Both the position numbers and the translations under genes were made by a program. A stretch of DNA of 64,000 nucleotides from Pseudomonas oryzihabitans. Lineage in GTDB: Bacteria; Pseudomonadota; Gammaproteobacteria; Pseudomonadales; Pseudomonadaceae. The notes under the pieces were generated by a model. The model saw only the letters and a program-made list of their open reading frames with translations. It had not been told where the DNA came from and did not search any database. Positions within the stretch are counted from its first letter, which is position 1, and each line of letters starts with the position of its first letter. The stretch is taken from positions 3,742,501-3,806,500 of the forward strand of contig NZ_CP013987.1 of assembly GCF_001518815.1 (NCBI RefSeq), in the 5' to 3' direction. Positions 1-64,000 of the stretch are shown here, piece by piece.

Positions 1-267
1 GTCGCCCCAGTCCACCCCGTGCGGAAACTGCATCATCCGTACGCCGGTGACATGCACCTGGTCGCGGGTCTGAGGCGTACCGTGGGGAATGGCGATACCC
101 TGGCCGAGGTAGGTGGAGCCCTGGGCCTCGCGGGCCTTGAGCCCCTCGAGATAACCCGGGGCGACCAGGCCATCGGTCACCAGGGACTCGGCGAGCATGG
201 CCAGGGCGGTCGCCTTGTCCGGCGCCTGCTGGGCCATGCGGATATGCTGGGCATTGAGTTCGAACAT
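1..267 (-). CDS. fruB: Fructose PTS multiphosphoryl transfer protein, EIIA N-terminal part (partial)
   Basis: This is the N-terminal 89 residues of a gene that runs off the left edge. It begins MFELNAQHIRMAQQAPDK and contains the EIIA-type active-site region GIAIPHGTP, where the His accepts phosphate. In pseudomonads FruB is a fusion of EIIA-Fru, HPr and EI domains that passes phosphate from PEP to the FruA permease; only the EIIA part is visible here. The ATG at 265-267 has a strong GGAGG ribosome site just upstream. The gene is divergent from cra, with a perfect Cra-type palindrome between them, which fits fructose-1-phosphate-controlled expression of fruBKA. Confidence 0.88.
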   Translation of the reverse strand, partial: MFELNAQHIRMAQQAPDKATALAMLAESLVTDGLVAPGYLEGLKAREAQGSTYLGQGIAIPHGTPQTRDQVHVTGVRMMQFPHGVDWGD

Positions 268-418
268 GGAAGGATACCTCCGGCGCCGCGCGCCCGATCC
301 TGGCGCCGTGCCTTTCTTGTAATAGATGCTTGCCGGCTCGCTCAGCCCTGCAATCGCGTCGGGAGAGGCGTGGCAGGGCCCTTGGCAGATTCGTGCCAGC
401 CCTCGGACAACAGAAAGC

Positions 419-430
419 TGAAACGTTTCA
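419..430. promoter_or_regulatory. Cra/FruR operator, perfect palindrome
   Basis: TGAAACGTTTCA is a perfect 12-bp palindrome in the 280-bp gap between divergent fruB and cra. It matches the core of known Cra/FruR operators in Pseudomonas and enterics. A weaker half-like copy, TGGAACGTTACT, lies 12 bp further right (442-453). This placement would let Cra repress fruB and control itself, relieved by fructose-1-phosphate. The assignment rests on motif plus context. Confidence 0.8.
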
Positions 431-547
431 CCCAATGGGACTGGAACGTTACTCGATAATCGCCGATCCTTGAAGCACAACACACAATAAAGACCGTCTC
501 GTTCATGGCGTACAGCACAGGCGATTCAGGTCCGATGAGGAACAGGC

Positions 548-1540
548 GTGAAACTCAGCGACATCGCCCAATTGGCCGGCGTATCCCTTACCACCGCCAG
601 CTATGTCATCAATGGCAAGGCAGCGCAAAGGCGCATCAGCGCCGCGACCGTGGCGCGAGTCATGGCCGTGGTCGAGGCCCACGGCTATCAGCCTGATCAA
701 CGCGCTGCCGGCCTGCGCCGCGGGGCGACCCACACCCTGGGCTTTCTGCTGCCCGACCTGGAAAACCCAAGCTACGCCCGTCTGGCCAAACAGCTGGAGC
801 GACGTGCGCGAGCGCGTGGCTATCAGTTGCTGATCGCCTGCACCGACGACAATCCCGACAGCGAACGCCAGCTCATCGCGCTGTTTCGCGCCCGTCGCTG
901 CGATGGCCTGTTCACCGCCAGTAGCCTGGCCGAGGACGACGCGCCCTACCGACAGCTGCAGGAACACAACATCCCGATCATCGCCATCGATCGCCAGCTC
1001 GATCCCGCGCAGTTCTGCTCGGTGGTCAGCGACGACCACACCGCCGGCCGCCAGCTGGCGGCCACCTTGCTGACCCCGGACACCCACAGCATCGCCCTGA
1101 TCGGCGCCCGCCCGGACCTGGTCATCAGCCGCGAGCGCGCCGCCGGTTTCGCCGCCGCCCTTGCCGATCACCCGGCGCGCCACTGGGAGCGTCATGCCCC
1201 TCACTACAGCCGCGACGGCGGCCGCGCTCAGGCCCAGGCGATGATCGAGGAACTCGGCCACTGGCCCGACGCCCTGCTGGCCACCTCCTATGTGCTGCTG
1301 CAAGGTGTGCTGGACGTGCTGCGCGATCATCCGCTGGCCGAGGGCAACACCTTGCGCCTGGCGACCTTTGGCGACACCCAGTTGCTCGACTACCTGCCGT
1401 TCAAGGTCAACGCCATCTCCCAGCAACACGAGGTCATCACCGAGCGGGCCCTGGAGCTGATGCTGGACGCCCTGGAAAACGACCACTACCTGCCCGGTGT
1501 CCAAGCCATTCCAAGGGTTCTCAAACGCCGCCTGTCATGA
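548..1540 (+). CDS. cra: LacI-family fructose regulator Cra/FruR
   Basis: This 330-residue transcription factor has a LacI-type helix-turn-helix at about residues 2-22 (LSDIAQLAGVSLTTASYVIN), a hinge near residues 50-62, and a periplasmic-binding-protein-like effector domain to the end (for example GFLLPDLENPSYARLAKQLE). The length is typical of Cra. It starts with GTG at 548. Location beside fruB and a perfect Cra palindrome make it the local repressor of the fructose PTS, responding in pseudomonads to fructose-1-phosphate. Its stop overlaps the ATG of the TatD gene by four bases (ATGA), so the two are probably co-transcribed. Confidence 0.92.
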   Translation: MKLSDIAQLAGVSLTTASYVINGKAAQRRISAATVARVMAVVEAHGYQPDQRAAGLRRGATHTLGFLLPDLENPSYARLAKQLERRARARGYQLLIACTDDNPDSERQLIALFRARRCDGLFTASSLAEDDAPYRQLQEHNIPIIAIDRQLDPAQFCSVVSDDHTAGRQLAATLLTPDTHSIALIGARPDLVISRERAAGFAAALADHPARHWERHAPHYSRDGGRAQAQAMIEELGHWPDALLATSYVLLQGVLDVLRDHPLAEGNTLRLATFGDTQLLDYLPFKVNAISQQHEVITERALELMLDALENDHYLPGVQAIPRVLKRRLS

Positions 1541-2334
1541 GCCTGCTGATCGACACCCACAACCACCTGGACTACCCGGGCTTCGACGCCGAGCGGCCCG
1601 CGCTGCTGGCCGAATGCGCGCGAATCGGCGTGGTGCGCCAGGTACTGATCGGTGTCGAGCGCAGCCAGTGGCCGCAACTCTGGAGGGTTGCAACAGCCCA
1701 TGACGGCCTCTATGCGGCCCCAGGCCTGCATCCGCTATACCTGCACCGCCATCAGGAGGCCGATATCGAGGCGCTCAGGACCTTCTGCCTGGACCATCGG
1801 CCAGATCCCCGCCTCTGCGCAATCGGCGAGATCGGTCTGGACTATTTCATCGAGACGCCGGACAAGCCGCGCCAGGCCTGGTTCTTCGAGCAGCAGGTGC
1901 GCCTGGCCATGGAGCTGGAGTTGCCGGTGCTGCTACACGTGCGCCGCGCCCATGCCGATGTGGTCAAGATTCTGAAACGCCTCAAGCCGCCACGCGCCGG
2001 CATTGCCCATGCCTTTTCCGGCAGCTACGAAGAAGCCCGTGAATACCTGCGCCTGGGTTTCAAGATCGGCCTGGGTGGCGCCCCCACCTGGCCCCAGGCC
2101 AGACGGCTGCAGCGCGTGCTGCCGCAGCTGCCACTGGATGGCATCGTGCTGGAAACGGACGCGCCCGATATGCCACCGGCCATGCACCCGGACGTGCGCA
2201 ACAGTCCGACCCATCTGCCAGCCATCTGCGCCGCCCTGGCGCCGCTGTGGCAGGTCTCTGCCGAGACCCTGGCCGCCGCCACTACGCGCAATGCCTGCGC
2301 GGTGTTCGGCTGGGAGGCAGACCCGCCGGCCTAA
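1537..2334 (+). CDS. TatD-family metal-dependent hydrolase (putative DNase)
   Basis: This 265-residue protein has the complete TatD metal-site set: DTHNHLD at residues 6-12 (H8, H10), EIGLD with E98, a histidine at 134 in LLHVRRAHA, H158 in HAFSGS, and D208 in LETDAPDMPP. Family members are TIM-barrel 3'-5' exonucleases or quality-control hydrolases; the physiological substrate here is unknown. It overlaps cra by four bases. Its stop overlaps the convergent ampD stop by three bases, leaving no room for the ampE gene that is often found beside ampD in pseudomonads. Confidence 0.92.
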   Translation: MSLLIDTHNHLDYPGFDAERPALLAECARIGVVRQVLIGVERSQWPQLWRVATAHDGLYAAPGLHPLYLHRHQEADIEALRTFCLDHRPDPRLCAIGEIGLDYFIETPDKPRQAWFFEQQVRLAMELELPVLLHVRRAHADVVKILKRLKPPRAGIAHAFSGSYEEAREYLRLGFKIGLGGAPTWPQARRLQRVLPQLPLDGIVLETDAPDMPPAMHPDVRNSPTHLPAICAALAPLWQVSAETLAAATTRNACAVFGWEADPPA

Positions 2335-2891
2335 TCCTCGCCAGGCTGCAACTCGGCCTCCAGGCGCTGCCAGTCGAAGGCTGGCCCCGGATCGGTCTTG
2401 CGCCCCGGCGCGATGTCGCTGTGGCCCTGGATACGCTCGGCGGTGATCGCCGGATAGGTTCGCTGCAAGGCCCTCGTCAACCGCCCCAGGGCACGGTACT
2501 GAGCATCGGTGTAGGCCAGCTCATCGGTGCCTTCCAATTCGATGCCGAGGGAAAAGTCGTTGCAGTTCTCACGACCGTCGAAGCAGGACACACCAGCGTG
2601 CCAGGCCCGCTGTTCGCAGGACACGAACTGGGTCACCACCCCATCGCGCTCGATGAGAAAGTGGGCAGCCACCTTCAGCTCGGCGATTTCCGCGAAGAAG
2701 GGATGGGCCGAGTGATCCAGGCAGTTCTGGAAGAAGGCCTGGACGCAACCGGTGCCGAACTGCCCGGGCGGCAAGCTGATGTTGTGGATCACCAGCAGGG
2801 ACACCTCCGTCCCGGGCGGTCGTTCGTTATGGTTGGGCGAAGGGCAGAGTCGCGCCTCGCGATACCAGCCATCGACGAACACCCTGTCCAT
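2331..2891 (-). CDS. ampD: 1,6-anhydro-N-acetylmuramyl-L-alanine amidase
   Basis: This 186-residue cytoplasmic amidase cleaves the lactyl-amide bond of anhydro-muropeptides during peptidoglycan recycling; its loss derepresses ampC in species that carry AmpR/AmpC. The zinc ligands of the Amidase_2 fold are visible: H36 in VIHNISLP, and H157 and D167 in GHSDIAPGRKTDPGP, with catalytic Glu/Lys candidates at E118 or E120 and K165. The frame stays open well upstream, but the ATG at 2891 gives the family length and is fused to the upstream gene's stop as TGATG, which supports coupling. No ampE follows. Confidence 0.93.
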   Translation of the reverse strand: MDRVFVDGWYREARLCPSPNHNERPPGTEVSLLVIHNISLPPGQFGTGCVQAFFQNCLDHSAHPFFAEIAELKVAAHFLIERDGVVTQFVSCEQRAWHAGVSCFDGRENCNDFSLGIELEGTDELAYTDAQYRALGRLTRALQRTYPAITAERIQGHSDIAPGRKTDPGPAFDWQRLEAELQPGED

Positions 2892-3367
2892 CAGCGCGCC
2901 TTGGCCTTGAGCGCGTCGCGCAGGGCATTGGCGTCGCTGAATTCGCGCTGACTGACGAAGCGCCCATGATCGAGGGTCACCCAGAGCACCTTGTCGGCAT
3001 CCCCTGGGAAGCGCGGCACGACGCGCGATTCGCGATCGAGCAGCACCCGGTAGCCGTACTTGCGCATGGCCGGCACGGCGAACATCCGGGTAATGGCAGC
3101 CGGCATGCTGCTGATGTCGGCGATATAGGCCACCCGGGTGCCGTCGATATAGTTCGCGGGCTGGTCGCGCATGGCTTCCTTTACCAGCCCGGAGCCGCTC
3201 ATGCTGCGGGCGACCAGCAACACCTGCAACTGATCGTCGAAGGTATAGGGCTGATCCCGCTGGTCGAGCAGGGTGAAGGGCGAGACACGTTCGCCCGGCT
3301 CGAGCGCCAGGGCGGACAGCGGCAGCAACAGACACGACAGCAACAACGCCAGAACTCTTGCGCGCAT
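2891..3367 (-). CDS. Secreted thioredoxin-fold-like protein of unknown function
   Basis: This 158-residue protein has a clear Sec signal peptide (MRARVLALLLSCLLLPLSALA, cut near residue 21). The mature part starts LEPGERVSPFTLLDQRDQPY, resembling redoxin/AhpC-type domains in its opening strand. There is no CxxC or other catalytic cysteine, so an enzymatic thiol role looks unlikely. It is translationally coupled (TGATG) to ampD. Similar small periplasmic proteins sit in the ampD-nadC neighbourhood of other pseudomonads, but I do not know a demonstrated function. Confidence 0.75.
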   Translation of the reverse strand: MRARVLALLLSCLLLPLSALALEPGERVSPFTLLDQRDQPYTFDDQLQVLLVARSMSGSGLVKEAMRDQPANYIDGTRVAYIADISSMPAAITRMFAVPAMRKYGYRVLLDRESRVVPRFPGDADKVLWVTLDHGRFVSQREFSDANALRDALKAKAR

Positions 3368-3451
3368 GGCATCTTCTCTTGAGCGATCTATCAGGGCCGC
3401 TATCCTGCCCTACCGCCCAGGCTTGCACCACCCATCGCATCGAGGAGCCCC

Positions 3452-3931
3452 ATGATTCCGCTCAAAGAACTGCTCGCCCAGGTTCCCCAGTCCGGCGAGG
3501 TGCGCTGGATCGGTGTGCGACCCGCCTCGCGCGCGCCCATGGTCGAGATCGAGGCCGTGGAGGCGCGCCGGGATGCGGGTCTTACCGGCGATCATGCCCG
3601 CCCTACCCCACGCAACCAGCGCCAGGTCACCCTCATTCAATGGGAGCATCTGCCAGTGGTCGCGGCCCTGATCGGCACGCCCGTGGCGCCGGCGGATCTC
3701 AGACGCAGCCTGGCCATCGCCGGAATCAATCTCTTCAGCCTGAAGAATCGCCGCTTCCGTATCGGCCAGGCGGTGCTGGAAACCACCGGCTGGTGCCAGC
3801 CCTGCGCGCGTCTGGAAGAACGCCTGGGCGCAGGTACCTTCCAGGCCATGCGGGGTCATGGCGGACTCACCGCCCGGGTGCTGGAGAGCGGCATCATCCG
3901 CCTGGGTGATCGAGTACAGGTGCTGGATTGA
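3452..3931 (+). CDS. MOSC domain-containing protein
   Basis: This 159-residue single-domain MOSC protein has the family hallmarks: the beta-barrel core with GLTGDHARP near residues 44-51, and a conserved cysteine motif TGWCQPCARLE (C115, C118), where family members handle sulfur or molybdenum-cofactor chemistry. The family includes YiiM and the C-terminal domain of Moco sulfurase. The ATG at 3452 follows a GAGG-type site (cgaggagcccc). It stands alone, divergent from the ampD unit. The substrate cannot be inferred from the sequence. Confidence 0.85.
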   Translation: MIPLKELLAQVPQSGEVRWIGVRPASRAPMVEIEAVEARRDAGLTGDHARPTPRNQRQVTLIQWEHLPVVAALIGTPVAPADLRRSLAIAGINLFSLKNRRFRIGQAVLETTGWCQPCARLEERLGAGTFQAMRGHGGLTARVLESGIIRLGDRVQVLD

Positions 3932-4187
3932 CCCCAGTTTCCCTAGGGTCGAATGGCCGGGCCAGCCCGGTTAAACTAGCGCCACCTCTCGTCGCCGCGG
4001 ACATCGCCGCCTGGGTAGATGCAGGCTGTTTCCCTTGAAAACCACCAGTTCTCGCCCATCTTCCTCTTCAGATACCGCGATCCCCATACGGCGCGACGAC
4101 CCCTGATTTCGTCCGGCCCGGGACTGCGCCCGCTTGCGGCGACGCGCCCGGACCGGCCAAGGCTTTCCTTCTCCAAGAGTACTCTCC

Positions 4188-5480
4188 ATGACCCATCGCA
4201 TCGTTATCGTCGGCGGCGGCGCCGGCGGCCTGGAACTGGCTACCCGCCTGGGCCGCAGCCTGGGCAAGCGCGACCAGGCGCAGATCGTGCTGATCGACGC
4301 CAACGCCACCCACCTGTGGAAACCCCTGCTGCACGAGGTGGCCGCCGGCTCGCTCAATTCCACCGAGGACGAGCTGAGCTACGTTGCCCAGGCCAAGTGG
4401 AACCACTTCGACTTCCAGCTCGGACGCATGACCGGTCTGGATCGCGAGCGCCGCAAGGTGCAGCTGGCGGCGATCGAGGACGACGGCGCCATCCTGGTCC
4501 CGGAGCGGGAGATCGGCTATGACTCCCTGGTGCTGGCCATCGGCAGCACCACCAACGATTTCGGCACCCCGGGCGCTGCGGAAAACTGCATCTTCCTCGA
4601 CACCCGTGCCCAGGCCGAACGCTTCCACCGCAAGCTCCTGACCCACTACCTGCGCGCCCACGTCAGCGAGCAGCCGGGTGAATTCATCGAGGTGGCCATC
4701 GTCGGTGCCGGCGCCACCGGCGTGGAGCTGGCCGCCGAGCTGCGCAATGCCGCCGAAGAGCTGCAGGCCTATGGCATGGACCGCATCCGTCCCGAAGACC
4801 TGCGCATCACGCTGGTCGAGGCTGGCCCGCGCATCCTGCCGGCCCTGCCGGAGCGCCTCGCCGGCCAGGCGCAGCGGACCCTGGAAAAACTCGGTGTCCG
4901 GGTGCTGACCAGTTCGGCGGTCAAGGAAGTCCGGGCCGACGGCCTGCAGACCGCTGGCGAATTCGTCCCGGCCAGTCTCAAGGTCTGGGCCGCCGGTATC
5001 CGCGCACCGGCCTTTCTCAAGGACCTGGCTGGCCTCGAGACCAATCGCATCAACCAGCTGGTGGTGAATTCGACGTTGCAGACCACTCGCGATCCCGATG
5101 TCTTTGCCCTTGGCGACTGCGCGGCCTGCCCCCTCACCCCGGGCGACACCCGTACCGTACCGCCCCGCGCCCAGTCCGCCCACCAGCAGGCCTCGCTGCT
5201 GGTCAAGACCTTCAAGGCGCGCCTGGAAGGCAAGCCGTTGCCCGACTATGTCTACAAGGACTACGGCTCGCTGATCTCGCTGTCGCGCTTCAGCGCGGTA
5301 GGCAATCTCATGGGTGGCGCCCTCGGCAGCCTGACCCTGGAAGGCTGGCTGGCGCGGACCTTCTATGTCTCGCTCTACCGGATGCACCAGGTCGCTCTCT
5401 ATGGCCCGCTGCGGGCCCTGGCGCTGTTTGCCGGCGATCACCTGAGACGCAAGACCGAGCCACGCCTGAAGCTGCACTGA
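4188..5480 (+). CDS. ndh: Type II NADH:quinone oxidoreductase (NDH-2)
   Basis: This 430-residue flavoprotein transfers electrons from NADH to quinone without proton pumping. FAD binding is marked by IVGGGAGGLELATRLG (residues 7-22), NADH binding by VAIVGAGATGVELAAEL in the middle third, and the second flavin motif by DVFALGDCAACP. The C-terminal region (GWLARTFYVSLYRMHQVALYG) resembles the amphipathic membrane-anchoring tail of NDH-2. An in-frame extension to 4134 exists, but the ATG at 4188 immediately precedes the FAD fold and fits the family length. A strong bidirectional terminator follows. Confidence 0.93.
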   Translation: MTHRIVIVGGGAGGLELATRLGRSLGKRDQAQIVLIDANATHLWKPLLHEVAAGSLNSTEDELSYVAQAKWNHFDFQLGRMTGLDRERRKVQLAAIEDDGAILVPEREIGYDSLVLAIGSTTNDFGTPGAAENCIFLDTRAQAERFHRKLLTHYLRAHVSEQPGEFIEVAIVGAGATGVELAAELRNAAEELQAYGMDRIRPEDLRITLVEAGPRILPALPERLAGQAQRTLEKLGVRVLTSSAVKEVRADGLQTAGEFVPASLKVWAAGIRAPAFLKDLAGLETNRINQLVVNSTLQTTRDPDVFALGDCAACPLTPGDTRTVPPRAQSAHQQASLLVKTFKARLEGKPLPDYVYKDYGSLISLSRFSAVGNLMGGALGSLTLEGWLARTFYVSLYRMHQVALYGPLRALALFAGDHLRRKTEPRLKLH

Positions 5481-5497
5481 GCCCCTGACTCAGGCAT

Positions 5498-5527
5498 AAA
5501 AAAAGCCGTCCTTGGGACGGCTTTTTT
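5498..5527. terminator. Bidirectional rho-independent terminator between ndh and the DUF1631 gene
   Basis: A GCCGTCC/GGACGGC stem with a three-base loop is flanked by seven A on the left and six T on the right, so it can terminate both convergent genes. Confidence 0.93.
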
Positions 5528-5542
5528 CATTCCACAACGGTT

Positions 5543-7735
5543 TCAGGACGGCGACTGACCACGCAGGTTGCCGATCACCGAGGTCATGGCGCGATCAAAC
5601 AGCAGGGCATCGTCGAGCAGCCGTACCCGGCCTTCCTGGTAATCCAGCGCCAGTTCCTCGCGAGTGCGATCCAGGACCTTCATGCCGGTGCGATTGACGA
5701 ACACCAGCCGCCCCATGGGGCGAATGACCGCGGCCAGCTTGCAGCGCAACTTCTGCTCGACGTCGAGGATTTCCAGCCAGGCGCCAACCGACAGGTTATC
5801 CACCCACTCCAGGGACTCGGCGGTCAGGCCTGCGATCCGTTCGCCTGCCCGAGGCAGCTCGAAGGGTTCGTCGGCAGGGACCGGCGTCGGCGCGGCCGTC
5901 ACCACATCCGGAGTCGCCGACGCTTCCGCCAGCTCGGGGCGCGTCTGCTGAAAGGTCTGTACGTGCAGGGACTCGAGCTCGGTGAAGAATTCAGAGGTGG
6001 AAAAGGGATCGAAGGCCGCGCTGGCCAGGCCTTCGCGCAAGGCCTTGAGCAGACCGGGTACCATTTCCAGCAGCCGCTGCCGCGAGGCCACGTCGTGGTG
6101 CGGCTGGATGCTCCAGATCAGATCGTCCATGGTCTTCAGGGCCGCGCGCCATTCGCTGGAGTCGTAGCCTTGCTTCAGGCAGGTCAGCAACAGCACCTGG
6201 CTCCAGGCCTCGCGCAAGACGCGCTGCACGGCGCCTGGCAACTGATGCTCCTGCAGGCGCTGACTCAGCACGTGCTCCACCTGCAACCGGGCGATCTCGG
6301 CACGGGCCCGGCCTTCCTCGGCGTCACGGGTGCGCTGTTCCAGCAGCTCGCTACGGCGCTGTTCATCGCTGACATAGGCCATGAAGTCGGCCAGCAATTC
6401 GGCGAAGATCTCCGGATCGTCGACGAAGTCGCTCAACAGACGCTGCACGATCTGCTCGATCTTCTGATAGAGACCGTCGCGCTGCAGATCGCTTTGTTCA
6501 CCCCAGCCCAGGGAGGCCGCGGCGATCTCGTTGAGCAGGCGGCGCGCCGGATGGCTGCCACGGCTGAAAAAGGTCTTGTCGAGGACCGCCACTTTGAGCA
6601 TGGGGATCTGAAGACGGGCGATCAGGGCCTTGAGCGAGTCCGGCAGGGTGAGGTCATCGAGAATGAATTCGAACAGCATCGCCACCAGATTGATGACGTC
6701 TTCGTCGACCTGCCCCACCACGCGCTTTCGACCCGAGCGCTCGCTGATGCGGCCCAGCGCCACGCCCAGCTGCGCCTTCAGGTCGTAACCGTCCACGGAC
6801 TGACTGGATATCTGCTGTTGCAGGTGCGACAGCAGACGCATGAGGTCGTAGCTGGTGATGACCTGGCCATCGCCGCTCGCGGCGCCCTCGTCGCTGGCCC
6901 TTCCGCCACCCAGGGTGGCACTGCCCGGGGATCGCAACTGGGCCAGCAGGCCCTGCAGGGTGCCGAAGAGCTCCTGACCATCGTCTTCGCTATTGACGTG
7001 GGCCGGCGTGCGCCCGCTGTACCCCTTGGACGAGCGGCCCGGTACCTGCTGGGGAATGGCCTTGAGCTGGGGCAGTACCCCGGCATCGACCAGTTGCCGA
7101 TTGGATTCCGCGTACAGCTGACCAAGGCCGTTGAGCACGAAGCGCTCGAACAGCTTGTAGATGATCAACTTGACCTTGATGTCGGTATCGAGATCGCGGC
7201 AGGCCTCGACGAAGGCCTCGCACAGGCGGCGCGGCCCCAGGGGATGAGTCGCGTCATCCAGCTTGCTGGACAGCTGGGTGTTGAATCTGATGGTCAGGTG
7301 GCTGATGGCCATGGCGTTGTTGCTGAGCGCCTTGGCCACCATGGTGTCCACCGCCACGCTCTCTTCCAGGGCGTCGTTCTGCACCAGACTCAAGTCTTCG
7401 TAGGAGACGCTGTCCAGGCGCATCTCTGGCTTGCTGCCAACGAGATTATTCAGCGCGGCGAAGCGTTCGAAATATTGCTGGAGAAAGCTGCGCTCGATGC
7501 TCTTGCGTCTCAGGCGCAGATCACGCATCGCTTCGAAGTAGAGGCTTTGTTCTTGGTTGCTGCCGGCCCGATCGGCCATTTCGAAGAGGGCATCGTCGGC
7601 ATTGTCGAACAGCTGCTGCAAAGAGGTGTTGAGTCGCTGAGCGGCGCGATCCCTGACCGGTAAAAGCACAGCAGGCAATCGGGAAGAAGATTCCCCGAGC
7701 GCCTTGAAATGAACCACATTTACGTCGTTCTGCAC
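5543..7735 (-). CDS. DUF1631 family protein
   Basis: This protein of about 730 residues belongs to the DUF1631 family, which is sometimes misannotated in Pseudomonas as thymidine phosphorylase. It is predicted cytoplasmic and mostly helical, with a charged coiled-coil-like stretch (YVSDEQRRSELLEQRTRDAE) near the middle and a C-terminal domain (GAWLEILDVEQKLRCKLAAV) reminiscent of a small PilZ-like barrel. The frame is open to 7879. I place the start at GTG 7735, because GGGAGG lies five bases upstream of it and the sequence beyond looks non-coding. A second in-frame GTG is at 7738. Function is unknown. Confidence 0.8.
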   Translation of the reverse strand: MQNDVNVVHFKALGESSSRLPAVLLPVRDRAAQRLNTSLQQLFDNADDALFEMADRAGSNQEQSLYFEAMRDLRLRRKSIERSFLQQYFERFAALNNLVGSKPEMRLDSVSYEDLSLVQNDALEESVAVDTMVAKALSNNAMAISHLTIRFNTQLSSKLDDATHPLGPRRLCEAFVEACRDLDTDIKVKLIIYKLFERFVLNGLGQLYAESNRQLVDAGVLPQLKAIPQQVPGRSSKGYSGRTPAHVNSEDDGQELFGTLQGLLAQLRSPGSATLGGGRASDEGAASGDGQVITSYDLMRLLSHLQQQISSQSVDGYDLKAQLGVALGRISERSGRKRVVGQVDEDVINLVAMLFEFILDDLTLPDSLKALIARLQIPMLKVAVLDKTFFSRGSHPARRLLNEIAAASLGWGEQSDLQRDGLYQKIEQIVQRLLSDFVDDPEIFAELLADFMAYVSDEQRRSELLEQRTRDAEEGRARAEIARLQVEHVLSQRLQEHQLPGAVQRVLREAWSQVLLLTCLKQGYDSSEWRAALKTMDDLIWSIQPHHDVASRQRLLEMVPGLLKALREGLASAAFDPFSTSEFFTELESLHVQTFQQTRPELAEASATPDVVTAAPTPVPADEPFELPRAGERIAGLTAESLEWVDNLSVGAWLEILDVEQKLRCKLAAVIRPMGRLVFVNRTGMKVLDRTREELALDYQEGRVRLLDDALLFDRAMTSVIGNLRGQSPS

Positions 7736-8021
7736 CACCGCCTCCCACAACCGTCCTTGCGTTCGGCTGAATCGCGTTCCACTACAGGAGCATTGAACAA
7801 CGTTGGCCGCCCTGGCCGCGAGGTGAAACGTTGTCGATGTGCCATTATTTGCTCTGCAACGGCATCGACCAATCGGCATCTGCGCAGTACATGACCGGGT
7901 TCACAAGGCACCTGTCAGCCAGCGCCTGCCCTTCGAATGATTCAACGTTGTCTATCTCAGATCGTCAACCTCCCCTAAAGTTGCCCGTCCGCTTCCTGCA
8001 GCCCCCTATCGGAGTCCCTCA
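7736..8021. other. Divergent promoter region with repeated AACGTTGTC motifs
   Basis: This 286-bp gap lies between the DUF1631 gene and nadC. It contains CAACGTTG at 7798-7805, AACGTTGTCGAT at 7827-7838 and AACGTTGTCTAT at 7944-7955. The last two share 11 of 12 bases and lie 117 bp apart, which could be a regulator site pair. I see no further gene here. Confidence 0.35.
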
Positions 8022-8870
8022 ATGTCCAGCGCTACCCTGTCCGATCTTGCCCAGGTCATCACTGAAAACGTCGCCGCAGCCCTGCGCGAAGACGTTGGCA
8101 GCGGCGATCTCACGGCGGGCCTGATTCCCGCCCAGCAGCACGCCCGGGCGCGCGTTATCACCCGAGAAGCGGCGGTCGTGGCAGGCAGCGCCTGGGTCGA
8201 CGAGGTGTTCCGCGTCCTGGATCCGCAGGTGACCGTCAGCTGGCAGGTGGCGGATGGTGACCGGGTCGCCCCTGACCAGGTGCTGTTCGAACTCCAGGGG
8301 CCGGCGCGGGCCCTGCTCACCGGCGAGCGCAGCGCCCTCAACTTCCTGCAGCTGCTGTCCGGCACCGCCACCCGCTGCCGGCACTATGCCGACTTGGTAC
8401 AGGACACGGCCGTGCGCCTGCTGGACACTCGCAAGACCCTACCTGGCCTACGCCGCGCCCAGAAATATGCGGTCACCTGCGGCGGCTGCTACAACCACCG
8501 GATCGGGCTGTTCGACGCCTTCCTGATCAAGGAAAACCACATCGCCGCCTGTGGCGGCATCGCCCAGGCCGTGGATGCCGCTCGCCACTTGGCACCGGGG
8601 CGCCCGGTAGAGGTCGAGGTGGAAAATCTGCAGGAACTGGAACAGGCCCTGGCCGCGGGTGCGGACATCGTCATGCTGGACGAACTGAGCCTGGCCGACA
8701 TGCGCACGGCAGTGGCCCTGACCGCCGGCCGGGCCAAGCTGGAGGCCTCGGGGGGCGTCAACGAAGACACCCTGCTCGGCATCGCCCAGACCGGCGTCGA
8801 CTACATCTCCATCGGCACCCTGACCAAGGACGTCAAGGCGATCGATCTGTCGATGCGGATCCTCGCGTGA
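8022..8870 (+). CDS. nadC: Nicotinate-nucleotide diphosphorylase (carboxylating), quinolinate phosphoribosyltransferase
   Basis: This 282-residue enzyme converts quinolinate and PRPP to nicotinate mononucleotide, CO2 and PPi in de novo NAD synthesis. The family features are present: [10 protein letters not shown] near the N-terminus, the substrate-binding [38 protein letters not shown], the acidic EVEVENLQE and ADIVMLDE motifs, and the C-terminal phosphate loop [11 protein letters not shown]...GVDYISIG. Length is normal. It is divergent from the DUF1631 gene and shares its 286-bp promoter region. Cytoplasmic. Confidence 0.97.
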
Positions 8871-8988
8871 GCGGGATAGGCAAAGGGCGTCGCGGCGGCT
8901 AGACTCCGCAGCCGCGCCAAGCGCGCACCGGCTTCGAGCGGTCCCCGCGACCGCTCGCCCCTCGCGATACTCGAACAAGATCGAACCC

Positions 8989-9210
8989 GTGACCAAAGAT
9001 CAACTGCGCGCTGAACTGGAACGCCAGGCCCAGCGCTATCAAGATGTCTACGGTGGCGAAATCGTCACCTACGCCGCTCAGCCCAAACCCGATCGCAAAC
9101 CCTGGAAGAAGCGTCCTACCGTGCAGGACGAGGTATTCGCCTCGGAAGTGCGCAAGATCGCCGACCACAAGGCCAAGACCGCTGCCGAAGCGACCGCTCA
9201 GGACGACTGA
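8989..9210 (+). CDS. Small basic/hydrophilic hypothetical protein
   Basis: This 73-residue protein starts with GTG at 8989 and reads MTKDQLRAELERQAQRYQDV and onwards, with a proline/lysine-rich middle (PKPDRKPWKKRP) and an acidic alanine-rich tail. It has no signal peptide, membrane segment or cysteine. Codon use looks like that of its neighbours, and the N-terminal amphipathic helix is coherent, so I treat it as real. It lies 118 bp downstream of nadC in the same direction. I do not recognise the family; the charge pattern would suit a nucleic-acid or ribosome partner, but that is speculation. Confidence 0.6.
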   Translation: MTKDQLRAELERQAQRYQDVYGGEIVTYAAQPKPDRKPWKKRPTVQDEVFASEVRKIADHKAKTAAEATAQDD

Positions 9211-9411
9211 GCGGAGCCGTTGGAATGCGCGTCATCTGGCGCTGCATCCGCGTGGCCTGCCGACGCCTGTAGCTGACGCCAGAGCGCGGCCGCTGCGCTG
9301 AAGTCCGCGCCGTCCTCGTCCGTCATGGCCTGCAGGTCATAGCGGGCGAGGCAGCCTTCGCCCAGGCGCGGCGGCGGCTCCGCAGTGCCGGGCGCCGCCT
9401 GGACATCGCGG

Positions 9412-10263
9412 TCAGTCGAAGATGACGGTCTTGTTGCCATGGACCATGACCCGCTCTTGCAGGTGGTATCTCAGCCCACGCGACAGCACCATCTTCTCGA
9501 CGTCCTTGCCCAGCCGCACCATGTCCTCGACATTGTCTCTATGGCTGACACGTTCCACGTCCTGCTCGATGATCGGGCCGGCATCCAGCTCTTCGGTCAC
9601 ATAGTGGCAGGTGGCGCCGATCAGCTTCACGCCCCGCAGCGCGGCCTGGTGATAGGGCTTGGCGCCGACGAAGGACGGCAGGAAGCTGTGGTGGATGTTG
9701 ATCACCTGATGGGCGTAGCGGGCGCAGAGATCGGGCGGCAGGATCTGCATGTAGCGCGCCAGCACCACGGTATCCGCCTGGTGCAGATCGATCAGCCGCG
9801 AGACCTCGTCGAAGGCCGGCTGCTTGTTGGCGGGATCGACCGGCACATGGAAAAAGGGAATACCGTGCCATTCGACCATGCTACGCAGGGTGTCGTGGTT
9901 GGAGATGACACAGGGAATCTCGCAATCCAACTCGCCGCTGTGCCAGCGGTGCAGCAGGTCCGCCAGGCAGTGGGATTCGCGGCTGGCCATGAGCACCACG
10001 CGCTTGCGCTGGGCCGAGTCGGTGATCCGCCATTGCATGGAGAACTCTCGCGCGATGGGCGCGAAGGCCTGGCGAAAACCTGCCAGATCGAAGGGCAGTG
10101 AATCGGCGCGGATCTCATGGCGCATGAAGAACCAGCCACTCTCCGTATCCGAATGATGACTCGCTTCGGTAATCCAGCCGTTATAGGTCGCCAGGAAGTT
10201 GCTGACCTTGGCCACGATACCTACCCCGTCCGGACAGGCGATCACCAGACGAAACGTTTGCAT
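9412..10263 (-). CDS. purU: Formyltetrahydrofolate deformylase
   Basis: This 283-residue enzyme hydrolyses 10-formyl-THF to THF and formate, balancing one-carbon pools and supplying formate for PurT. The N-terminal ACT domain (residues 1-85, starting TFRLVIACPDGVGIVAKVSNF) senses methionine/glycine in E. coli. The C-terminal formyltransferase domain carries VINIHHSFLPSF and a DAGPIIEQDVERV segment with the catalytic Asp. The ATG at 10263 sits at the family-standard start. It is divergent from mvaT, the same arrangement as in other Pseudomonas genomes. Confidence 0.95.
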   Translation of the reverse strand: MQTFRLVIACPDGVGIVAKVSNFLATYNGWITEASHHSDTESGWFFMRHEIRADSLPFDLAGFRQAFAPIAREFSMQWRITDSAQRKRVVLMASRESHCLADLLHRWHSGELDCEIPCVISNHDTLRSMVEWHGIPFFHVPVDPANKQPAFDEVSRLIDLHQADTVVLARYMQILPPDLCARYAHQVINIHHSFLPSFVGAKPYHQAALRGVKLIGATCHYVTEELDAGPIIEQDVERVSHRDNVEDMVRLGKDVEKMVLSRGLRYHLQERVMVHGNKTVIFD

Positions 10264-10561
10264 AGCACAACCTCGAGCGAAAAGGGGCTGCATTCTAGGC
10301 GCAGTCGCTGGCAGCGTCGAGCGGCGCCGGGCTCCGCACACAGGCCCCAGGAGACCAGTGGATAATCGAAAGCGGCCAGTCGTCACCTGACAAGTTCCAT
10401 GGATATTCCGTTTAAAGTTGCAGGCGACTTGGCAAATCCATTAATGCCGCACTCAAATGACTAATGAACGCCTATATCCAAGACCGTTTACTTATCCCGA
10501 TAGCCAATCTATGATTGCTGCAGACTTTCACCTCTGCATCATTTCAGAACAAAGGCCGTTT
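10264..10561. other. purU-mvaT divergent intergenic region
   Basis: These 298 bp are AT-rich relative to the window, mainly from 10380 onwards, and contain the mvaT promoter. AT-rich promoter DNA is the type of target MvaT itself binds, so autoregulation is plausible (inference). I see no additional ORF that I would support. Confidence 0.5.
10487..10515 (+). promoter_or_regulatory. Predicted sigma-70 promoter of mvaT
   Basis: TTTACT (10487-10492), a 17-bp spacer and TATGAT (10510-10515) form a near-consensus promoter 46 bp upstream of the mvaT start. Confidence 0.6.
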
Positions 10562-10945
10562 ATGTCACTCATCAATGAATACCGCCAGACCGAAGAAGCC
10601 ATCAAGGAACTGCAGGAGCGCCTGAAGTCGCTGCAACAGGATGACAAACTGCAGCGCGAACTGGAGTTCGAAAAGAAACTGCGTTCGCTGATGGGTGAGT
10701 ATCAGAAGTCCCTGCGCGACATCATCGGCATTCTCGACACCGAAGCCAAACCCGCGCGTCAGGCTCGCACCAACAAGGCCAGCAACACTGCCACCCCCAA
10801 GCGTGCGCGCAAAGTTAAGCAGTATAAGAATCCGCACAATGGCGAAGTGATCGAAACCAAGGGCGGCAATCACAAGACCTTGAAAGAGTGGAAGGCCAAG
10901 TGGGGCTCCGACGACGTCGAGTCCTGGGCTACCCTGCTGGATTGA
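10562..10945 (+). CDS. mvaT: MvaT/MvaU-family H-NS-like nucleoid silencer
   Basis: This 127-residue xenogeneic silencer has an N-terminal coiled-coil oligomerisation region (MSLINEYRQTEEAIKELQER to about residue 55), a linker rich in Lys/Arg/Ala/Thr (65-85), and a C-terminal AT-hook-like DNA-binding domain containing the conserved KQYKNPHNGEVIETKGGNHK and the EWKAKWG...VESWATLL tail. Pseudomonads use MvaT proteins in place of H-NS. The frame opens upstream at 10457, but the ATG at 10562 matches the family N-terminus. It is monocistronic with its own terminator, next to purU and sbcB as in P. aeruginosa. Confidence 0.96.
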   Translation: MSLINEYRQTEEAIKELQERLKSLQQDDKLQRELEFEKKLRSLMGEYQKSLRDIIGILDTEAKPARQARTNKASNTATPKRARKVKQYKNPHNGEVIETKGGNHKTLKEWKAKWGSDDVESWATLLD

Positions 10946-10949
10946 TCGG

Positions 10950-10975
10950 AAAACGCCGGCTTGCCGGCGTTTTTC
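10950..10975 (+). terminator. Rho-independent terminator after mvaT
   Basis: AAAACGCCGGC, TT, GCCGGCGTTTTT is a compact GC stem with a T-run five bases after the mvaT stop. Confidence 0.93.
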
Positions 10976-11200
10976 TTGCCTTCTTACCAGCGCTACGGCC
11001 AGTGCAGGGCCTCAGGCGCCAGCAATACCTGCTCCTACCCTGCGCACGTTCAGCAACCTGCTCAAACCTCCACCTACTCGTGCCCATTCCCTAGTCTGCC
11101 AGGGTGGCGAGCAGGATTAGGCAGATCACCTCATCGGTTTGCCGATCCAAGCCCTTTCTTTATCCGTGCTTCTCTTGATCGGTGACAAAGCGCCGCGACT

Positions 11201-12655
11201 TTAGGTCGCAGTGGTAACGTCGCTATCCAGTTGCTGGATCAGGCTGCGCACATGAGCGGACCAGGCATCGAGAATGGGTAGCACATCGACGGACACTTCA
11301 AGACGCAATTGTTCGCTCAAGGCAAGGAATTGACTACAGGTCATATGTCCTTGTCCGGCTTCGCTCAGCAATCGCTGCCGACAGAATTGCCGCCAGCGTA
11401 TCTCCTCTTCCGCCGTCAGCAATTCAGGAAAGTTACGTGCGCGGTAGCGAAAGAACAGTTCCGGATGACGCTCATCCTGAAAGGCCCAGGTTCGAGTACC
11501 AAGTTGCTCGGCGGAACAATGACGAACTTGATCGCAGAGTTGCCGTTCCTCAGCCGCGATGAAACCGTCATACAGTCTTAGCTCGGCGTCCTGTTCCTGC
11601 TCGGAAAAACCGGATGGCTCGCTATAGATCGCCTGCACCTTGGGCTGCCAATTCGCACGCTGATCGAGAATCCGGCGAACGGTGCGCCAGACGGCGGCCA
11701 GATCGAACTGCAGGCGTTCCGTGTCCGCAGGACGCAGGACGCTGAAGGGCGCCAGGATCGGGCACTTGTTGATCTGCACCAGCTTGAGGGGGACCGGCAG
11801 TTCGCCTTCGGCGAGGGCATCGCGCCGAGTGTAGAGGCGCTGGCGCAGATTATCGGCATCGAGGTCGAACAGCGGATCCGGCGCTGCGCCGAGATCACAG
11901 ACGATCAACGCGTTGCGGTTGACCGGATGCCAGGCCAGCGGCAGGACGGGAGCAAGAAAGTGACGCTCGGCGCTGAAGCGACCGGAGACATGCAGCAAGG
12001 GCTCGAGCAGACGAATGCGTGCGAGTGCCGCCTTCTTCTGACGCTGCGTCCAGAGATAGTCGTAGAGCCGCGGCTGGCGCTGCCTGACCAGCCGTGCCAG
12101 GGCGAGGGTCGCACGGACATCGGCCAGGGCGTCGTGCGCCTGGCTGTGCTCGATGCCGTTGGCCAGGGTCAACCGGTCGAGGCGCAGGGACAGCCGCTGG
12201 TTTTCCTCGGGCCAGGTGAGGCCCTCCGGGCGAAAGGCATAGACTGCCCGGATCAGGCCCAGCACATCCCAGCGACTGTTACCCTGCTGCCACTCACGGG
12301 CATAGGGATCGTGGAAGTTGCGGTACAGGCTGTGCCGCACCATTTCGTCATCGAAGCGCAGGTTGTTGTAGCCAACGGTGCAGGTGCGCGGGCGGCTGAC
12401 TTCGTCATGGAGACGCTGCACGAAATCTCGCTCGCGCAGCCCCAGGCGCTGCAGGGTAGCCGGCAGGATACCGGTGACCAGGCAGGCCGAGGGATGCGGG
12501 AGGACATCCGGGCTCAGCTGGCAATGCAGATTGAGCGGTTCGCCAATTTCATTGAGTTCAAGGTCGGTACGAACCCCTGCAACCTGCAACGGACGATCCC
12601 GCCGCGGATCGATCCCCGTGGTCTCGAAGTCGTACCAGAAGATACTGTCAGTCAC
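11201..12655 (-). CDS. sbcB: Exodeoxyribonuclease I
   Basis: This 484-residue 3'-5' single-strand DNA exonuclease acts in mismatch repair and recombination. The DEDDh exonuclease motifs are visible: YDFETTGIDP (D9, E11), the middle GYNNLRFDDEM, and the QAHDALADV motif carrying the catalytic His/Asp. The remainder is the SH3-like and C-terminal helical part typical of ExoI. Length matches the family. It sits between mvaT and a divergent DUF4350 gene, the usual Pseudomonas order. Cytoplasmic, acting on nucleoid DNA. Confidence 0.96.
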   Translation of the reverse strand: MTDSIFWYDFETTGIDPRRDRPLQVAGVRTDLELNEIGEPLNLHCQLSPDVLPHPSACLVTGILPATLQRLGLRERDFVQRLHDEVSRPRTCTVGYNNLRFDDEMVRHSLYRNFHDPYAREWQQGNSRWDVLGLIRAVYAFRPEGLTWPEENQRLSLRLDRLTLANGIEHSQAHDALADVRATLALARLVRQRQPRLYDYLWTQRQKKAALARIRLLEPLLHVSGRFSAERHFLAPVLPLAWHPVNRNALIVCDLGAAPDPLFDLDADNLRQRLYTRRDALAEGELPVPLKLVQINKCPILAPFSVLRPADTERLQFDLAAVWRTVRRILDQRANWQPKVQAIYSEPSGFSEQEQDAELRLYDGFIAAEERQLCDQVRHCSAEQLGTRTWAFQDERHPELFFRYRARNFPELLTAEEEIRWRQFCRQRLLSEAGQGHMTCSQFLALSEQLRLEVSVDVLPILDAWSAHVRSLIQQLDSDVTTAT

Positions 12656-12761
12656 ACCGCCCTCCTCTGGAATGGCCGCAGTCTAGCATCGCCAAGCGTC
12701 TTGCTCCCGATCGCCCGCACCCGCTAGGCTCTGGACTTATCCCCCTGTATTGCCACCACCC

Positions 12762-13955
12762 ATGCGTTCAGTCGATCGGCTCTCCCTTCGCGCCAGATGC
12801 CGATTCATCGGTAGCCGCCTGAGCGTCGCGTTGTGGGCGCTGACGCTGTCCGCTGCCTGCCTCGCCCAACAGCCGCCCCTGTCCTGCCCGCTACCGCCAC
12901 AGGCCGACAGCGGACCGGCCAGCCTGCGACTCATCCATCAGGCAGTCGACAGCCGCACCGCCCGCCAACTCGCCACCCAGCTCGCCGCAGCGAACGCGAC
13001 CGATGCCGACCCGCTGTCCCTGGCGGCGGCCTATCTAAGCCACTTCGGTAGCCTGGTCCGGCGCAGCCGTCCCGAGCAGCTCGCCGAACTCCCAATGAGC
13101 GGGGGCGTGCGACTCTGGCTGGCCGGCAATCCACCGCTGTCGGAACAGGATGCCGAAAGGCTGCTGGACTGGGTCGCGTCGGGAGGGCGGCTGGTGGCCA
13201 TTGCCGATGACAGCACCCTTGCCCTGACGGCGACCCTGGGCGTGCGCCCCATGCCGACCCGGGAGCTGAGTGGCGCCGCCCAGCCGATCATGGCGCTGCC
13301 ACTCTGGCCCAATCTGACCCAGCTCTACCTGGCCGAGGACGATGCCCCTGCCTACCTGGGCTTCGACGACAGTCGTCATCTGTTCGATGTCGGCGATCAG
13401 GCGGTGGCCTGGGCGAGCAGCGCCAGCGCCACCCATCTGCTGCTGCTGCCCTGGGGCGACGGCAGCGTCACCCTGCTGTCGGATACCGAGCTCTGGAGCA
13501 ACGCCCGGCTCCCTCAGTACGACAATGCCTGGTTGCTGTGGTACCTGACCCAAGGCGCGCCGGTGACCCTCGTTGCCCCGGCACCGCCCGTCCCCCTCTG
13601 GCTCGAAGTCCTGCAACGCGGCGGCCTGGCAGTCGTGCTACTGGGTCTGGCGCTGGCCTTCTGGTGGCGACAGCGGGAGACCCACCCTGCAGGGCGCGGG
13701 GCGGAGCTGATCAGCGTCCTGCAACGCGATATCCAGCGCGAGGTACAACGCCGCCGCCCGGAACTCGCCGACCAGGGGGTGGCCGAGCGCTGGCAATATC
13801 TCGCCCGCCTGAGCGGCCTGAGCACCCGGGTAGTGGGCGAAGCGATGCGTCCCAGCCCTGCGCGCCTATCCGGTCGAGACTTCACCCGCCGTGTCGCTCA
13901 GTTGCGCCACCTGCGCCTGGCCGTGCGTCCCACCGTTCTTGAGGAATCCCGATGA
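12762..13955 (+). CDS. DUF4350-domain membrane protein of a MoxR-associated operon
   Basis: This protein of about 397 residues has an N-terminal signal sequence (SVALWALTLSAACLAQ), a large extracytoplasmic DUF4350-type region (for example LLDWVASGGRLVAIADD and LLLLPWGDGSVTLLSD), one transmembrane helix (GLAVVLLGLALAFWW, about residues 289-303) followed by basic WRQRETHP, and a cytoplasmic helical tail. A TTG four codons upstream could also start it. Its last bases overlap the MoxR ATPase start (ATGA). DUF4350 proteins typically accompany MoxR/DUF58 genes and are thought to help envelope processes; the function here is unproven. Confidence 0.8.
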   Translation: MRSVDRLSLRARCRFIGSRLSVALWALTLSAACLAQQPPLSCPLPPQADSGPASLRLIHQAVDSRTARQLATQLAAANATDADPLSLAAAYLSHFGSLVRRSRPEQLAELPMSGGVRLWLAGNPPLSEQDAERLLDWVASGGRLVAIADDSTLALTATLGVRPMPTRELSGAAQPIMALPLWPNLTQLYLAEDDAPAYLGFDDSRHLFDVGDQAVAWASSASATHLLLLPWGDGSVTLLSDTELWSNARLPQYDNAWLLWYLTQGAPVTLVAPAPPVPLWLEVLQRGGLAVVLLGLALAFWWRQRETHPAGRGAELISVLQRDIQREVQRRRPELADQGVAERWQYLARLSGLSTRVVGEAMRPSPARLSGRDFTRRVAQLRHLRLAVRPTVLEESR

Positions 13956-14947
13956 CCGACACCTCCCCTTCCGACGCTGCCCCGGCGGACGCTGGCGAAA
14001 CGGGCGTCAAGGCCCGCGCCCTGACCCGCCTGCAGGCCCTGCGCCAGGCCCTGCTCAAGGTGCTGCCGCAGCAGGATGCCGCCGTGGACGGATTGCTCGC
14101 CACCCTGCTGGCCGGCGGTCATCTGCTGCTGGAAGGCCCGACCGGGGCCGGCAAGACCCTCCTGGCCCGGACCCTGGCTGCCAGCCTGGAGGCCGGCTTC
14201 GCCCGATTGCATTGTCATCCCGCACAGAATCCGGCCGACGTGGCGGGCGAAATCGTCATGGACAGTGGCAGCGACAGCGCCCGTCTGCGCCGCGGACCGC
14301 TGTTCAACTCCCTGGTGCTGATCGAGGACCTGCACCGCGCGCCGGCCCCGGTCCTCACTCTGCTGGACGATGCCCTGCAGGGCCGCCAGCTGAGCCTGGA
14401 AGGCCGCCAGGTGCCTCTGCCCACGCCCTTCATGGTGATTGCCACCCGCGCGCCGGGCAGCGACCTGCCCCTGGCAATACGCGATCGCTTCCTGGTGCAA
14501 CTGCGCCTGGAGTGGCCGGCCGAGCCTCAGGAGCTCGCCGCCTTGCGCCAGGCCGTACAACTGGGCCACGCCGATCCCTTGGAGGCGGCGGCCCTGCGCC
14601 CTCTGCTGCAAGCGCGGGACTTGCCAGCCCTGCAGCGCCTGGTAGCAGCCCTGCCGATAGCGGAGCCGGTGCTGGAGCATGCCTTGCGTCTGGTGCGCCT
14701 CACCCGGGAATGGCCAGCTTTCGAGCAGGGCGCCGGACCGCGGGCGGCGCAAGCACTGCTGCGTCTCGCCCAGGCCCAGGCCTTCCTGCGGGGCGGCGAC
14801 AGCGTCGCCGCCGAGGATGTACGTACGCTGCTGCCCGCCGTGCTGCGGCCACGCCTGCGGCTGACGCCGGAGCGGGAATTCGAGGGTGACAGCCTCGACG
14901 GCCAGATCCTCAAATTGCTGGGACAGTGTCCGGCGCCGCGTCCATGA
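13952..14947 (+). CDS. MoxR-family AAA+ ATPase, divergent
   Basis: This 331-residue protein has a canonical Walker A GPTGAGKTLLARTLA (about residues 62-76). MoxR members usually carry a DE-containing Walker B followed by INRAPP; here the segment reads LVLIEDLHRAPAPVLTLLDDAL (split here as LVLIED and LHRAP) near residues 121-130, with the acidic pair swapped to E-D. The sensor region is MVIATRAPGSDLPLAIRDRF, shorter than the usual ATQNP segment. It may be a weak or altered ATPase. It overlaps both neighbours by four bases, so this is one coupled three-gene unit. MoxR proteins act as chaperone-like remodelers of envelope or metal-binding partners. Confidence 0.85.
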   Translation: MTDTSPSDAAPADAGETGVKARALTRLQALRQALLKVLPQQDAAVDGLLATLLAGGHLLLEGPTGAGKTLLARTLAASLEAGFARLHCHPAQNPADVAGEIVMDSGSDSARLRRGPLFNSLVLIEDLHRAPAPVLTLLDDALQGRQLSLEGRQVPLPTPFMVIATRAPGSDLPLAIRDRFLVQLRLEWPAEPQELAALRQAVQLGHADPLEAAALRPLLQARDLPALQRLVAALPIAEPVLEHALRLVRLTREWPAFEQGAGPRAAQALLRLAQAQAFLRGGDSVAAEDVRTLLPAVLRPRLRLTPEREFEGDSLDGQILKLLGQCPAPRP

Positions 14948-15756
14948 TCGCGCGTCGCCACCTCCCGCTGGCGCTGGCCAGCCTGGCCCTGATCAGCCTG
15001 ATCCTCGGTCTGGCCGCGCCACCGTCGTGGCAGGGACTGCCCGCGGCAGGCGCGGGACTGCTCCTGGCCGTTGCCTTGCTGGAGCGCCTGCGCCCACGCT
15101 GGCGAGGGCTAGGCCTCTGGCAACGTCCGCCGGCATGTCCTAGCCTGACCCAGGCACGGCGCCGCTCTAACACCACCCTGCACCTGCTGATCGCGAATCA
15201 GGCCCCGCACGGACAGACCGCCTGGCAAAGCGACCGCGACCAGGCCCTGGGCTTCTGGCAGAGTCTCGCGGCCAGTGGCAACGAGGTGCGCCTCTACGGC
15301 TTCGATCCCGAATTGCGCCTCGTCGCGGCGGCTACGCCAACCCGCGCACTGGACTCATCGGTCACCATCGACCCTGCCTCGGGCCCGGCGGGCGATCTCA
15401 AGGCAGCACTGGCACGACTCTGCAGCCAGGCGCGAGCCGGCAGTATCCTGGTGGTGGTGGCACCACTGGAAGAAAGCGCGGTGGACTGGCTTGCCCGGCT
15501 GGATCTGCAGCGACGCGGCCTGGCGCTCTGGCTGGTCGGCACCTCGCTGCGGCAAGTGGCGGAGCCCGGCGAGATTCGCGATTGGCGTAGCGCCTGGCGC
15601 TATGCCGAGGCCTGGCAGGCGCAGATCCGCAGTGAGCGACTGGCCGCGCGGCTAGGTAGACGGGGGATCCGCTGGCTAGCGGCCAGCGAAACGGCGGATC
15701 TGCACATCCGCCTGCTGCGACTCTGGGAAGACGACGGCCTTCAGATCGCCGACTGA
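14944..15756 (+). CDS. DUF58-like membrane protein, reduced
   Basis: This 270-residue protein has two N-terminal hydrophobic segments (about residues 7-24 and 32-48), as in DUF58 proteins, followed by a von Willebrand-like alpha/beta region (TLHLLIANQAPHG, ILVVVAPLEESAVDWLARL, LALWLVGTSL). The DUF58 signature with an RxYxxGDxxRxIDW-type motif is not visible, and the protein is much shorter than typical family members. Position after a MoxR ATPase is the main reason for the call. The ATG at 14944 overlaps the MoxR stop as ATGA. It could be a decayed or specialised DUF58 partner. Confidence 0.6.
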   Translation: MIARRHLPLALASLALISLILGLAAPPSWQGLPAAGAGLLLAVALLERLRPRWRGLGLWQRPPACPSLTQARRRSNTTLHLLIANQAPHGQTAWQSDRDQALGFWQSLAASGNEVRLYGFDPELRLVAAATPTRALDSSVTIDPASGPAGDLKAALARLCSQARAGSILVVVAPLEESAVDWLARLDLQRRGLALWLVGTSLRQVAEPGEIRDWRSAWRYAEAWQAQIRSERLAARLGRRGIRWLAASETADLHIRLLRLWEDDGLQIAD

Positions 15757-16103
15757 GACAGGCGGCCGAAGGTGAAATAGTGCTGCAGCACGCCGATCAG
15801 TTCGGCGAATTCGGCCGGCGGCTCGGCGACGCTGAAGCCGGAATCGTAGTTGCCCGGGGTCACGTCTTCGTTGCTCCACTGGCAGCGAGCGTCGAAATCG
15901 ACGAAGTGCAGCTGCCCATCCTGGCCTGGAATCTTCAGCCGAAGTTCGAAACTCGCGTTCACCAGCATGGGCAGCTGACTGATCATCAGGAGCCCTTCCC
16001 GGGAGATGTTGCCGATATAGCCCATGGGCTTGTCGGTGAAACGGTTGAACACCTTCAGGTAGTAGGGCAACTGATGGCGTTCGATACGACGATTCTGAGT
16101 CAT
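15741..16103 (-). CDS. PilZ domain protein
   Basis: This protein of about 120 residues matches the c-di-GMP-binding PilZ pattern: an N-terminal arginine-rich RRIERHQLPYYLKVF followed by GYIGNISREGLLMIS, which supplies the N/DxSxxG half of the motif. The rest (FELRLKIPGQDGQLHFVDFDARCQWS) is a typical PilZ barrel. Alternative in-frame ATGs lie at 16115 and 16124. The 3' end overlaps the convergent DUF58-like gene by 16 bases. The equivalent position in P. aeruginosa, between the MoxR cluster and pyk, also carries small hypothetical genes. The output partner is unknown. Confidence 0.85.
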   Translation of the reverse strand: MTQNRRIERHQLPYYLKVFNRFTDKPMGYIGNISREGLLMISQLPMLVNASFELRLKIPGQDGQLHFVDFDARCQWSNEDVTPGNYDSGFSVAEPPAEFAELIGVLQHYFTFGRLSQSAI

Positions 16104-16159
16104 GGTGCGATTCATCCTGCACACGGTAAAGCCACTTTACCGACAACGTCCTGGAAAGC

Positions 16160-16546
16160 TCAGCGCTGCGGTAGGTTTCGCACCGGTTGGGGCGTCGCAA
16201 CGGCCGTTCCGCCATCTAGCCCCATTTGGCGCAGGGTGTCCAGTCGGGCCTGGGCCCGAAAGGCGTATTCACTGGCCGGATAGCGGGCCTGGATGAAACG
16301 ATAGGTCTGGGCGGCGTCGCCGTACAGCTGCTGCTGCTCCAGGCACTGACCACGCAGCATGGACATCTCCGGCTGCAGCCAGGGCCGCGCCCGCCCCTTG
16401 CGCTCGGCCTGGGAGATCTGCAGCAGAGCGTTGGTGCAGTCGCCTTCGGCATAGGATTTGTAGGCGGCATCGAGATAGGAATTCATCGAAACGCTGGTAC
16501 AGCCGGTGAGGCCGAGCAGCAGGAACAGGCAGAGATAAGGGCGCAT
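16160..16546 (-). CDS. Tetratricopeptide-like lipoprotein
   Basis: This 128-residue protein has a short signal peptide ending in a lipobox (LLGLTGC, Cys 16), so it is predicted to be lipidated. The mature part is helical with TPR-like pairs (AAYKSYAEGDCTNALLQISQ and YGDAAQTYRFIQARYPASEYA). The ATG at 16546 follows GAGGA. The residue after the Cys is Thr, not Asp, so Lol sorting to the outer membrane is expected. It shares direction with the PilZ gene downstream. Function is unknown; it is probably a periplasmic interaction scaffold. Confidence 0.85.
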   Translation of the reverse strand: MRPYLCLFLLLGLTGCTSVSMNSYLDAAYKSYAEGDCTNALLQISQAERKGRARPWLQPEMSMLRGQCLEQQQLYGDAAQTYRFIQARYPASEYAFRAQARLDTLRQMGLDGGTAVATPQPVRNLPQR

Positions 16547-16884
16547 GGAAAGTCCTCCTGTTCGCTAGATCGGCGCCGAGGCCAGCTTCTTGAGGCCAAA
16601 CGACCATTGGTGTGACGAACCTGTAAAAAGCCGTCATGTGCTGGCCACTCGACGGCGCTACAATGAAGCGCGCTCCGTGTTCTACGTCGACTCGTCGCCG
16701 AGGACCTGTTCACCATCTCGCGAGCTAGAGGCAAACAAAGTGAAAATGCTTGAGGAAGCGAGTTTACGAAGGGTAAATGAGCACTCCGAGGGCATTTTCA
16801 ACGTCGTTTGGCCGACGCGCAGCAGATCGTGAACAGCTTCTGAGGTGTCGACTCATGATTGCAATCCGCTAAAGGAAAGACTGC
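16547..16884. other. Intergenic region upstream of pyk
   Basis: These 338 bp lie between the divergent TPR lipoprotein and pyk. They hold the structured element at 16741-16800 (listed separately) and an unassigned stretch at 16547-16735. I see no credible ORF. Confidence 0.5.
16741..16800. promoter_or_regulatory. Nested inverted-repeat element upstream of pyk
   Basis: A 60-bp element has an outer perfect 9-bp inverted repeat, TGAAAATGC (16741-16749) and GCATTTTCA (16792-16800), and an inner hairpin, TTTAC-gaagg-GTAAA (16763-16777). The two flanks between stems contain partly complementary GAGGA and TCCGAG. There is no T-run, so it is not an intrinsic terminator. It ends 84 bp before the pyk start and could be a leader RNA structure or a protein-binding cruciform. 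I cannot assign it to a named family. Confidence 0.6.
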
Positions 16885-18336
16885 ATGATTTATCGCCGTA
16901 CCAAGATCGTCGCCACCCTAGGCCCGGCCAGCAATTCTCCGGAAGTCCTCGAGCAGCTCATCATCGCCGGCATCGACGTCGCCCGCCTGAACTTCTCGCA
17001 TGGAACGCCCGACGAGCACCGTGCCCGTGGTCAGCTGGTACGGGATCTCGCCGCCAAGCACGGTCGTCACGTCGCCCTGCTCGGCGATCTCCAGGGTCCG
17101 AAGATCCGTATCGCCAAGTTCGTCAACAAGCGCATCGAACTCAAGGTCGGCGATCCCTTCCGCCTGTCCATCGCCCATCCCCGCACCGAAGGCACCGAAG
17201 AAGTGGTCGGCATCGACTACCCGGGCCTGGTCACCGACTGCCGCGTGGGTGACGAACTGCTGCTGGACGATGGCCGTGTGGTCCTGCGCGTAGAAGGCAT
17301 GACCGCTACCGAACTGCACTGCACCACCTTGATCGGCGGCCCACTGTCCGATCACAAAGGCATCAACCGACGCGGTGGTGGCCTCACGGCGCCGGCACTG
17401 ACCGACAAGGACCGCGAAGACATCAAGCTGGCTGCCTCCATGGAGGTCGACTACCTGGCCGTGTCCTTCCCGCGTGACGCCGAAGACATGAACGAAGCCC
17501 GGCGCCTGATGGAAGCCGCCGGCGGCAAGTCCTGGCTGGTGGCCAAGATCGAACGCGCCGAAGCCGTGGCCTGCGACGAAGCCCTGGACGGCCTCATCCA
17601 TGCCAGCGACGCCGTGATGGTGGCCCGGGGTGATCTAGGTGTGGAAATCGGCGACGCCGAGCTGGTCGGCATCCAGAAGCGCATCATTTCCCACGCCCGT
17701 CGCCTCAACAAGGCAGTGATCACCGCGACCCAGATGATGGAATCGATGATCAGCAGCCCGATGCCGACCCGTGCGGAAGTCTCCGACGTAGCCAACGCCG
17801 TGCTGGATAACACCGACGCCGTGATGCTGTCCGCCGAGAGCGCCGCCGGCCAATACCCGGTGGAAGCGGTCAAGGCCATGGCGCGCGTCTGCGTCGGCGC
17901 CGAGAAGCAGCCCACCAGCAAGCTGTCCAGCCACCGCCTGGGCCAGACCTTCACCCGTTGGGACGAGAGTATCGCGCTGGCCTCCATCTACGTGGCCAAC
18001 CACTTCCCCGGCGTGAAGGCCATCATCAGCCTGACCGACACCGGCTACACCCCGCTGATCATGTCGCGCCTGCGCTCCTCGGTGCCGATTTTCTCCTTCG
18101 CGTCCAGCCGCGCCACCCAGGCCCGCACCGCGCTGTTCCGCAACGTGCACACCATCCCCTTCGACCCGACCACCATGCCGGCGAACAAGGTGAGCCAGGC
18201 GGCGGTGGACGAGCTGCTCAAGCGCGGTATCGTCGAGCACGGCGACTGGGTGATCCTGACCAAGGGCGACAGCTACACCAAGCGTGACGGCACCAACACC
18301 ATGAAGATGTATCGCGTGGGCGACCTGCTGGTCTGA
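16885..18336 (+). CDS. pyk: Pyruvate kinase (type II)
   Basis: This 483-residue enzyme makes pyruvate and ATP from PEP and ADP at the end of the lower Entner-Doudoroff/EMP route. The motifs are complete: the N-terminal RRTKIVATLGPASNSPE, the substrate-binding ARLNFSHGTPDEH, the catalytic Lys/metal region SWLVAKIERAEAV, MVARGDLGVEIG, the MTATQMMESMI-type segment (here VITATQMMESM), and the C-terminal allosteric domain. It resembles the PykA-type isozyme of pseudomonads. A strong terminator follows. The long leader with a nested stem-loop suggests post-transcriptional or regulator-mediated control. Confidence 0.96.
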   Translation: MIYRRTKIVATLGPASNSPEVLEQLIIAGIDVARLNFSHGTPDEHRARGQLVRDLAAKHGRHVALLGDLQGPKIRIAKFVNKRIELKVGDPFRLSIAHPRTEGTEEVVGIDYPGLVTDCRVGDELLLDDGRVVLRVEGMTATELHCTTLIGGPLSDHKGINRRGGGLTAPALTDKDREDIKLAASMEVDYLAVSFPRDAEDMNEARRLMEAAGGKSWLVAKIERAEAVACDEALDGLIHASDAVMVARGDLGVEIGDAELVGIQKRIISHARRLNKAVITATQMMESMISSPMPTRAEVSDVANAVLDNTDAVMLSAESAAGQYPVEAVKAMARVCVGAEKQPTSKLSSHRLGQTFTRWDESIALASIYVANHFPGVKAIISLTDTGYTPLIMSRLRSSVPIFSFASSRATQARTALFRNVHTIPFDPTTMPANKVSQAAVDELLKRGIVEHGDWVILTKGDSYTKRDGTNTMKMYRVGDLLV

Positions 18337-18370
18337 TCCCGCCACCGGTCCTCGACCGGTGCCAACGACG

Positions 18371-18404
18371 AAAGCCCCGAACAGGTGACTGCTCGGGGCT
18401 TTTT
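18371..18404 (+). terminator. Rho-independent terminator after pyk
   Basis: AAAGCCCCGA and TCGGGGCTTTTT are separated by a 12-base loop, 34 bp after the pyk stop. Confidence 0.92.
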
Positions 18405-18451
18405 CATGGGCAGGGCTAAAGGTCGCCTGGGATCGGCAAGAGTTGGCAGGC

Positions 18452-18622
18452 CTAGAAACCGCCAGAGGCGAGGTAGGCAAGGTGCAGGGCGGCCGCGCCC
18501 AGCACGCCCAGGCTGCAGACGATAAGGATGCAGCGCTGCAACGAGCGCAATCGCCCTTCTCGCCGGGCCTGCAGGCGGCTGGCCGTGATCAGGGCTACGC
18601 TGGCTAACGGTTGTTCACGCAT
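18452..18622 (-). CDS. Small single-pass membrane protein
   Basis: This 56-residue protein (MREQPLASVALITASRLQAR and onwards) has a basic cytoplasmic N-terminal half and one C-terminal transmembrane helix (CILIVCSLGVLGAAALHLAYLA). The ATG at 18622 has GAGGAG eight bases upstream, a strong reason to call it real and to reject the longer start at 18637. It stands alone between pyk and the helicase gene. I do not recognise a family. Confidence 0.65.
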   Translation of the reverse strand: MREQPLASVALITASRLQARREGRLRSLQRCILIVCSLGVLGAAALHLAYLASGGF

Positions 18623-18746
18623 CGTCCCACTCCTCACCCCATTAAATGCACTATATTCTCATTCTCACATAGATCAAGGGAGTCCGACGAGCGTCCGGCC
18701 GACTGTGGCAGAATAGCCGGTTTGGTGCGAACAGCCTGGGTGAACG

Positions 18747-21362
18747 ATGGCGTTACGTTTCGAACGGCTCAAGTGGCAGGACTGGAAAGGCGCCTTCACG
18801 GAGCGCAACTACGAGCGCGGCCGGCGGCTGGCGCTGGATGGGCTGGTGCACCTGCGCTCGGCGGTCAAGGGCCAGCTCTATGCGGAGTGCAGCAGCCCAG
18901 CGGGGCCTGCGTATCGCCAGGCGATCAGCCTGCGCCCGGGCGAGACCGCCTGGCGCGTCGACGCTCGCTGTACCTGTCCGGTCGGCCGCAATTGCAAGCA
19001 CGCGGCTGCCGCCCTCATCGAACTCGAACGGCTGCAGCGCAGCGAGGCCGAACTGCCGGCCACGCCGGTGGCCAATCCGGAGTTACCGCAACCGGTACTG
19101 ATCCTCGGCAGCCATACCCAGATCGATTACGACCGCCATATCGGCAAGATGCGGCCCACGGTGCGCCATCGCGCCGCCCTGGCGTTCGCCTATGGCCCGC
19201 GGCGGCTGTTCGGCCCCCTGCCCCGCACCCCTGATTCCAGCTACCCCGCGCGCCAGCTGCAGGCGGAACAACGCTGGCGGCAGACGCTGCTCGATCATGG
19301 CCTGCGCCTGGCGACCCGGCGCAGCGCCGCGCTGCCCGACGACAGCGGCGAGATGTTCGAACTGCCCGACGACCCCGCCTGGCTCAGATTCGTGCAGCAG
19401 ATCATCCCCCGCCTGCGCGAGGCCGGCTGGCAGATCGAGGCTCACCCGGAATTCACCTTCGACCTGACGCCGGTAGAAGGCTGGTACGGCCATCTCCAAG
19501 AGGTGGAAGATCAGACCACCACCAGCGGTCTGTTCGACGTCGAACTGGGCATCCGCCTGGGCCAGCGCCGCGTCAGTCTGATTCCGTTGCTGATCGACGC
19601 CATTCGCCGCGAGCCTTCCCAATACGAGCCGGCGATGCTGGCCAAACGCGCCGACGACGAACCCGTCCTGCTGCGTATCGATCCACCACGCCTGGCGGGC
19701 CAGCAGGGCCGGGTGCAGCGAGTCGCCGTGCCCCTGGGTCGGCTCAAGCCAATCCTGCAGATCCTTGGCGAGCTCTATGCCACGGATCGCCTCACCAGCG
19801 AGCGGGCCCTGCGCCTGCCGCGCCTCGACGCCGCCCGCCTGGCGGAGCTGGATGAGCGCCTGCCGCTGGAGTGGGAAGGCGGCGAACGCCTGAGAAGCTT
19901 TGCCGAGCGCCTGCGCAGCTATGCAGCCGAGCCGGTGGTCCTGCCCGATACCCTGCACGCCGAATTACGCCCCTATCAGCGCGAGGGCGTGGCCTGGCTG
20001 CAGGCGCTGCGGGAACTGGAAGTCGGCGGCATCCTGGCCGACGACATGGGCCTGGGCAAGACGTTGCAAACCCTGGCGCACATCCTCGTCGAACAGGCGG
20101 CAGGACGGCTGACCGCGCCGGCACTGATCGTCATGCCCACCAGCCTGATTCCCAACTGGCAGGACGAGATCGCCCGCTTCGCGCCTGGTCTGCGCGTACT
20201 GACCCTGCAAGGCAGCGCCCGCAGCAGTCGCTTCGACCGCATACCCGAACATGACGTGGTGCTTACCACCTACGCCCTGCTCCCCCGTGATGCCGAGCGC
20301 CTGGCCGACTATGACTTTCACCTGCAGGTACTGGACGAAGCCCAGTCGATCAAGAATGCCGCCACCAAGGCCGCTCAGGCGGCGCGACACCTGCGGGCCC
20401 GCCATCGCCTCTGCCTGACCGGTACGCCGCTGGAAAACCACCTGGGCGAGCTCTGGTCGCAATTCCACTTCCTGATGCCCGGCTGGCTGGGGGACGAGAA
20501 AGGCTTCAAGCAGGCCTATCGCATCCCGGTGGAGCGCGAAGGTGATGTGCAGCGCCTGGCAGCGCTCAAGGCCCGGGTGCGGCCCTTCATGTTGCGCCGC
20601 ACCAAGCAGCGGGTCGCCAGCGAATTGCCGCCCAAGACCGAGATCGTCCAGCTGGTCGAACTGAGCACGGCGCAACGCGAGCGCTACGAAGACCTGCGGC
20701 TGCTGCTGGACGAACGCGTCCGCGCCGAGATCGCCCGTCAGGGGATCGGCCGCAGCCAGCTGTTGATCCTCGATGCCCTGCTGCGCCTGCGCCAGGTCTG
20801 CTGCGATCTGCGGCTGGTGCCTAACGAAGACGACAGCGTGGCCAAGCCCTCGGCGAAGCTGGCAGCCCTGAACGAAAGGCTCGACGCCCTGCTTCCGGGG
20901 GGCAGCCGCGTGCTGGTGTTCTCCCAGTTCACCAGCATGCTCGACCTCATCGCTGCCGATCTCGACCAGCGCGGCATCGAGTACGTCACCCTGACCGGCG
21001 AGACCCGTGATCGGCGCACCCCGGTGCAGCGTTTCCAGAATGGCGAGGTACCGGTGTTCCTGCTCAGTCTCAAGGCGGGTGGCAGCGGTCTCAACCTGAC
21101 CGCTGCCGACACGGTGATCCACTTCGATCCCTGGTGGAATCCGGCGGCCGAGCAGCAGGCCAGCGACCGTGCCTATCGGATCGGTCAGGATCGCCCGGTG
21201 TTCGTCTACAAGTTGATCGCCCGTGGCACCCTGGAAGAACGCATCCAGCAGCTACAGCAGGAAAAGGCGCGCCTCAGCGCCGGCATCCTCAGCGAGAACA
21301 GCGGCGACTGGCGCCTGACCGAAAGCGACCTGGCCCAGCTGCTGGCACCGCTGGACCGCTAG
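18747..21362 (+). CDS. SWIM zinc-finger SNF2-family helicase/ATPase
   Basis: This 871-residue protein has an N-terminal SWIM zinc finger (CTCPVGRNCKH, about residues 75-85), a linker region, then a complete SNF2 motor. Motif I DDMGLGKTLQTL is near residue 432, DEAQ box LDEAQSIKN near 530, TGTPLENHLGELWS follows, and the C-terminal helicase lobe has VFSQFTSMLDLI, GETRDRRTPVQRFQ, SLKAGGSGLNLT and RAYRIGQDRPV. Such bacterial SWI2/SNF2 proteins translocate on double-stranded DNA and may remodel RNA polymerase or DNA complexes. It is a standalone gene; no restriction or phage-defence partner lies nearby. Confidence 0.93.
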   Translation: MALRFERLKWQDWKGAFTERNYERGRRLALDGLVHLRSAVKGQLYAECSSPAGPAYRQAISLRPGETAWRVDARCTCPVGRNCKHAAAALIELERLQRSEAELPATPVANPELPQPVLILGSHTQIDYDRHIGKMRPTVRHRAALAFAYGPRRLFGPLPRTPDSSYPARQLQAEQRWRQTLLDHGLRLATRRSAALPDDSGEMFELPDDPAWLRFVQQIIPRLREAGWQIEAHPEFTFDLTPVEGWYGHLQEVEDQTTTSGLFDVELGIRLGQRRVSLIPLLIDAIRREPSQYEPAMLAKRADDEPVLLRIDPPRLAGQQGRVQRVAVPLGRLKPILQILGELYATDRLTSERALRLPRLDAARLAELDERLPLEWEGGERLRSFAERLRSYAAEPVVLPDTLHAELRPYQREGVAWLQALRELEVGGILADDMGLGKTLQTLAHILVEQAAGRLTAPALIVMPTSLIPNWQDEIARFAPGLRVLTLQGSARSSRFDRIPEHDVVLTTYALLPRDAERLADYDFHLQVLDEAQSIKNAATKAAQAARHLRARHRLCLTGTPLENHLGELWSQFHFLMPGWLGDEKGFKQAYRIPVEREGDVQRLAALKARVRPFMLRRTKQRVASELPPKTEIVQLVELSTAQRERYEDLRLLLDERVRAEIARQGIGRSQLLILDALLRLRQVCCDLRLVPNEDDSVAKPSAKLAALNERLDALLPGGSRVLVFSQFTSMLDLIAADLDQRGIEYVTLTGETRDRRTPVQRFQNGEVPVFLLSLKAGGSGLNLTAADTVIHFDPWWNPAAEQQASDRAYRIGQDRPVFVYKLIARGTLEERIQQLQQEKARLSAGILSENSGDWRLTESDLAQLLAPLDR

Positions 21363-21449
21363 GCTTCAGCCGGTTGGTCGCTCTGACGGCGCGGTACCTG
21401 GCTTGGCCAGCCGCGTCGCCAACGGCGAAGCGGATAGGTGCTGCGCACG

Positions 21450-21917
21450 CTACTTGTCGCCCTCGCCCACCACATCGCCCGTCGCATCGAGCACCTTGCT
21501 GGAAGGAAACTTGTTCGAAGCGACCCTGACCGCCAGCACCGAAAGCGACAGCAGAAAGATCCCACCGCAGAGATACAGCAGGCCGATATCAGGCGGCCGA
21601 TGGTGCGACACATCGCCGATCAGATAGCGGGTCAGGGCGGTGATGGCGATGTAGAGCAGAAACCGGATGGGCAGGTGATTGGTCTTGAAGTAGATGCCCA
21701 CCATGGCACCCAGCTCCAGATAGATGAAGAGCAGGAGAATGTCATCGATGCTGGCCTGCCCCTTGTCGACCATACCCATGAAGGCCATCACCGAGGCCCA
21801 GGCCGTGGCTGCCCCGATGGCGAACAGACCAAAGTAGTGGAAACCTTCCACCATCAGGTTGCCGAGCGAATTCGCCCCGTCATGCATACGTTTGCGGCTG
21901 CTATCGGCCCATTTCAT
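21450..21917 (-). CDS. psiE: PsiE-family phosphate-starvation-inducible membrane protein
   Basis: This 155-residue protein has about four transmembrane helices (GFHYFGLFAIGAATAWASVM, an ILLLFIYLELGAMVGIYF segment, LPIRFLLYIAITALTRYLIG, and GLLYLCGGIFLLSLSVLAVRV) and the conserved PsiE elements around the HLPIRFLLYIAIT helix. The family is named from E. coli, where psiE is induced by phosphate starvation; its biochemical role is unresolved. It is convergent with the SNF2 gene. I see no clear Pho box upstream. Confidence 0.9.
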   Translation of the reverse strand: MKWADSSRKRMHDGANSLGNLMVEGFHYFGLFAIGAATAWASVMAFMGMVDKGQASIDDILLLFIYLELGAMVGIYFKTNHLPIRFLLYIAITALTRYLIGDVSHHRPPDIGLLYLCGGIFLLSLSVLAVRVASNKFPSSKVLDATGDVVGEGDK

Positions 21918-22236
21918 ATACGGTTACTCCATTCAGGCACTGGGACTACCAGGCCTGCTAGCCAGCAGATCGCGGAAAGGTGTGAACTGGCAACGTCAGG
22001 TCGCTCTTGAAGAGAATGCCGACCCGGACGACCCGGCGATGACGCTTCCAATGGCTTAGCCATTCGCTCAGGGATTCGCCCAAGCTGGAATTCCCGTTCT
22101 CAAGGTTGCTCTGGCACCAGCTCGCTCTTATAGCGAGAAGCCGGACGGTCGACCAGTGCGCGACTGTCGCAGACTGGACGGCCAGGCGCCGGCAGGCTAA
22201 AACCTGAGAGAAAGCCCAAAGGGCCTGGAGTCTATC
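21918..22236. other. Intergenic region between psiE and the SirB1-type gene
   Basis: These 319 bp contain one possible sigma-70 promoter for the rightward gene: TTGCTC at 22106-22111, a 17-bp spacer and TATAGC at 22129-22134. I see nothing else; the minus-strand open frame through here lacks coding character. Confidence 0.35.
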
Positions 22237-23043
22237 TTGGAACCGCGTCTTTCTTGCCTCGCCTGCCTGGACCGGCCCGACCCTCGGCTGCTGGAAGCCG
22301 CGCTCTGGATCGCGGCTGAGCACCATCAGGAGGTCGATCCTCACGCCCTGCTGCATTCACTGGACGATCTGGCCCTGCGTCTGCTCGCCACCCTGGATGG
22401 CGATGCCAGTCACTCCGAGCGTGCCCAAGAATTGTTACGGCAGTTGTGCGACGCCGGCTTTCGCGCGGCCGATTGGCCATTGAATCCGACCGCAGCCCTG
22501 CTCGACGAAGTCCTGACGCGCCGCCGCGGGCAACCCCTATCGATCGCCCTGGTGGCACTGGAGCTGGCCCGGCGCCTGGAAATCGATCTGCAGGGCATCG
22601 GCTTTCCCGGCCATTTCCTGCTGCGCGTCCCGGGTGCGGATCACCTGCTTGAACCCTTCGGGGGGCGGCGCCTGTACATGAACGACTGCCGGCAGCTGCT
22701 GGTGGAGCAATTCGGCCCCGCCGCGCAACTGCAGGCGAGCTACCTGGCGCCACTGGGTCCGCGGCAGATGATGCAGCGGCTTTCGCGCAATCTGCGCGAA
22801 TTACATCGCCAGGGCGAGCAACCACTGGCAGCGCTCAAGGATGCCCAGCGGGTCATCGAACTGGGGGCGGTAGGTGTCATCGATCACCTGGCGCGCGCCG
22901 ATCTGTATCGGCAACTCGAGTGCCCCCAGGCCGAGCGCTACGACCTGCAGCACGCCCTGCTGATCAGCGAAGACGAAACCGAAAGGGAGCAGGTGCGGCG
23001 GCGCCTGAAACAGCTCGGCGCGCCTTCCGCCACGCTGCACTAG
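22237..23043 (+). CDS. SirB1-type transglutaminase-like/TPR protein
   Basis: This 268-residue protein belongs to the SirB1 family: a transglutaminase-like core (PLSIALVALELARRLEIDLQ, then GIGFPGHFLLRVPG, with the family His in GHFLLR) and a C-terminal tetratricopeptide part (LHRQGEQPLAALKDAQRVIE...). The catalytic cysteine of true transglutaminases is not obvious, as in other SirB1 members. The start is TTG at 22237, supported by GGAG seven bases upstream and by the absence of an ATG in range. Function is unknown, though the gene is broadly conserved in gammaproteobacteria. Confidence 0.85.
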   Translation: MEPRLSCLACLDRPDPRLLEAALWIAAEHHQEVDPHALLHSLDDLALRLLATLDGDASHSERAQELLRQLCDAGFRAADWPLNPTAALLDEVLTRRRGQPLSIALVALELARRLEIDLQGIGFPGHFLLRVPGADHLLEPFGGRRLYMNDCRQLLVEQFGPAAQLQASYLAPLGPRQMMQRLSRNLRELHRQGEQPLAALKDAQRVIELGAVGVIDHLARADLYRQLECPQAERYDLQHALLISEDETEREQVRRRLKQLGAPSATLH

Positions 23044-23085
23044 GTTCCGCACGAAACGTCATCGAGTGCAGGCCCCTCATCCGAC

Positions 23086-23775
23086 CTAACCGCGCAGCAA
23101 CCAGAGCACCAGCTGGGCCCCCAGCAGATTGCTCAGACCCGCCAGCACCATGACCAGCCCGGCCACAGTGCCCTCTTCCAGACCAACCTCGTAGGCCTTG
23201 CTGGTGCCCACACCATGGGCGCCCATGCCGAACAGGGCGCCGCGGGCCAGCGCCGACTTGAGTGGCAACAGCTTGATCAGCAGGCTACCGAGGATGGCGC
23301 CACCCAGCCCGGTGATCATCACGAAGGCCGCGGTCAATTCGGGGACGCCGCCCACGGTGGCGGACATCGGCATGGCGAAGGGGGTGCTGATGGAGCGCGG
23401 CAGCATGGACAGCAGCACCCGGTCGTCCAGCAGCAGCAGCCGGGCCAGCAACCAGGAGCTGCCGATGGCCACGCCACTACCCACGCAGAGTCCGGCCAGC
23501 AGCGCCTGCCAATAGCGCGCCAGGAGCCGGCGCTGTTGCCAGATCGGCACCGCGAAGGCCACCGTCGCCGGTCCCAGCAGGGTGATCAGCCAACGGCTGT
23601 AGTGGGCATACTGGGCATAGCTCACCTGCTGCCAGAGCGTGGCGGCATAGAGCAGCACCGTGACGAAGATGATCGGACTGACCACATACCAGCGCAGACG
23701 CGCATAGAGCAGGCGGCTCACCACGTACCCGGCCACCGTCAGCAACAGCCAGAAGAGCCCGGGCAGATCAAGCAT
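23086..23775 (-). CDS. LrgB/CidB-family membrane protein
   Basis: This 229-residue protein with about seven transmembrane helices carries the LrgB hallmark segments PRSISTPFAMPMSATVGGVPELTA (given here as SISTPFAMP and GGVPELTA) and GALFGMGAHGVGTSKAYE. The family is discussed as antiholin-like or as a pyruvate/glycolate transporter with its LrgA partner. Its start overlaps the end of the upstream lrgA-like gene by eight bases, so the pair is coupled. The closest pseudomonad equivalents lie near folM and flavodoxin genes, matching the context here. Confidence 0.92.
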   Translation of the reverse strand: MLDLPGLFWLLLTVAGYVVSRLLYARLRWYVVSPIIFVTVLLYAATLWQQVSYAQYAHYSRWLITLLGPATVAFAVPIWQQRRLLARYWQALLAGLCVGSGVAIGSSWLLARLLLLDDRVLLSMLPRSISTPFAMPMSATVGGVPELTAAFVMITGLGGAILGSLLIKLLPLKSALARGALFGMGAHGVGTSKAYEVGLEEGTVAGLVMVLAGLSNLLGAQLVLWLLRG

Positions 23776-24151
23776 CGCGACGCCCCCGACGGCGGAACAT
23801 CCAGTCCACGGTATAGGCGGTGGCGACCATGGTCAGTACGGTACTGAGCAGAATCGCCAGCAGAATGCGCACGCCCTCCTGCCGGAGCAAGGGGCCGTAA
23901 TCGAGCAGACTCAGCAAGGCGGGAATGAAGAACAGCAGCATTTCGCCCAGCAGCAGGCGCACCCCATTCTGCAACCACTCGGGCTCGACGATGCGCGCGG
24001 CCAACAGCAACAGCAGCATGGCCAGACCTACTACACCGCCCGGTACCGGCAAGGCGAAGGAGGTCGCCAGCCAAGTACCCACGCCCCACAGCGCGCCCAA
24101 TCCGCACAGCTCCAGAGCCAGGCGCAGATATCTATTCACCCAGGGCTCCAT
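23768..24151 (-). CDS. LrgA/CidA-family membrane protein
   Basis: This 127-residue protein has four predicted membrane helices and the family core (FALPVPGGVVGLAMLLLLLA, then EMLLFFIPALLSLLDY). LrgA/CidA proteins are holin-like or act with LrgB in pyruvate-type export and uptake. No adjacent LysR-type activator is present here, although one often sits next to this pair in Pseudomonas. It overlaps lrgB by eight bases. Confidence 0.92.
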   Translation of the reverse strand: MEPWVNRYLRLALELCGLGALWGVGTWLATSFALPVPGGVVGLAMLLLLLAARIVEPEWLQNGVRLLLGEMLLFFIPALLSLLDYGPLLRQEGVRILLAILLSTVLTMVATAYTVDWMFRRRGRRDA

Positions 24152-24263
24152 CTCAAATCATCATCAGGCGCTCAAGGATACCGAGGCTGAGGTGACGAGG
24201 ACAGCCGACCGGGCCCAGCGGCGGGATCAGCGCGAGTAAAGCAGCTTTGCTCACTGGGCAAGA

Positions 24264-24713
24264 TCAGCCCAGCGCGGCGATGACCTCGGCGATCCAGCCC
24301 TCGGCGTCTTCGTCCGGCGTCACCGTCTCGCTGGCATCGATGCGCAGCATGGGCAGCAACTCATGCAGTCCCAGCTCGGCGAACAGCTCCTGCATCAGCT
24401 CGCCACCGCCGCAATAGGTGTCGCCATAGCTGGAATCACCCAGCGCCAGCACGGCACCTGGCCGTCCCTGCCAGGGCGGCAGGCGATCGCGCAGCTGGAA
24501 GTACAGTGACTCCAGGTTGGCGGGCAGCTCGCCCATGCCCGTGGTGGAAGTGATGGCCAGCAGGGCCTCGGGCGCGAAGGCCTCCAGACTGGCAAGATCG
24601 GCATTCGGCTGGTGCCAGACCTCATGGCCCGCCGTGGCCAGACGCGCCTTCACCTGGCGCGCGATATCTTCCGCGGTGCCGTATACCGAGCCATTCAACA
24701 ATGCGACTTTCAT
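24264..24713 (-). CDS. Flavodoxin (MioC-like)
   Basis: This 149-residue flavodoxin has the FMN phosphate loop NGSVYGTAEDIA at residues 6-17 and the isoalloxazine-binding loops STTGMGELP and LGDSSYGDTYCGGG. It transfers electrons in the cytoplasm; partners such as biotin synthase or ferredoxin reductase are known for relatives. The frame runs upstream to 24797, but the ATG at 24713 begins directly at the first beta strand and matches the family. Confidence 0.93.
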   Translation of the reverse strand: MKVALLNGSVYGTAEDIARQVKARLATAGHEVWHQPNADLASLEAFAPEALLAITSTTGMGELPANLESLYFQLRDRLPPWQGRPGAVLALGDSSYGDTYCGGGELMQELFAELGLHELLPMLRIDASETVTPDEDAEGWIAEVIAALG

Positions 24714-24933
24714 ACAAACCTCTTGCGTGGAATCCCACCCAGTATGCCTGGCGCGACTGTCGTTGGCGCTCCGTCTGCGCCGCTGCTCCGCTGGCAACCA
24801 CCGCTGCTGCCAAGGGTCTCAAGGCTTGTTATGCTAGCGCCGCCTGCTACCCCAGGCGTTTTCGCCACCTGCCCGCCTACCCGGCGGCGTGACGGCATCC
24901 GGCCTATCCGGCCTGATCGCCCGGAGTTAGAGC

Positions 24934-25494
24934 ATGAATCAGCCTGTTACCCTCATGGTCGCGCGGCGCGTGGCGGCCGGCCAATACGACGCCTTTCTGG
25001 TCTGGCTGCGCGAAGGCGAAGCCCTGGCCACTGCCTATCCCGGCTATCTCGGTTCGGGTGTCCTGACCCCGCCACCGGGCGATAACCTGGTACAGATCAT
25101 CTTTCGTTTCGCCTGCCCCCAGACCCTCGACGAGTGGGAACATTCGGACACGCGGCGCCTCTGGCTGGAGCGGGGCCAGGGTCTGTTCGAAGCCCCCCAG
25201 GCACGCCGCGCCCAGGGCATGGACGACTGGTTCGGTGCCGGCATCCAGCCGCCGCCGCGCTGGAAGCAGAGCATCGCCGTCTGGCTGGCGTTCTTTCCCA
25301 TCTCGCTGCTGTTCAATGCCGCCTTCGGCGATCACCTCGCCCATCTGCCATTGCTGCCGCGTATCCTGCTGAGCACCCTGATCCTCACTCCGGTCATGGT
25401 CTGCGTCTTCATTCCGCTGATTACCCGGGCGCTCAAGGGCTGGCTGCACAACGCCTCCTCGCGGGCCAACGACTGGCGCAGCAGCGCCCGCTAG
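24934..25494 (+). CDS. ABM-domain protein with C-terminal membrane helices
   Basis: This 186-residue protein has an N-terminal antibiotic-biosynthesis-monooxygenase (ABM) ferredoxin-like domain (PVTLMVARRVAAGQYDAFLV to about residue 90) followed by two transmembrane helices (SIAVWLAFFPISLLFNAAFG and LLSTLILTPVMVCVFIPLIT). This ABM-plus-two-helix form is widespread and of unknown role. The ATG at 24934 follows a GGAG-type site (cccggagttagagc). Confidence 0.87.
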   Translation: MNQPVTLMVARRVAAGQYDAFLVWLREGEALATAYPGYLGSGVLTPPPGDNLVQIIFRFACPQTLDEWEHSDTRRLWLERGQGLFEAPQARRAQGMDDWFGAGIQPPPRWKQSIAVWLAFFPISLLFNAAFGDHLAHLPLLPRILLSTLILTPVMVCVFIPLITRALKGWLHNASSRANDWRSSAR

Positions 25495-25587
25495 ATCGCA
25501 AGGGATCGGCCTGCATCCTGACGAGTCGAATGCGTACAATGGCGGACAGCCTTCTGGCCGCTTCGCTCATCAGGATCGGGTACCCTC

Positions 25588-26286
25588 ATGTCCGCAACCC
25601 TTCCCCTTCTGGTCACCGGTGCCAATCGCCGTGTCGGTCTTGCCTTGACCCGCCGGCTGCTGGCAGAGGGTCAGCCCGTCATCGCGGTCTACCGCGACGA
25701 TCCGGGGCCCCTGCGCGAACTCGAAATCGAAGCCTATCAGGTCAATCTGGCGGAAGAGTCGCAGCGCGATCTCCTGCTGCAGCAGTTGCATGAACGCCAC
25801 CGGGCATTGCGCGGCATCGTGCACAACGCCTCGGTCTGGGCCGAAGACGGCCTGGACAATCTGCGCCTGCTCTATCGCCTTCACCTGGAAGCGCCTTACC
25901 ACCTCAACCTGGGCCTGCAGGAGTTGCTGCTGGCTGCGCCGCGCGCCGACATCATCCATATCGGTGACGACAGCGCGACCCGGGGCAGTCGCAATCACAT
26001 CGGCTACGCCGCCACCAAGGCCGCCCTGCACAACCTGACCCTGTCCTTCGCCGAAGCCCTGGCGCCCACCGTTCGAGTCAACACCATCGCCCCAGGCCTG
26101 CTGATTTTCAAGGAAGGCGCGGACGAGGCCTATCGCCAGGCGACCCTGGACAAGGCGCTGCTGGATTTCGAACCCGGCGCCGAGCCTATCGTGGATACCG
26201 TGCTCTATTTGCTGTCGACCCAGTACGCGACCGGCAGCACCTTTACCGTCAACGGCGGGCGCCACCTGCGCCACGGCCGACGCTAG
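25588..26286 (+). CDS. folM: Dihydromonapterin reductase (FolM), SDR family
   Basis: This 232-residue short-chain dehydrogenase reduces dihydromonapterin to tetrahydromonapterin with NADPH, supplying the pterin cofactor of phenylalanine hydroxylase in pseudomonads. The FolM/PTR1-type nucleotide motif TGANRRVGLAL (residues 10-20) replaces the usual TGxxxGxG. The catalytic pair is in YAATKAAL, and IHIGDDSATRG lacks the classic Ser-rich strand, as expected for FolM. It is followed at 15 bp by a DUF1244 gene; the three genes to 26930 form an operon. Confidence 0.9.
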   Translation: MSATLPLLVTGANRRVGLALTRRLLAEGQPVIAVYRDDPGPLRELEIEAYQVNLAEESQRDLLLQQLHERHRALRGIVHNASVWAEDGLDNLRLLYRLHLEAPYHLNLGLQELLLAAPRADIIHIGDDSATRGSRNHIGYAATKAALHNLTLSFAEALAPTVRVNTIAPGLLIFKEGADEAYRQATLDKALLDFEPGAEPIVDTVLYLLSTQYATGSTFTVNGGRHLRHGRR

Positions 26287-26301
26287 CAAGAGGAATCAGC
26301 C

Positions 26302-26595
26302 ATGACCGAACAAGACCGCCTGGAACTGGAAGCCGCCGCCTTCCGTACCCTGGTCCAGCACCTGCGCAAGCGCACCGATGTCCAGAACATCGACCTGATG
26401 AACCTTTCCGGTTTCTGCCGCAACTGCCTGTCCAAATGGTACAAGGCCGCCGCGGATGACAAGGGCCTGGAGCTGAGTCTCGATGACGCCCGCGAAGCCG
26501 TCTATGGCATGCCCTATGCCGACTGGAAAGCCCAGCACCAGACCGAAGCCACGCCAGCTCAGGCAGCCGCCTTCCAGGAGCAGCAGAGCAAATGA
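26302..26595 (+). CDS. DUF1244 family protein
   Basis: This 97-residue protein has the strongly conserved DUF1244 core (LVQHLRKRTDVQNIDLMNLS, then GFCRNCLSKWYKAAAD, ending in DAREAVYGMPYADWKAQH). Two cysteines in CRNC could bind metal. The family is small, helical and of unknown function. It lies in the folM operon and overlaps the next gene by four bases. Confidence 0.92.
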   Translation: MTEQDRLELEAAAFRTLVQHLRKRTDVQNIDLMNLSGFCRNCLSKWYKAAADDKGLELSLDDAREAVYGMPYADWKAQHQTEATPAQAAAFQEQQSK

Positions 26596-26930
26596 GCGAC
26601 CTGTCCAGCTTTCGCGCCAGCCTGGCCAGTGGCGATCATGCCTTCGCCGACACCCTGGCCTTTGTCACCGAGCACTACCACTACCAGCCTACCGCCTTTC
26701 GCAACGGTGACGTCGACAATGCCGCCGGCCAGAACGAAGGCTCCTGCAAGACCCTGGGGTTGGCCACACTCGAAGGCCTGAGCGATCAGGAAGCCCTGTT
26801 GGCCTTTGGCGAGCACTATCGCAGTGTGCTGCAGACGCCCGAGGGCAGTGACCACGCCAACATTCGCGCCCTCCTCGCCAACGGCCTGGCCAAGGTGCAC
26901 TTCCAGGGCGAACCCCTGAGTCGTCGCTAG
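26592..26930 (+). CDS. HopJ type III effector-family protein
   Basis: This 112-residue protein carries the HopJ family signature (HYHYQPTAFRNGDVDNAAGQ, then NEGSCKTLGLATLEGLSDQE and FGEHYRSVL). Despite the name, HopJ homologues are widespread in free-living bacteria, algae and plants, and no secretion system is visible here, so a housekeeping role is more likely. It overlaps the DUF1244 gene (ATGA) and is followed by a terminator. Confidence 0.9.
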   Translation: MSDLSSFRASLASGDHAFADTLAFVTEHYHYQPTAFRNGDVDNAAGQNEGSCKTLGLATLEGLSDQEALLAFGEHYRSVLQTPEGSDHANIRALLANGLAKVHFQGEPLSRR

Positions 26931-26946
26931 GGTTTCTGGCGGCCAT

Positions 26947-26977
26947 AAAAAAAGCCCTGCGGATGCAGGGCTTTTTT
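26947..26977. terminator. Bidirectional terminator between the folM operon and lpxC
   Basis: Seven A, AGCCCTGC, gatg loop region, GCAGGGCT and six T. It serves the rightward folM operon and the leftward end of the dcw cluster. Confidence 0.92.
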
Positions 26978-26989
26978 GTAGAACCGGGC

Positions 26990-27904
26990 TCAGACGGCAG
27001 CCGCGGGTCTCATATAGGAAATGGGTGCCAGACCGGAATCTTCGAAGGTGACCACTTCCCAGGCATCACGATCGGCCAGCAGCGCACGCAGCAGACGATT
27101 GTTCATGGCGTGGCCGGACTTGTAGCCGCGGAACTCGCCGATGAGGCTCTTGCCAAGCAGATACAGGTCACCGATGGCGTCGAGGATCTTGTGCTTCACG
27201 AACTCGTCTTCATAGCGAAGACCGTCTTCGTTCATCACGCCCTTCTCGTCCACCACGATGGCGTTGTCCACGCTACCGCCCAGGGCCAGGTTGTGCGAGC
27301 GCAGGAATTCCAGGTCCCGCATGAAGCCAAAGGTACGGGCACGACTGACCTCCTTGAGGAAGGAGGTGCTCGAAAAGTCCACCGAGGCTTTCTGGGTACG
27401 GTTGTTGACCACCGGGTGATCGAAATCTATTTCGAAGGTCACCTTGAAGCCATCGAAAGGCACGAAGGTGGCGCGCTTGTCACCGTCGACGACGGTCACT
27501 TCCCGCTTGATGCGGATGAACTGCTTGGGCGCTTCCTGTTCCTGCAGACCCGCGGACTGGATCAGGAACACGAAGGGGCCGGCGCTGCCGTCCATGATCG
27601 GTACTTCGACCGCGGACAGCTCGACGTAGGCATTGTCGATACCCAGACCGGCCATGGCCGACAGCAGGTGCTCAACGGTACCCACCTTGACGCCACTGTC
27701 ACTGAACAGGTTGGTCGACATGGTGGTTTCACCCACGTTCTCGGCCCAGGCCGGGATTTCCACGACCGGATCGAGATCGGTGCGACGGAACACGATTCCC
27801 GTATCGACCGGAGCCGGCTTCAGGGTCAGGTAAACCTTCTCCCCCGAGTGCAGGCCTACGCCAGTGGCGCGAATGGTGTTCTTGAGGGTGCGTTGTCTAA
27901 TCAT
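26990..27904 (-). CDS. lpxC: UDP-3-O-acyl-N-acetylglucosamine deacetylase
   Basis: This 304-residue zinc enzyme catalyses the committed step of lipid A synthesis. H79 in [12 protein letters not shown] is one zinc ligand, and the [15 protein letters not shown] motif supplies the others (His and Asp). The ATG at 27904 starts the usual [21 protein letters not shown] (N-terminal part [10 protein letters not shown]); the longer frame to 27943 is not needed. It is the last gene of the dcw cluster and is followed by a terminator. Confidence 0.97.
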
Positions 27905-28013
27905 GCCAGGGCCGCTCGGTCGCAGGGTGCGAATGGTGTTCAACGAAGTCGCGATGATAGCAGATGCGAAAATCGATGCCCACTAATCACACCCTGGCTT
28001 GTGATATACCCGA

Positions 28014-29195
28014 TCAATCAGCCTGACGACGCAGGAAGGCCGGGATGTCCAGGTAATCCAGGTCGTCGTTGGGATTGACCTTGGTCGCTGCTGCCGAGCC
28101 GCCATGATTCTGGCTGCCACGACCGGAGCGCATCGAGGTCGGGTACTTGAGGTCGTCGTAGTTGACCGGACCCGCTTCCTGACGTGCAGCGGCCAGGGTC
28201 TGAGCGGTGTTGTCCACCACCTTGACCGGCTTCTCGATGCGCGCACCCAGGCCGGTGGCGACCACGGTGACATGCAGCTCGTCGCGCATTTCCGGATCGA
28301 TCACCGCGCCGACCTTAACGGTGGCGTGCTCGGACGCGAAGTCCTCGATGATCTCACCCACGGCGGCGTATTCACCCAGGGACAGGTCCAGGCCGGCAGT
28401 GATGTTGACCAGGATGCCACGGGCGCCGTGCAGGTTGACGTCTTCCAGCAGCGGGTTGCGGATGGCCGCTTCGGTGGCTTCACGTGCACGGTTCGGACCG
28501 CTGGCGTGACCAGTACCCATCATGGCCATGCCCATCTCGCCCATCACGGTCTTGACGTCGGCGAAGTCGACGTTCATCAGGCCGGGACGCTGCATGATGT
28601 CGGAGATACCACGGACGGCGCCGGCGAGAACGTCGTCAGCCTTGGCGAAGGCAGCCAGCAGGCTGGCGTCCTTGCCCAGAATGGTCAGCAGCTTCTCGTT
28701 GGGGATGGTGATCAGCGAGTCGACACATTCGGACAGGGAACGGATACCTTCGTCGGCGACCTGCATGCGCTTGCGGCCTTCGAAGGGGAAAGGACGGGTG
28801 ACCACGGCAACGGTCAGGATACCCATTTCCTTGGCCACCTCGGCAATGATCGGCGCAGCACCGGTACCGGTGCCACCGCCCATGCCGGTGGTGATGAAGA
28901 CCATGTCGGCGCCTTCGAGGACTTCGGCGATACGCTCACGATCTTCCATGGCCGCCTGGCGGCCGATTTCCGGGTTGGTGCCAGCACCAAGACCCTTGGT
29001 GACACCCGGGCCGAGTTGCAGCACGGTACGGGATGTGACGTTCTTCAGGGCCTGGGCGTCGGTATTTGCACAGATGAATTCGACGCCTTCAACACCGCTT
29101 TTGACCATGTGGTTAACGGCGTTGCCACCGCCACCGCCCACGCCGATGACTTTGATCACGGCGCTTTGTGGAATGTTGTCTACGAGTTCGAACAT
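28014..29195 (-). CDS. ftsZ: Cell division GTPase FtsZ
   Basis: This 393-residue tubulin homologue forms the Z-ring. The nucleotide motifs are KVIGVGGGGGNAVNH near the N-terminus and GMGGGTGTGAAP around residues 104-115, with the T7 loop VDFADVKTVM and the conserved C-terminal peptide DYLDIPAFLRRQAD that binds FtsA and ZipA. The linker (about residues 320-375) is variable. It is preceded by ftsA with a 54-bp gap that is long for this cluster and may hold a promoter or processing site. Confidence 0.98.
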   Translation of the reverse strand: MFELVDNIPQSAVIKVIGVGGGGGNAVNHMVKSGVEGVEFICANTDAQALKNVTSRTVLQLGPGVTKGLGAGTNPEIGRQAAMEDRERIAEVLEGADMVFITTGMGGGTGTGAAPIIAEVAKEMGILTVAVVTRPFPFEGRKRMQVADEGIRSLSECVDSLITIPNEKLLTILGKDASLLAAFAKADDVLAGAVRGISDIMQRPGLMNVDFADVKTVMGEMGMAMMGTGHASGPNRAREATEAAIRNPLLEDVNLHGARGILVNITAGLDLSLGEYAAVGEIIEDFASEHATVKVGAVIDPEMRDELHVTVVATGLGARIEKPVKVVDNTAQTLAAARQEAGPVNYDDLKYPTSMRSGRGSQNHGGSAAATKVNPNDDLDYLDIPAFLRRQAD

Positions 29196-29249
29196 GGTCC
29201 CCTCTCTTTCCTTTCGGATCTTCGCCTACTGCCGCGGTTTAATTGTGAA

Positions 29250-30494
29250 TTACAAGTTGCCCTGGACCCAACGCTTCATGCGTTCCAGGACTGTGGATTT
29301 GGTTTCGCTGCTATATCCGCCAGAAACAACCGGCAGGGGATCGGTCTGCTTTTGCAGACCATAGAGCAACAGGCCGACGCCTGTGGAATAGATCGGGTTG
29401 CTGATTACATCAGTCAGACCCTTGACCGTCTGGGGCACCCCCAGGCGTACCGGCATATGGAAAATCTCTTCCGCCAGTTCGACCGCGCCTTCCATCTTCG
29501 CGGTACCACCGGTGAGTACGATCCCTGCGGGGATCAGATCCTCGTAACCACTGCGGCGCAGTTCCGCTTGCACCAGTGTGAATAGCTCATCGTAACGGGG
29601 CTCGACCACTTCCGCGAGGGCCTGACGCGACAATTCTCGCGGCGGACGATCACCCACGCTGGGGACCTTGATGGTTTCACCCGGGCCAGCCAGCTTTGCC
29701 AGGGCACAAGCATACCGAATCTTGATTTCTTCGGCATATTGCGTCGGGGTTCTCAAGGCCATGGCGATGTCATTTGTGACTTGGTCGCCAGCAATAGGTA
29801 TCACCGCCGTATGGCGGATGGCGCCTTCGGTAAAGATGGCAATATCGGTAGTGCCGCCACCGATGTCCACCAGGCAAACGCCCAATTCCTTTTCATCATC
29901 TGTCAGCACCGAATAAGCCGAAGCCAGCTGCTCCAGAATGATGTCGTCAACTTCCAGTCCGCAGCGCCGTACGCACTTCTCGATGTTCTGCGCGGCATTG
30001 ACGGCGCAGGTCACCACATGGACCTTGGCTTCCAGTCGGACGCCAGACATGCCCAGGGGCTCACGCACGCCTTCCTGGTTGTCGATCACATAGTCCTGGG
30101 CCAGGGTGTGCAGCACGCGCTGATCGGCAGGAATGGCCACCGCCTGGGCGGCATCGAGTACCCGCTCGATGTCGGCGGGGCTCACTTCACGGTCGCGGAT
30201 CGCCACGATGCCGTGGGAATTCAGACTGCGGATGTGATTGCCGGCAATGCCGACGAAGGCCGAATGGATTCGGCAACCGGCCATCAGCTGGGCTTCTTCG
30301 ATGGCCCGCTGGATGGAGGCGACGGTGGATTCGATGTTGACCACCACGCCTTTCTTGAGCCCGCGCGACGGATGGGTGCCGATTCCGACGATCTCGATCT
30401 GACCATCGGAAGACACCTCGCCGACCAGAGCCACGACCTTGGAAGTGCCGATGTCGAGGCCGACGATCATCTTGCCGCTTTGCACGCTTGCCAT
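29250..30494 (-). CDS. ftsA: Cell division protein FtsA
   Basis: This 414-residue actin-like membrane adaptor tethers FtsZ. It has phosphate-binding GLDIGTSKVVALVGE near the N-terminus, LVDIGGGTTDIAIF in the middle, VLTGGTAKMEG in the second domain, and the C-terminal amphipathic helix MKRWVQGNL that inserts into the inner membrane. It follows ftsQ with a 16-bp gap. Confidence 0.98.
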   Translation of the reverse strand: MASVQSGKMIVGLDIGTSKVVALVGEVSSDGQIEIVGIGTHPSRGLKKGVVVNIESTVASIQRAIEEAQLMAGCRIHSAFVGIAGNHIRSLNSHGIVAIRDREVSPADIERVLDAAQAVAIPADQRVLHTLAQDYVIDNQEGVREPLGMSGVRLEAKVHVVTCAVNAAQNIEKCVRRCGLEVDDIILEQLASAYSVLTDDEKELGVCLVDIGGGTTDIAIFTEGAIRHTAVIPIAGDQVTNDIAMALRTPTQYAEEIKIRYACALAKLAGPGETIKVPSVGDRPPRELSRQALAEVVEPRYDELFTLVQAELRRSGYEDLIPAGIVLTGGTAKMEGAVELAEEIFHMPVRLGVPQTVKGLTDVISNPIYSTGVGLLLYGLQKQTDPLPVVSGGYSSETKSTVLERMKRWVQGNL

Positions 30495-30510
30495 AGTAAA
30501 AAACTTCTCC

Positions 30511-31365
30511 TCAATGCTTGGCCGGTTCGGTCACGGGGGTGGCAGCGATAGCGGGATCACGCCAGGCCACGGCCAGACCGTTCGGATAACGCAGATCGAT
30601 CCGCGCGATATTGTCCATCTGTGCCTTGAGCACCTGATCGTACAGGCGCATGAAGCGCCGCATCTTTTCCACCAGCTGGTCGCGGCCGAACACCAGTTCC
30701 AGGCCCTGACCAGTGGTGAGGTACCAGCTGCCGCGCTCCTGCATTTCCAGGCGTGCCACGGTGTAACCGAGCGGCCGGAGCATCTGGCTGAACATCTGGT
30801 ACTGCTGCATCACTTGCTGCTGGGCCCGTTTGGGGCCATACAGTCGCGGTAGATTGTCATAGTTGGCCAGATCCTGTGGGGCAAAAGCCTCACCCTGGTT
30901 ATTCAGCAGCGCCTCGTCACCCCAACGGGCGATGGGCATCTGCTCTTCCAGGCGGATGCTGATCTCGTCAGGCCAGACCCGACGCACCTCGGCATGGGCG
31001 ATCCAGGGCATGGTTTCCAGTTCGTGGCGCATGTCGGCCAGGTCGACCTGGAAGAAGGTGGTACCCACGAAGGGAGCGATGCGCTGCTGCACCGCTCCCT
31101 GACTGATATAGGACAGATCGCCCTTGACGCTGACCTTGGCGATTGGCCGGTCGGCATAAGGCAGCAGCTTCTGGGCCCCTTCGTAGGTGCCAAAGCCCAA
31201 TCCCAGCAGCAGGAACGGCCAGAGGATGCGCTTGAGCAGGCCCAGGCTTGGGCGCGGCAGGCGCGTCGACAGCGGCTCTTCGGCGACCAGGCGACTGGCG
31301 CCCCGCTGCTCGACATTGCGCGAACGGCCAAAGCCGGGCTGGTTGTGACGTAGGGTGGCGACCAA
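30511..31365 (-). CDS. ftsQ: Cell division protein FtsQ
   Basis: This 284-residue bitopic divisome protein has a short cytoplasmic N-terminus, one membrane helix ([19 protein letters not shown]), a POTRA domain (ISKVSV-like [20 protein letters not shown]) and a periplasmic beta domain that recruits FtsL/FtsB. The start is TTG at 31365. The N-terminus ([17 protein letters not shown]) aligns by eye with pseudomonad FtsQ, and GGAGGG lies nine bases upstream inside the mini-ORF that replaces ddlB. Expression is therefore probably coupled to that mini-ORF. Confidence 0.95.
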
Positions 31366-31368
31366 GGT

Positions 31369-31434
31369 TCAGCCCTCCACGTGCGCGCCGGCAGCAGGAA
31401 CTGCCAGCAATAGGTTGGATGGATGACGGCTCAT
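31369..31434 (-). CDS. 21-codon ORF occupying the ddlB position
   Basis: This ORF begins with an ATG that overlaps the murC stop (ATGA) and ends three bases before the ftsQ TTG. It encodes 21 residues, [10 protein letters not shown] then [11 protein letters not shown]. In other gammaproteobacterial dcw clusters a ddlB gene of about 310 codons fills this position. I see no clear DdlB sequence in it; it may be a fused remnant of ddlB ends or random sequence selected to keep translational coupling and to carry the GGAGGG site for ftsQ. Whether the peptide matters is unknown. Confidence 0.5.
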
Positions 31435-32888
31435 GCCGAGCTCCCAGCGGTCGCGGCGGTGGCGAACAGCGGGTGGTTGAGCAGTTGCGGCGCCAGCGCA
31501 CCGATGTCGCCCGCGCCCTGGCACAGCAGGATGTCGCCTGGGCGCAGCAGCGGTTTGACCAGCGGGGCGATGTTGCTGCCACGCTCCACATAGATCGGAT
31601 CGAGCTGGCCGCGCTGGCGAATGCTATGGCAGAGCTGACGGCTGTCCGCCCCGGGGATCGGCTCTTCGCCGGCCGGATAGACTTCCATCAGCAGCAGGAC
31701 GTTGGCATCGGCCAGGACCTGGACGAAGTCCTCGTAGAGATCGCGGGTGCGGCTGAAACGGTGCGGCTGATAGACCATCACCAGCCGGCGCTCGGGCCAG
31801 CCACCGCGTACGGCCTTGATCACCGCGGCGACTTCACGCGGGTGGTGACCGTAGTCGTCGACCAGCATGACGCTGCCGCCAGCGACCGGCAGTTCGCCGT
31901 AGACCTGGAAGCGCCGCCCGACCCCTTGGAAGCCGGACAGACCATTGAGGATGGCCTCGTCGCTGACGCCTTCGTCGGTGGCAATGGCGATGGTGGCCAG
32001 GGCGTTGAGCACATTGTGCACGCCCGGCATGTTGACCGAGACCGCCAGCGGTGCACGCCCCTCACGTAGGACGGTGAAATAGGTGCGCATGCCTTCCTGG
32101 CGGATATCCACGGCGCGTACGTCGGCGTCTTCGGCGGTGCCGTAGGTGACGGTGGGACGAGCGACCTGGGGAATGATCTCGCGCACCACCGGGTCGTCGA
32201 CGCAGAGCACGGCCAGGCCATAGAACGGCAGGTTGTGCAGGAAATCGACGAAGGTGCGCTTGAGCCGATTGAAGTCACCTTCGTAGGTGCTCATGTGGTC
32301 GGCGTCGATGTTGGTGACCACGGCGACCATGGGCTGCAGGTGCAGGAAGCTGGCGTCGCTCTCATCGGCCTCGGCGACCAGATAACGGCTGGTGCCGAGC
32401 TGGGCGTTGGTGCCGGCGGCGTTCAGACGTCCCCCGATGACGAAGGTGGGATCCAGACCCTCGGCGGCGAACACCGAGGCGATCAGGCTGGTGGTGGTGG
32501 TCTTGCCATGGGTGCCGGCGACGGCGATGCCATGACGATAGCGCATCAGCTCGGCGAGCATCTCGGCGCGAGGCACCACGGGAATGCGCTGTTCGAGGGC
32601 AGCGGACACCTCGGGATTGGATCTGTTGATGGCGCTGGACACCACCAGAACGTCGACCTGATCCAGGTTTTCCGCGCGATGGCCGATATAGATGCGCGCA
32701 CCGAACTGCTGCAGGCGTGCCGTGACCGCGGACTCCTTGAGGTCGGAGCCCGAGACTTCGTAACCCAGATTCAGCAGCACCTCGGCGATACCGCACATGC
32801 CGACGCCACCGATACCGACGAAATGGATGCGCCGAATGCTGCGCATGCGCCGAACCTCGGCCTGAATGGCACTTTGCGACTTAACCAC
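31431..32888 (-). CDS. murC: UDP-N-acetylmuramate--L-alanine ligase
   Basis: This 485-residue Mur ligase adds L-Ala to UDP-MurNAc. It has the N-terminal Rossmann [17 protein letters not shown], the ATP loop [10 protein letters not shown], the central [12 protein letters not shown] and the C-terminal [10 protein letters not shown]. The start is GTG at 32888, overlapping the murG stop by eight bases; the open frame further upstream is murG antisense-frame sequence. Its stop overlaps the following mini-ORF, where ddlB would normally start. Confidence 0.97.
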
Positions 32889-33951
32889 GGGCAACCTCCA
32901 GACAGGCGTCGACGACGGCACGGGTCGCATCGGGTTTGGCCAGGGCACGGCTGCTAGCGGCCATGTCGGCAAGACGTTCGGGATGCATCAGGACCTCGGT
33001 AAGCTGCGCGGCGAGATCCGCCGGGCGGGTGGAATGTTGGGGCAGCACCACACCGGCACCGGCACGCTCCAGGAAGCGGGCGTTGCTGGTCTGGTGGTCG
33101 TCGATGGCGTGAGGCAGCGGAATCAGCAGCGCCGGCAGGCCGGTGGCCGTCAGCTCGGCGACGGTCAGGGCACCGGCCCGACAGATCACCAGATCGGCCC
33201 AGGCATAGGCAGCGGCCATGTCGGCGATGAAGGGCTGGACATCGGCCTCCACCGCGGCATTGGCATAACGCTCGGCGGTCACCTCGGCATGCTGGCGGCC
33301 GGCCTGGTGGCGCACATTGGGCCGCAGACCAGCGGGCAACTGGGCCAGCGCCTCGGGCAACAGCTTGTTGAGCGGCTCGGCGCCCAGGCTGCCACCTAGC
33401 ACCAGCAGGTTGGCGGCGCGCTCGTCCAGCGGTGCGCGGGTCACCGGGGCGAAGAGTTCGGCGCGCACCGGATTGCCGGTGGACAGGCGTTTGGCGGAGG
33501 CCGGGAAGGTATCGGCGAAGCCTTCGCACACGCGCGCGGCCAAGGGCACCAGCAGGCGATTGGCGGTGCCGGCATGGGCGTTCTGCTCGTGGATCACCAG
33601 CGGAATATTGCATAGCTTGGCCGCCAGGCCACCGGGACCGGTGACAAAGCCGCCCAGGCCCAGTACGCAGATCGGCTTGAGCCGGCGCATGAGACCTATG
33701 GCCTGCATCAGGGCGCCGCTGAGTTGCAGAGGCGCCTTCACCAAGGAGCGCATGCCCTTGCCGCGCAGACCGGTGACTGGAATGTGGTGCAGGGTAATGC
33801 CGGCCTTGGGCACCACATCGTTTTCAATACCGCGCGGGGTGCCCAGCCAGTGGACGGTATAGCCGCGGGCTTCGAACTCGCGGGCGCAGGCCAGCGCCGG
33901 GAAGACGTGCCCGCCTGTGCCACCCGCCATGATGAGGACGTTAGCGGACAT
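32881..33951 (-). CDS. murG: UDP-GlcNAc:undecaprenyl-PP-MurNAc-pentapeptide GlcNAc transferase
   Basis: This 356-residue GT-B glycosyltransferase converts lipid I to lipid II at the inner membrane. The glycine-rich loop [14 protein letters not shown] is at residues 8-21, the second G-loop is [13 protein letters not shown], and the UDP-GlcNAc-binding segment is [13 protein letters not shown]. The ATG at 33951 is the family start and overlaps the ftsW 3' end by 11 bases. Confidence 0.97.
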
Positions 33952-35143
33952 CAGCGAAATCCTCCTCGGTGAATTCCACATCCTCGGTATCCGCGAGCGT
34001 TCGCCGTTCCCACTCGATGCGCAGCAACAGCCCCATGCTCACGCAGCAGATCACCAGGGAACTGCCGCCATAACTGAGGAAAGGCAATGTCAGGCCCTTA
34101 GTCGGCAGCAGGCCGACGTTCACCCCGATGTTGATCAGAAACTGACCGATCCAGAGCATCGACAGACCATAGGCCACATAGGCCGAGAAGAACTGCTTGG
34201 ACTGCTCGGCCCAGTGGCCGATGAACAGGCCACGGACGCAGACGAAGAGGAACAGGCCGACGGTGGCCATGGCGCCGATCAGCCCCAGCTCTTCGGCCAG
34301 CACGGCGAAGAGGAAGTCGGTGTGGGCTTCGGGCAGATAGAACTGCTTCTGGATGCTGTTACCCAGGCCCAGACCGGTCCAGCCGCCGCGACCGAAGGCG
34401 ATCAGCGCCTGGGTCAGCTGGTAGCCGGAACCGAACTGGTCGGCCCAGGGATCGGTAAAGGTGATCAGGCGCTGCATCCGGTAGGACTGGGTCTGCACCA
34501 GGACGAACACCGCCAGTACCGCCAGGGCGACCATCAGCATGAAGCGGAACAGGCCGACACCGCCGAGGAACAGCATGGCGCCGGCGGCGCCCATCATCAC
34601 CACGGTAGCGCCGAAGTCGGGCTCGCGCAGCAGCAGCATGGCCATCGGCAGGAGCACGATGAAGGGCTTGAAGAAACCGGCCCAGGTATGGCGCACCTCG
34701 TGCTGACGGCGCACCAGGTAACCTGACAGATAGAGCACCACGAAGACCTTGGCGATCTCCGAGGGCTGCACGTTGAAGATGCCGAAGCCGATCCAGCGCA
34801 ACGAGCCGTTCACCTCGCGACCGATGCCGGGCACCAGTACCGCCACCAGCAGCAGGAAGGCGATGATCAGCAGCGGAAAGCCGAAGCGCTGCCAGGTGGC
34901 CATGGGGATCAGCATCACCACGCCGCAGGCAACGAAGCCGATGGCCAGGTAGACCAGGTGGCGATACATGAAATACAGCGGATTGCCGGATTGAGCCGCG
35001 GCGACCTCGGACGAAGCCGAGGTCACCATCACCAGGCCAAGGCCGAGCAGCAACAGACAGCCGGCCAGCAGCGGGAAGTCCAGGTCGATGCCATGACGGC
35101 TGGCCAGCGGCGAGGGATAGGGGCGCAGCAGGCTGAGAATCAT
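33941..35143 (-). CDS. ftsW: SEDS-family peptidoglycan glycosyltransferase FtsW
   Basis: This 400-residue polytopic (about 10 helices) enzyme polymerises septal glycan with FtsI. It carries the SEDS signatures NVQPSEIAKVFVVLYL, the large periplasmic loop ending in YQLTQALIAFGRGGWTGLGLG, FLFAVLAEELGLIGA and the C-terminal LPFLSYGGSSLV. The ATG at 35143, preceded by GGAGGG inside murD, overlaps the murD stop as ATGA. Confidence 0.97.
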   Translation of the reverse strand: MILSLLRPYPSPLASRHGIDLDFPLLAGCLLLLGLGLVMVTSASSEVAAAQSGNPLYFMYRHLVYLAIGFVACGVVMLIPMATWQRFGFPLLIIAFLLLVAVLVPGIGREVNGSLRWIGFGIFNVQPSEIAKVFVVLYLSGYLVRRQHEVRHTWAGFFKPFIVLLPMAMLLLREPDFGATVVMMGAAGAMLFLGGVGLFRFMLMVALAVLAVFVLVQTQSYRMQRLITFTDPWADQFGSGYQLTQALIAFGRGGWTGLGLGNSIQKQFYLPEAHTDFLFAVLAEELGLIGAMATVGLFLFVCVRGLFIGHWAEQSKQFFSAYVAYGLSMLWIGQFLINIGVNVGLLPTKGLTLPFLSYGGSSLVICCVSMGLLLRIEWERRTLADTEDVEFTEEDFADVR

Positions 35144-36483
35144 GACAAGCCCTCCACGGCCTGGGCGAACAGCCGTCCGCGTTCCTCGAAGTTGCGGAAC
35201 ATGTCGAGACTGGCACAGGCCGGCGACAACAGCACGGCATCGCCTGGCTGGGCCAGGCTGCGGCTTTCGCGCACGGCTTCCTCCAGCGTAGCAACGTGCA
35301 CCTGCTTGACGGCCGGAGGCAGTATCTCGGCGATCCGCGCGGCATCGCGTCCCAGCAGTACCACGGCGCGGCAATGGCGACCGATGGGTTCGCGCAAGGC
35401 GCTGAAGTCGGCGCCCTTGCCATCGCCACCGGCGATCAGCACCAGTTGGCCGACGATGTCGTCGCCCAGGCCTTCGACGGCCGCCAGGGCAGCGCCGACA
35501 TTGGTCGCCTTGGAATCGTTGTAGTAGCTGACGCCTGCGACCTCACCCACCCACTGGCAGCGGTGCTCCAGACCAGGAAAGGCACGCAGCGCCTCCAGCA
35601 TGGGCGCCAGCGGCAACCCTGCGGCCTGACCGAGCGCGAGCGCGGCCAGCGCATTACTGTGATTGTGAGTGCCACGGATCTTGAGTTCCTCGACATCCAG
35701 CAGGTTGTCGAAGGCCAGCGCCAGATAGCGGCGACCCTCCTCCTCGCGAATGCCGAAGGCACGGAAATCCGGACGCCCCAGGCCAAAGGTCAGGCAGGGC
35801 ACGCCCTCGCCGATCAGTGGCCGCGACAGCGCATCGTCGCGATTGACCACCACCTGGCGGGCGCCCCGGAAGATGCGGTGCTTGGCCTGGTGATAGGCCG
35901 GCATGCCGGTATAGCGATCCATGTGGTCTTCGCTGAGGTTGAGCACCGTGGCCACCTCGGCGTCCAGCCGCTCGCAGGTCTCCAGCTGGAAGCTCGACAG
36001 CTCCAGCACATAGAGCTCGACGTCATCGGCCAGCAGATCCAGCGCCGGAGTGCCCAGATTGCCACCCACGGCGACGCGCTTGCCGGCGCGCCGGGCCATG
36101 TCACCGACCAGGGTGGTGACGGTGCTCTTGGCGTTGGAACCGGTGATGGCAACGAGGGGCGCGCGGGCATGGCGCACGAAGAGATCGATGTCGCCGGACA
36201 GCCGCACGCCACGGGCAGCGGCCTGTTGCAGGGCCGGCGTTTCCAGCGCCAGGCCCGGACTCACATAGAGCTCGGCAGCCCGGGCGAGGAAGTCGACGTC
36301 CAGCTCACCGCAGCACACCTCGATCCCGGGGTACTGGGTTCTCAGGGTCTCCAGTTCCGGCGGCTGTTCCCGCGTGTCGGCCACGGCAAAGGGCACGCCC
36401 CGGCGCGCGAGAAAGCGCACCAGCGACATGCCACTCTTGCCGAGGCCGACGACGATACGGAACTGGTCGGAAGCGATGAGCAC
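35140..36483 (-). CDS. murD: UDP-N-acetylmuramoylalanine--D-glutamate ligase
   Basis: This 447-residue cytoplasmic Mur ligase adds D-Glu. It shows VVGLGKSGMSLVRFL at the N-terminus, the ATP loop ITGSNAKSTVTTLV, the central NLSEDHMDRY and the C-terminal substrate residues LSPACASLDMFRNFEERG. It is five bases from mraY and overlaps ftsW. Confidence 0.97.
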   Translation of the reverse strand: MLIASDQFRIVVGLGKSGMSLVRFLARRGVPFAVADTREQPPELETLRTQYPGIEVCCGELDVDFLARAAELYVSPGLALETPALQQAAARGVRLSGDIDLFVRHARAPLVAITGSNAKSTVTTLVGDMARRAGKRVAVGGNLGTPALDLLADDVELYVLELSSFQLETCERLDAEVATVLNLSEDHMDRYTGMPAYHQAKHRIFRGARQVVVNRDDALSRPLIGEGVPCLTFGLGRPDFRAFGIREEEGRRYLALAFDNLLDVEELKIRGTHNHSNALAALALGQAAGLPLAPMLEALRAFPGLEHRCQWVGEVAGVSYYNDSKATNVGAALAAVEGLGDDIVGQLVLIAGGDGKGADFSALREPIGRHCRAVVLLGRDAARIAEILPPAVKQVHVATLEEAVRESRSLAQPGDAVLLSPACASLDMFRNFEERGRLFAQAVEGLS

Positions 36484-36488
36484 TGCGG

Positions 36489-37571
36489 TTACCTCAGTTT
36501 CAGGGTGGCGAGACCGAACAGCACCAGGATCACGGTGATGATCCAGAAGCGCACGATGACCCGCGGTTCGGGCCAGCCCTTCAATTCGAAATGGTGGTGG
36601 ATCGGCGCCATGCGGAAGACGCGCTTGCCGGTCAGCTTGAAGGAGGCGACCTGGATGACCACGGAGAGGGTCTCCATGACGAAGACGCCGCCCATGATGA
36701 ACAGCACCACTTCCTGACGGACGATCACGGCGATGGTGCCGAGGGCAGCGCCCAGTGCCAGGGCACCGACGTCACCCATGAAGACCATGGCCGGATAGGT
36801 GTTGAACCAGAGAAAGCCCAGGCCCGCCCCGATCAGGGCGCCGCAGAAGACGATCAACTCGCCGGAGCCTTCCACATAGGGAATCAGCAGGTAGTCGGCG
36901 AATTTCACGTTCCCCGACAGGTAGCAAAAGATACCCAGGGCGCCGCCGACCATTACGGTGGGCATGATCGCCAGGCCATCGAGACCGTCGGTGAGGTTGA
37001 CCGCGTTGCTGGAGCCGACGATGACGAAGTAGGTCAGCACAACGAAGAAAATCCCCAGCGGGATTTCGATGTTCTTCAGCAGGGGCAGGATCAGCGTGGT
37101 TTCGATGGGCGCCTTGGCCGTGACATAGAGGAAGATCGCCGCCCCCAGGCCGAACACCGATTGCCAGAAGTACTTCCAGCGGCTTGGCAGACCCCGGGAG
37201 TTCTTTTCGATCACCTTGCGATAGTCATCGACCCAGCCAATGGCGCCGAACAGGAAGGTCACGGCCAGCACGGTCCAGACATAACGATTGTGCAGGTCGG
37301 CCCACAGCAGGGTGCTGATGCCGATGGTGGTCAGGATCAGGGCGCCGCCCATGGTGGGGGTGCCGGATTTGGACAGGTGCGACTGGGGGCCATCGTTGCG
37401 TACGGCCTGGCCGATTTGACGGATCTGCAGGGTGCGGATCATCCAGGGGCCGAGCCACAACGACAGCATCAGGGCGGTCAGGACGCCCAGAATGCCGCGC
37501 AGGCTGAGGTATTGGAAGACAGCGAAGCCCTTGTAGAATTGTTGCAGGAACTCCGCCAACAGCAGCAGCAT
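36489..37571 (-). CDS. mraY: Phospho-N-acetylmuramoyl-pentapeptide-transferase
   Basis: This 360-residue, ten-helix enzyme makes lipid I from UDP-MurNAc-pentapeptide and undecaprenyl phosphate. It has the [10 protein letters not shown] segment, WVDDYRKVI with the Asp pair, [13 protein letters not shown] and the C-terminal [19 protein letters not shown] motif. Its start shares a base with the murF stop (TGATG). Confidence 0.97.
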
Positions 37572-38930
37572 CAGTGTTTCTCCTCGGTGTTGATAGCGCA
37601 GAGCGCGGCGACGACCTTGTCCATCGCGGCGCTGCGGGATCCCTTGATCAGCAGGGTGGTTCCGGCCCGGTCCTCGTCCGCCAGGGCCTCGATCAATTGT
37701 TCGCGATCGGCGAAATGCCGGGCCTCGACGCCATAGGCGCGCGCCGCATGGGCCATCGAAGGACCGACGCTATAGAAGGCGTCCACCTTGCCGCGGGCAT
37801 GCTCGCCCACCTCGCGATGGCCCTGTTCGGTCCATTCGCCCAACTCGGCGATATCGCCCAGGACCACCACGCGACGACCCGGCAAGGCCGCCAGCAAGTC
37901 GATCCCGGCTTTCACCGAAGCGGGGTTGGCGTTGTAGCTGTCGTCGATGACCTGTGCGCCGCGCTGGCTGGTGCGGGTCAGGGTGCGCCCCTGGACCGGT
38001 GCCGCAGCGGCAAGGCCTCGGGCAACGATGGTCAGGTCCAGGCCGAGGCTGAGCGCTGCAGCGGCAGCGGCCAGCGCATTGCCGACGTTGTGGGCACCCA
38101 GCATCTGCAGGGTGATGCGCGCGTCGTCTTGCGCAGTGTGCAGGATGAAGCTCGGACGACCCTGGCTATCCAGGCTCACCTCGGTGGCGCGGACGTCGGC
38201 GCGGGCATCCAGGCCGAAGGAAAGGATCTTGCGACCGGCCGCGCGGCGCTGCCAGGTTTCGAACGCCGCGTCGTCACGGTTGAGCACCACGGTGCCCGCC
38301 TCGCCCACGCCTTCGATGATCTCGCCCTTGGCTTCGACGATGCGGTCGACACCGCCGAATTCGCCCACATGGGCCTGGCCAGCGTTGGTAATGATAACGA
38401 CATCCGGGCGTGTCAGGCTCACGGTATAGGCAATGTCCCCCACATGGGAGGCGCCCAATTCGATGACGCCAAAGGCGTGCTCGGCAGCGAGTTGCAGCAA
38501 GGTCAGGGGCGCGCCCAGATCGTTGTTCAGATTGCCCTGGGTAGCCAGGGTGGCACCTTGCTGACGCAGGATGGCGGCGAGCAGTTCCTTGACCGTGGTC
38601 TTGCCACTGGAGCCCGTCACGGCGGCAATCTGACCTTGGAACAGGTCGCGATTGAAGGCACCCAGGCGACCCAGCGCCAAGCGAGTATCGGCCACCACCA
38701 ACTGGGGTAGATGGACCTCGGGCACGGCCCGCTCCACCAGGGCTGCCGCAGCGCCCTGGGCGGCCACGTCGGCCAGATAGGCATGACCATCGAAGCGTGG
38801 CCCGGCCAGGGCGACGAACAGCTGCCCGGCCACGGCCTTGCGGCTGTCGGTGCCAACGCCGTCGAACAGGGCATCGGCGCCCAGCAGGTTGCCGGTCAGG
38901 GCCTCGGCCACTTCGGTAAGGGTGAAGGAT

Positions 38931-38938
<8 letters not shown>
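37571..38938 (-). CDS. murF: UDP-N-acetylmuramoyl-tripeptide--D-alanyl-D-alanine ligase
   Basis: This 455-residue Mur ligase adds the D-Ala-D-Ala dipeptide. It has [18 protein letters not shown] as ATP loop, [15 protein letters not shown] and [15 protein letters not shown] near the C-terminal domain. The D-Ala-D-Ala substrate must come from a Ddl ligase, and none is encoded in this window. It overlaps murE by eight bases. Confidence 0.97.
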
Positions 38939-43376
<4,438 letters not shown>

Positions 43377-43378
43377 GG

Positions 43379-43834
43379 TCACAGGATCAAATCGCGCATT
43401 TCATCCGGCATACCGCCGGGTTCCTTAATTGCCTGCAGATCCGCGTCGCACACGGCACTCCAGGCATCCTCATCCCATAACTGGAACTTGTTCAGCTGCC
43501 CAACCAGCATCACGCGCCGGTCGAGCTTGGCGTATTCACGCAGGCGCGGCGGTACCAGGAAGCGGCCACTGCCGTCGAGTTCCAGATCCACCGCATTGCC
43601 GATCAGCAAGCGCTGTAGGCGACGAGTCTCCTCCCGTAGCGAGGGCAACTGCCGCAGCTTGCTTTCGATGATTTCCCATTCAGGTAGCGGATAGACGCAA
43701 AGGCAGGGGTCGACAGCATCGATCGTCACGATGAGCTGGCCGGCACAACGCTCCAGCAGCTCGTCACGATACCGACTCGGCATCGCGGCGCGCCCCTTGG
43801 CGTCGAGACTGATGGCGTTCGCTCCCCGGAACAA
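43379..43834 (-). CDS. mraZ: Transcriptional regulator MraZ
   Basis: This 151-residue AbrB-like ring protein represses the dcw operon. It has two swapped-hairpin repeats with the DxxxR signatures ([19 protein letters not shown] and [20 protein letters not shown]). An ATG-started frame to 43924 exists, but the family N-terminus is [15 protein letters not shown] place the start at TTG 43834 (TTG TTC CGG GGA), with AGAGGA upstream; pseudomonad MraZ often starts at a non-ATG codon. A four-box MraZ operator lies 37 bp upstream. Confidence 0.93.
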
Positions 43835-44128
43835 TTTCGCGTCCTCTAATAGGCTGTCCTTGCCATTAAATCCCACTTCGCCCCACTTCGTACCACCGGC
43901 CGCCACTATATTGAGGAGGGCCACTTTCAGTCAAGGTAAGCGAGGGGGTTCCCAGGCCGTGTGGGACGCGGATTTCAAGCAAATTGCACCTGGTCACGAC
44001 CAAGACGGACGACATTGATTTCCGACAAACGGAAATGAAGTCAATTGATTGGCTCAATTGATTAAAGTGATTTGTGAAGAAGGGGGTCACAGACCCGGGC
44101 GCGGCGGCCCGAGAGGGAGGGGGGTGCG
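43835..44128. other. Leader and promoter region of the dcw operon
   Basis: These 294 bp lie between mraZ and rnpB. They hold the MraZ boxes at 43871-43905 and an AT-rich stretch with the perfect 10-bp direct repeat TCAATTGATT at 44041-44050 and 44054-44063. I see no further gene. Confidence 0.5.
43871..43905 (-). promoter_or_regulatory. MraZ operator: four TGGNN boxes at 10-bp spacing
   Basis: Read on the minus strand: TGGCG, N5, TGGTA, N5, TGGGG, N5, TGGGA. The boxes are at 43901-43905, 43891-43895, 43881-43885 and 43871-43875, exactly 10 bp apart. This matches the TGGGN-N5 repeat architecture known for MraZ in E. coli. The two boxes nearest the gene are perfect and the distal two are degraded. 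This supports autorepression of mraZ and the whole cluster. Confidence 0.85.
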
Positions 44129-44480
44129 AGAGCCGACCTGTAAGCCGGGTTCTGTCGAGGACAGTCATTCCTCTGGGACAACCATCGCTGATTGCCTCTA
44201 GCGACCTACCCGAATCCAGCGCGGGCCACGCCTATGGATTCCTATTTGGTCTTGCTCCAGGTGGGGTTTACCTAGCCACGAACTGTTGCCAGCCGTGCGG
44301 TGCGCTCTTACCGCACCTTTTCACCCTTACCGGCGCTTGCGCGCTTAGGCGGTTATTTTCTGTGGCACTTTCCGTAGGCTCACGCCTCCCAGGCGTTACC
44401 TGGCACCTCGCCCTATGGAGCCCGGACTTTCCTCCCTCGCAACCCTTGCGGGTCACGACAGCGACTGCCCGGTCGGCTCT
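44129..44480 (-). ncRNA. rnpB: RNase P RNA (M1 RNA, type A)
   Basis: The transcript reads leftward and starts AGAGCCGACCGGGCAGTCGC. It contains the near-invariant GGAGGAAAGTCCGGGCTCC region (P4/J3-4), AGGGTGAAAAGGTGCGGTAAGAG, GAGCAAGACC and the closing GACAGAACCCGGCTTACAGG segment that pairs to form P4, with ends complementary as P1. The length of about 352 nt is typical. It is the catalytic RNA of tRNA 5' processing. Its location between mraZ and rsmI matches Pseudomonas. Ends are placed to within a few bases. Confidence 0.95.
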
Positions 44481-44542
44481 CGCGGCGCAAGGGTATAGAG
44501 ACTGGTGCCGGATAACAAGGAAAGATGCCCACAAAATCCCGC

Positions 44543-45388
44543 TTACTCGGCCTTGCGTTCCAGCGCCAGCTGATAGAGCAGGTTCTTGCGCGCACCGGTG
44601 ATTTGCGCTGCCAGGGCGGCAGCGCGCTTGACCGGTAGCTCGGCCAACAACAGATCCAGGATGCGCAGGGTCTCGGCATCGACTTCGGCGTCTTCCGGCG
44701 CCGTCCAGCCAGCCACCAGCAGCACGCACTCGCCACGCTGTTGATCCAGATCCGCGCGGATCCAGGCCTGCAGCTCCCCGGCGGGCAGGCCGCGCAAGGT
44801 CTCGAACGTCTTGGTCAGCTCGCGTCCGAGCACGACGTGGCGATCAGGTCCGAAGATGGTCACCAGGTCGGCCACGCAATCGTCGAGGCGATGGGGCGCC
44901 TCGTAGAAGATGAGCGTTCGCGGGTCCTCGCGCAACGCCGCCAGCCGCCCCTGACGACCCACCGCCTTGGCTGGCAGGAAGCCTTCGAAGCTGAAGCGAT
45001 CCGAGGGCAGACCGGCCGCCGAGAGCGCGGCGATCAGGGCGCAGGCCCCGGGAATCGGCGAGACCCTGATCCCCTGGGCGCGCGCCGCCCGCACCAGGTG
45101 AAAGCCCGGGTCGGAGATCAGCGGCGTGCCCGCATCGGAAATCAGGGCGACGTCCTCCCCCGCCAGCAGCCGGGTGATGAAGCGCCCCCCCGCATCCCTT
45201 TCATTGTGATCGTGGCAGGCCGCAAGAGGCGTCTCGATGCCGAAATGGCGCAGCAGGCGCGCCGAATGACGGGTGTCTTCGGCGGCGATCAGGGCCACAT
45301 CGCGCAGGACCTTGAGGGCGCGGGCGGTGATGTCGTCCAGGTTGCCAATGGGCGTGGCAACCACATAAAGAGTACCCGGCGAAATCAT
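44543..45388 (-). CDS. rsmI: 16S rRNA (cytidine(1402)-2'-O)-methyltransferase
   Basis: This 281-residue SAM methyltransferase has the tetrapyrrole-methylase fold, with GTLYVVATPIGNLDDI at the start, ALIAAEDTRHSARLL, LISDAGTPLISDPG and IPGACALIAALSAAGLP. It methylates the 2'-O of C1402, the same nucleotide whose N4 is modified by RsmH from the nearby dcw cluster. The frame runs on to 46198, but that part is antisense to lpoA; the ATG at 45388 fits the family. It is divergent from lpoA. Confidence 0.96.
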   Translation of the reverse strand: MISPGTLYVVATPIGNLDDITARALKVLRDVALIAAEDTRHSARLLRHFGIETPLAACHDHNERDAGGRFITRLLAGEDVALISDAGTPLISDPGFHLVRAARAQGIRVSPIPGACALIAALSAAGLPSDRFSFEGFLPAKAVGRQGRLAALREDPRTLIFYEAPHRLDDCVADLVTIFGPDRHVVLGRELTKTFETLRGLPAGELQAWIRADLDQQRGECVLLVAGWTAPEDAEVDAETLRILDLLLAELPVKRAAALAAQITGARKNLLYQLALERKAE

Positions 45389-45511
45389 GATGAAACCTGA
45401 CAGACTGGAAATAGCCCAACAGTGTACGCCGCTCTCGCCCTCGGCGTTCGCAGCGCCTGGGTGCTGTGAGACAATCGCCCCCTTTCCAGACAATTGCTCA
45501 GGAACCACCGC

Positions 45512-47295
45512 ATGAAGTTCCGCCTGCGTCCGCTGCTCTGCGCCACCGCCTTCGCCCTGCTCGCCGCCTGTAGCAGCACGCCCACCACGAGCAGTCTCGG
45601 GGCGCTGCCTGAGCCCAGCCAGGCCAGCATCGAGCAACTGCTGAACCAGGCTGGCGCCAGCCAGTCCGAGCAGGCGAACCTGCTGCGCCTGACAGCGGCC
45701 GACAAAGCCTATGCCCAGCAGAACACCCGCGAAGCGCGCCAGATTCTGGGCTCCATCAATCTGGAAGGGCTCAAGCCGGCGCAGCAAATGTTCGCCCAGA
45801 CCCTGCTGGCCCAACTCGACCTGCTCGACAAGCAGCCGGCCCAGGCCCTCAAGCGCTTCGACCATCCGAGCTTCGCGCAACTGGGCGAGCTGCCGGCGCA
45901 GCAGCAGATCCGCAGCGGCCTGACCAAGGCCGATGCCCAGGCCGCCAATGGCCAGCCGCTCGCCGCCGCCCAGGAACGCATTTTCATTGGCCCGCTGCTC
46001 GAAGGCGACGCGGCCCATGACAACCGCGAGCAGATCTGGCAACTGGTGACCAGTCTGCCGGATGCGCAACTGCGCCAGAGCGTCAAGGATGCCGACCTCA
46101 ATGGCTGGTTGGCCCTGGCTGCCATTACCCGTGGCAACCTGGCGCTGGATCAGCAGCTCGCCGCCATCGAAGAATGGCAGAAACAGCATCCGAGCCATCC
46201 CGCCGCGCGACAGCTGCCTGACGACTTGGAGCGCCTGAAAACCCTAGCGCGCGAGCCGCTCAATCGGGTCGCCCTGCTGCTGCCCCTGCAGGGCCAACTC
46301 GCAGGTGTCTCTCGTGCGCTGCAGGACGGCTTCATGGCCGCCCGCTACGAAGCCTTGGCCGCCGGCCAGGCCGCGCCAACCGTGACCGTCTATGACAGCA
46401 CCCAGATGGGCTCGCTGGACGCCTTCTACCGCCAGGCCCAGGCTGCCGGTATCCAGCTGGTGGTCGGTCCGCTGGAAAAGAATCTGGTCAAGCAGCTGAG
46501 CGACCGGCCGCAACTGCCGCTCAACACCCTGGCACTGAATTATGGTGACAGCCAGGGCGCCCAGCCGCCGCAACTCTTCCAGTTCGGCCTGGCCGCCGAG
46601 GACGAGGCTCGCGAAGCCGCGCGCCGTGCCTGGGCCGACGGCAAGCGCAGTGCCGGCGCCATGGTGCCCCAGGGCGAATGGGGTGCCCGCGTGCTAGCCG
46701 CCTTCCAGAACGAGTGGCAGCAACTCGGGGGTCGCCTGGTCGCCGCCGAACGTATCGGCCAGCCCGTGGAAATCGCCAATCGCATCACCAGCCTCCTGCA
46801 GATGCGCCAGGGCATGGATTTCATCTTCCTCGCCTCGACGCCGGCCCAGGCTCGCCAGATCAAGCCGATCCTGGTCTATCAGAACGCCCGCGATCTGCCG
46901 GTGTATGCCACCTCCAATCTCAACAGCGGGGTCAACGAGCCAGGCGCCAACCAGGACCTGAATGGCATCCTGTTCTGCGAAACCCCCTGGCTGCTCGATC
47001 CGAGCAATCCGCTACGCGCCAAGATCACTGCCCAGTGGCCCCAGGCCGGCAGCAGCATTGGTCGGCTCTATGCGATGGGCGCCGACGCCTACCTGCTGGC
47101 CCTGCATCTGCAGCAGCTCAAGGCGCTGCCCAACTCCGAATTGCCCGGCCTGTCCGGCAGCCTGAGCGTGGCGGCTGATCAGCGCGTGGTGCGCCACCTG
47201 CCCTGGGCGGAATTCCGCAACGGCGTGGCCCAGCCGCTGCCGGCCAACAATGCGCCGCTGCCGGCCACCAGCGTGCCGCCATCGCTCAGCACGCC

Positions 47296-47299
<4 letters not shown>
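45512..47299 (+). CDS. lpoA: Penicillin-binding protein activator LpoA
   Basis: This 595-residue lipoprotein has a signal peptide ending LLAAC (Cys 18) followed by Ser-Ser, predicting outer-membrane location. It has an N-terminal TPR-like helical domain and a C-terminal periplasmic-binding-protein-like domain (VALLLPLQGQLAGVSRALQD and onwards). In E. coli LpoA spans the periplasm to activate PBP1A; pseudomonads use other activators for some PBPs, so the exact target here is open. It is followed by yraN (4-bp overlap), the SIS gene and the BON lipoprotein, as in E. coli yraMNOP. Confidence 0.9.
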
Positions 47300-48865
<1,566 letters not shown>

Positions 48866-48874
48866 TCGTATTCG

Positions 48875-48920
48875 CCGCCCAACAAAAAGCCCCGCATTGG
48901 CGGGGCTTTTTGTTGGGCGG
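48875..48920. terminator. Bidirectional terminator with a perfect 21-bp stem
   Basis: A 21-bp perfect inverted repeat (48875-48895 and 48900-48920) encloses the four-base loop ATTG, with internal A5/T5 tracts. It lies between the convergent BON lipoprotein and DUF2171 genes. Confidence 0.95.
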
Positions 48921-48929
48921 TGGCTGGCG

Positions 48930-49166
48930 TCAGGCGGCCTGCCACTCACGCTCGGCTTCGTCGCGGGTCTTGCTCAGGCGTACCTGGCTGCCTTCCACGG
49001 ACTGGACCCAGCTCAACGGAATGTAGTGATGCTTGCCATCGGCATCCTGATCGCGCTTGGTCAGCTTGATGCGATCGGCGCCTTCCATATGATCGACGGT
49101 GCCCACGTGCTGGCCGTCCGAACCGACAACTTCCGCATGCTCTTTGATCTGGGTTGCATCTACCAT
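48930..49166 (-). CDS. DUF2171 family protein
   Basis: This 78-residue protein has the PRC-barrel-like DUF2171 signature (MVDATQIKEHAEVVGSDGQH, VGTVDHMEGADRIKLTKRD, then HYIPLSWVQSVEGSQVRLS). Members are small, soluble and often stress-associated; function is unknown. The ATG at 49166 lies near a GGAGAA site. Confidence 0.92.
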   Translation of the reverse strand: MVDATQIKEHAEVVGSDGQHVGTVDHMEGADRIKLTKRDQDADGKHHYIPLSWVQSVEGSQVRLSKTRDEAEREWQAA

Positions 49167-49313
49167 GGTGGTTCTCCGGCAGGTTAATAAAAAGGAGGCC
49201 GCTCTTTCAGCGCCTGCAGGATAGGAGGCATGAAGCGCCGTCTGGGTTCGCCCTCTGCCGACGAAAGGCCATCATCATGGTCACAGCCCCATGACCATCG
49301 AGAGGATTCGCCA

Positions 49314-49967
49314 ATGAGCGATGAGCCAAGCAAGCTGACCCGCTCCAAGGAGCGCTGGGCACAGGAGGGGCGCTTCCTGACCGGGCAGAGCGCACGCCCG
49401 GAAAGCGAACGCCTGCCCCCCGGCCAGCATCGCGTCAGCAACTGGCCGGTTCTGGATCTGGGTGTACGGCCGGAGGTCAGCCACGAACGCTGGCAACTGG
49501 CGGTCACCGGGGCGGTCCGCAGGACGCTGCGCTGGAACTGGGATACCTTCGCGGCCCGAGCGACCACCCAGGCGGTCAGCGACATGCATTGCGTCACCAC
49601 CTGGTCGCGCTACGACAATCGCTGGATCGGCCTACCGGTCAGCGAGCTGCTGGAAGAAGTGCAGCCACGGGAAGACGCCACCCATGTGCTGTTGCACAGC
49701 TACGACGGCTACATCACCAATCTGCCCCTGGCCGACTTCGCCGCGCCCGGCGCCATGCTGGTACACAGCTGGGAGGGCCAGCCCCTGACGGCCGAGCACG
49801 GCGGCCCGGTGCGGGCATTGATCCCGCACCTCTATCTGTGGAAAAGCGCCAAATGGCTCAGACGCATCGATTTCCGCGTGGGCGATACGCCTGGCTTCTG
49901 GGAAATGCGCGGCTACCATGACCGTGGCGACCCCTGGCAGGAGCAGCGCTACTCAGACGACAGCTGA
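49314..49967 (+). CDS. Molybdopterin-dependent oxidoreductase, sulfite oxidase fold
   Basis: This 217-residue protein matches the Mo-pterin domain of the sulfite oxidase/YedY group. The invariant Mo-ligand cysteine is in SDMHCVTTWSRYDNRW, and the family segments HVLLHSYDGYITNL, GGPVRALIPHLYLWKSAKW and GFWEMRGYHDRGDPW follow. No signal or Tat motif is visible, so it is likely cytoplasmic, unlike MsrP/YedY. The ATG at 49314 follows GAGAGGA. The substrate is unknown. Confidence 0.9.
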   Translation: MSDEPSKLTRSKERWAQEGRFLTGQSARPESERLPPGQHRVSNWPVLDLGVRPEVSHERWQLAVTGAVRRTLRWNWDTFAARATTQAVSDMHCVTTWSRYDNRWIGLPVSELLEEVQPREDATHVLLHSYDGYITNLPLADFAAPGAMLVHSWEGQPLTAEHGGPVRALIPHLYLWKSAKWLRRIDFRVGDTPGFWEMRGYHDRGDPWQEQRYSDDS

Positions 49968-49993
49968 TGGCACCAGAGCCTTTGACCAGGTTC

Positions 49994-50398
49994 CTAGGGT
50001 GCCGCCGGGGCCAGTTGCAGCTCTACGGGTTCGCCGGGATTGAGGCTGCGGATCCGGAACTCGTCACGCTTGAGACTGAGGATTTCCGTGGGATAGGTGA
50101 TGCCTTCCTCGATGAGGTTCAGGCCCTTCTCGGTCCGCGTCCAGCGCCCCAGGGAGGGCTGGCTGCTCGGTGAGGCCATCACCAGGGTGCCATCGCTGAG
50201 GAAGACGTACAGCATGCCGGGTTCGATGCTGTTGCTGGTCTTGATCTGCCAGACCTTGTTGACGAAGCTTTCCTGGGTGCTGCCTGTCTTGTCGCCACCG
50301 CCCTGGACATAGCCGATCAAGCCGGCCACCACGCACAGCGCTCCTATCACCAGCACCACTGCGCGCCAGTAACGACGCACCTTGTCTTGCAAACTCAT
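49994..50398 (-). CDS. Membrane-anchored hypothetical protein
   Basis: This 134-residue protein has a single N-terminal membrane helix (AVVLVIGALCVVAGLIGYV, residues 13-31) and an extracytoplasmic beta-rich domain (MLYVFLSDGTLVMASPSSQP, then WTRTEKGLNLIEEGITYPTE) resembling lipocalin-like stability domains. Its start overlaps the amidase stop by four bases (ATGA), so it is cotranslated with a peptidoglycan amidase and may assist it. I do not recognise a named family. Confidence 0.72.
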   Translation of the reverse strand: MSLQDKVRRYWRAVVLVIGALCVVAGLIGYVQGGGDKTGSTQESFVNKVWQIKTSNSIEPGMLYVFLSDGTLVMASPSSQPSLGRWTRTEKGLNLIEEGITYPTEILSLKRDEFRIRSLNPGEPVELQLAPAAP

Positions 50399-51615
50399 GT
50401 CACTCCTTGGGTGTTCTTGAGACTGGCCAGGTAGGTGCCCAGCGGTGGGCGCTCCTGGAAGTAGCCATGCAGACCAGCAAAGATCGAATCGGCCAGCTGC
50501 TTCTGGTGACGGCTGTCGAGCAGCCGCCGGCAGTCGCGGTCATTGGAAATGAAGCCCGTCTCGACCAGGATCGAGGGGATGTCCGGTGATTTGAGCACGG
50601 CGAAGCCAGCCTGCTCCACCCGTTTCTGGTGCAGATTGGTGATGCTCGACAATTGCCCCAGCACCTTCTGGCCCAGGTCCAGACTCGACGAGATGGTGGC
50701 ATTCATCGACATGTCCAGCAGCACCCCCGCGAGCATGGGGTCACGGCCCTTGAGGATCTCGTTGGCACCGATCAGGTCGACGTTGTTCTCGCTATCGGCC
50801 AGGAAGCGCGCCGTGGTCGAGGTCGCGCCACGCTCGGACAGGGCATAGACCGAGGCGCCATAGGCGGTACGCCGCGGTGCGGCATCGGCATGCACCGATA
50901 CGAACATGTCGGCGTTGTAGCTGCGCGCCACCTCGACACGCTTGCGCAGCGGCACGAAGAAGTCGTCGTTGCGCACCAGCTTGGCCTTGAAGCCCTTCTG
51001 CAGATTGATCCGGCGCGCCAGATTCTGCGCCACGATCAGGGCGATGTCCTTTTCCCGATCACCGCGCGCACTCAGGGCGCCGGGGTCCTTGCCACCGTGC
51101 CCGGCATCGACCACGACCATGATGTCGCGCCCCGAGGCCAGGCCCCTGCCCCGCTTGACCTCCAGCGGCGGCTCGGCATCGACCGGCTTGCGCGCTGCCA
51201 CGACCGGTGCCCCGGCACGCTTGAGATCGAGCACCAGGCGATTGGCCGCGCCCTCGCCGGGGCCGAGGACGAAGCTTTCTATCTCCACCGGATGGGCCAG
51301 CTCCAGCACCACCCGAGTGTCCTGGGGGCCATATTGAGCACTTCGGACGGCCCGCACGGGCGAACCTTTCAGCGCCAGGTGATTGAGTACCGCAGGCGCC
51401 TGGGTGTCGGCGAGATCGAGAATGATGCGATCCGGCGCGACCAGGGTGAAGGTCTTGTAATGCACCGGCCCGGTAAGATCGAAGACCAGGCGGAGCTTGT
51501 CGGCGTCCTGCCAGGCCCGGGCACCCTTGAGTTGCTGACGGGCGGCAAATGTCGGCAACCCGACAGGCAAGGTCATGCCAGCCAGGATCAGATTGAGCAG
51601 ACGACGGCGATTCAT
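50395..51615 (-). CDS. N-acetylmuramoyl-L-alanine amidase with AMIN domain (AmiC-like)
   Basis: This 406-residue periplasmic enzyme has an N-terminal twin-arginine signal (NRRRLLNLILAG), an AMIN domain (about residues 30-130, ARAWQDADKLRLVFDLTGPV) and an Amidase_3 catalytic domain with the zinc motifs VVDAGHGGKDPGALS, HADAAPRRTAYG and ILVETGFISND. It splits septal peptidoglycan during daughter-cell separation, probably after EnvC/NlpD activation. The Tat signal and length fit the AmiC group. It is not beside mutL, unlike the AmiB paralogue, so another copy is expected elsewhere. Confidence 0.92.
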   Translation of the reverse strand: MNRRRLLNLILAGMTLPVGLPTFAARQQLKGARAWQDADKLRLVFDLTGPVHYKTFTLVAPDRIILDLADTQAPAVLNHLALKGSPVRAVRSAQYGPQDTRVVLELAHPVEIESFVLGPGEGAANRLVLDLKRAGAPVVAARKPVDAEPPLEVKRGRGLASGRDIMVVVDAGHGGKDPGALSARGDREKDIALIVAQNLARRINLQKGFKAKLVRNDDFFVPLRKRVEVARSYNADMFVSVHADAAPRRTAYGASVYALSERGATSTTARFLADSENNVDLIGANEILKGRDPMLAGVLLDMSMNATISSSLDLGQKVLGQLSSITNLHQKRVEQAGFAVLKSPDIPSILVETGFISNDRDCRRLLDSRHQKQLADSIFAGLHGYFQERPPLGTYLASLKNTQGVT

Positions 51616-51894
51616 GGAGTCCTCGCGAGAAACGAGAAACGGCTGGGAAGTTACAACATAACGCTAAAGATCGCCTGCCACCTGACGCCTGTCAACTGCC
51701 GTTTAGACAAAATATTCCTTAGAAAACCGTGGCATAGCGTTCGTTTGCAGAATCAGCTTTAGATACAGTCACTTGCCGTCGCCAAAGGGGCTGGCGTCAG
51801 AAAGGCAAAGCGCAAGAAGTGCGACGGAGAGCGAATTTATCGGCGCCGTCATCGTCGAAGTGTCAGGCACTTCCGCCTTTGAAGGGATCACACC
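51616..51894. other. Divergent region between the amidase gene and osmE
   Basis: These 279 bp contain a small perfect hairpin GAAGTG-TCAGG-CACTTC (51857-51873) just upstream of osmE and a weak GAATTT-N16-TCGAA pattern (from about 51831) that could be an AlgU-type promoter. Neither is secure. I see no extra gene. Confidence 0.3.
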
Positions 51895-52233
51895 ATGAAC
51901 AAGAAGATTGCAGTCGCGGCCGCCCTGCTGGCCGGCACCGTCCTGGCGGGCTGCTCCTCGGTAAAGAACACGGCCGACTACACCGTGGGTCGCGTGGAAT
52001 TTCGCGAGCAGCCCCTGGTGAAACAGATTGAAAAGGGTATGCCCAAGGCTGACGTCCTGCGTATCGGTGGCACCCCGTCGAGCACCTACACCCGCAAGTA
52101 TCGTCCGGGTACCTGCAACAACTATGTCCTCAACAAGGACGGCAAGGAGCAGGTCTATTCGATCGGCTTCGACAGCATGAACCGTGTTGACAGCAAGGAC
52201 TTCGAGACCTGCGAAAGCGCCGACCGCGCCTGA
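51895..52233 (+). CDS. osmE: Osmotically inducible lipoprotein OsmE
   Basis: This 112-residue lipoprotein has lipobox VLAGC (Cys 20) followed by Ser, and the SmpA/OmlA-like mature domain with KGMPKADVLRIGGTPSSTY and the paired cysteines in PGTCNNYVL and FETCES. OsmE proteins are induced by osmotic upshift. The ATG at 51895 follows GAAGGGA. It is monocistronic. Confidence 0.92.
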   Translation: MNKKIAVAAALLAGTVLAGCSSVKNTADYTVGRVEFREQPLVKQIEKGMPKADVLRIGGTPSSTYTRKYRPGTCNNYVLNKDGKEQVYSIGFDSMNRVDSKDFETCESADRA

Positions 52234-52427
52234 GTGAGGGAGCTGACCGGCCAATCCGGCCGGGTGTCCTGAAGGGCGCTGGCGGCGTCTGATGGACAGG
52301 ATGGGCGAGTGGCAGCACCATTGGCCCTCGCCATCCCCGACCGTTAGCGCCGACGTCATGCACTGCGGATCGACGCATGCTCGGCCAGCGCCGCCAGGCT
52401 CTACCCATCGTTCCAAGGAATTCAGGC

Positions 52428-52949
52428 ATGTCCAGACGTCACCTCATACTCACAGCTGCGGTGCTTTCCCTGACTGGCTGCGGTGGCTATGACTACAGCT
52501 GCGATGCGGCCAAGACCGCCGAACTGGTTCGTCAGCAATACGCCCAGACCATCAACGAAATCTACGCGGACGACATCACCGCCGGGCAGCCCGCGCTGGA
52601 AGCTGGTCAGGTCTCGCTGGTCGACATCAAGACCCAGGAAGAGCCATCGGACAGTGGCGACGCAGGCTTCTATACCTGCAACGCGACCGTAGAAGCCACC
52701 TGGCCCAAGGCCGCCCTGGAGCGCCTGGCACCTGCTGCAGCCCAGTTGGCCAGCGTCGGTGCCATCCTCGAAAACGGTCATCTGCGCCACGCGCTTAGCT
52801 ATGAGTCTTCCCTGGAAGGCAGCGAGAAGCAGCGCGTCGACATCACCCTGCCCGAGGCCGTGGAGTTGAGCCTGAAGACCCTGGCGGGCCAGGAGCCCAT
52901 GGACGAATACCTGGAAGACGCCCCCGACGGCGAACAGGAAGCGCCCTGA
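52428..52949 (+). CDS. Lipoprotein of unknown function
   Basis: This 173-residue protein has a signal peptide with lipobox SLTGC (Cys 18), and further cysteines at DYSCDAA and FYTCNATV that may form a disulfide. The mature region is acidic, with a DEYLEDAPDGEQEAP tail, and contains a helix-strand layout with no match I recognise. An in-frame extension to 52377 is not needed. It lies between osmE and ilvD and seems to be its own unit. Confidence 0.78.
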   Translation: MSRRHLILTAAVLSLTGCGGYDYSCDAAKTAELVRQQYAQTINEIYADDITAGQPALEAGQVSLVDIKTQEEPSDSGDAGFYTCNATVEATWPKAALERLAPAAAQLASVGAILENGHLRHALSYESSLEGSEKQRVDITLPEAVELSLKTLAGQEPMDEYLEDAPDGEQEAP

Positions 52950-53177
52950 GCCACCGGCGCCCGCGCTGCTGTGCAGCCCTGGCGCCCGCGTGTATGATCG
53001 ACTTTCCCCTCGCCAGCATCCTCCGGCGGGTTCGTGAGCCCTGGTGCCCCTGTGGTGATCCCGCACGGCGTCGCCGCCCTCCGGCCCGGCATTCGTCACT
53101 CCGCGTTTGCACCGTGCCCCGCCTGCGCTCACGATGATCAGAACCGTGACCTAAAAGCCGCCTCGGAGAGACGCTTC

Positions 53178-55013
53178 ATGCCTGACTATCGTTCGAAAAC
53201 CTCTACCCAGGGCCGCAACATGGCTGGCGCCCGGGCGCTCTGGCGCGCCACCGGGATGAAGGATGAAGACTTCAAGAAGCCGATCATCGCCATCGCCAAC
53301 TCCTTTACCCAGTTCGTACCCGGCCACGTGCACCTCAAGGACCTCGGCCAGCTGGTCGCTCGCGAGATCGAAAGGGCCGGCGGCGTGGCCAAGGAATTCA
53401 ACACCATCGCCGTGGACGACGGCATCGCCATGGGCCACGACGGCATGCTCTATTCGCTGCCGAGCCGCGAGATAATCGCCGACGCCGTGGAATACATGGT
53501 CAACGCCCATTGCGCCGATGCGCTGGTATGCATCTCCAACTGCGACAAGATCACCCCCGGCATGCTGATGGCCGCCTTGCGCCTGAACATCCCGGTGGTG
53601 TTCGTCTCTGGCGGCCCCATGGAAGCCGGCAAGACCAAGCTGGCCAGCCACGGCCTGGACCTGGTGGATGCCATGGTCATCGCCGCCGACAGCTCGGCCA
53701 GCGACGAGAAGGTCGCCGAATACGAACGTAGCGCCTGCCCCACCTGTGGCAGCTGCTCGGGCATGTTCACTGCCAACTCCATGAACTGCCTGACCGAGGC
53801 CCTGGGCCTGGCCCTGCCGGGCAACGGCTCGACTCTGGCCACCCACGCCGATCGCAAGGAGCTGTTCCTCCAGGCTGGCCGCACCATCGTCGAGCTATGC
53901 CGCCGCTACTATCAGGAGAACGACGAGTCCGCCCTGCCGCGCAACATCGCCTCCTATGCGGCCTTCGAGAATGCCATGACCCTGGATATCGCCATGGGCG
54001 GCTCGACCAACACCATCCTGCACCTGCTGGCCGCTGCCCAGGAAGCCGAGGTGGACTTCGACCTGCGCAACATCGATGCCCTGTCGCGCAAGGTGCCGCA
54101 GCTGTGCAAGGTGGCGCCGAACATCCAGAAGTACCACATGGAAGACGTGCACCGTGCCGGTGGCATCTTCAGCATCCTGGGTGAACTGGCCCGTGGCGGC
54201 CTGCTCCACACCGACCTGCCCACGGTACACAGTCGCACGCTGGGCGAAGCCATCGAGAAGTGGGACATCACCCTGACCCAGGACGAGGCGGTGAAGACCT
54301 TTTTCCTTGCCGGTCCGGCGGGTATCCCGACCCAGGAAGCCTTCAGCCAGGCCACCCGCTGGGAAAGCCTGGACGATGACCGCGCCGAAGGCTGCATCCG
54401 CAGCGTCGAGCATGCCTACTCCCAGGAAGGCGGTCTGGCCGTGCTCTACGGCAACATCGCCCTGGATGGCTGTGTTGTGAAGACCGCCGGCGTGGACGAA
54501 TCCATTCATGTGTTCGAAGGTAACGCCAAGGTGTTCGAGAGCCAGGACGCGGCGGTACGCGGCATCCTGGCCGACGAGGTCAAGGCCGGCGACATCGTCA
54601 TCATCCGCTACGAGGGCCCCAAGGGCGGTCCGGGCATGCAGGAGATGCTCTACCCCACCAGCTACCTGAAGTCCAAGGGGCTGGGCAAGCAGTGCGCCCT
54701 GCTCACCGATGGCCGCTTCTCCGGTGGCACCTCGGGCCTGTCCATCGGCCATGCCTCGCCGGAAGCGGCTGCGGGCGGCGCCATCGGCCTGGTGCGCGAC
54801 GGCGACAAGGTACTCATCGACATCCCCCAGCGCAGCATCAACCTGCTGGTGAGTGACGAAGAGCTCTCTCATCGCCGCATCGAGCAGGACAAGCAGGGCT
54901 GGAAACCGGTCCACCCCCGTACCCGCCGCGTCACCACGGCGCTCAAGGCCTATGCGCTGCTGGCCACCAGCGCCGACAAGGGCGGCGTGCGCGACAAGGC
55001 ACTGCTGGGCTGA
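53178..55013 (+). CDS. ilvD: Dihydroxy-acid dehydratase
   Basis: This 611-residue Fe-S enzyme catalyses the third step of valine/isoleucine synthesis. The signature [20 protein letters not shown] and the cluster ligands in [20 protein letters not shown] are present, as is [20 protein letters not shown] near the C-terminus. The long frame to 53034 has no coding character; the ATG at 53178 gives the usual [21 protein letters not shown]-terminus and follows GGAGAG. Length matches E. coli IlvD. Confidence 0.97.
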
Positions 55014-55204
55014 CCGCTGTACCCGGGCGACGGCGCCTGCCGTCGCCCTTCCCTACTGATCCGCTCCTGTCTCTTCCTCTCCAGCCCCCGCCCTAGCTCC
55101 GCCTTCTCGCTGCACCTCCTGACCTTGCCGCAGCCACCTGCCACGACGCCCATTCCAGAGGGATTCACCGTTGCTTGGCTTGCTAATTTTGTAGAAGCGC
55201 AACC

Positions 55205-55220
55205 TGTGATTCAGCTCACA
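55205..55220. promoter_or_regulatory. CRP/Vfr-family binding site
   Basis: TGTGATTCAGCTCACA matches the TGTGA-N6-TCACA consensus exactly. It lies 196 bp upstream of the porin start codon, in the only long intergenic region of this operon, so cAMP-dependent activation by a Crp/Vfr protein is likely. Confidence 0.8.
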
Positions 55221-55277
55221 CCTCGCGATTCGCGAGCCGCTAGGCCGTTGAGTGATCAAAGGCTACCCTCCGTCTGC

Positions 55278-55295
55278 CGCTGAATTGATTCAGCG
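55278..55295. promoter_or_regulatory. 18-bp palindrome, candidate sugar-repressor operator
   Basis: CGCTGAATTGATTCAGCG consists of perfect 8-bp arms around TG. The dyad symmetry and position between the CRP site and the porin gene suit a LacI-type or similar local repressor. No such regulator gene lies next to the operon, so it would be encoded elsewhere. Confidence 0.55.
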
Positions 55296-55415
55296 ATAAG
55301 TTTGTAGTCAGGTTGAGCCCCAATGGTCACACCTATGCTGATCTTCCGCTGGAGCACGGCGGGTCAGGTGTAGGCCAGGCACGCGTCACACAACAACAAT
55401 AAACAGGGAACATAA

Positions 55416-56660
<1,245 letters not shown>

Positions 56661-56671
56661 CCATCCTCCGC

Positions 56672-56696
56672 CGCGACCGGCGTGCTGCCGGTCGCG
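56672..56696 (+). repeat. Intercistronic hairpin between porin and binding-protein genes
   Basis: CGCGACCGGC and GCCGGTCGCG form a perfect 10-bp stem with a five-base loop, 11 bp after the porin stop and followed by TT only. It could act as an mRNA-stabilising or partial-attenuation hairpin that raises porin over downstream expression. Confidence 0.7.
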
Positions 56697-56725
56697 TTCT
56701 CGTCCGCGAACCTGAGCGCACAACA

Positions 56726-57754
56726 ATGAAAAGAACCGTCTCCCTTTCCGCCTTCACCGGCTGCCTGCTGGCCGCCGCCCTGGCCAGCGCCACCGCCCAG
56801 GCGGCCCCCGTGTCCGCCTGCCTCATCACCAAGACCGATACCAACCCCTTCTTCGTGAAGATGAAGGAAGGTGCCAGCGCCAAGGCCAAGGAGCTGGGCA
56901 TGACGCTCAAGGCCTATGCCGGCAAGATCGATGGCGACAGCGAAAGCCAGGTGGCGGCCATCGAGACCTGCATCGCCGATGGCGCCAAGGGCATTCTCAT
57001 CACCGCCTCGGACACCAAGGGTATCGTCCCCAATCTGCAAAAGGCCCGCGAGGCCGGTCTGCTGGTGATCGCCCTGGATACCCCCCTGGACCCGGTGAGC
57101 GCCGCCGACATGACCTTCGCCACCGACAACCTGCTGGCCGGCAAGCTGATCGGCCAGTGGGCTCGGGAGACCCTGGGCGACAAGGCCAAGGACGCCCGGG
57201 TGGCCTTTCTCGACCTGAACGCCTCCCAGCCCTCGGTGGACGTCCTGCGCGACCAGGGCTTCATGCTCGGCTTCGGCATAGATCCCAAGGATCAGAACCG
57301 CATCGGCGACGAGACCGACTCGCGCATCGTCGGCCACGACGTGACCAACGGCAACGAGGAAGGTGGGCGTGCAGCGATGGAAAATCTGCTGCAGAAGGAT
57401 TCGACCATCAACGTGGTGCACACCATCAACGAACCGGCTGCGGCCGGTGCCTACGAGGCGCTCAAGGCCGTGGGTCGCGAGAAGGACGTGTTGATCGTCT
57501 CCATCGACGGCGGCTGCCCGGGCGTGCACAACGTGGCGGACGGCGTCATCGGCGCCACCTCTCAGCAATACCCGCTGCAGATGGCCGCGCTGGGCATCGA
57601 GGCGATCAAGACCTTTGCCGACACGGGCAAGAAGCCTACCGCCACCGAAGGCAAGAGCTTTGTCGACACCGGCGTGAAGCTGGTGACGGACAAGCCGGTA
57701 CCCGGCATCCAGTCCATCGACAGCAAGACCGCCCTGCAGAAATGCTGGGGCTGA
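56726..57754 (+). CDS. frcB: Sugar ABC transporter substrate-binding protein (FrcB-like)
   Basis: This 342-residue periplasmic binding protein has a signal peptide ending near TAQAAP and the ribose/fructose-type core ([40 protein letters not shown] and [20 protein letters not shown]). Its best-known relatives are FrcB-type fructose/ribose/mannose receptors; the ligand cannot be fixed from sequence. It is followed by the permease and ATPase genes. The ATG at 56726 is preceded by an in-frame extension that is just the intergenic hairpin. Confidence 0.88.
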
Positions 57755-57779
57755 TGCCAGTCGTCTAGCCTGAGCAGAC

Positions 57780-57822
57780 CGGTCGCCCCGCCTGAGCGTT
57801 TTCGCCTCGGCGCGGGCGACCG
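57780..57822 (+). repeat. Intercistronic inverted repeat between frcB and frcC
   Basis: CGGTCGCCC (57780-57788) and GGGCGACCG (57814-57822) form a 9-bp stem with a 25-base loop, partly base-paired internally. It is similar in position and GC content to the hairpin after the porin gene, suggesting staged control of stoichiometry. Confidence 0.6.
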
Positions 57823-57857
57823 ACTCTCGGCTGCTTTCCCGCTATCAGGAGATTGCC

Positions 57858-58940
57858 ATGAGCGATCCGACCTCGCCCTCCTCGTCCGGCCAGCCCTTCG
57901 AACAGGTGCTCAAGCACAGCGCCACGGAAGTCGCCTCCTTCGCCCGTGACGAGCGCAGCCCACTCGTCAAATTCCGTCACTTCCTGCATTCACGTCCTTC
58001 GGCGGTCTCGCTGCTGGTGCTGCTGTTGTCGCTGGGCATCTTCGGCGCCCTGCTGGGTGGCAAATTCTTTTCCGCCTTCGCCCTCACCCTGATCCTGCAA
58101 CAGGTCGCCATCACCGGTATCGTGGGCGCGGCCCAGACCCTGGTGGTGATCACCGCCGGCATCGACCTTTCGGTAGGCGCCATCATGGTGCTGTCCTCGG
58201 TGGTCATGGGCCAGTTCACCTTTCGCTACGGCCTGCCGGTGGAGTTGTCGATCCTCTGCGGCCTGGTGGTGGGCACCCTGTGCGGCATGGCCAACGGCTG
58301 GCTGATCGCCCGCATCAAGCTGCCACCCTTCATCGTAACCCTGGGCATGTGGCAGATCGTGCTCGCGGCCAACTTCCTCTATTCGCGCAACGAGACCATC
58401 CGCGCCCAGGAAATCGGTGCGACGGCGCCCTTGCTGCAGGTGTTCGGTGACAACTTCCGCCTGGGCGGTGCCGTCTTCACCTATGGCGTGATCGCCCTGG
58501 TGGTGCTGGTCGCCCTGCTCTGGTACGTGCTCAATCACACCGCCTGGGGCCGGCATCTCTATGCGGTAGGCGACGATCCCGAGGCCGCGGCGCTGGCCGG
58601 AGTCAACGTCAGGCGCATGCTGATCACCGTGTACGGGCTGTCCGGACTCATCTGCGCCTTCGCCGGCTGGGTCCTGATCGGCCGCATCGGCTCGGTCTCG
58701 CCCACCGCCGGCCAGTTCGCCAACATCGAGTCCATCACCGCCGTGGTGATCGGCGGCATCTCGCTGTTCGGCGGGCGCGGCTCGATCCTCGGCATGCTGT
58801 TCGGCGCTCTCATCGTCGGCGTCTTCGCCCTGGGCCTGCGCCTGCTGGGTACCGACGTGCAATGGACCTATCTGCTGATCGGCACGCTCATCATCGCGGC
58901 CGTGGCTATCGACCAATGGATCAGAAAGGCGGCCAGCTGA
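57858..58940 (+). CDS. frcC: Sugar ABC transporter permease (FrcC-like)
   Basis: This 360-residue inner-membrane permease of the ribose/fructose type has about eight to ten helices after a cytoplasmic N-terminal tail of roughly 45 residues. Typical segments are LVVITAGIDLSVGAIMVLSS, GTLCGMANGWLIARIKLPPF, and GVNVRRMLITVYGLSGLICA, which holds the ATPase-contact region. The ATG at 57858 follows AGGAGA. Its stop shares a base with the ATPase start (TGATG). Confidence 0.92.
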   Translation: MSDPTSPSSSGQPFEQVLKHSATEVASFARDERSPLVKFRHFLHSRPSAVSLLVLLLSLGIFGALLGGKFFSAFALTLILQQVAITGIVGAAQTLVVITAGIDLSVGAIMVLSSVVMGQFTFRYGLPVELSILCGLVVGTLCGMANGWLIARIKLPPFIVTLGMWQIVLAANFLYSRNETIRAQEIGATAPLLQVFGDNFRLGGAVFTYGVIALVVLVALLWYVLNHTAWGRHLYAVGDDPEAAALAGVNVRRMLITVYGLSGLICAFAGWVLIGRIGSVSPTAGQFANIESITAVVIGGISLFGGRGSILGMLFGALIVGVFALGLRLLGTDVQWTYLLIGTLIIAAVAIDQWIRKAAS

Positions 58941-59707
58941 TGACTACCGAACCCCTGCTGATGGCGCGCGGCCTGGTTAAGCGCTATGGCCGCGTCACCG
59001 CCCTCGACCATGCCGACTTCGACCTGCTGCCCGGCGAGATCCTGGCGGTGATCGGCGACAACGGCGCCGGCAAGTCCTCGCTGATCAAGGCCATCTCCGG
59101 TGCCCTGCGCCCGGACGAGGGCGAGATCCGCTTCGAGGGCCAGCTAGTGCAGTTCGCCTCGCCCATCGCCGCGCGGCGTGCCGGCATCGAGACGGTCTAC
59201 CAGAACCTGGCGCTGTCGCCGGCGCTGTCCATCGCCGACAACCTCTTTCTTGGACGTGAACTGCGCAAGCCGGGGCTGCTGGGCACCCTCTGCCGGACCC
59301 TGGACCGCAAGGAAATGGAGCGCATCGCCCGGGAAAAACTCTCCGAGCTAGGGTTGATGACCATCCAGAACATCAACCAGGCGGTGGAAACCCTTTCCGG
59401 TGGCCAGCGCCAGGGCGTGGCCGTGGCCCGGGCGGCGGCCTTCGGCTCCAAGGTCATCATCCTCGACGAGCCCACGGCCGCGCTGGGGGTGAAGGAGTCG
59501 CGCAAGGTGCTGGAGCTGATCCTCGATGTGCGGGCCCGCGGCATCGCCATCGTGCTGATCTCGCACAACATGCCCCATGTGTTCGAGATCGCCGACCGCA
59601 TCCACATCCATCGACTGGGTCGCCGGCTGACGGTGATCGACCCGCGCGAGCACTCCATGGCCGATGCGGTGGCACTCATGACCGGTGCCCAGACGGTGGC
59701 CGCCTAG
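58940..59707 (+). CDS. frcA: Sugar ABC transporter ATP-binding protein, single NBD (FrcA-like)
   Basis: This 255-residue ATPase has one nucleotide-binding domain: Walker A GDNGAGKSSLIKAIS (near residue 40), signature LSGGQRQGVAVARAA and Walker B VIILDEPTAALG. Having one NBD distinguishes it from RbsA-type ATPases with two and matches the fructose/mannose/ribose FrcA type. It works as a homodimer with FrcC. It is coupled to frcC by a one-base overlap. Confidence 0.92.
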   Translation: MTTEPLLMARGLVKRYGRVTALDHADFDLLPGEILAVIGDNGAGKSSLIKAISGALRPDEGEIRFEGQLVQFASPIAARRAGIETVYQNLALSPALSIADNLFLGRELRKPGLLGTLCRTLDRKEMERIAREKLSELGLMTIQNINQAVETLSGGQRQGVAVARAAAFGSKVIILDEPTAALGVKESRKVLELILDVRARGIAIVLISHNMPHVFEIADRIHIHRLGRRLTVIDPREHSMADAVALMTGAQTVAA

Positions 59708-59733
59708 TCGACTTCGACTGACCAGGCACCCTC

Positions 59734-59771
59734 CCGGGTCTTCCAGCCGGCAGTCGCCCTGGAAGACCCGG
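59734..59771 (+). terminator. GC-rich inverted repeat after the sugar-transport operon
   Basis: CCGGGTCTTCCAG and CTGGAAGACCCGG form a perfect 13-bp stem with a 12-base loop, 26 bp after the frcA stop. No T-tract follows, so it is either a weak terminator or an mRNA 3'-end stabiliser. Confidence 0.6.
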
Positions 59772-59889
59772 AAGGGGCCGCCTACCCAGACGCGGATCGT
59801 CGCTTCTGCGACGAAAATCTGACCGAACGCTCAAGTTATCGCGTACCAGCACCGATAAAGCCTGAATAATTATTTCGGAGCTATACGCC

Positions 59890-61776
59890 GTGCCTGCCTT
59901 GTCGTTGAAACAGAAACTCTCGTTGTCTGCCACCGCGGCCGTGCTGGTGGTGGGTGTAGGTCTGACGACCATCAATTTCTTCAACACCCGTGCGGCCCTC
60001 GAAGCCTCCACGGTCGAACAGCTGAAGACCGTCAGCTTCGTCTTCAACGGCGGTGTCCGTCAGTGGTTCGACGGCAAGGCCGCCGCGTTGCGCGCCCTGG
60101 CGGCGGACACCCAGGAGACGAACCTTCCGGCCGGTCTCAATCAGGTCAAGCGCTCCGGCGGTTTCGACAACGTCTTCTACGCCCGCGGCGATGGCAGCCA
60201 GGTCAATGCCAACGGCGCCCAGTTACCGCCGGACAACAACGACCCGCGCAAATGGCTGTGGTACCAGCAGGCGATGCAGAATCCCGGCAAGGTGTTCTTC
60301 TCCATACCCACGGTGGCGGCGGCGACCAAGCAGAACGTGCTGTCCCTGGGCTGGGCGTTGCAATCCGGTGGCAACACCAGCGCCATCCTGGGTGCCGACG
60401 TCAGCATCAGCGACATCCTCGATCAGCTCAAGCGGGTGCAGCTGCCGGGTGCCGGCAGCGCCGTACTGGTCAACGGCCAGAACATTGTGCTGGGGCATGA
60501 AGACACCGCCCTGCTGGCCAAGCCGCTCACCGAGCTCTATCCCCAGCTCACCGCGGACACCCTCCAGCGGCTGGCCCAGGCGCCCGGTGAGCGCTATATC
60601 GAGACCAACGCCGGCCAGCGGCTCTATGCCGCGCCCATGAATCGCGACGGCGAGACCCTGGTGATGATCGTCGATAGCGGCGTGCTACTGGCACCGCTAC
60701 AGCGGCAACTCTGGATCAGCATCGCCATCCTGGCCGTGGTGCTGGGTGGCTCGCTGGTGCTCATCAACCTGCTGTGCAGCTATCTGCTGCGGCCGCTGGG
60801 CGTGGTCTCGAACGGTCTGCAGGTAATCGCCGATGGCCAGGGCGACCTGACCCGGCGCATCGCCGTACAGAGTAACGATGAAGTCGGCGGCCTTGCCGGC
60901 CACTTCAACCAGTTCGTGGCCAGTCTGCACGGCTTGATCGGCGGCGTGCGCCAGCATGCCCAGAGCGTGGACGCCGAATCGCAAAAGGTCCTGCAGCGCA
61001 GCGCCGCGGCCACTCAGGAACTGGGGCGTCTGCAGCAGGAGATCACCCTGGTCGCCACCGCCGTGACCGAGATGTCTTCCGCGACCCAGGAGATCGCCCG
61101 CAACGCCGAGCAGACCGCCGAGGCCATCCGGCAGTCCTCCGACAGCACCACCCAGGGCCTGACCCTGGTGCAGACCAGCAAGCAGTCCATCAACAGCCTG
61201 GCCCAGGAAGTGGATGACGCCACCCGGGTGATCGGCGAGCTGGATCATCACTCGCAGGCCATCGCCAAGGTCCTCGACAGCATCCAGAGCATCGCCGAGC
61301 AGACCAACCTGCTGGCACTGAACGCGGCCATCGAAGCCGCCCGGGCCGGCGAGCATGGCCGTGGCTTCGCGGTGGTCGCCGACGAGGTGCGGACGTTGTC
61401 GCAGCGCACCCAGGCGTCGACGCGGGAGATCAACGAGACCATCGGCACGCTCCAGCAGATGACCCGCCAGGCGGTGCAGCGCATGGACAGCAGCATGGCC
61501 ATCGCCGAACGCAGCGTCGCCGACGTGGAACGCGCCTCCAGCGCCCTGGAAGAGATCGCCCAGAGTGCCGGCATCATCGCCGAGATGTCTCTGCAGATCG
61601 CCACGGCGGCCGAGGAACAGACCTCGGTCACCGAGGAGATCACCCGCAACGTGATCACCATCAAGGGGCTTGGCGATACCCTGGCCAGTGGCGCCGAGGA
61701 TTCGGAACGGCAATCGCGCTCTCTGCAGCATCATGCCGCCGACCTTAACCGCGACGTGGCGCGCTTCATCCTGTAA
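59890..61776 (+). CDS. Methyl-accepting chemotaxis protein with dCACHE sensor
   Basis: This 628-residue chemoreceptor has an N-terminal membrane helix (about residues 11-30), a periplasmic dCACHE domain (about 35-270, with [17 protein letters not shown]), a second helix ([20 protein letters not shown]), a HAMP domain ([20 protein letters not shown]...) and a signalling domain with the conserved hairpin tip [20 protein letters not shown]. The GTG at 59890 is the start. It follows the sugar ABC operon within 182 bp and may sense a compound transported by it; that link is inference. Confidence 0.93.
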
Positions 61777-61783
61777 GGCACCC

Positions 61784-61818
61784 GGGACACCTGCGGGCGA
61801 CCAGCCAACAGGTGTCCC
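61784..61818 (+). terminator. Inverted repeat after the chemoreceptor gene
   Basis: GGGACACCTG and CAGGTGTCCC form a 10-bp stem with a 15-base loop, eight bases after the stop codon. It lacks a T-tract, so termination is not certain. Confidence 0.5.
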
Positions 61819-61888
61819 CTAGCCGAAGATCCTGCGCTCCGGGGCGGGCATCCGGTAAGATCGGCGCTTTTTCCGCGACGACCCGCCC

Positions 61889-63247
61889 ATGTCCCAGTCT
61901 CCTCGCTCCGAACTGCTCTATGGTCCCCAGGACCGACCTCGTCCGCTGCCCGCCTTGCTGGCCGCCATCCAGCACTTGCTGGCGATCATCGTGCCCATCG
62001 TCACCCCGGGACTGCTGATCTGTCAGGCCCTGGGCGTCTCGCCGCGCGACACCAACCTGATCGTTTCCATGTCGCTGGTGATCTCCGGCATCGCCACCTT
62101 CGTCCAGTGTCGGCGCTTCGGGCCATTCGGCGCCGGCCTGCTGATCGTCCAGGGCACCAGCTTCAACTTCGTCGGCCCACTGATCGCCGGTGGCGCCCTG
62201 ATGGTCAAGAACGGTACCCCGGTGGAAGCCGTGATGGCGGCCATCTTCGGCGTGGTCATGGCGGGCTCCTTCGTCGAGATGGGCGTGTCGCGGGTGCTGC
62301 CCTTCGTCAAGCGCCTCATCACCCCGCTGGTGACCGGCATCGTGGTGCTGATGATCGGCCTGACCCTGATCAAGGTCGGCCTGATCAGCATGGGCGGCGG
62401 CTTCGCGGCCCTGGGCAACGGCACCTTCGCCAATGGCGAGAACCTGCTGCTGTCGGGCACCGTGCTGGCCACCATCGTGGTGCTCAATCGCATCCCGCTG
62501 CGCGGCCTGCGCAGCAGCGCCATCGTCGTCGCCCTGTTGCTGGGCTATGCCCTGGCGGCCTGGCTGGGACGCCTGAATTTCACCGGCATGCATGACGCCG
62601 CCTGGGTGCAGATTCCCCTGCCACTGCACTTCGGCCTGGGCTTTTCCTGGTCGCTGTTCGTGCCGCTGCTGGTGATCTACCTGGTGACCTCGCTGGAGGC
62701 CATCGGCGACATCACCGCCACCAGCAAGGTCTCGCGCGAACCGGTGGAAGGCCCGCTGTGGATGAGCCGGATCAAGGGCGGGGTGCTGGTCAACGGCGCC
62801 AACTCGCTGCTGGCCGGACTCTTCAACACCTTTCCCAGCTCGGTGTTCGCCCAGAACAACGGGGTGATCCAGCTGACCGGTATCGCCAGTCGCCATGTCG
62901 GGCTGTGGATCGCCGCCATCCTGGTGCTGCTGGGCCTGTTCCCGGCGGTGGCCGGGGTGATCCAGGCGGTGCCCGAGCCAGTGCTCGGGGGCGCGGCCAT
63001 GGTGATGTTCGGCGCGGTCGCCGCCTCGGGGATCAACATTCTTGCCGGCGTCGAACTGGACCGCCGCGCGCTGCTGATCATCGCCGTATCCCTGGCGCTG
63101 GGCCTGGGCATATCCCAGGTGCCGGAATTCCTCGCCCATATGCCCGCCGGCCTGCGTGCGGTGCTGGAATCCGGCGTCGCCACCGGTGGCCTGTGCGCCC
63201 TGCTGATGAACTGGTTCCTGCCAGAAACGCCCAAGGCCGCCGACTAG
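61889..63247 (+). CDS. NCS2-family nucleobase:cation symporter
   Basis: This 452-residue permease of the xanthine/uracil (NCS2/NAT) family has about 12-14 helices. Family motifs include GLLIVQGTSFNFVGPL (TM3), VYLVTSLEAIGDITATS-like (here VIYLVTSLEAIGDITAT), VLVNGANSLLAGLFNTFPSS with the NAT-type QNNGVIQLTGIASR just after it, and VPEPVLGGAAMVMFG. The QNNGVIQLT motif is a typical NAT signature. The purine it carries cannot be assigned. The ATG at 61889 is the first plausible start. It is monocistronic. Confidence 0.92.
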   Translation: MSQSPRSELLYGPQDRPRPLPALLAAIQHLLAIIVPIVTPGLLICQALGVSPRDTNLIVSMSLVISGIATFVQCRRFGPFGAGLLIVQGTSFNFVGPLIAGGALMVKNGTPVEAVMAAIFGVVMAGSFVEMGVSRVLPFVKRLITPLVTGIVVLMIGLTLIKVGLISMGGGFAALGNGTFANGENLLLSGTVLATIVVLNRIPLRGLRSSAIVVALLLGYALAAWLGRLNFTGMHDAAWVQIPLPLHFGLGFSWSLFVPLLVIYLVTSLEAIGDITATSKVSREPVEGPLWMSRIKGGVLVNGANSLLAGLFNTFPSSVFAQNNGVIQLTGIASRHVGLWIAAILVLLGLFPAVAGVIQAVPEPVLGGAAMVMFGAVAASGINILAGVELDRRALLIIAVSLALGLGISQVPEFLAHMPAGLRAVLESGVATGGLCALLMNWFLPETPKAAD

Positions 63248-63368
63248 ATGGCCTTTTTCATCCGGGGGCTGAAGTTCCACGCAGGGGTGCCGATAGCCTG
63301 GGCAAGTCACCTGTGGACTCGCCGCGATCGTCGTTTCGACCGTGGGCGACCCACCCAGCAGAGCGCCC

Positions 63369-63569
63369 ATGATCAGCCCGGATGTTCCTGTCGTTAAGGT
63401 ACCGCTGCGCGAATATGCCGCCTTGGCGCGTGCCATGGGCGCCACCGTCTTTGCCCAGAACCTCGAGAAGCAGCCGGGCGAACTGGTCGGCTGGCGCTTT
63501 CCCAAGGGCTGCTTCGTGCAGAAGGCGCACTTCCAGATACTGCTGGGCCGCCAGCCGGAGACCCTCTAG
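63369..63569 (+). CDS. Small hypothetical protein
   Basis: This 66-residue protein (MISPDVPVVKVPLREYAALA and onwards) is soluble, with a hydrophobic N-terminal half and a WRFPKGCFVQKAHFQILLGR tail. Its stop overlaps the convergent DUF523 stop by four bases. Coding character is good and an ATG sits 9 codons inside the longer frame. I recognise no family. Confidence 0.6.
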   Translation: MISPDVPVVKVPLREYAALARAMGATVFAQNLEKQPGELVGWRFPKGCFVQKAHFQILLGRQPETL

Positions 63570-64000
63570 CGAGGGTCTTCCTGGGCGGCCAGAAAACGCT
63601 GGGCCGCCGCCAGCTCGGTCTCGTTGAATACGGCGACACCCGCGCGTTTCAAGGCAGCTGCCGTGACGCCCTCACCTGCCACCCGGGTGCCGCTGAAGGT
63701 GCCATCGTAATTTTCCAGATTGCCGCAGGAAGGGCTGCGCGCCTTGAGCACGGCCAGGCGGATGCCATGACGCGCGACCAGTTCGAGCGCGGCCTCGGCG
63801 CCGGCAACGAACGCCGCGGTCACCTCCTCTCCCGTGTCGGTCACGACCGGCAGCCGGCCATCCAGCACGGCGCCACCCTGGCCGCCGGGGATCTCGGCGG
63901 GCGGACGCGGGGTGGGCAGCCCACCCGCCACTTCCGGACAGAGCGGCACGATGCGTCCCTCCTCCTGCCAGACGCCAAGCAGATCGAAGGGACCATGGGC
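63566..64000 (-). CDS. DUF523 family protein (partial)
   Basis: The C-terminal 144 codons of a gene that extends past the right edge. Visible features are PLCPEVAGGLPTPRPPAEI, FVAGAEAALELVARHGIRLAV and KARSPSCGNLENYDGTFSG with the family Cys, matching DUF523 proteins of about 160-330 residues. Function is unknown. The start lies outside the window. Confidence 0.9.
   Translation of the reverse strand, partial: AHGPFDLLGVWQEEGRIVPLCPEVAGGLPTPRPPAEIPGGQGGAVLDGRLPVVTDTGEEVTAAFVAGAEAALELVARHGIRLAVLKARSPSCGNLENYDGTFSGTRVAGEGVTAAALKRAGVAVFNETELAAAQRFLAAQEDPR

Follow-up and report, generated by a model that had tools for sequence, protein, structure and literature searches.

Which enzyme joins D-alanine to D-alanine in a bacterium whose dcw cluster has no ddlB, and what became of the gene? 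This question is raised by a stretch of 64,000 nucleotides from Pseudomonas oryzihabitans (contig NZ_CP013987.1, positions 3,742,501 to 3,806,500; hereafter the window), where a mini-ORF of 21 codons takes the place of ddlB between murC and ftsQ. PMC8871954 describes the history of the dcw cluster as mainly one of gene loss or delocalisation and mentions ddlB for the FBC superphylum. The case described here resembles such losses in that ddlB leaves the cluster and its neighbours keep their order; it differs from them in its restriction to a single clade within one genus, in its probable in-frame scar and in having an identifiable replacement. Among open-licence papers, none was found on the loss of ddlB in the P. 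oryzihabitans clade.

The case is a lineage-specific loss in which a non-orthologous Ddl replaces the dcw gene; loss from the dcw cluster is itself already known, and the gene replacement is of an ordinary kind. Its merit is that of a clean experiment of nature: a distant relative appears to have taken over from a cell-wall enzyme that bacteria need, the original gene has gone from one of their most highly conserved clusters, and sister species still show the earlier state. The swap also places a D-Ala-D-Ala ligase gene behind dnaB, the gene for the replicative helicase. The locus is likewise a natural setting in which to ask whether coupling of murC to ftsQ requires that the spacer be translated.

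The murC-ftsQ junction

The neighbours of the missing gene are intact. The genes of the cluster lie on the minus strand in the order ftsI-like, murE, murF, mraY, murD, ftsW, murG, murC, ftsQ, ftsA and ftsZ. The products of murC, murG, murD, mraY, murF, murE, ftsA and ftsZ each score above the cut-off of at least one NCBIfam model; ftsW is named from its position alone, and the ftsI-like protein falls under its NCBIfam cut-off and is named also from its place. The name of FtsQ rests on the model score (Table 1), the place of the gene and Pseudomonas relatives; the protein is 98% identical to that in records of P. oryzihabitans. The real start of murC, which is listed from a TTG, probably lies further inside the ORF.

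The sequence-only reading had described a gap of 65 bp without ddlB, a 21-codon ORF overlapping the murC stop and a GGAGGG motif inside this ORF, and all of this is borne out by the letters. The gap spans 31366-31430. The ATG of the mini-ORF overlaps the murC TGA (31431-31433) as ATGA, and its own stop ends 3 nt ahead of the ftsQ TTG. Ahead of the ATG, roughly at the position of the ddlB Shine-Dalgarno (SD) site in relatives, stands an SD-like GGGAG, which is present in eight of the ten clade genomes (defined below) and reads GGAGG in the other two. A consensus scan of 31250-31700, which is of little weight, found neither promoter nor terminator.

Table 1. Features of the murC-ftsQ junction (positions in the window) and of the ddlA locus
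Feature	Position	Strand	Remarks
ftsQ	30511..31365	-	NF008043 140.7 bits, under cut-off 366; TTG start at 31365
Clade-invariant stretch, 38 nt	31346..31383	-	mini-ORF end, SD, TTG and first ftsQ codons; comparisons of ten genomes and of nine loci
mini-ORF, 21 codons + TGA	31369..31434	-	present in 10/10 clade genomes
GGAGGG, SD-like, for ftsQ, within mini-ORF	31373..31378	-	from sequence; invariant in 10/10
GGGAG, SD-like, ahead of mini-ORF ATG	31441..31445	-	from sequence
murC	31431..32972	-	TIGR01082 569.9 bits, cut-off 335.1; match begins at residue 48
gtrII-like gene	L130 3772-5313		next after ddlA in 10/10 clade genomes
ddlA	G000:C1:4287336-4288352 (L130 5334-6353)		339 aa; about 0.51 Mb from dcw cluster

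Distribution of ddlB among relatives

Our genus sample comprised 13 genomes, ten of the P. oryzihabitans clade (G000, G001, G003, G006-G012) and three of its sister group (G002, G004, G005). The 65-bp junction recurs with identical layout and length in all ten clade genomes, and ddlB stands between murC and ftsQ in all three sister-group genomes (loci L017 from P. luteola, L018 from P. asuensis and L027 from P. duriflava). The comparison with other Pseudomonas that the sequence-only reading had proposed was made on 80 loci, kept out of 495 relatives; eight of its loci (L009-L016) together with L017, L018 and L027 come from the same genomes as the genus sample and were not counted twice. Eight of the 80 loci have the short junction, and in each of the remaining 72 (70 from Pseudomonas and two from records labelled Pantoea) a frame of 315-330 aa stops shortly before ftsQ. 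In the nine loci whose translation was inspected, the frame between murC and ftsQ reads as DdlB.

Counted as protein matches irrespective of adjacency to murC, as are all family-wide figures given here, DdlB is present at E<=1e-80 in 386 of 398 family genomes when a sister-group DdlB serves as query. The 12 genomes without it are the ten of the clade together with G415 (78% complete) and G559 (91% complete); since the MurC search finds only a 32-33% match in these two, the dcw region is probably missing from their assemblies. In the clade itself, the protein search of all ten genomes found no DdlB at this threshold.

These counts bear on whether ddlB was merely relocated, the outcome against which the earlier claim of a loss had been set. 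For the genome of the window a simple relocation is excluded, as it holds no orthologue: the best DdlB match, here as in G010, is a DdlA of 40% identity. A Ddl does exist elsewhere in the genome, but its low identity and its place outside the Pseudomonas DdlB group in the tree described below leave relocation next to no credence.

A probable replacement ligase behind dnaB

The same reading had expected the ligase to lie elsewhere as ddlA, and the genome-wide search that it called for located it. A search at E<=0.001 with the Ddl C-terminal family gave ten matches in the genome, nine of them of at most 43 bits and one of 186 bits. This single strong match is a DdlA. It scores above the TIGR01205 cut-off (292.8 vs 245.65 bits) and above those of both PF01820 and PF07478, and it aligns over 337 residues, at 442 bits, with the D-alanine--D-alanine ligase A chains PDB 8evx and 8evv, which we take to be from P. 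aeruginosa; with E. coli-type chains such as 1iov the score is about 198 bits. Kept in relation to 1iov are the glutamate of GGTS-ER, the serine of KPS--GS, a lysine-tyrosine pair, an arginine and the NT-PGMT stretch. These residues are presumably catalytic, and we assume that the lysine-tyrosine pair is linked with specificity for D-Ala. The DdlA of this genome is a complete Ddl and, being the sole strong one there, would supply D-Ala-D-Ala in place of DdlB.

A cluster without ddlB could also be taken to mean that the peptidoglycan stem differs or that D-Ala-D-Ala is not made, and the former had been held out as a possibility for this genome. This is scarcely credible in view of a complete Ddl above the TIGR01205 cut-off, of the lysine-tyrosine pair that it has in common with 1iov, and of the presence of MurF.

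In all ten clade genomes ddlA starts inside the last codon of dnaB, overlapping the dnaB stop, and the gene order is dnaB-ddlA-gtrII-permease-ygiQ, with the permease gene on the other strand; the arrangement suggests that ddlA shares a transcript with dnaB. In all three sister-group genomes dnaB is followed by ygiQ. Eight of ten other sampled family genomes (the exceptions being G407 and G429) have an alanine racemase gene directly behind dnaB, found with the dadA-linked racemase as query and 47-51% identical to it; we take this gene to be alr. No racemase was found at dnaB in the 13 genus genomes, each of which matches the alanine racemase C-domain just once, and this one racemase lies beside dadA in all four genomes inspected (G000, G002, G004, G005). 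The clade locus is like the dnaB-alr pair of Pseudomonas in having a gene of D-alanine metabolism directly behind dnaB, and unlike it in that this gene is ddlA. Read most simply, alr was lost from the dnaB locus in the genus, and ddlA later appeared there in one clade.

The gtrII-like gene next to ddlA diverges faster than ddlA, with 78.6-100% identity to the copy of the window's genome vs 95.9-100%.

Ancestry of DdlA

Matches of the DdlA type at E<=1e-70 are confined to 11 of the 398 family genomes, namely the ten of the clade and G492, whose copy is 65% identical. The G492 protein and the 8evx chain score alike (442.3 and 442.5 bits), and for this reason G492 is probably P. aeruginosa. G492 carries DdlA besides DdlB, which shows that DdlA alone does not lead to the loss of ddlB, and its ddlA lies away from dnaB, unlike that of the clade. 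No DdlA type was found in the three sister-group genomes, two of which have another second Ddl, 36-37% identical.

The tree had 46 rows: eight of the ten clade DdlAs, G492, two relatives from the plasmid collection, the second Ddl of an Acinetobacter plasmid, the two second Ddls of the sister group, 19 class-level matches and 13 of the 72 DdlBs. Clade DdlA, G492, B. stagnalis and the Acinetobacter plasmid copy form one group (support 100/98), and the Pseudomonas DdlBs form a separate one (100/100). DdlA thus groups with the 8evx type apart from DdlB, with the G492 copy as a stand-in for that type and in a tree that carries long-branch warnings, including one where the second Ddls of the sister group join the DdlA group on the side of the root.

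Outside the clade, the class sample (369 genomes) yielded no match to DdlA above 44% identity and the phylum sample (398 genomes) none at E<=1e-65. The plasmid collection gave matches of 57.2% (Acinetobacter plasmids) and 55.5% (a 3.2-Mb replicon of B. stagnalis). No donor was found in the class, phylum and plasmid samples; ddlA, patchy as it is in the family, was presumably gained by horizontal transfer.

On the Acinetobacter plasmid (L196 3416-7035) two divergent Ddl genes flank a transposase gene; the region holds two transposases in all and genes of biosynthetic type, with an aminotransferase gene and a DXP-synthase-like gene close by. It is perhaps a natural-product or self-protection cluster. 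Such a setting of ddlA would suit a mobile lineage.

The mini-ORF as a probable deletion scar

The sequence-only reading had called the loss of ddlB precise, and the lengths agree with this. Sister-group ddlB, stop included, is 951 bp long in two loci and 948 bp in the third, and the mini-ORF is 66 bp long, a difference of 885 or 882 bp that is in frame. With the ends anchored, both sides of the mini-ORF are closer to sister ddlB than random stretches are. The 18 nt that follow the ATG give P 0.0005 in the window and 0.001 for the ten-genome mean; with the stop as anchor the final 18 nt give 0.0065 and 0.009 and the final 12 nt 0.015, and the 12 nt ahead of the ATG reach only 0.0495. These P values come from 2000 random stretches and stand uncorrected for the four tests, and the similar stretches are short. 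Without anchoring the agreement is weaker: the 5' end of the mini-ORF located its own place in three of eight ddlB genes, with shuffle fractions of 0.02 (L017), 0.005 (L018) and 0.735 (L019, not significant), and went elsewhere in the other five; the 3' end located its own place in none of the eight. The mini-ORF is probably what an in-frame deletion inside ddlB left behind as a scar.

Together with the evidence on DdlA, this leads to the reading that we prefer, at a probability of roughly 0.88: ddlA was gained behind dnaB, ddlB was then deleted in frame, leaving the mini-ORF as a scar, and DdlA makes D-Ala-D-Ala for MurF. The ancestor of the clade would have acquired a second ligase of the DdlA (PDB 8evx) type directly behind dnaB, perhaps along with the gtrII-like gene, after which DdlB from the dcw cluster would no longer have been needed. 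An internal deletion of some 295 codons (about 885 bp) would then have removed ddlB. On one side its start and SD would have survived, on the other its final codons and stop together with the ftsQ SD, and these remnants would form the 21-codon mini-ORF, whose peptide would be of no consequence. At present, DdlA from behind dnaB would make the D-Ala-D-Ala used by MurF. The absence of ddlB, the one strong Ddl at dnaB in the genome of the window and the occurrence of both features together in all ten clade genomes are direct observations. As both changes are in all ten genomes, there may have been one event of each kind; their order is unreadable from these genomes, and that ddlA came first is what we infer.

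Does the mini-ORF have a function?

The DNA of the mini-ORF differs among all ten clade genomes. With changes mapped by codon position on a murC + ftsQ tree of the ten genomes, codons 3-17 show 45 changes on 45 sites, or 0.80, 0.93 and 1.27 per site at positions 1, 2 and 3, as against 0.046, 0.025 and 0.895 in murC and 0.074, 0.042 and 0.65 in ftsQ. Since codons 3-17 have no codon-phase bias, the peptide is not under visible selection; it looks neutral. A new functional micropeptide would account for the fact that start, stop, frame and last codons are kept in all ten genomes, codons 18-21 and the stop showing no change on 15 sites. The kept last codons, however, contain the ftsQ SD, and positions 1 and 2 of codons 3-17 change at a rate close to that of the third positions in murC and ftsQ, so that a micropeptide is highly improbable.

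It is easier to conceive that the mini-ORF is a kept coupling ORF, that is, that ribosomes leaving murC restart at its ATG, traverse it and reach the ftsQ SD and TTG, thereby setting the level of FtsQ. Frame and length would then matter and the peptide would not, which is compatible with a scar origin. The mini-ORF does have the layout of a coupling ORF, with a stop-start overlap upstream (the ATGA shared with murC, preceded by its SD-like GGGAG or GGAGG) and the SD of the next gene inside. Its 66-nt length and its frame are the same in all ten genomes despite the many changes on the middle sites, and no insertion or deletion was seen in them. By comparison, the convergent gap between gtrII and the permease gene, 0.5 Mb away in the same ten genomes, measures anything between 106 and 209 bp and holds apparent repeats; the ftsA-ftsZ gap is 54 nt in six and 55 nt in two of eight loci (L010, with an ftsA of 359 codons and a gap of 218, being excluded) and is nearly free of substitutions. 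Both gap-length comparisons are unmatched for constraint, however, and are poor matches to the mini-ORF. An open frame is also what chance would give: that no stop arose has P = 0.60 under no selection, and frame +2 is likewise open in 10/10.

The start codon of ftsQ, which is TTG in all ten clade genomes and ATG in the three sister-group loci, would fit a coupling role. The predicted RNA fold at this site, uncorrected for base composition, is -15.7 to -17.6 kcal/mol in the clade (ten genomes) and -9.5 to -12.5 kcal/mol in the sister group (three loci). The 38-nt invariant stretch around it was considered as something special and rejected, as in the nine-locus alignment longer invariant runs occur at the starts of ftsA (80 nt) and ftsZ (60 nt); the invariance at ftsQ is therefore ordinary conservation of an initiation region.

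The mini-ORF may thus pass ribosomes to ftsQ, and coupling as a kept function is conceivable, with the odds somewhat against it. The earlier suggestion of selection for ftsQ expression keeps a slender basis in the invariant ftsQ start and the constant frame length; the neutral peptide, the chance expectation for an open frame and the longer runs at ftsA and ftsZ weigh on the other side. Less likely again is a fuller version, in which the deletion scar was co-opted as a ribosome-relay ORF from murC to ftsQ, free in sequence and balanced by the weaker TTG, with D-Ala-D-Ala synthesis moved to the dnaB operon. If it were true, the output of a division protein would be tuned by the mini-ORF.

Two interrupted frames, both in the one genome G001, were encountered in the genes compared here. 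Its dnaB (L131 4563-5950) is split into two overlapping frames near its end, and its ftsA (L010) ends after 359 codons, short of the usual 414; either frameshifts or sequencing errors would produce both.
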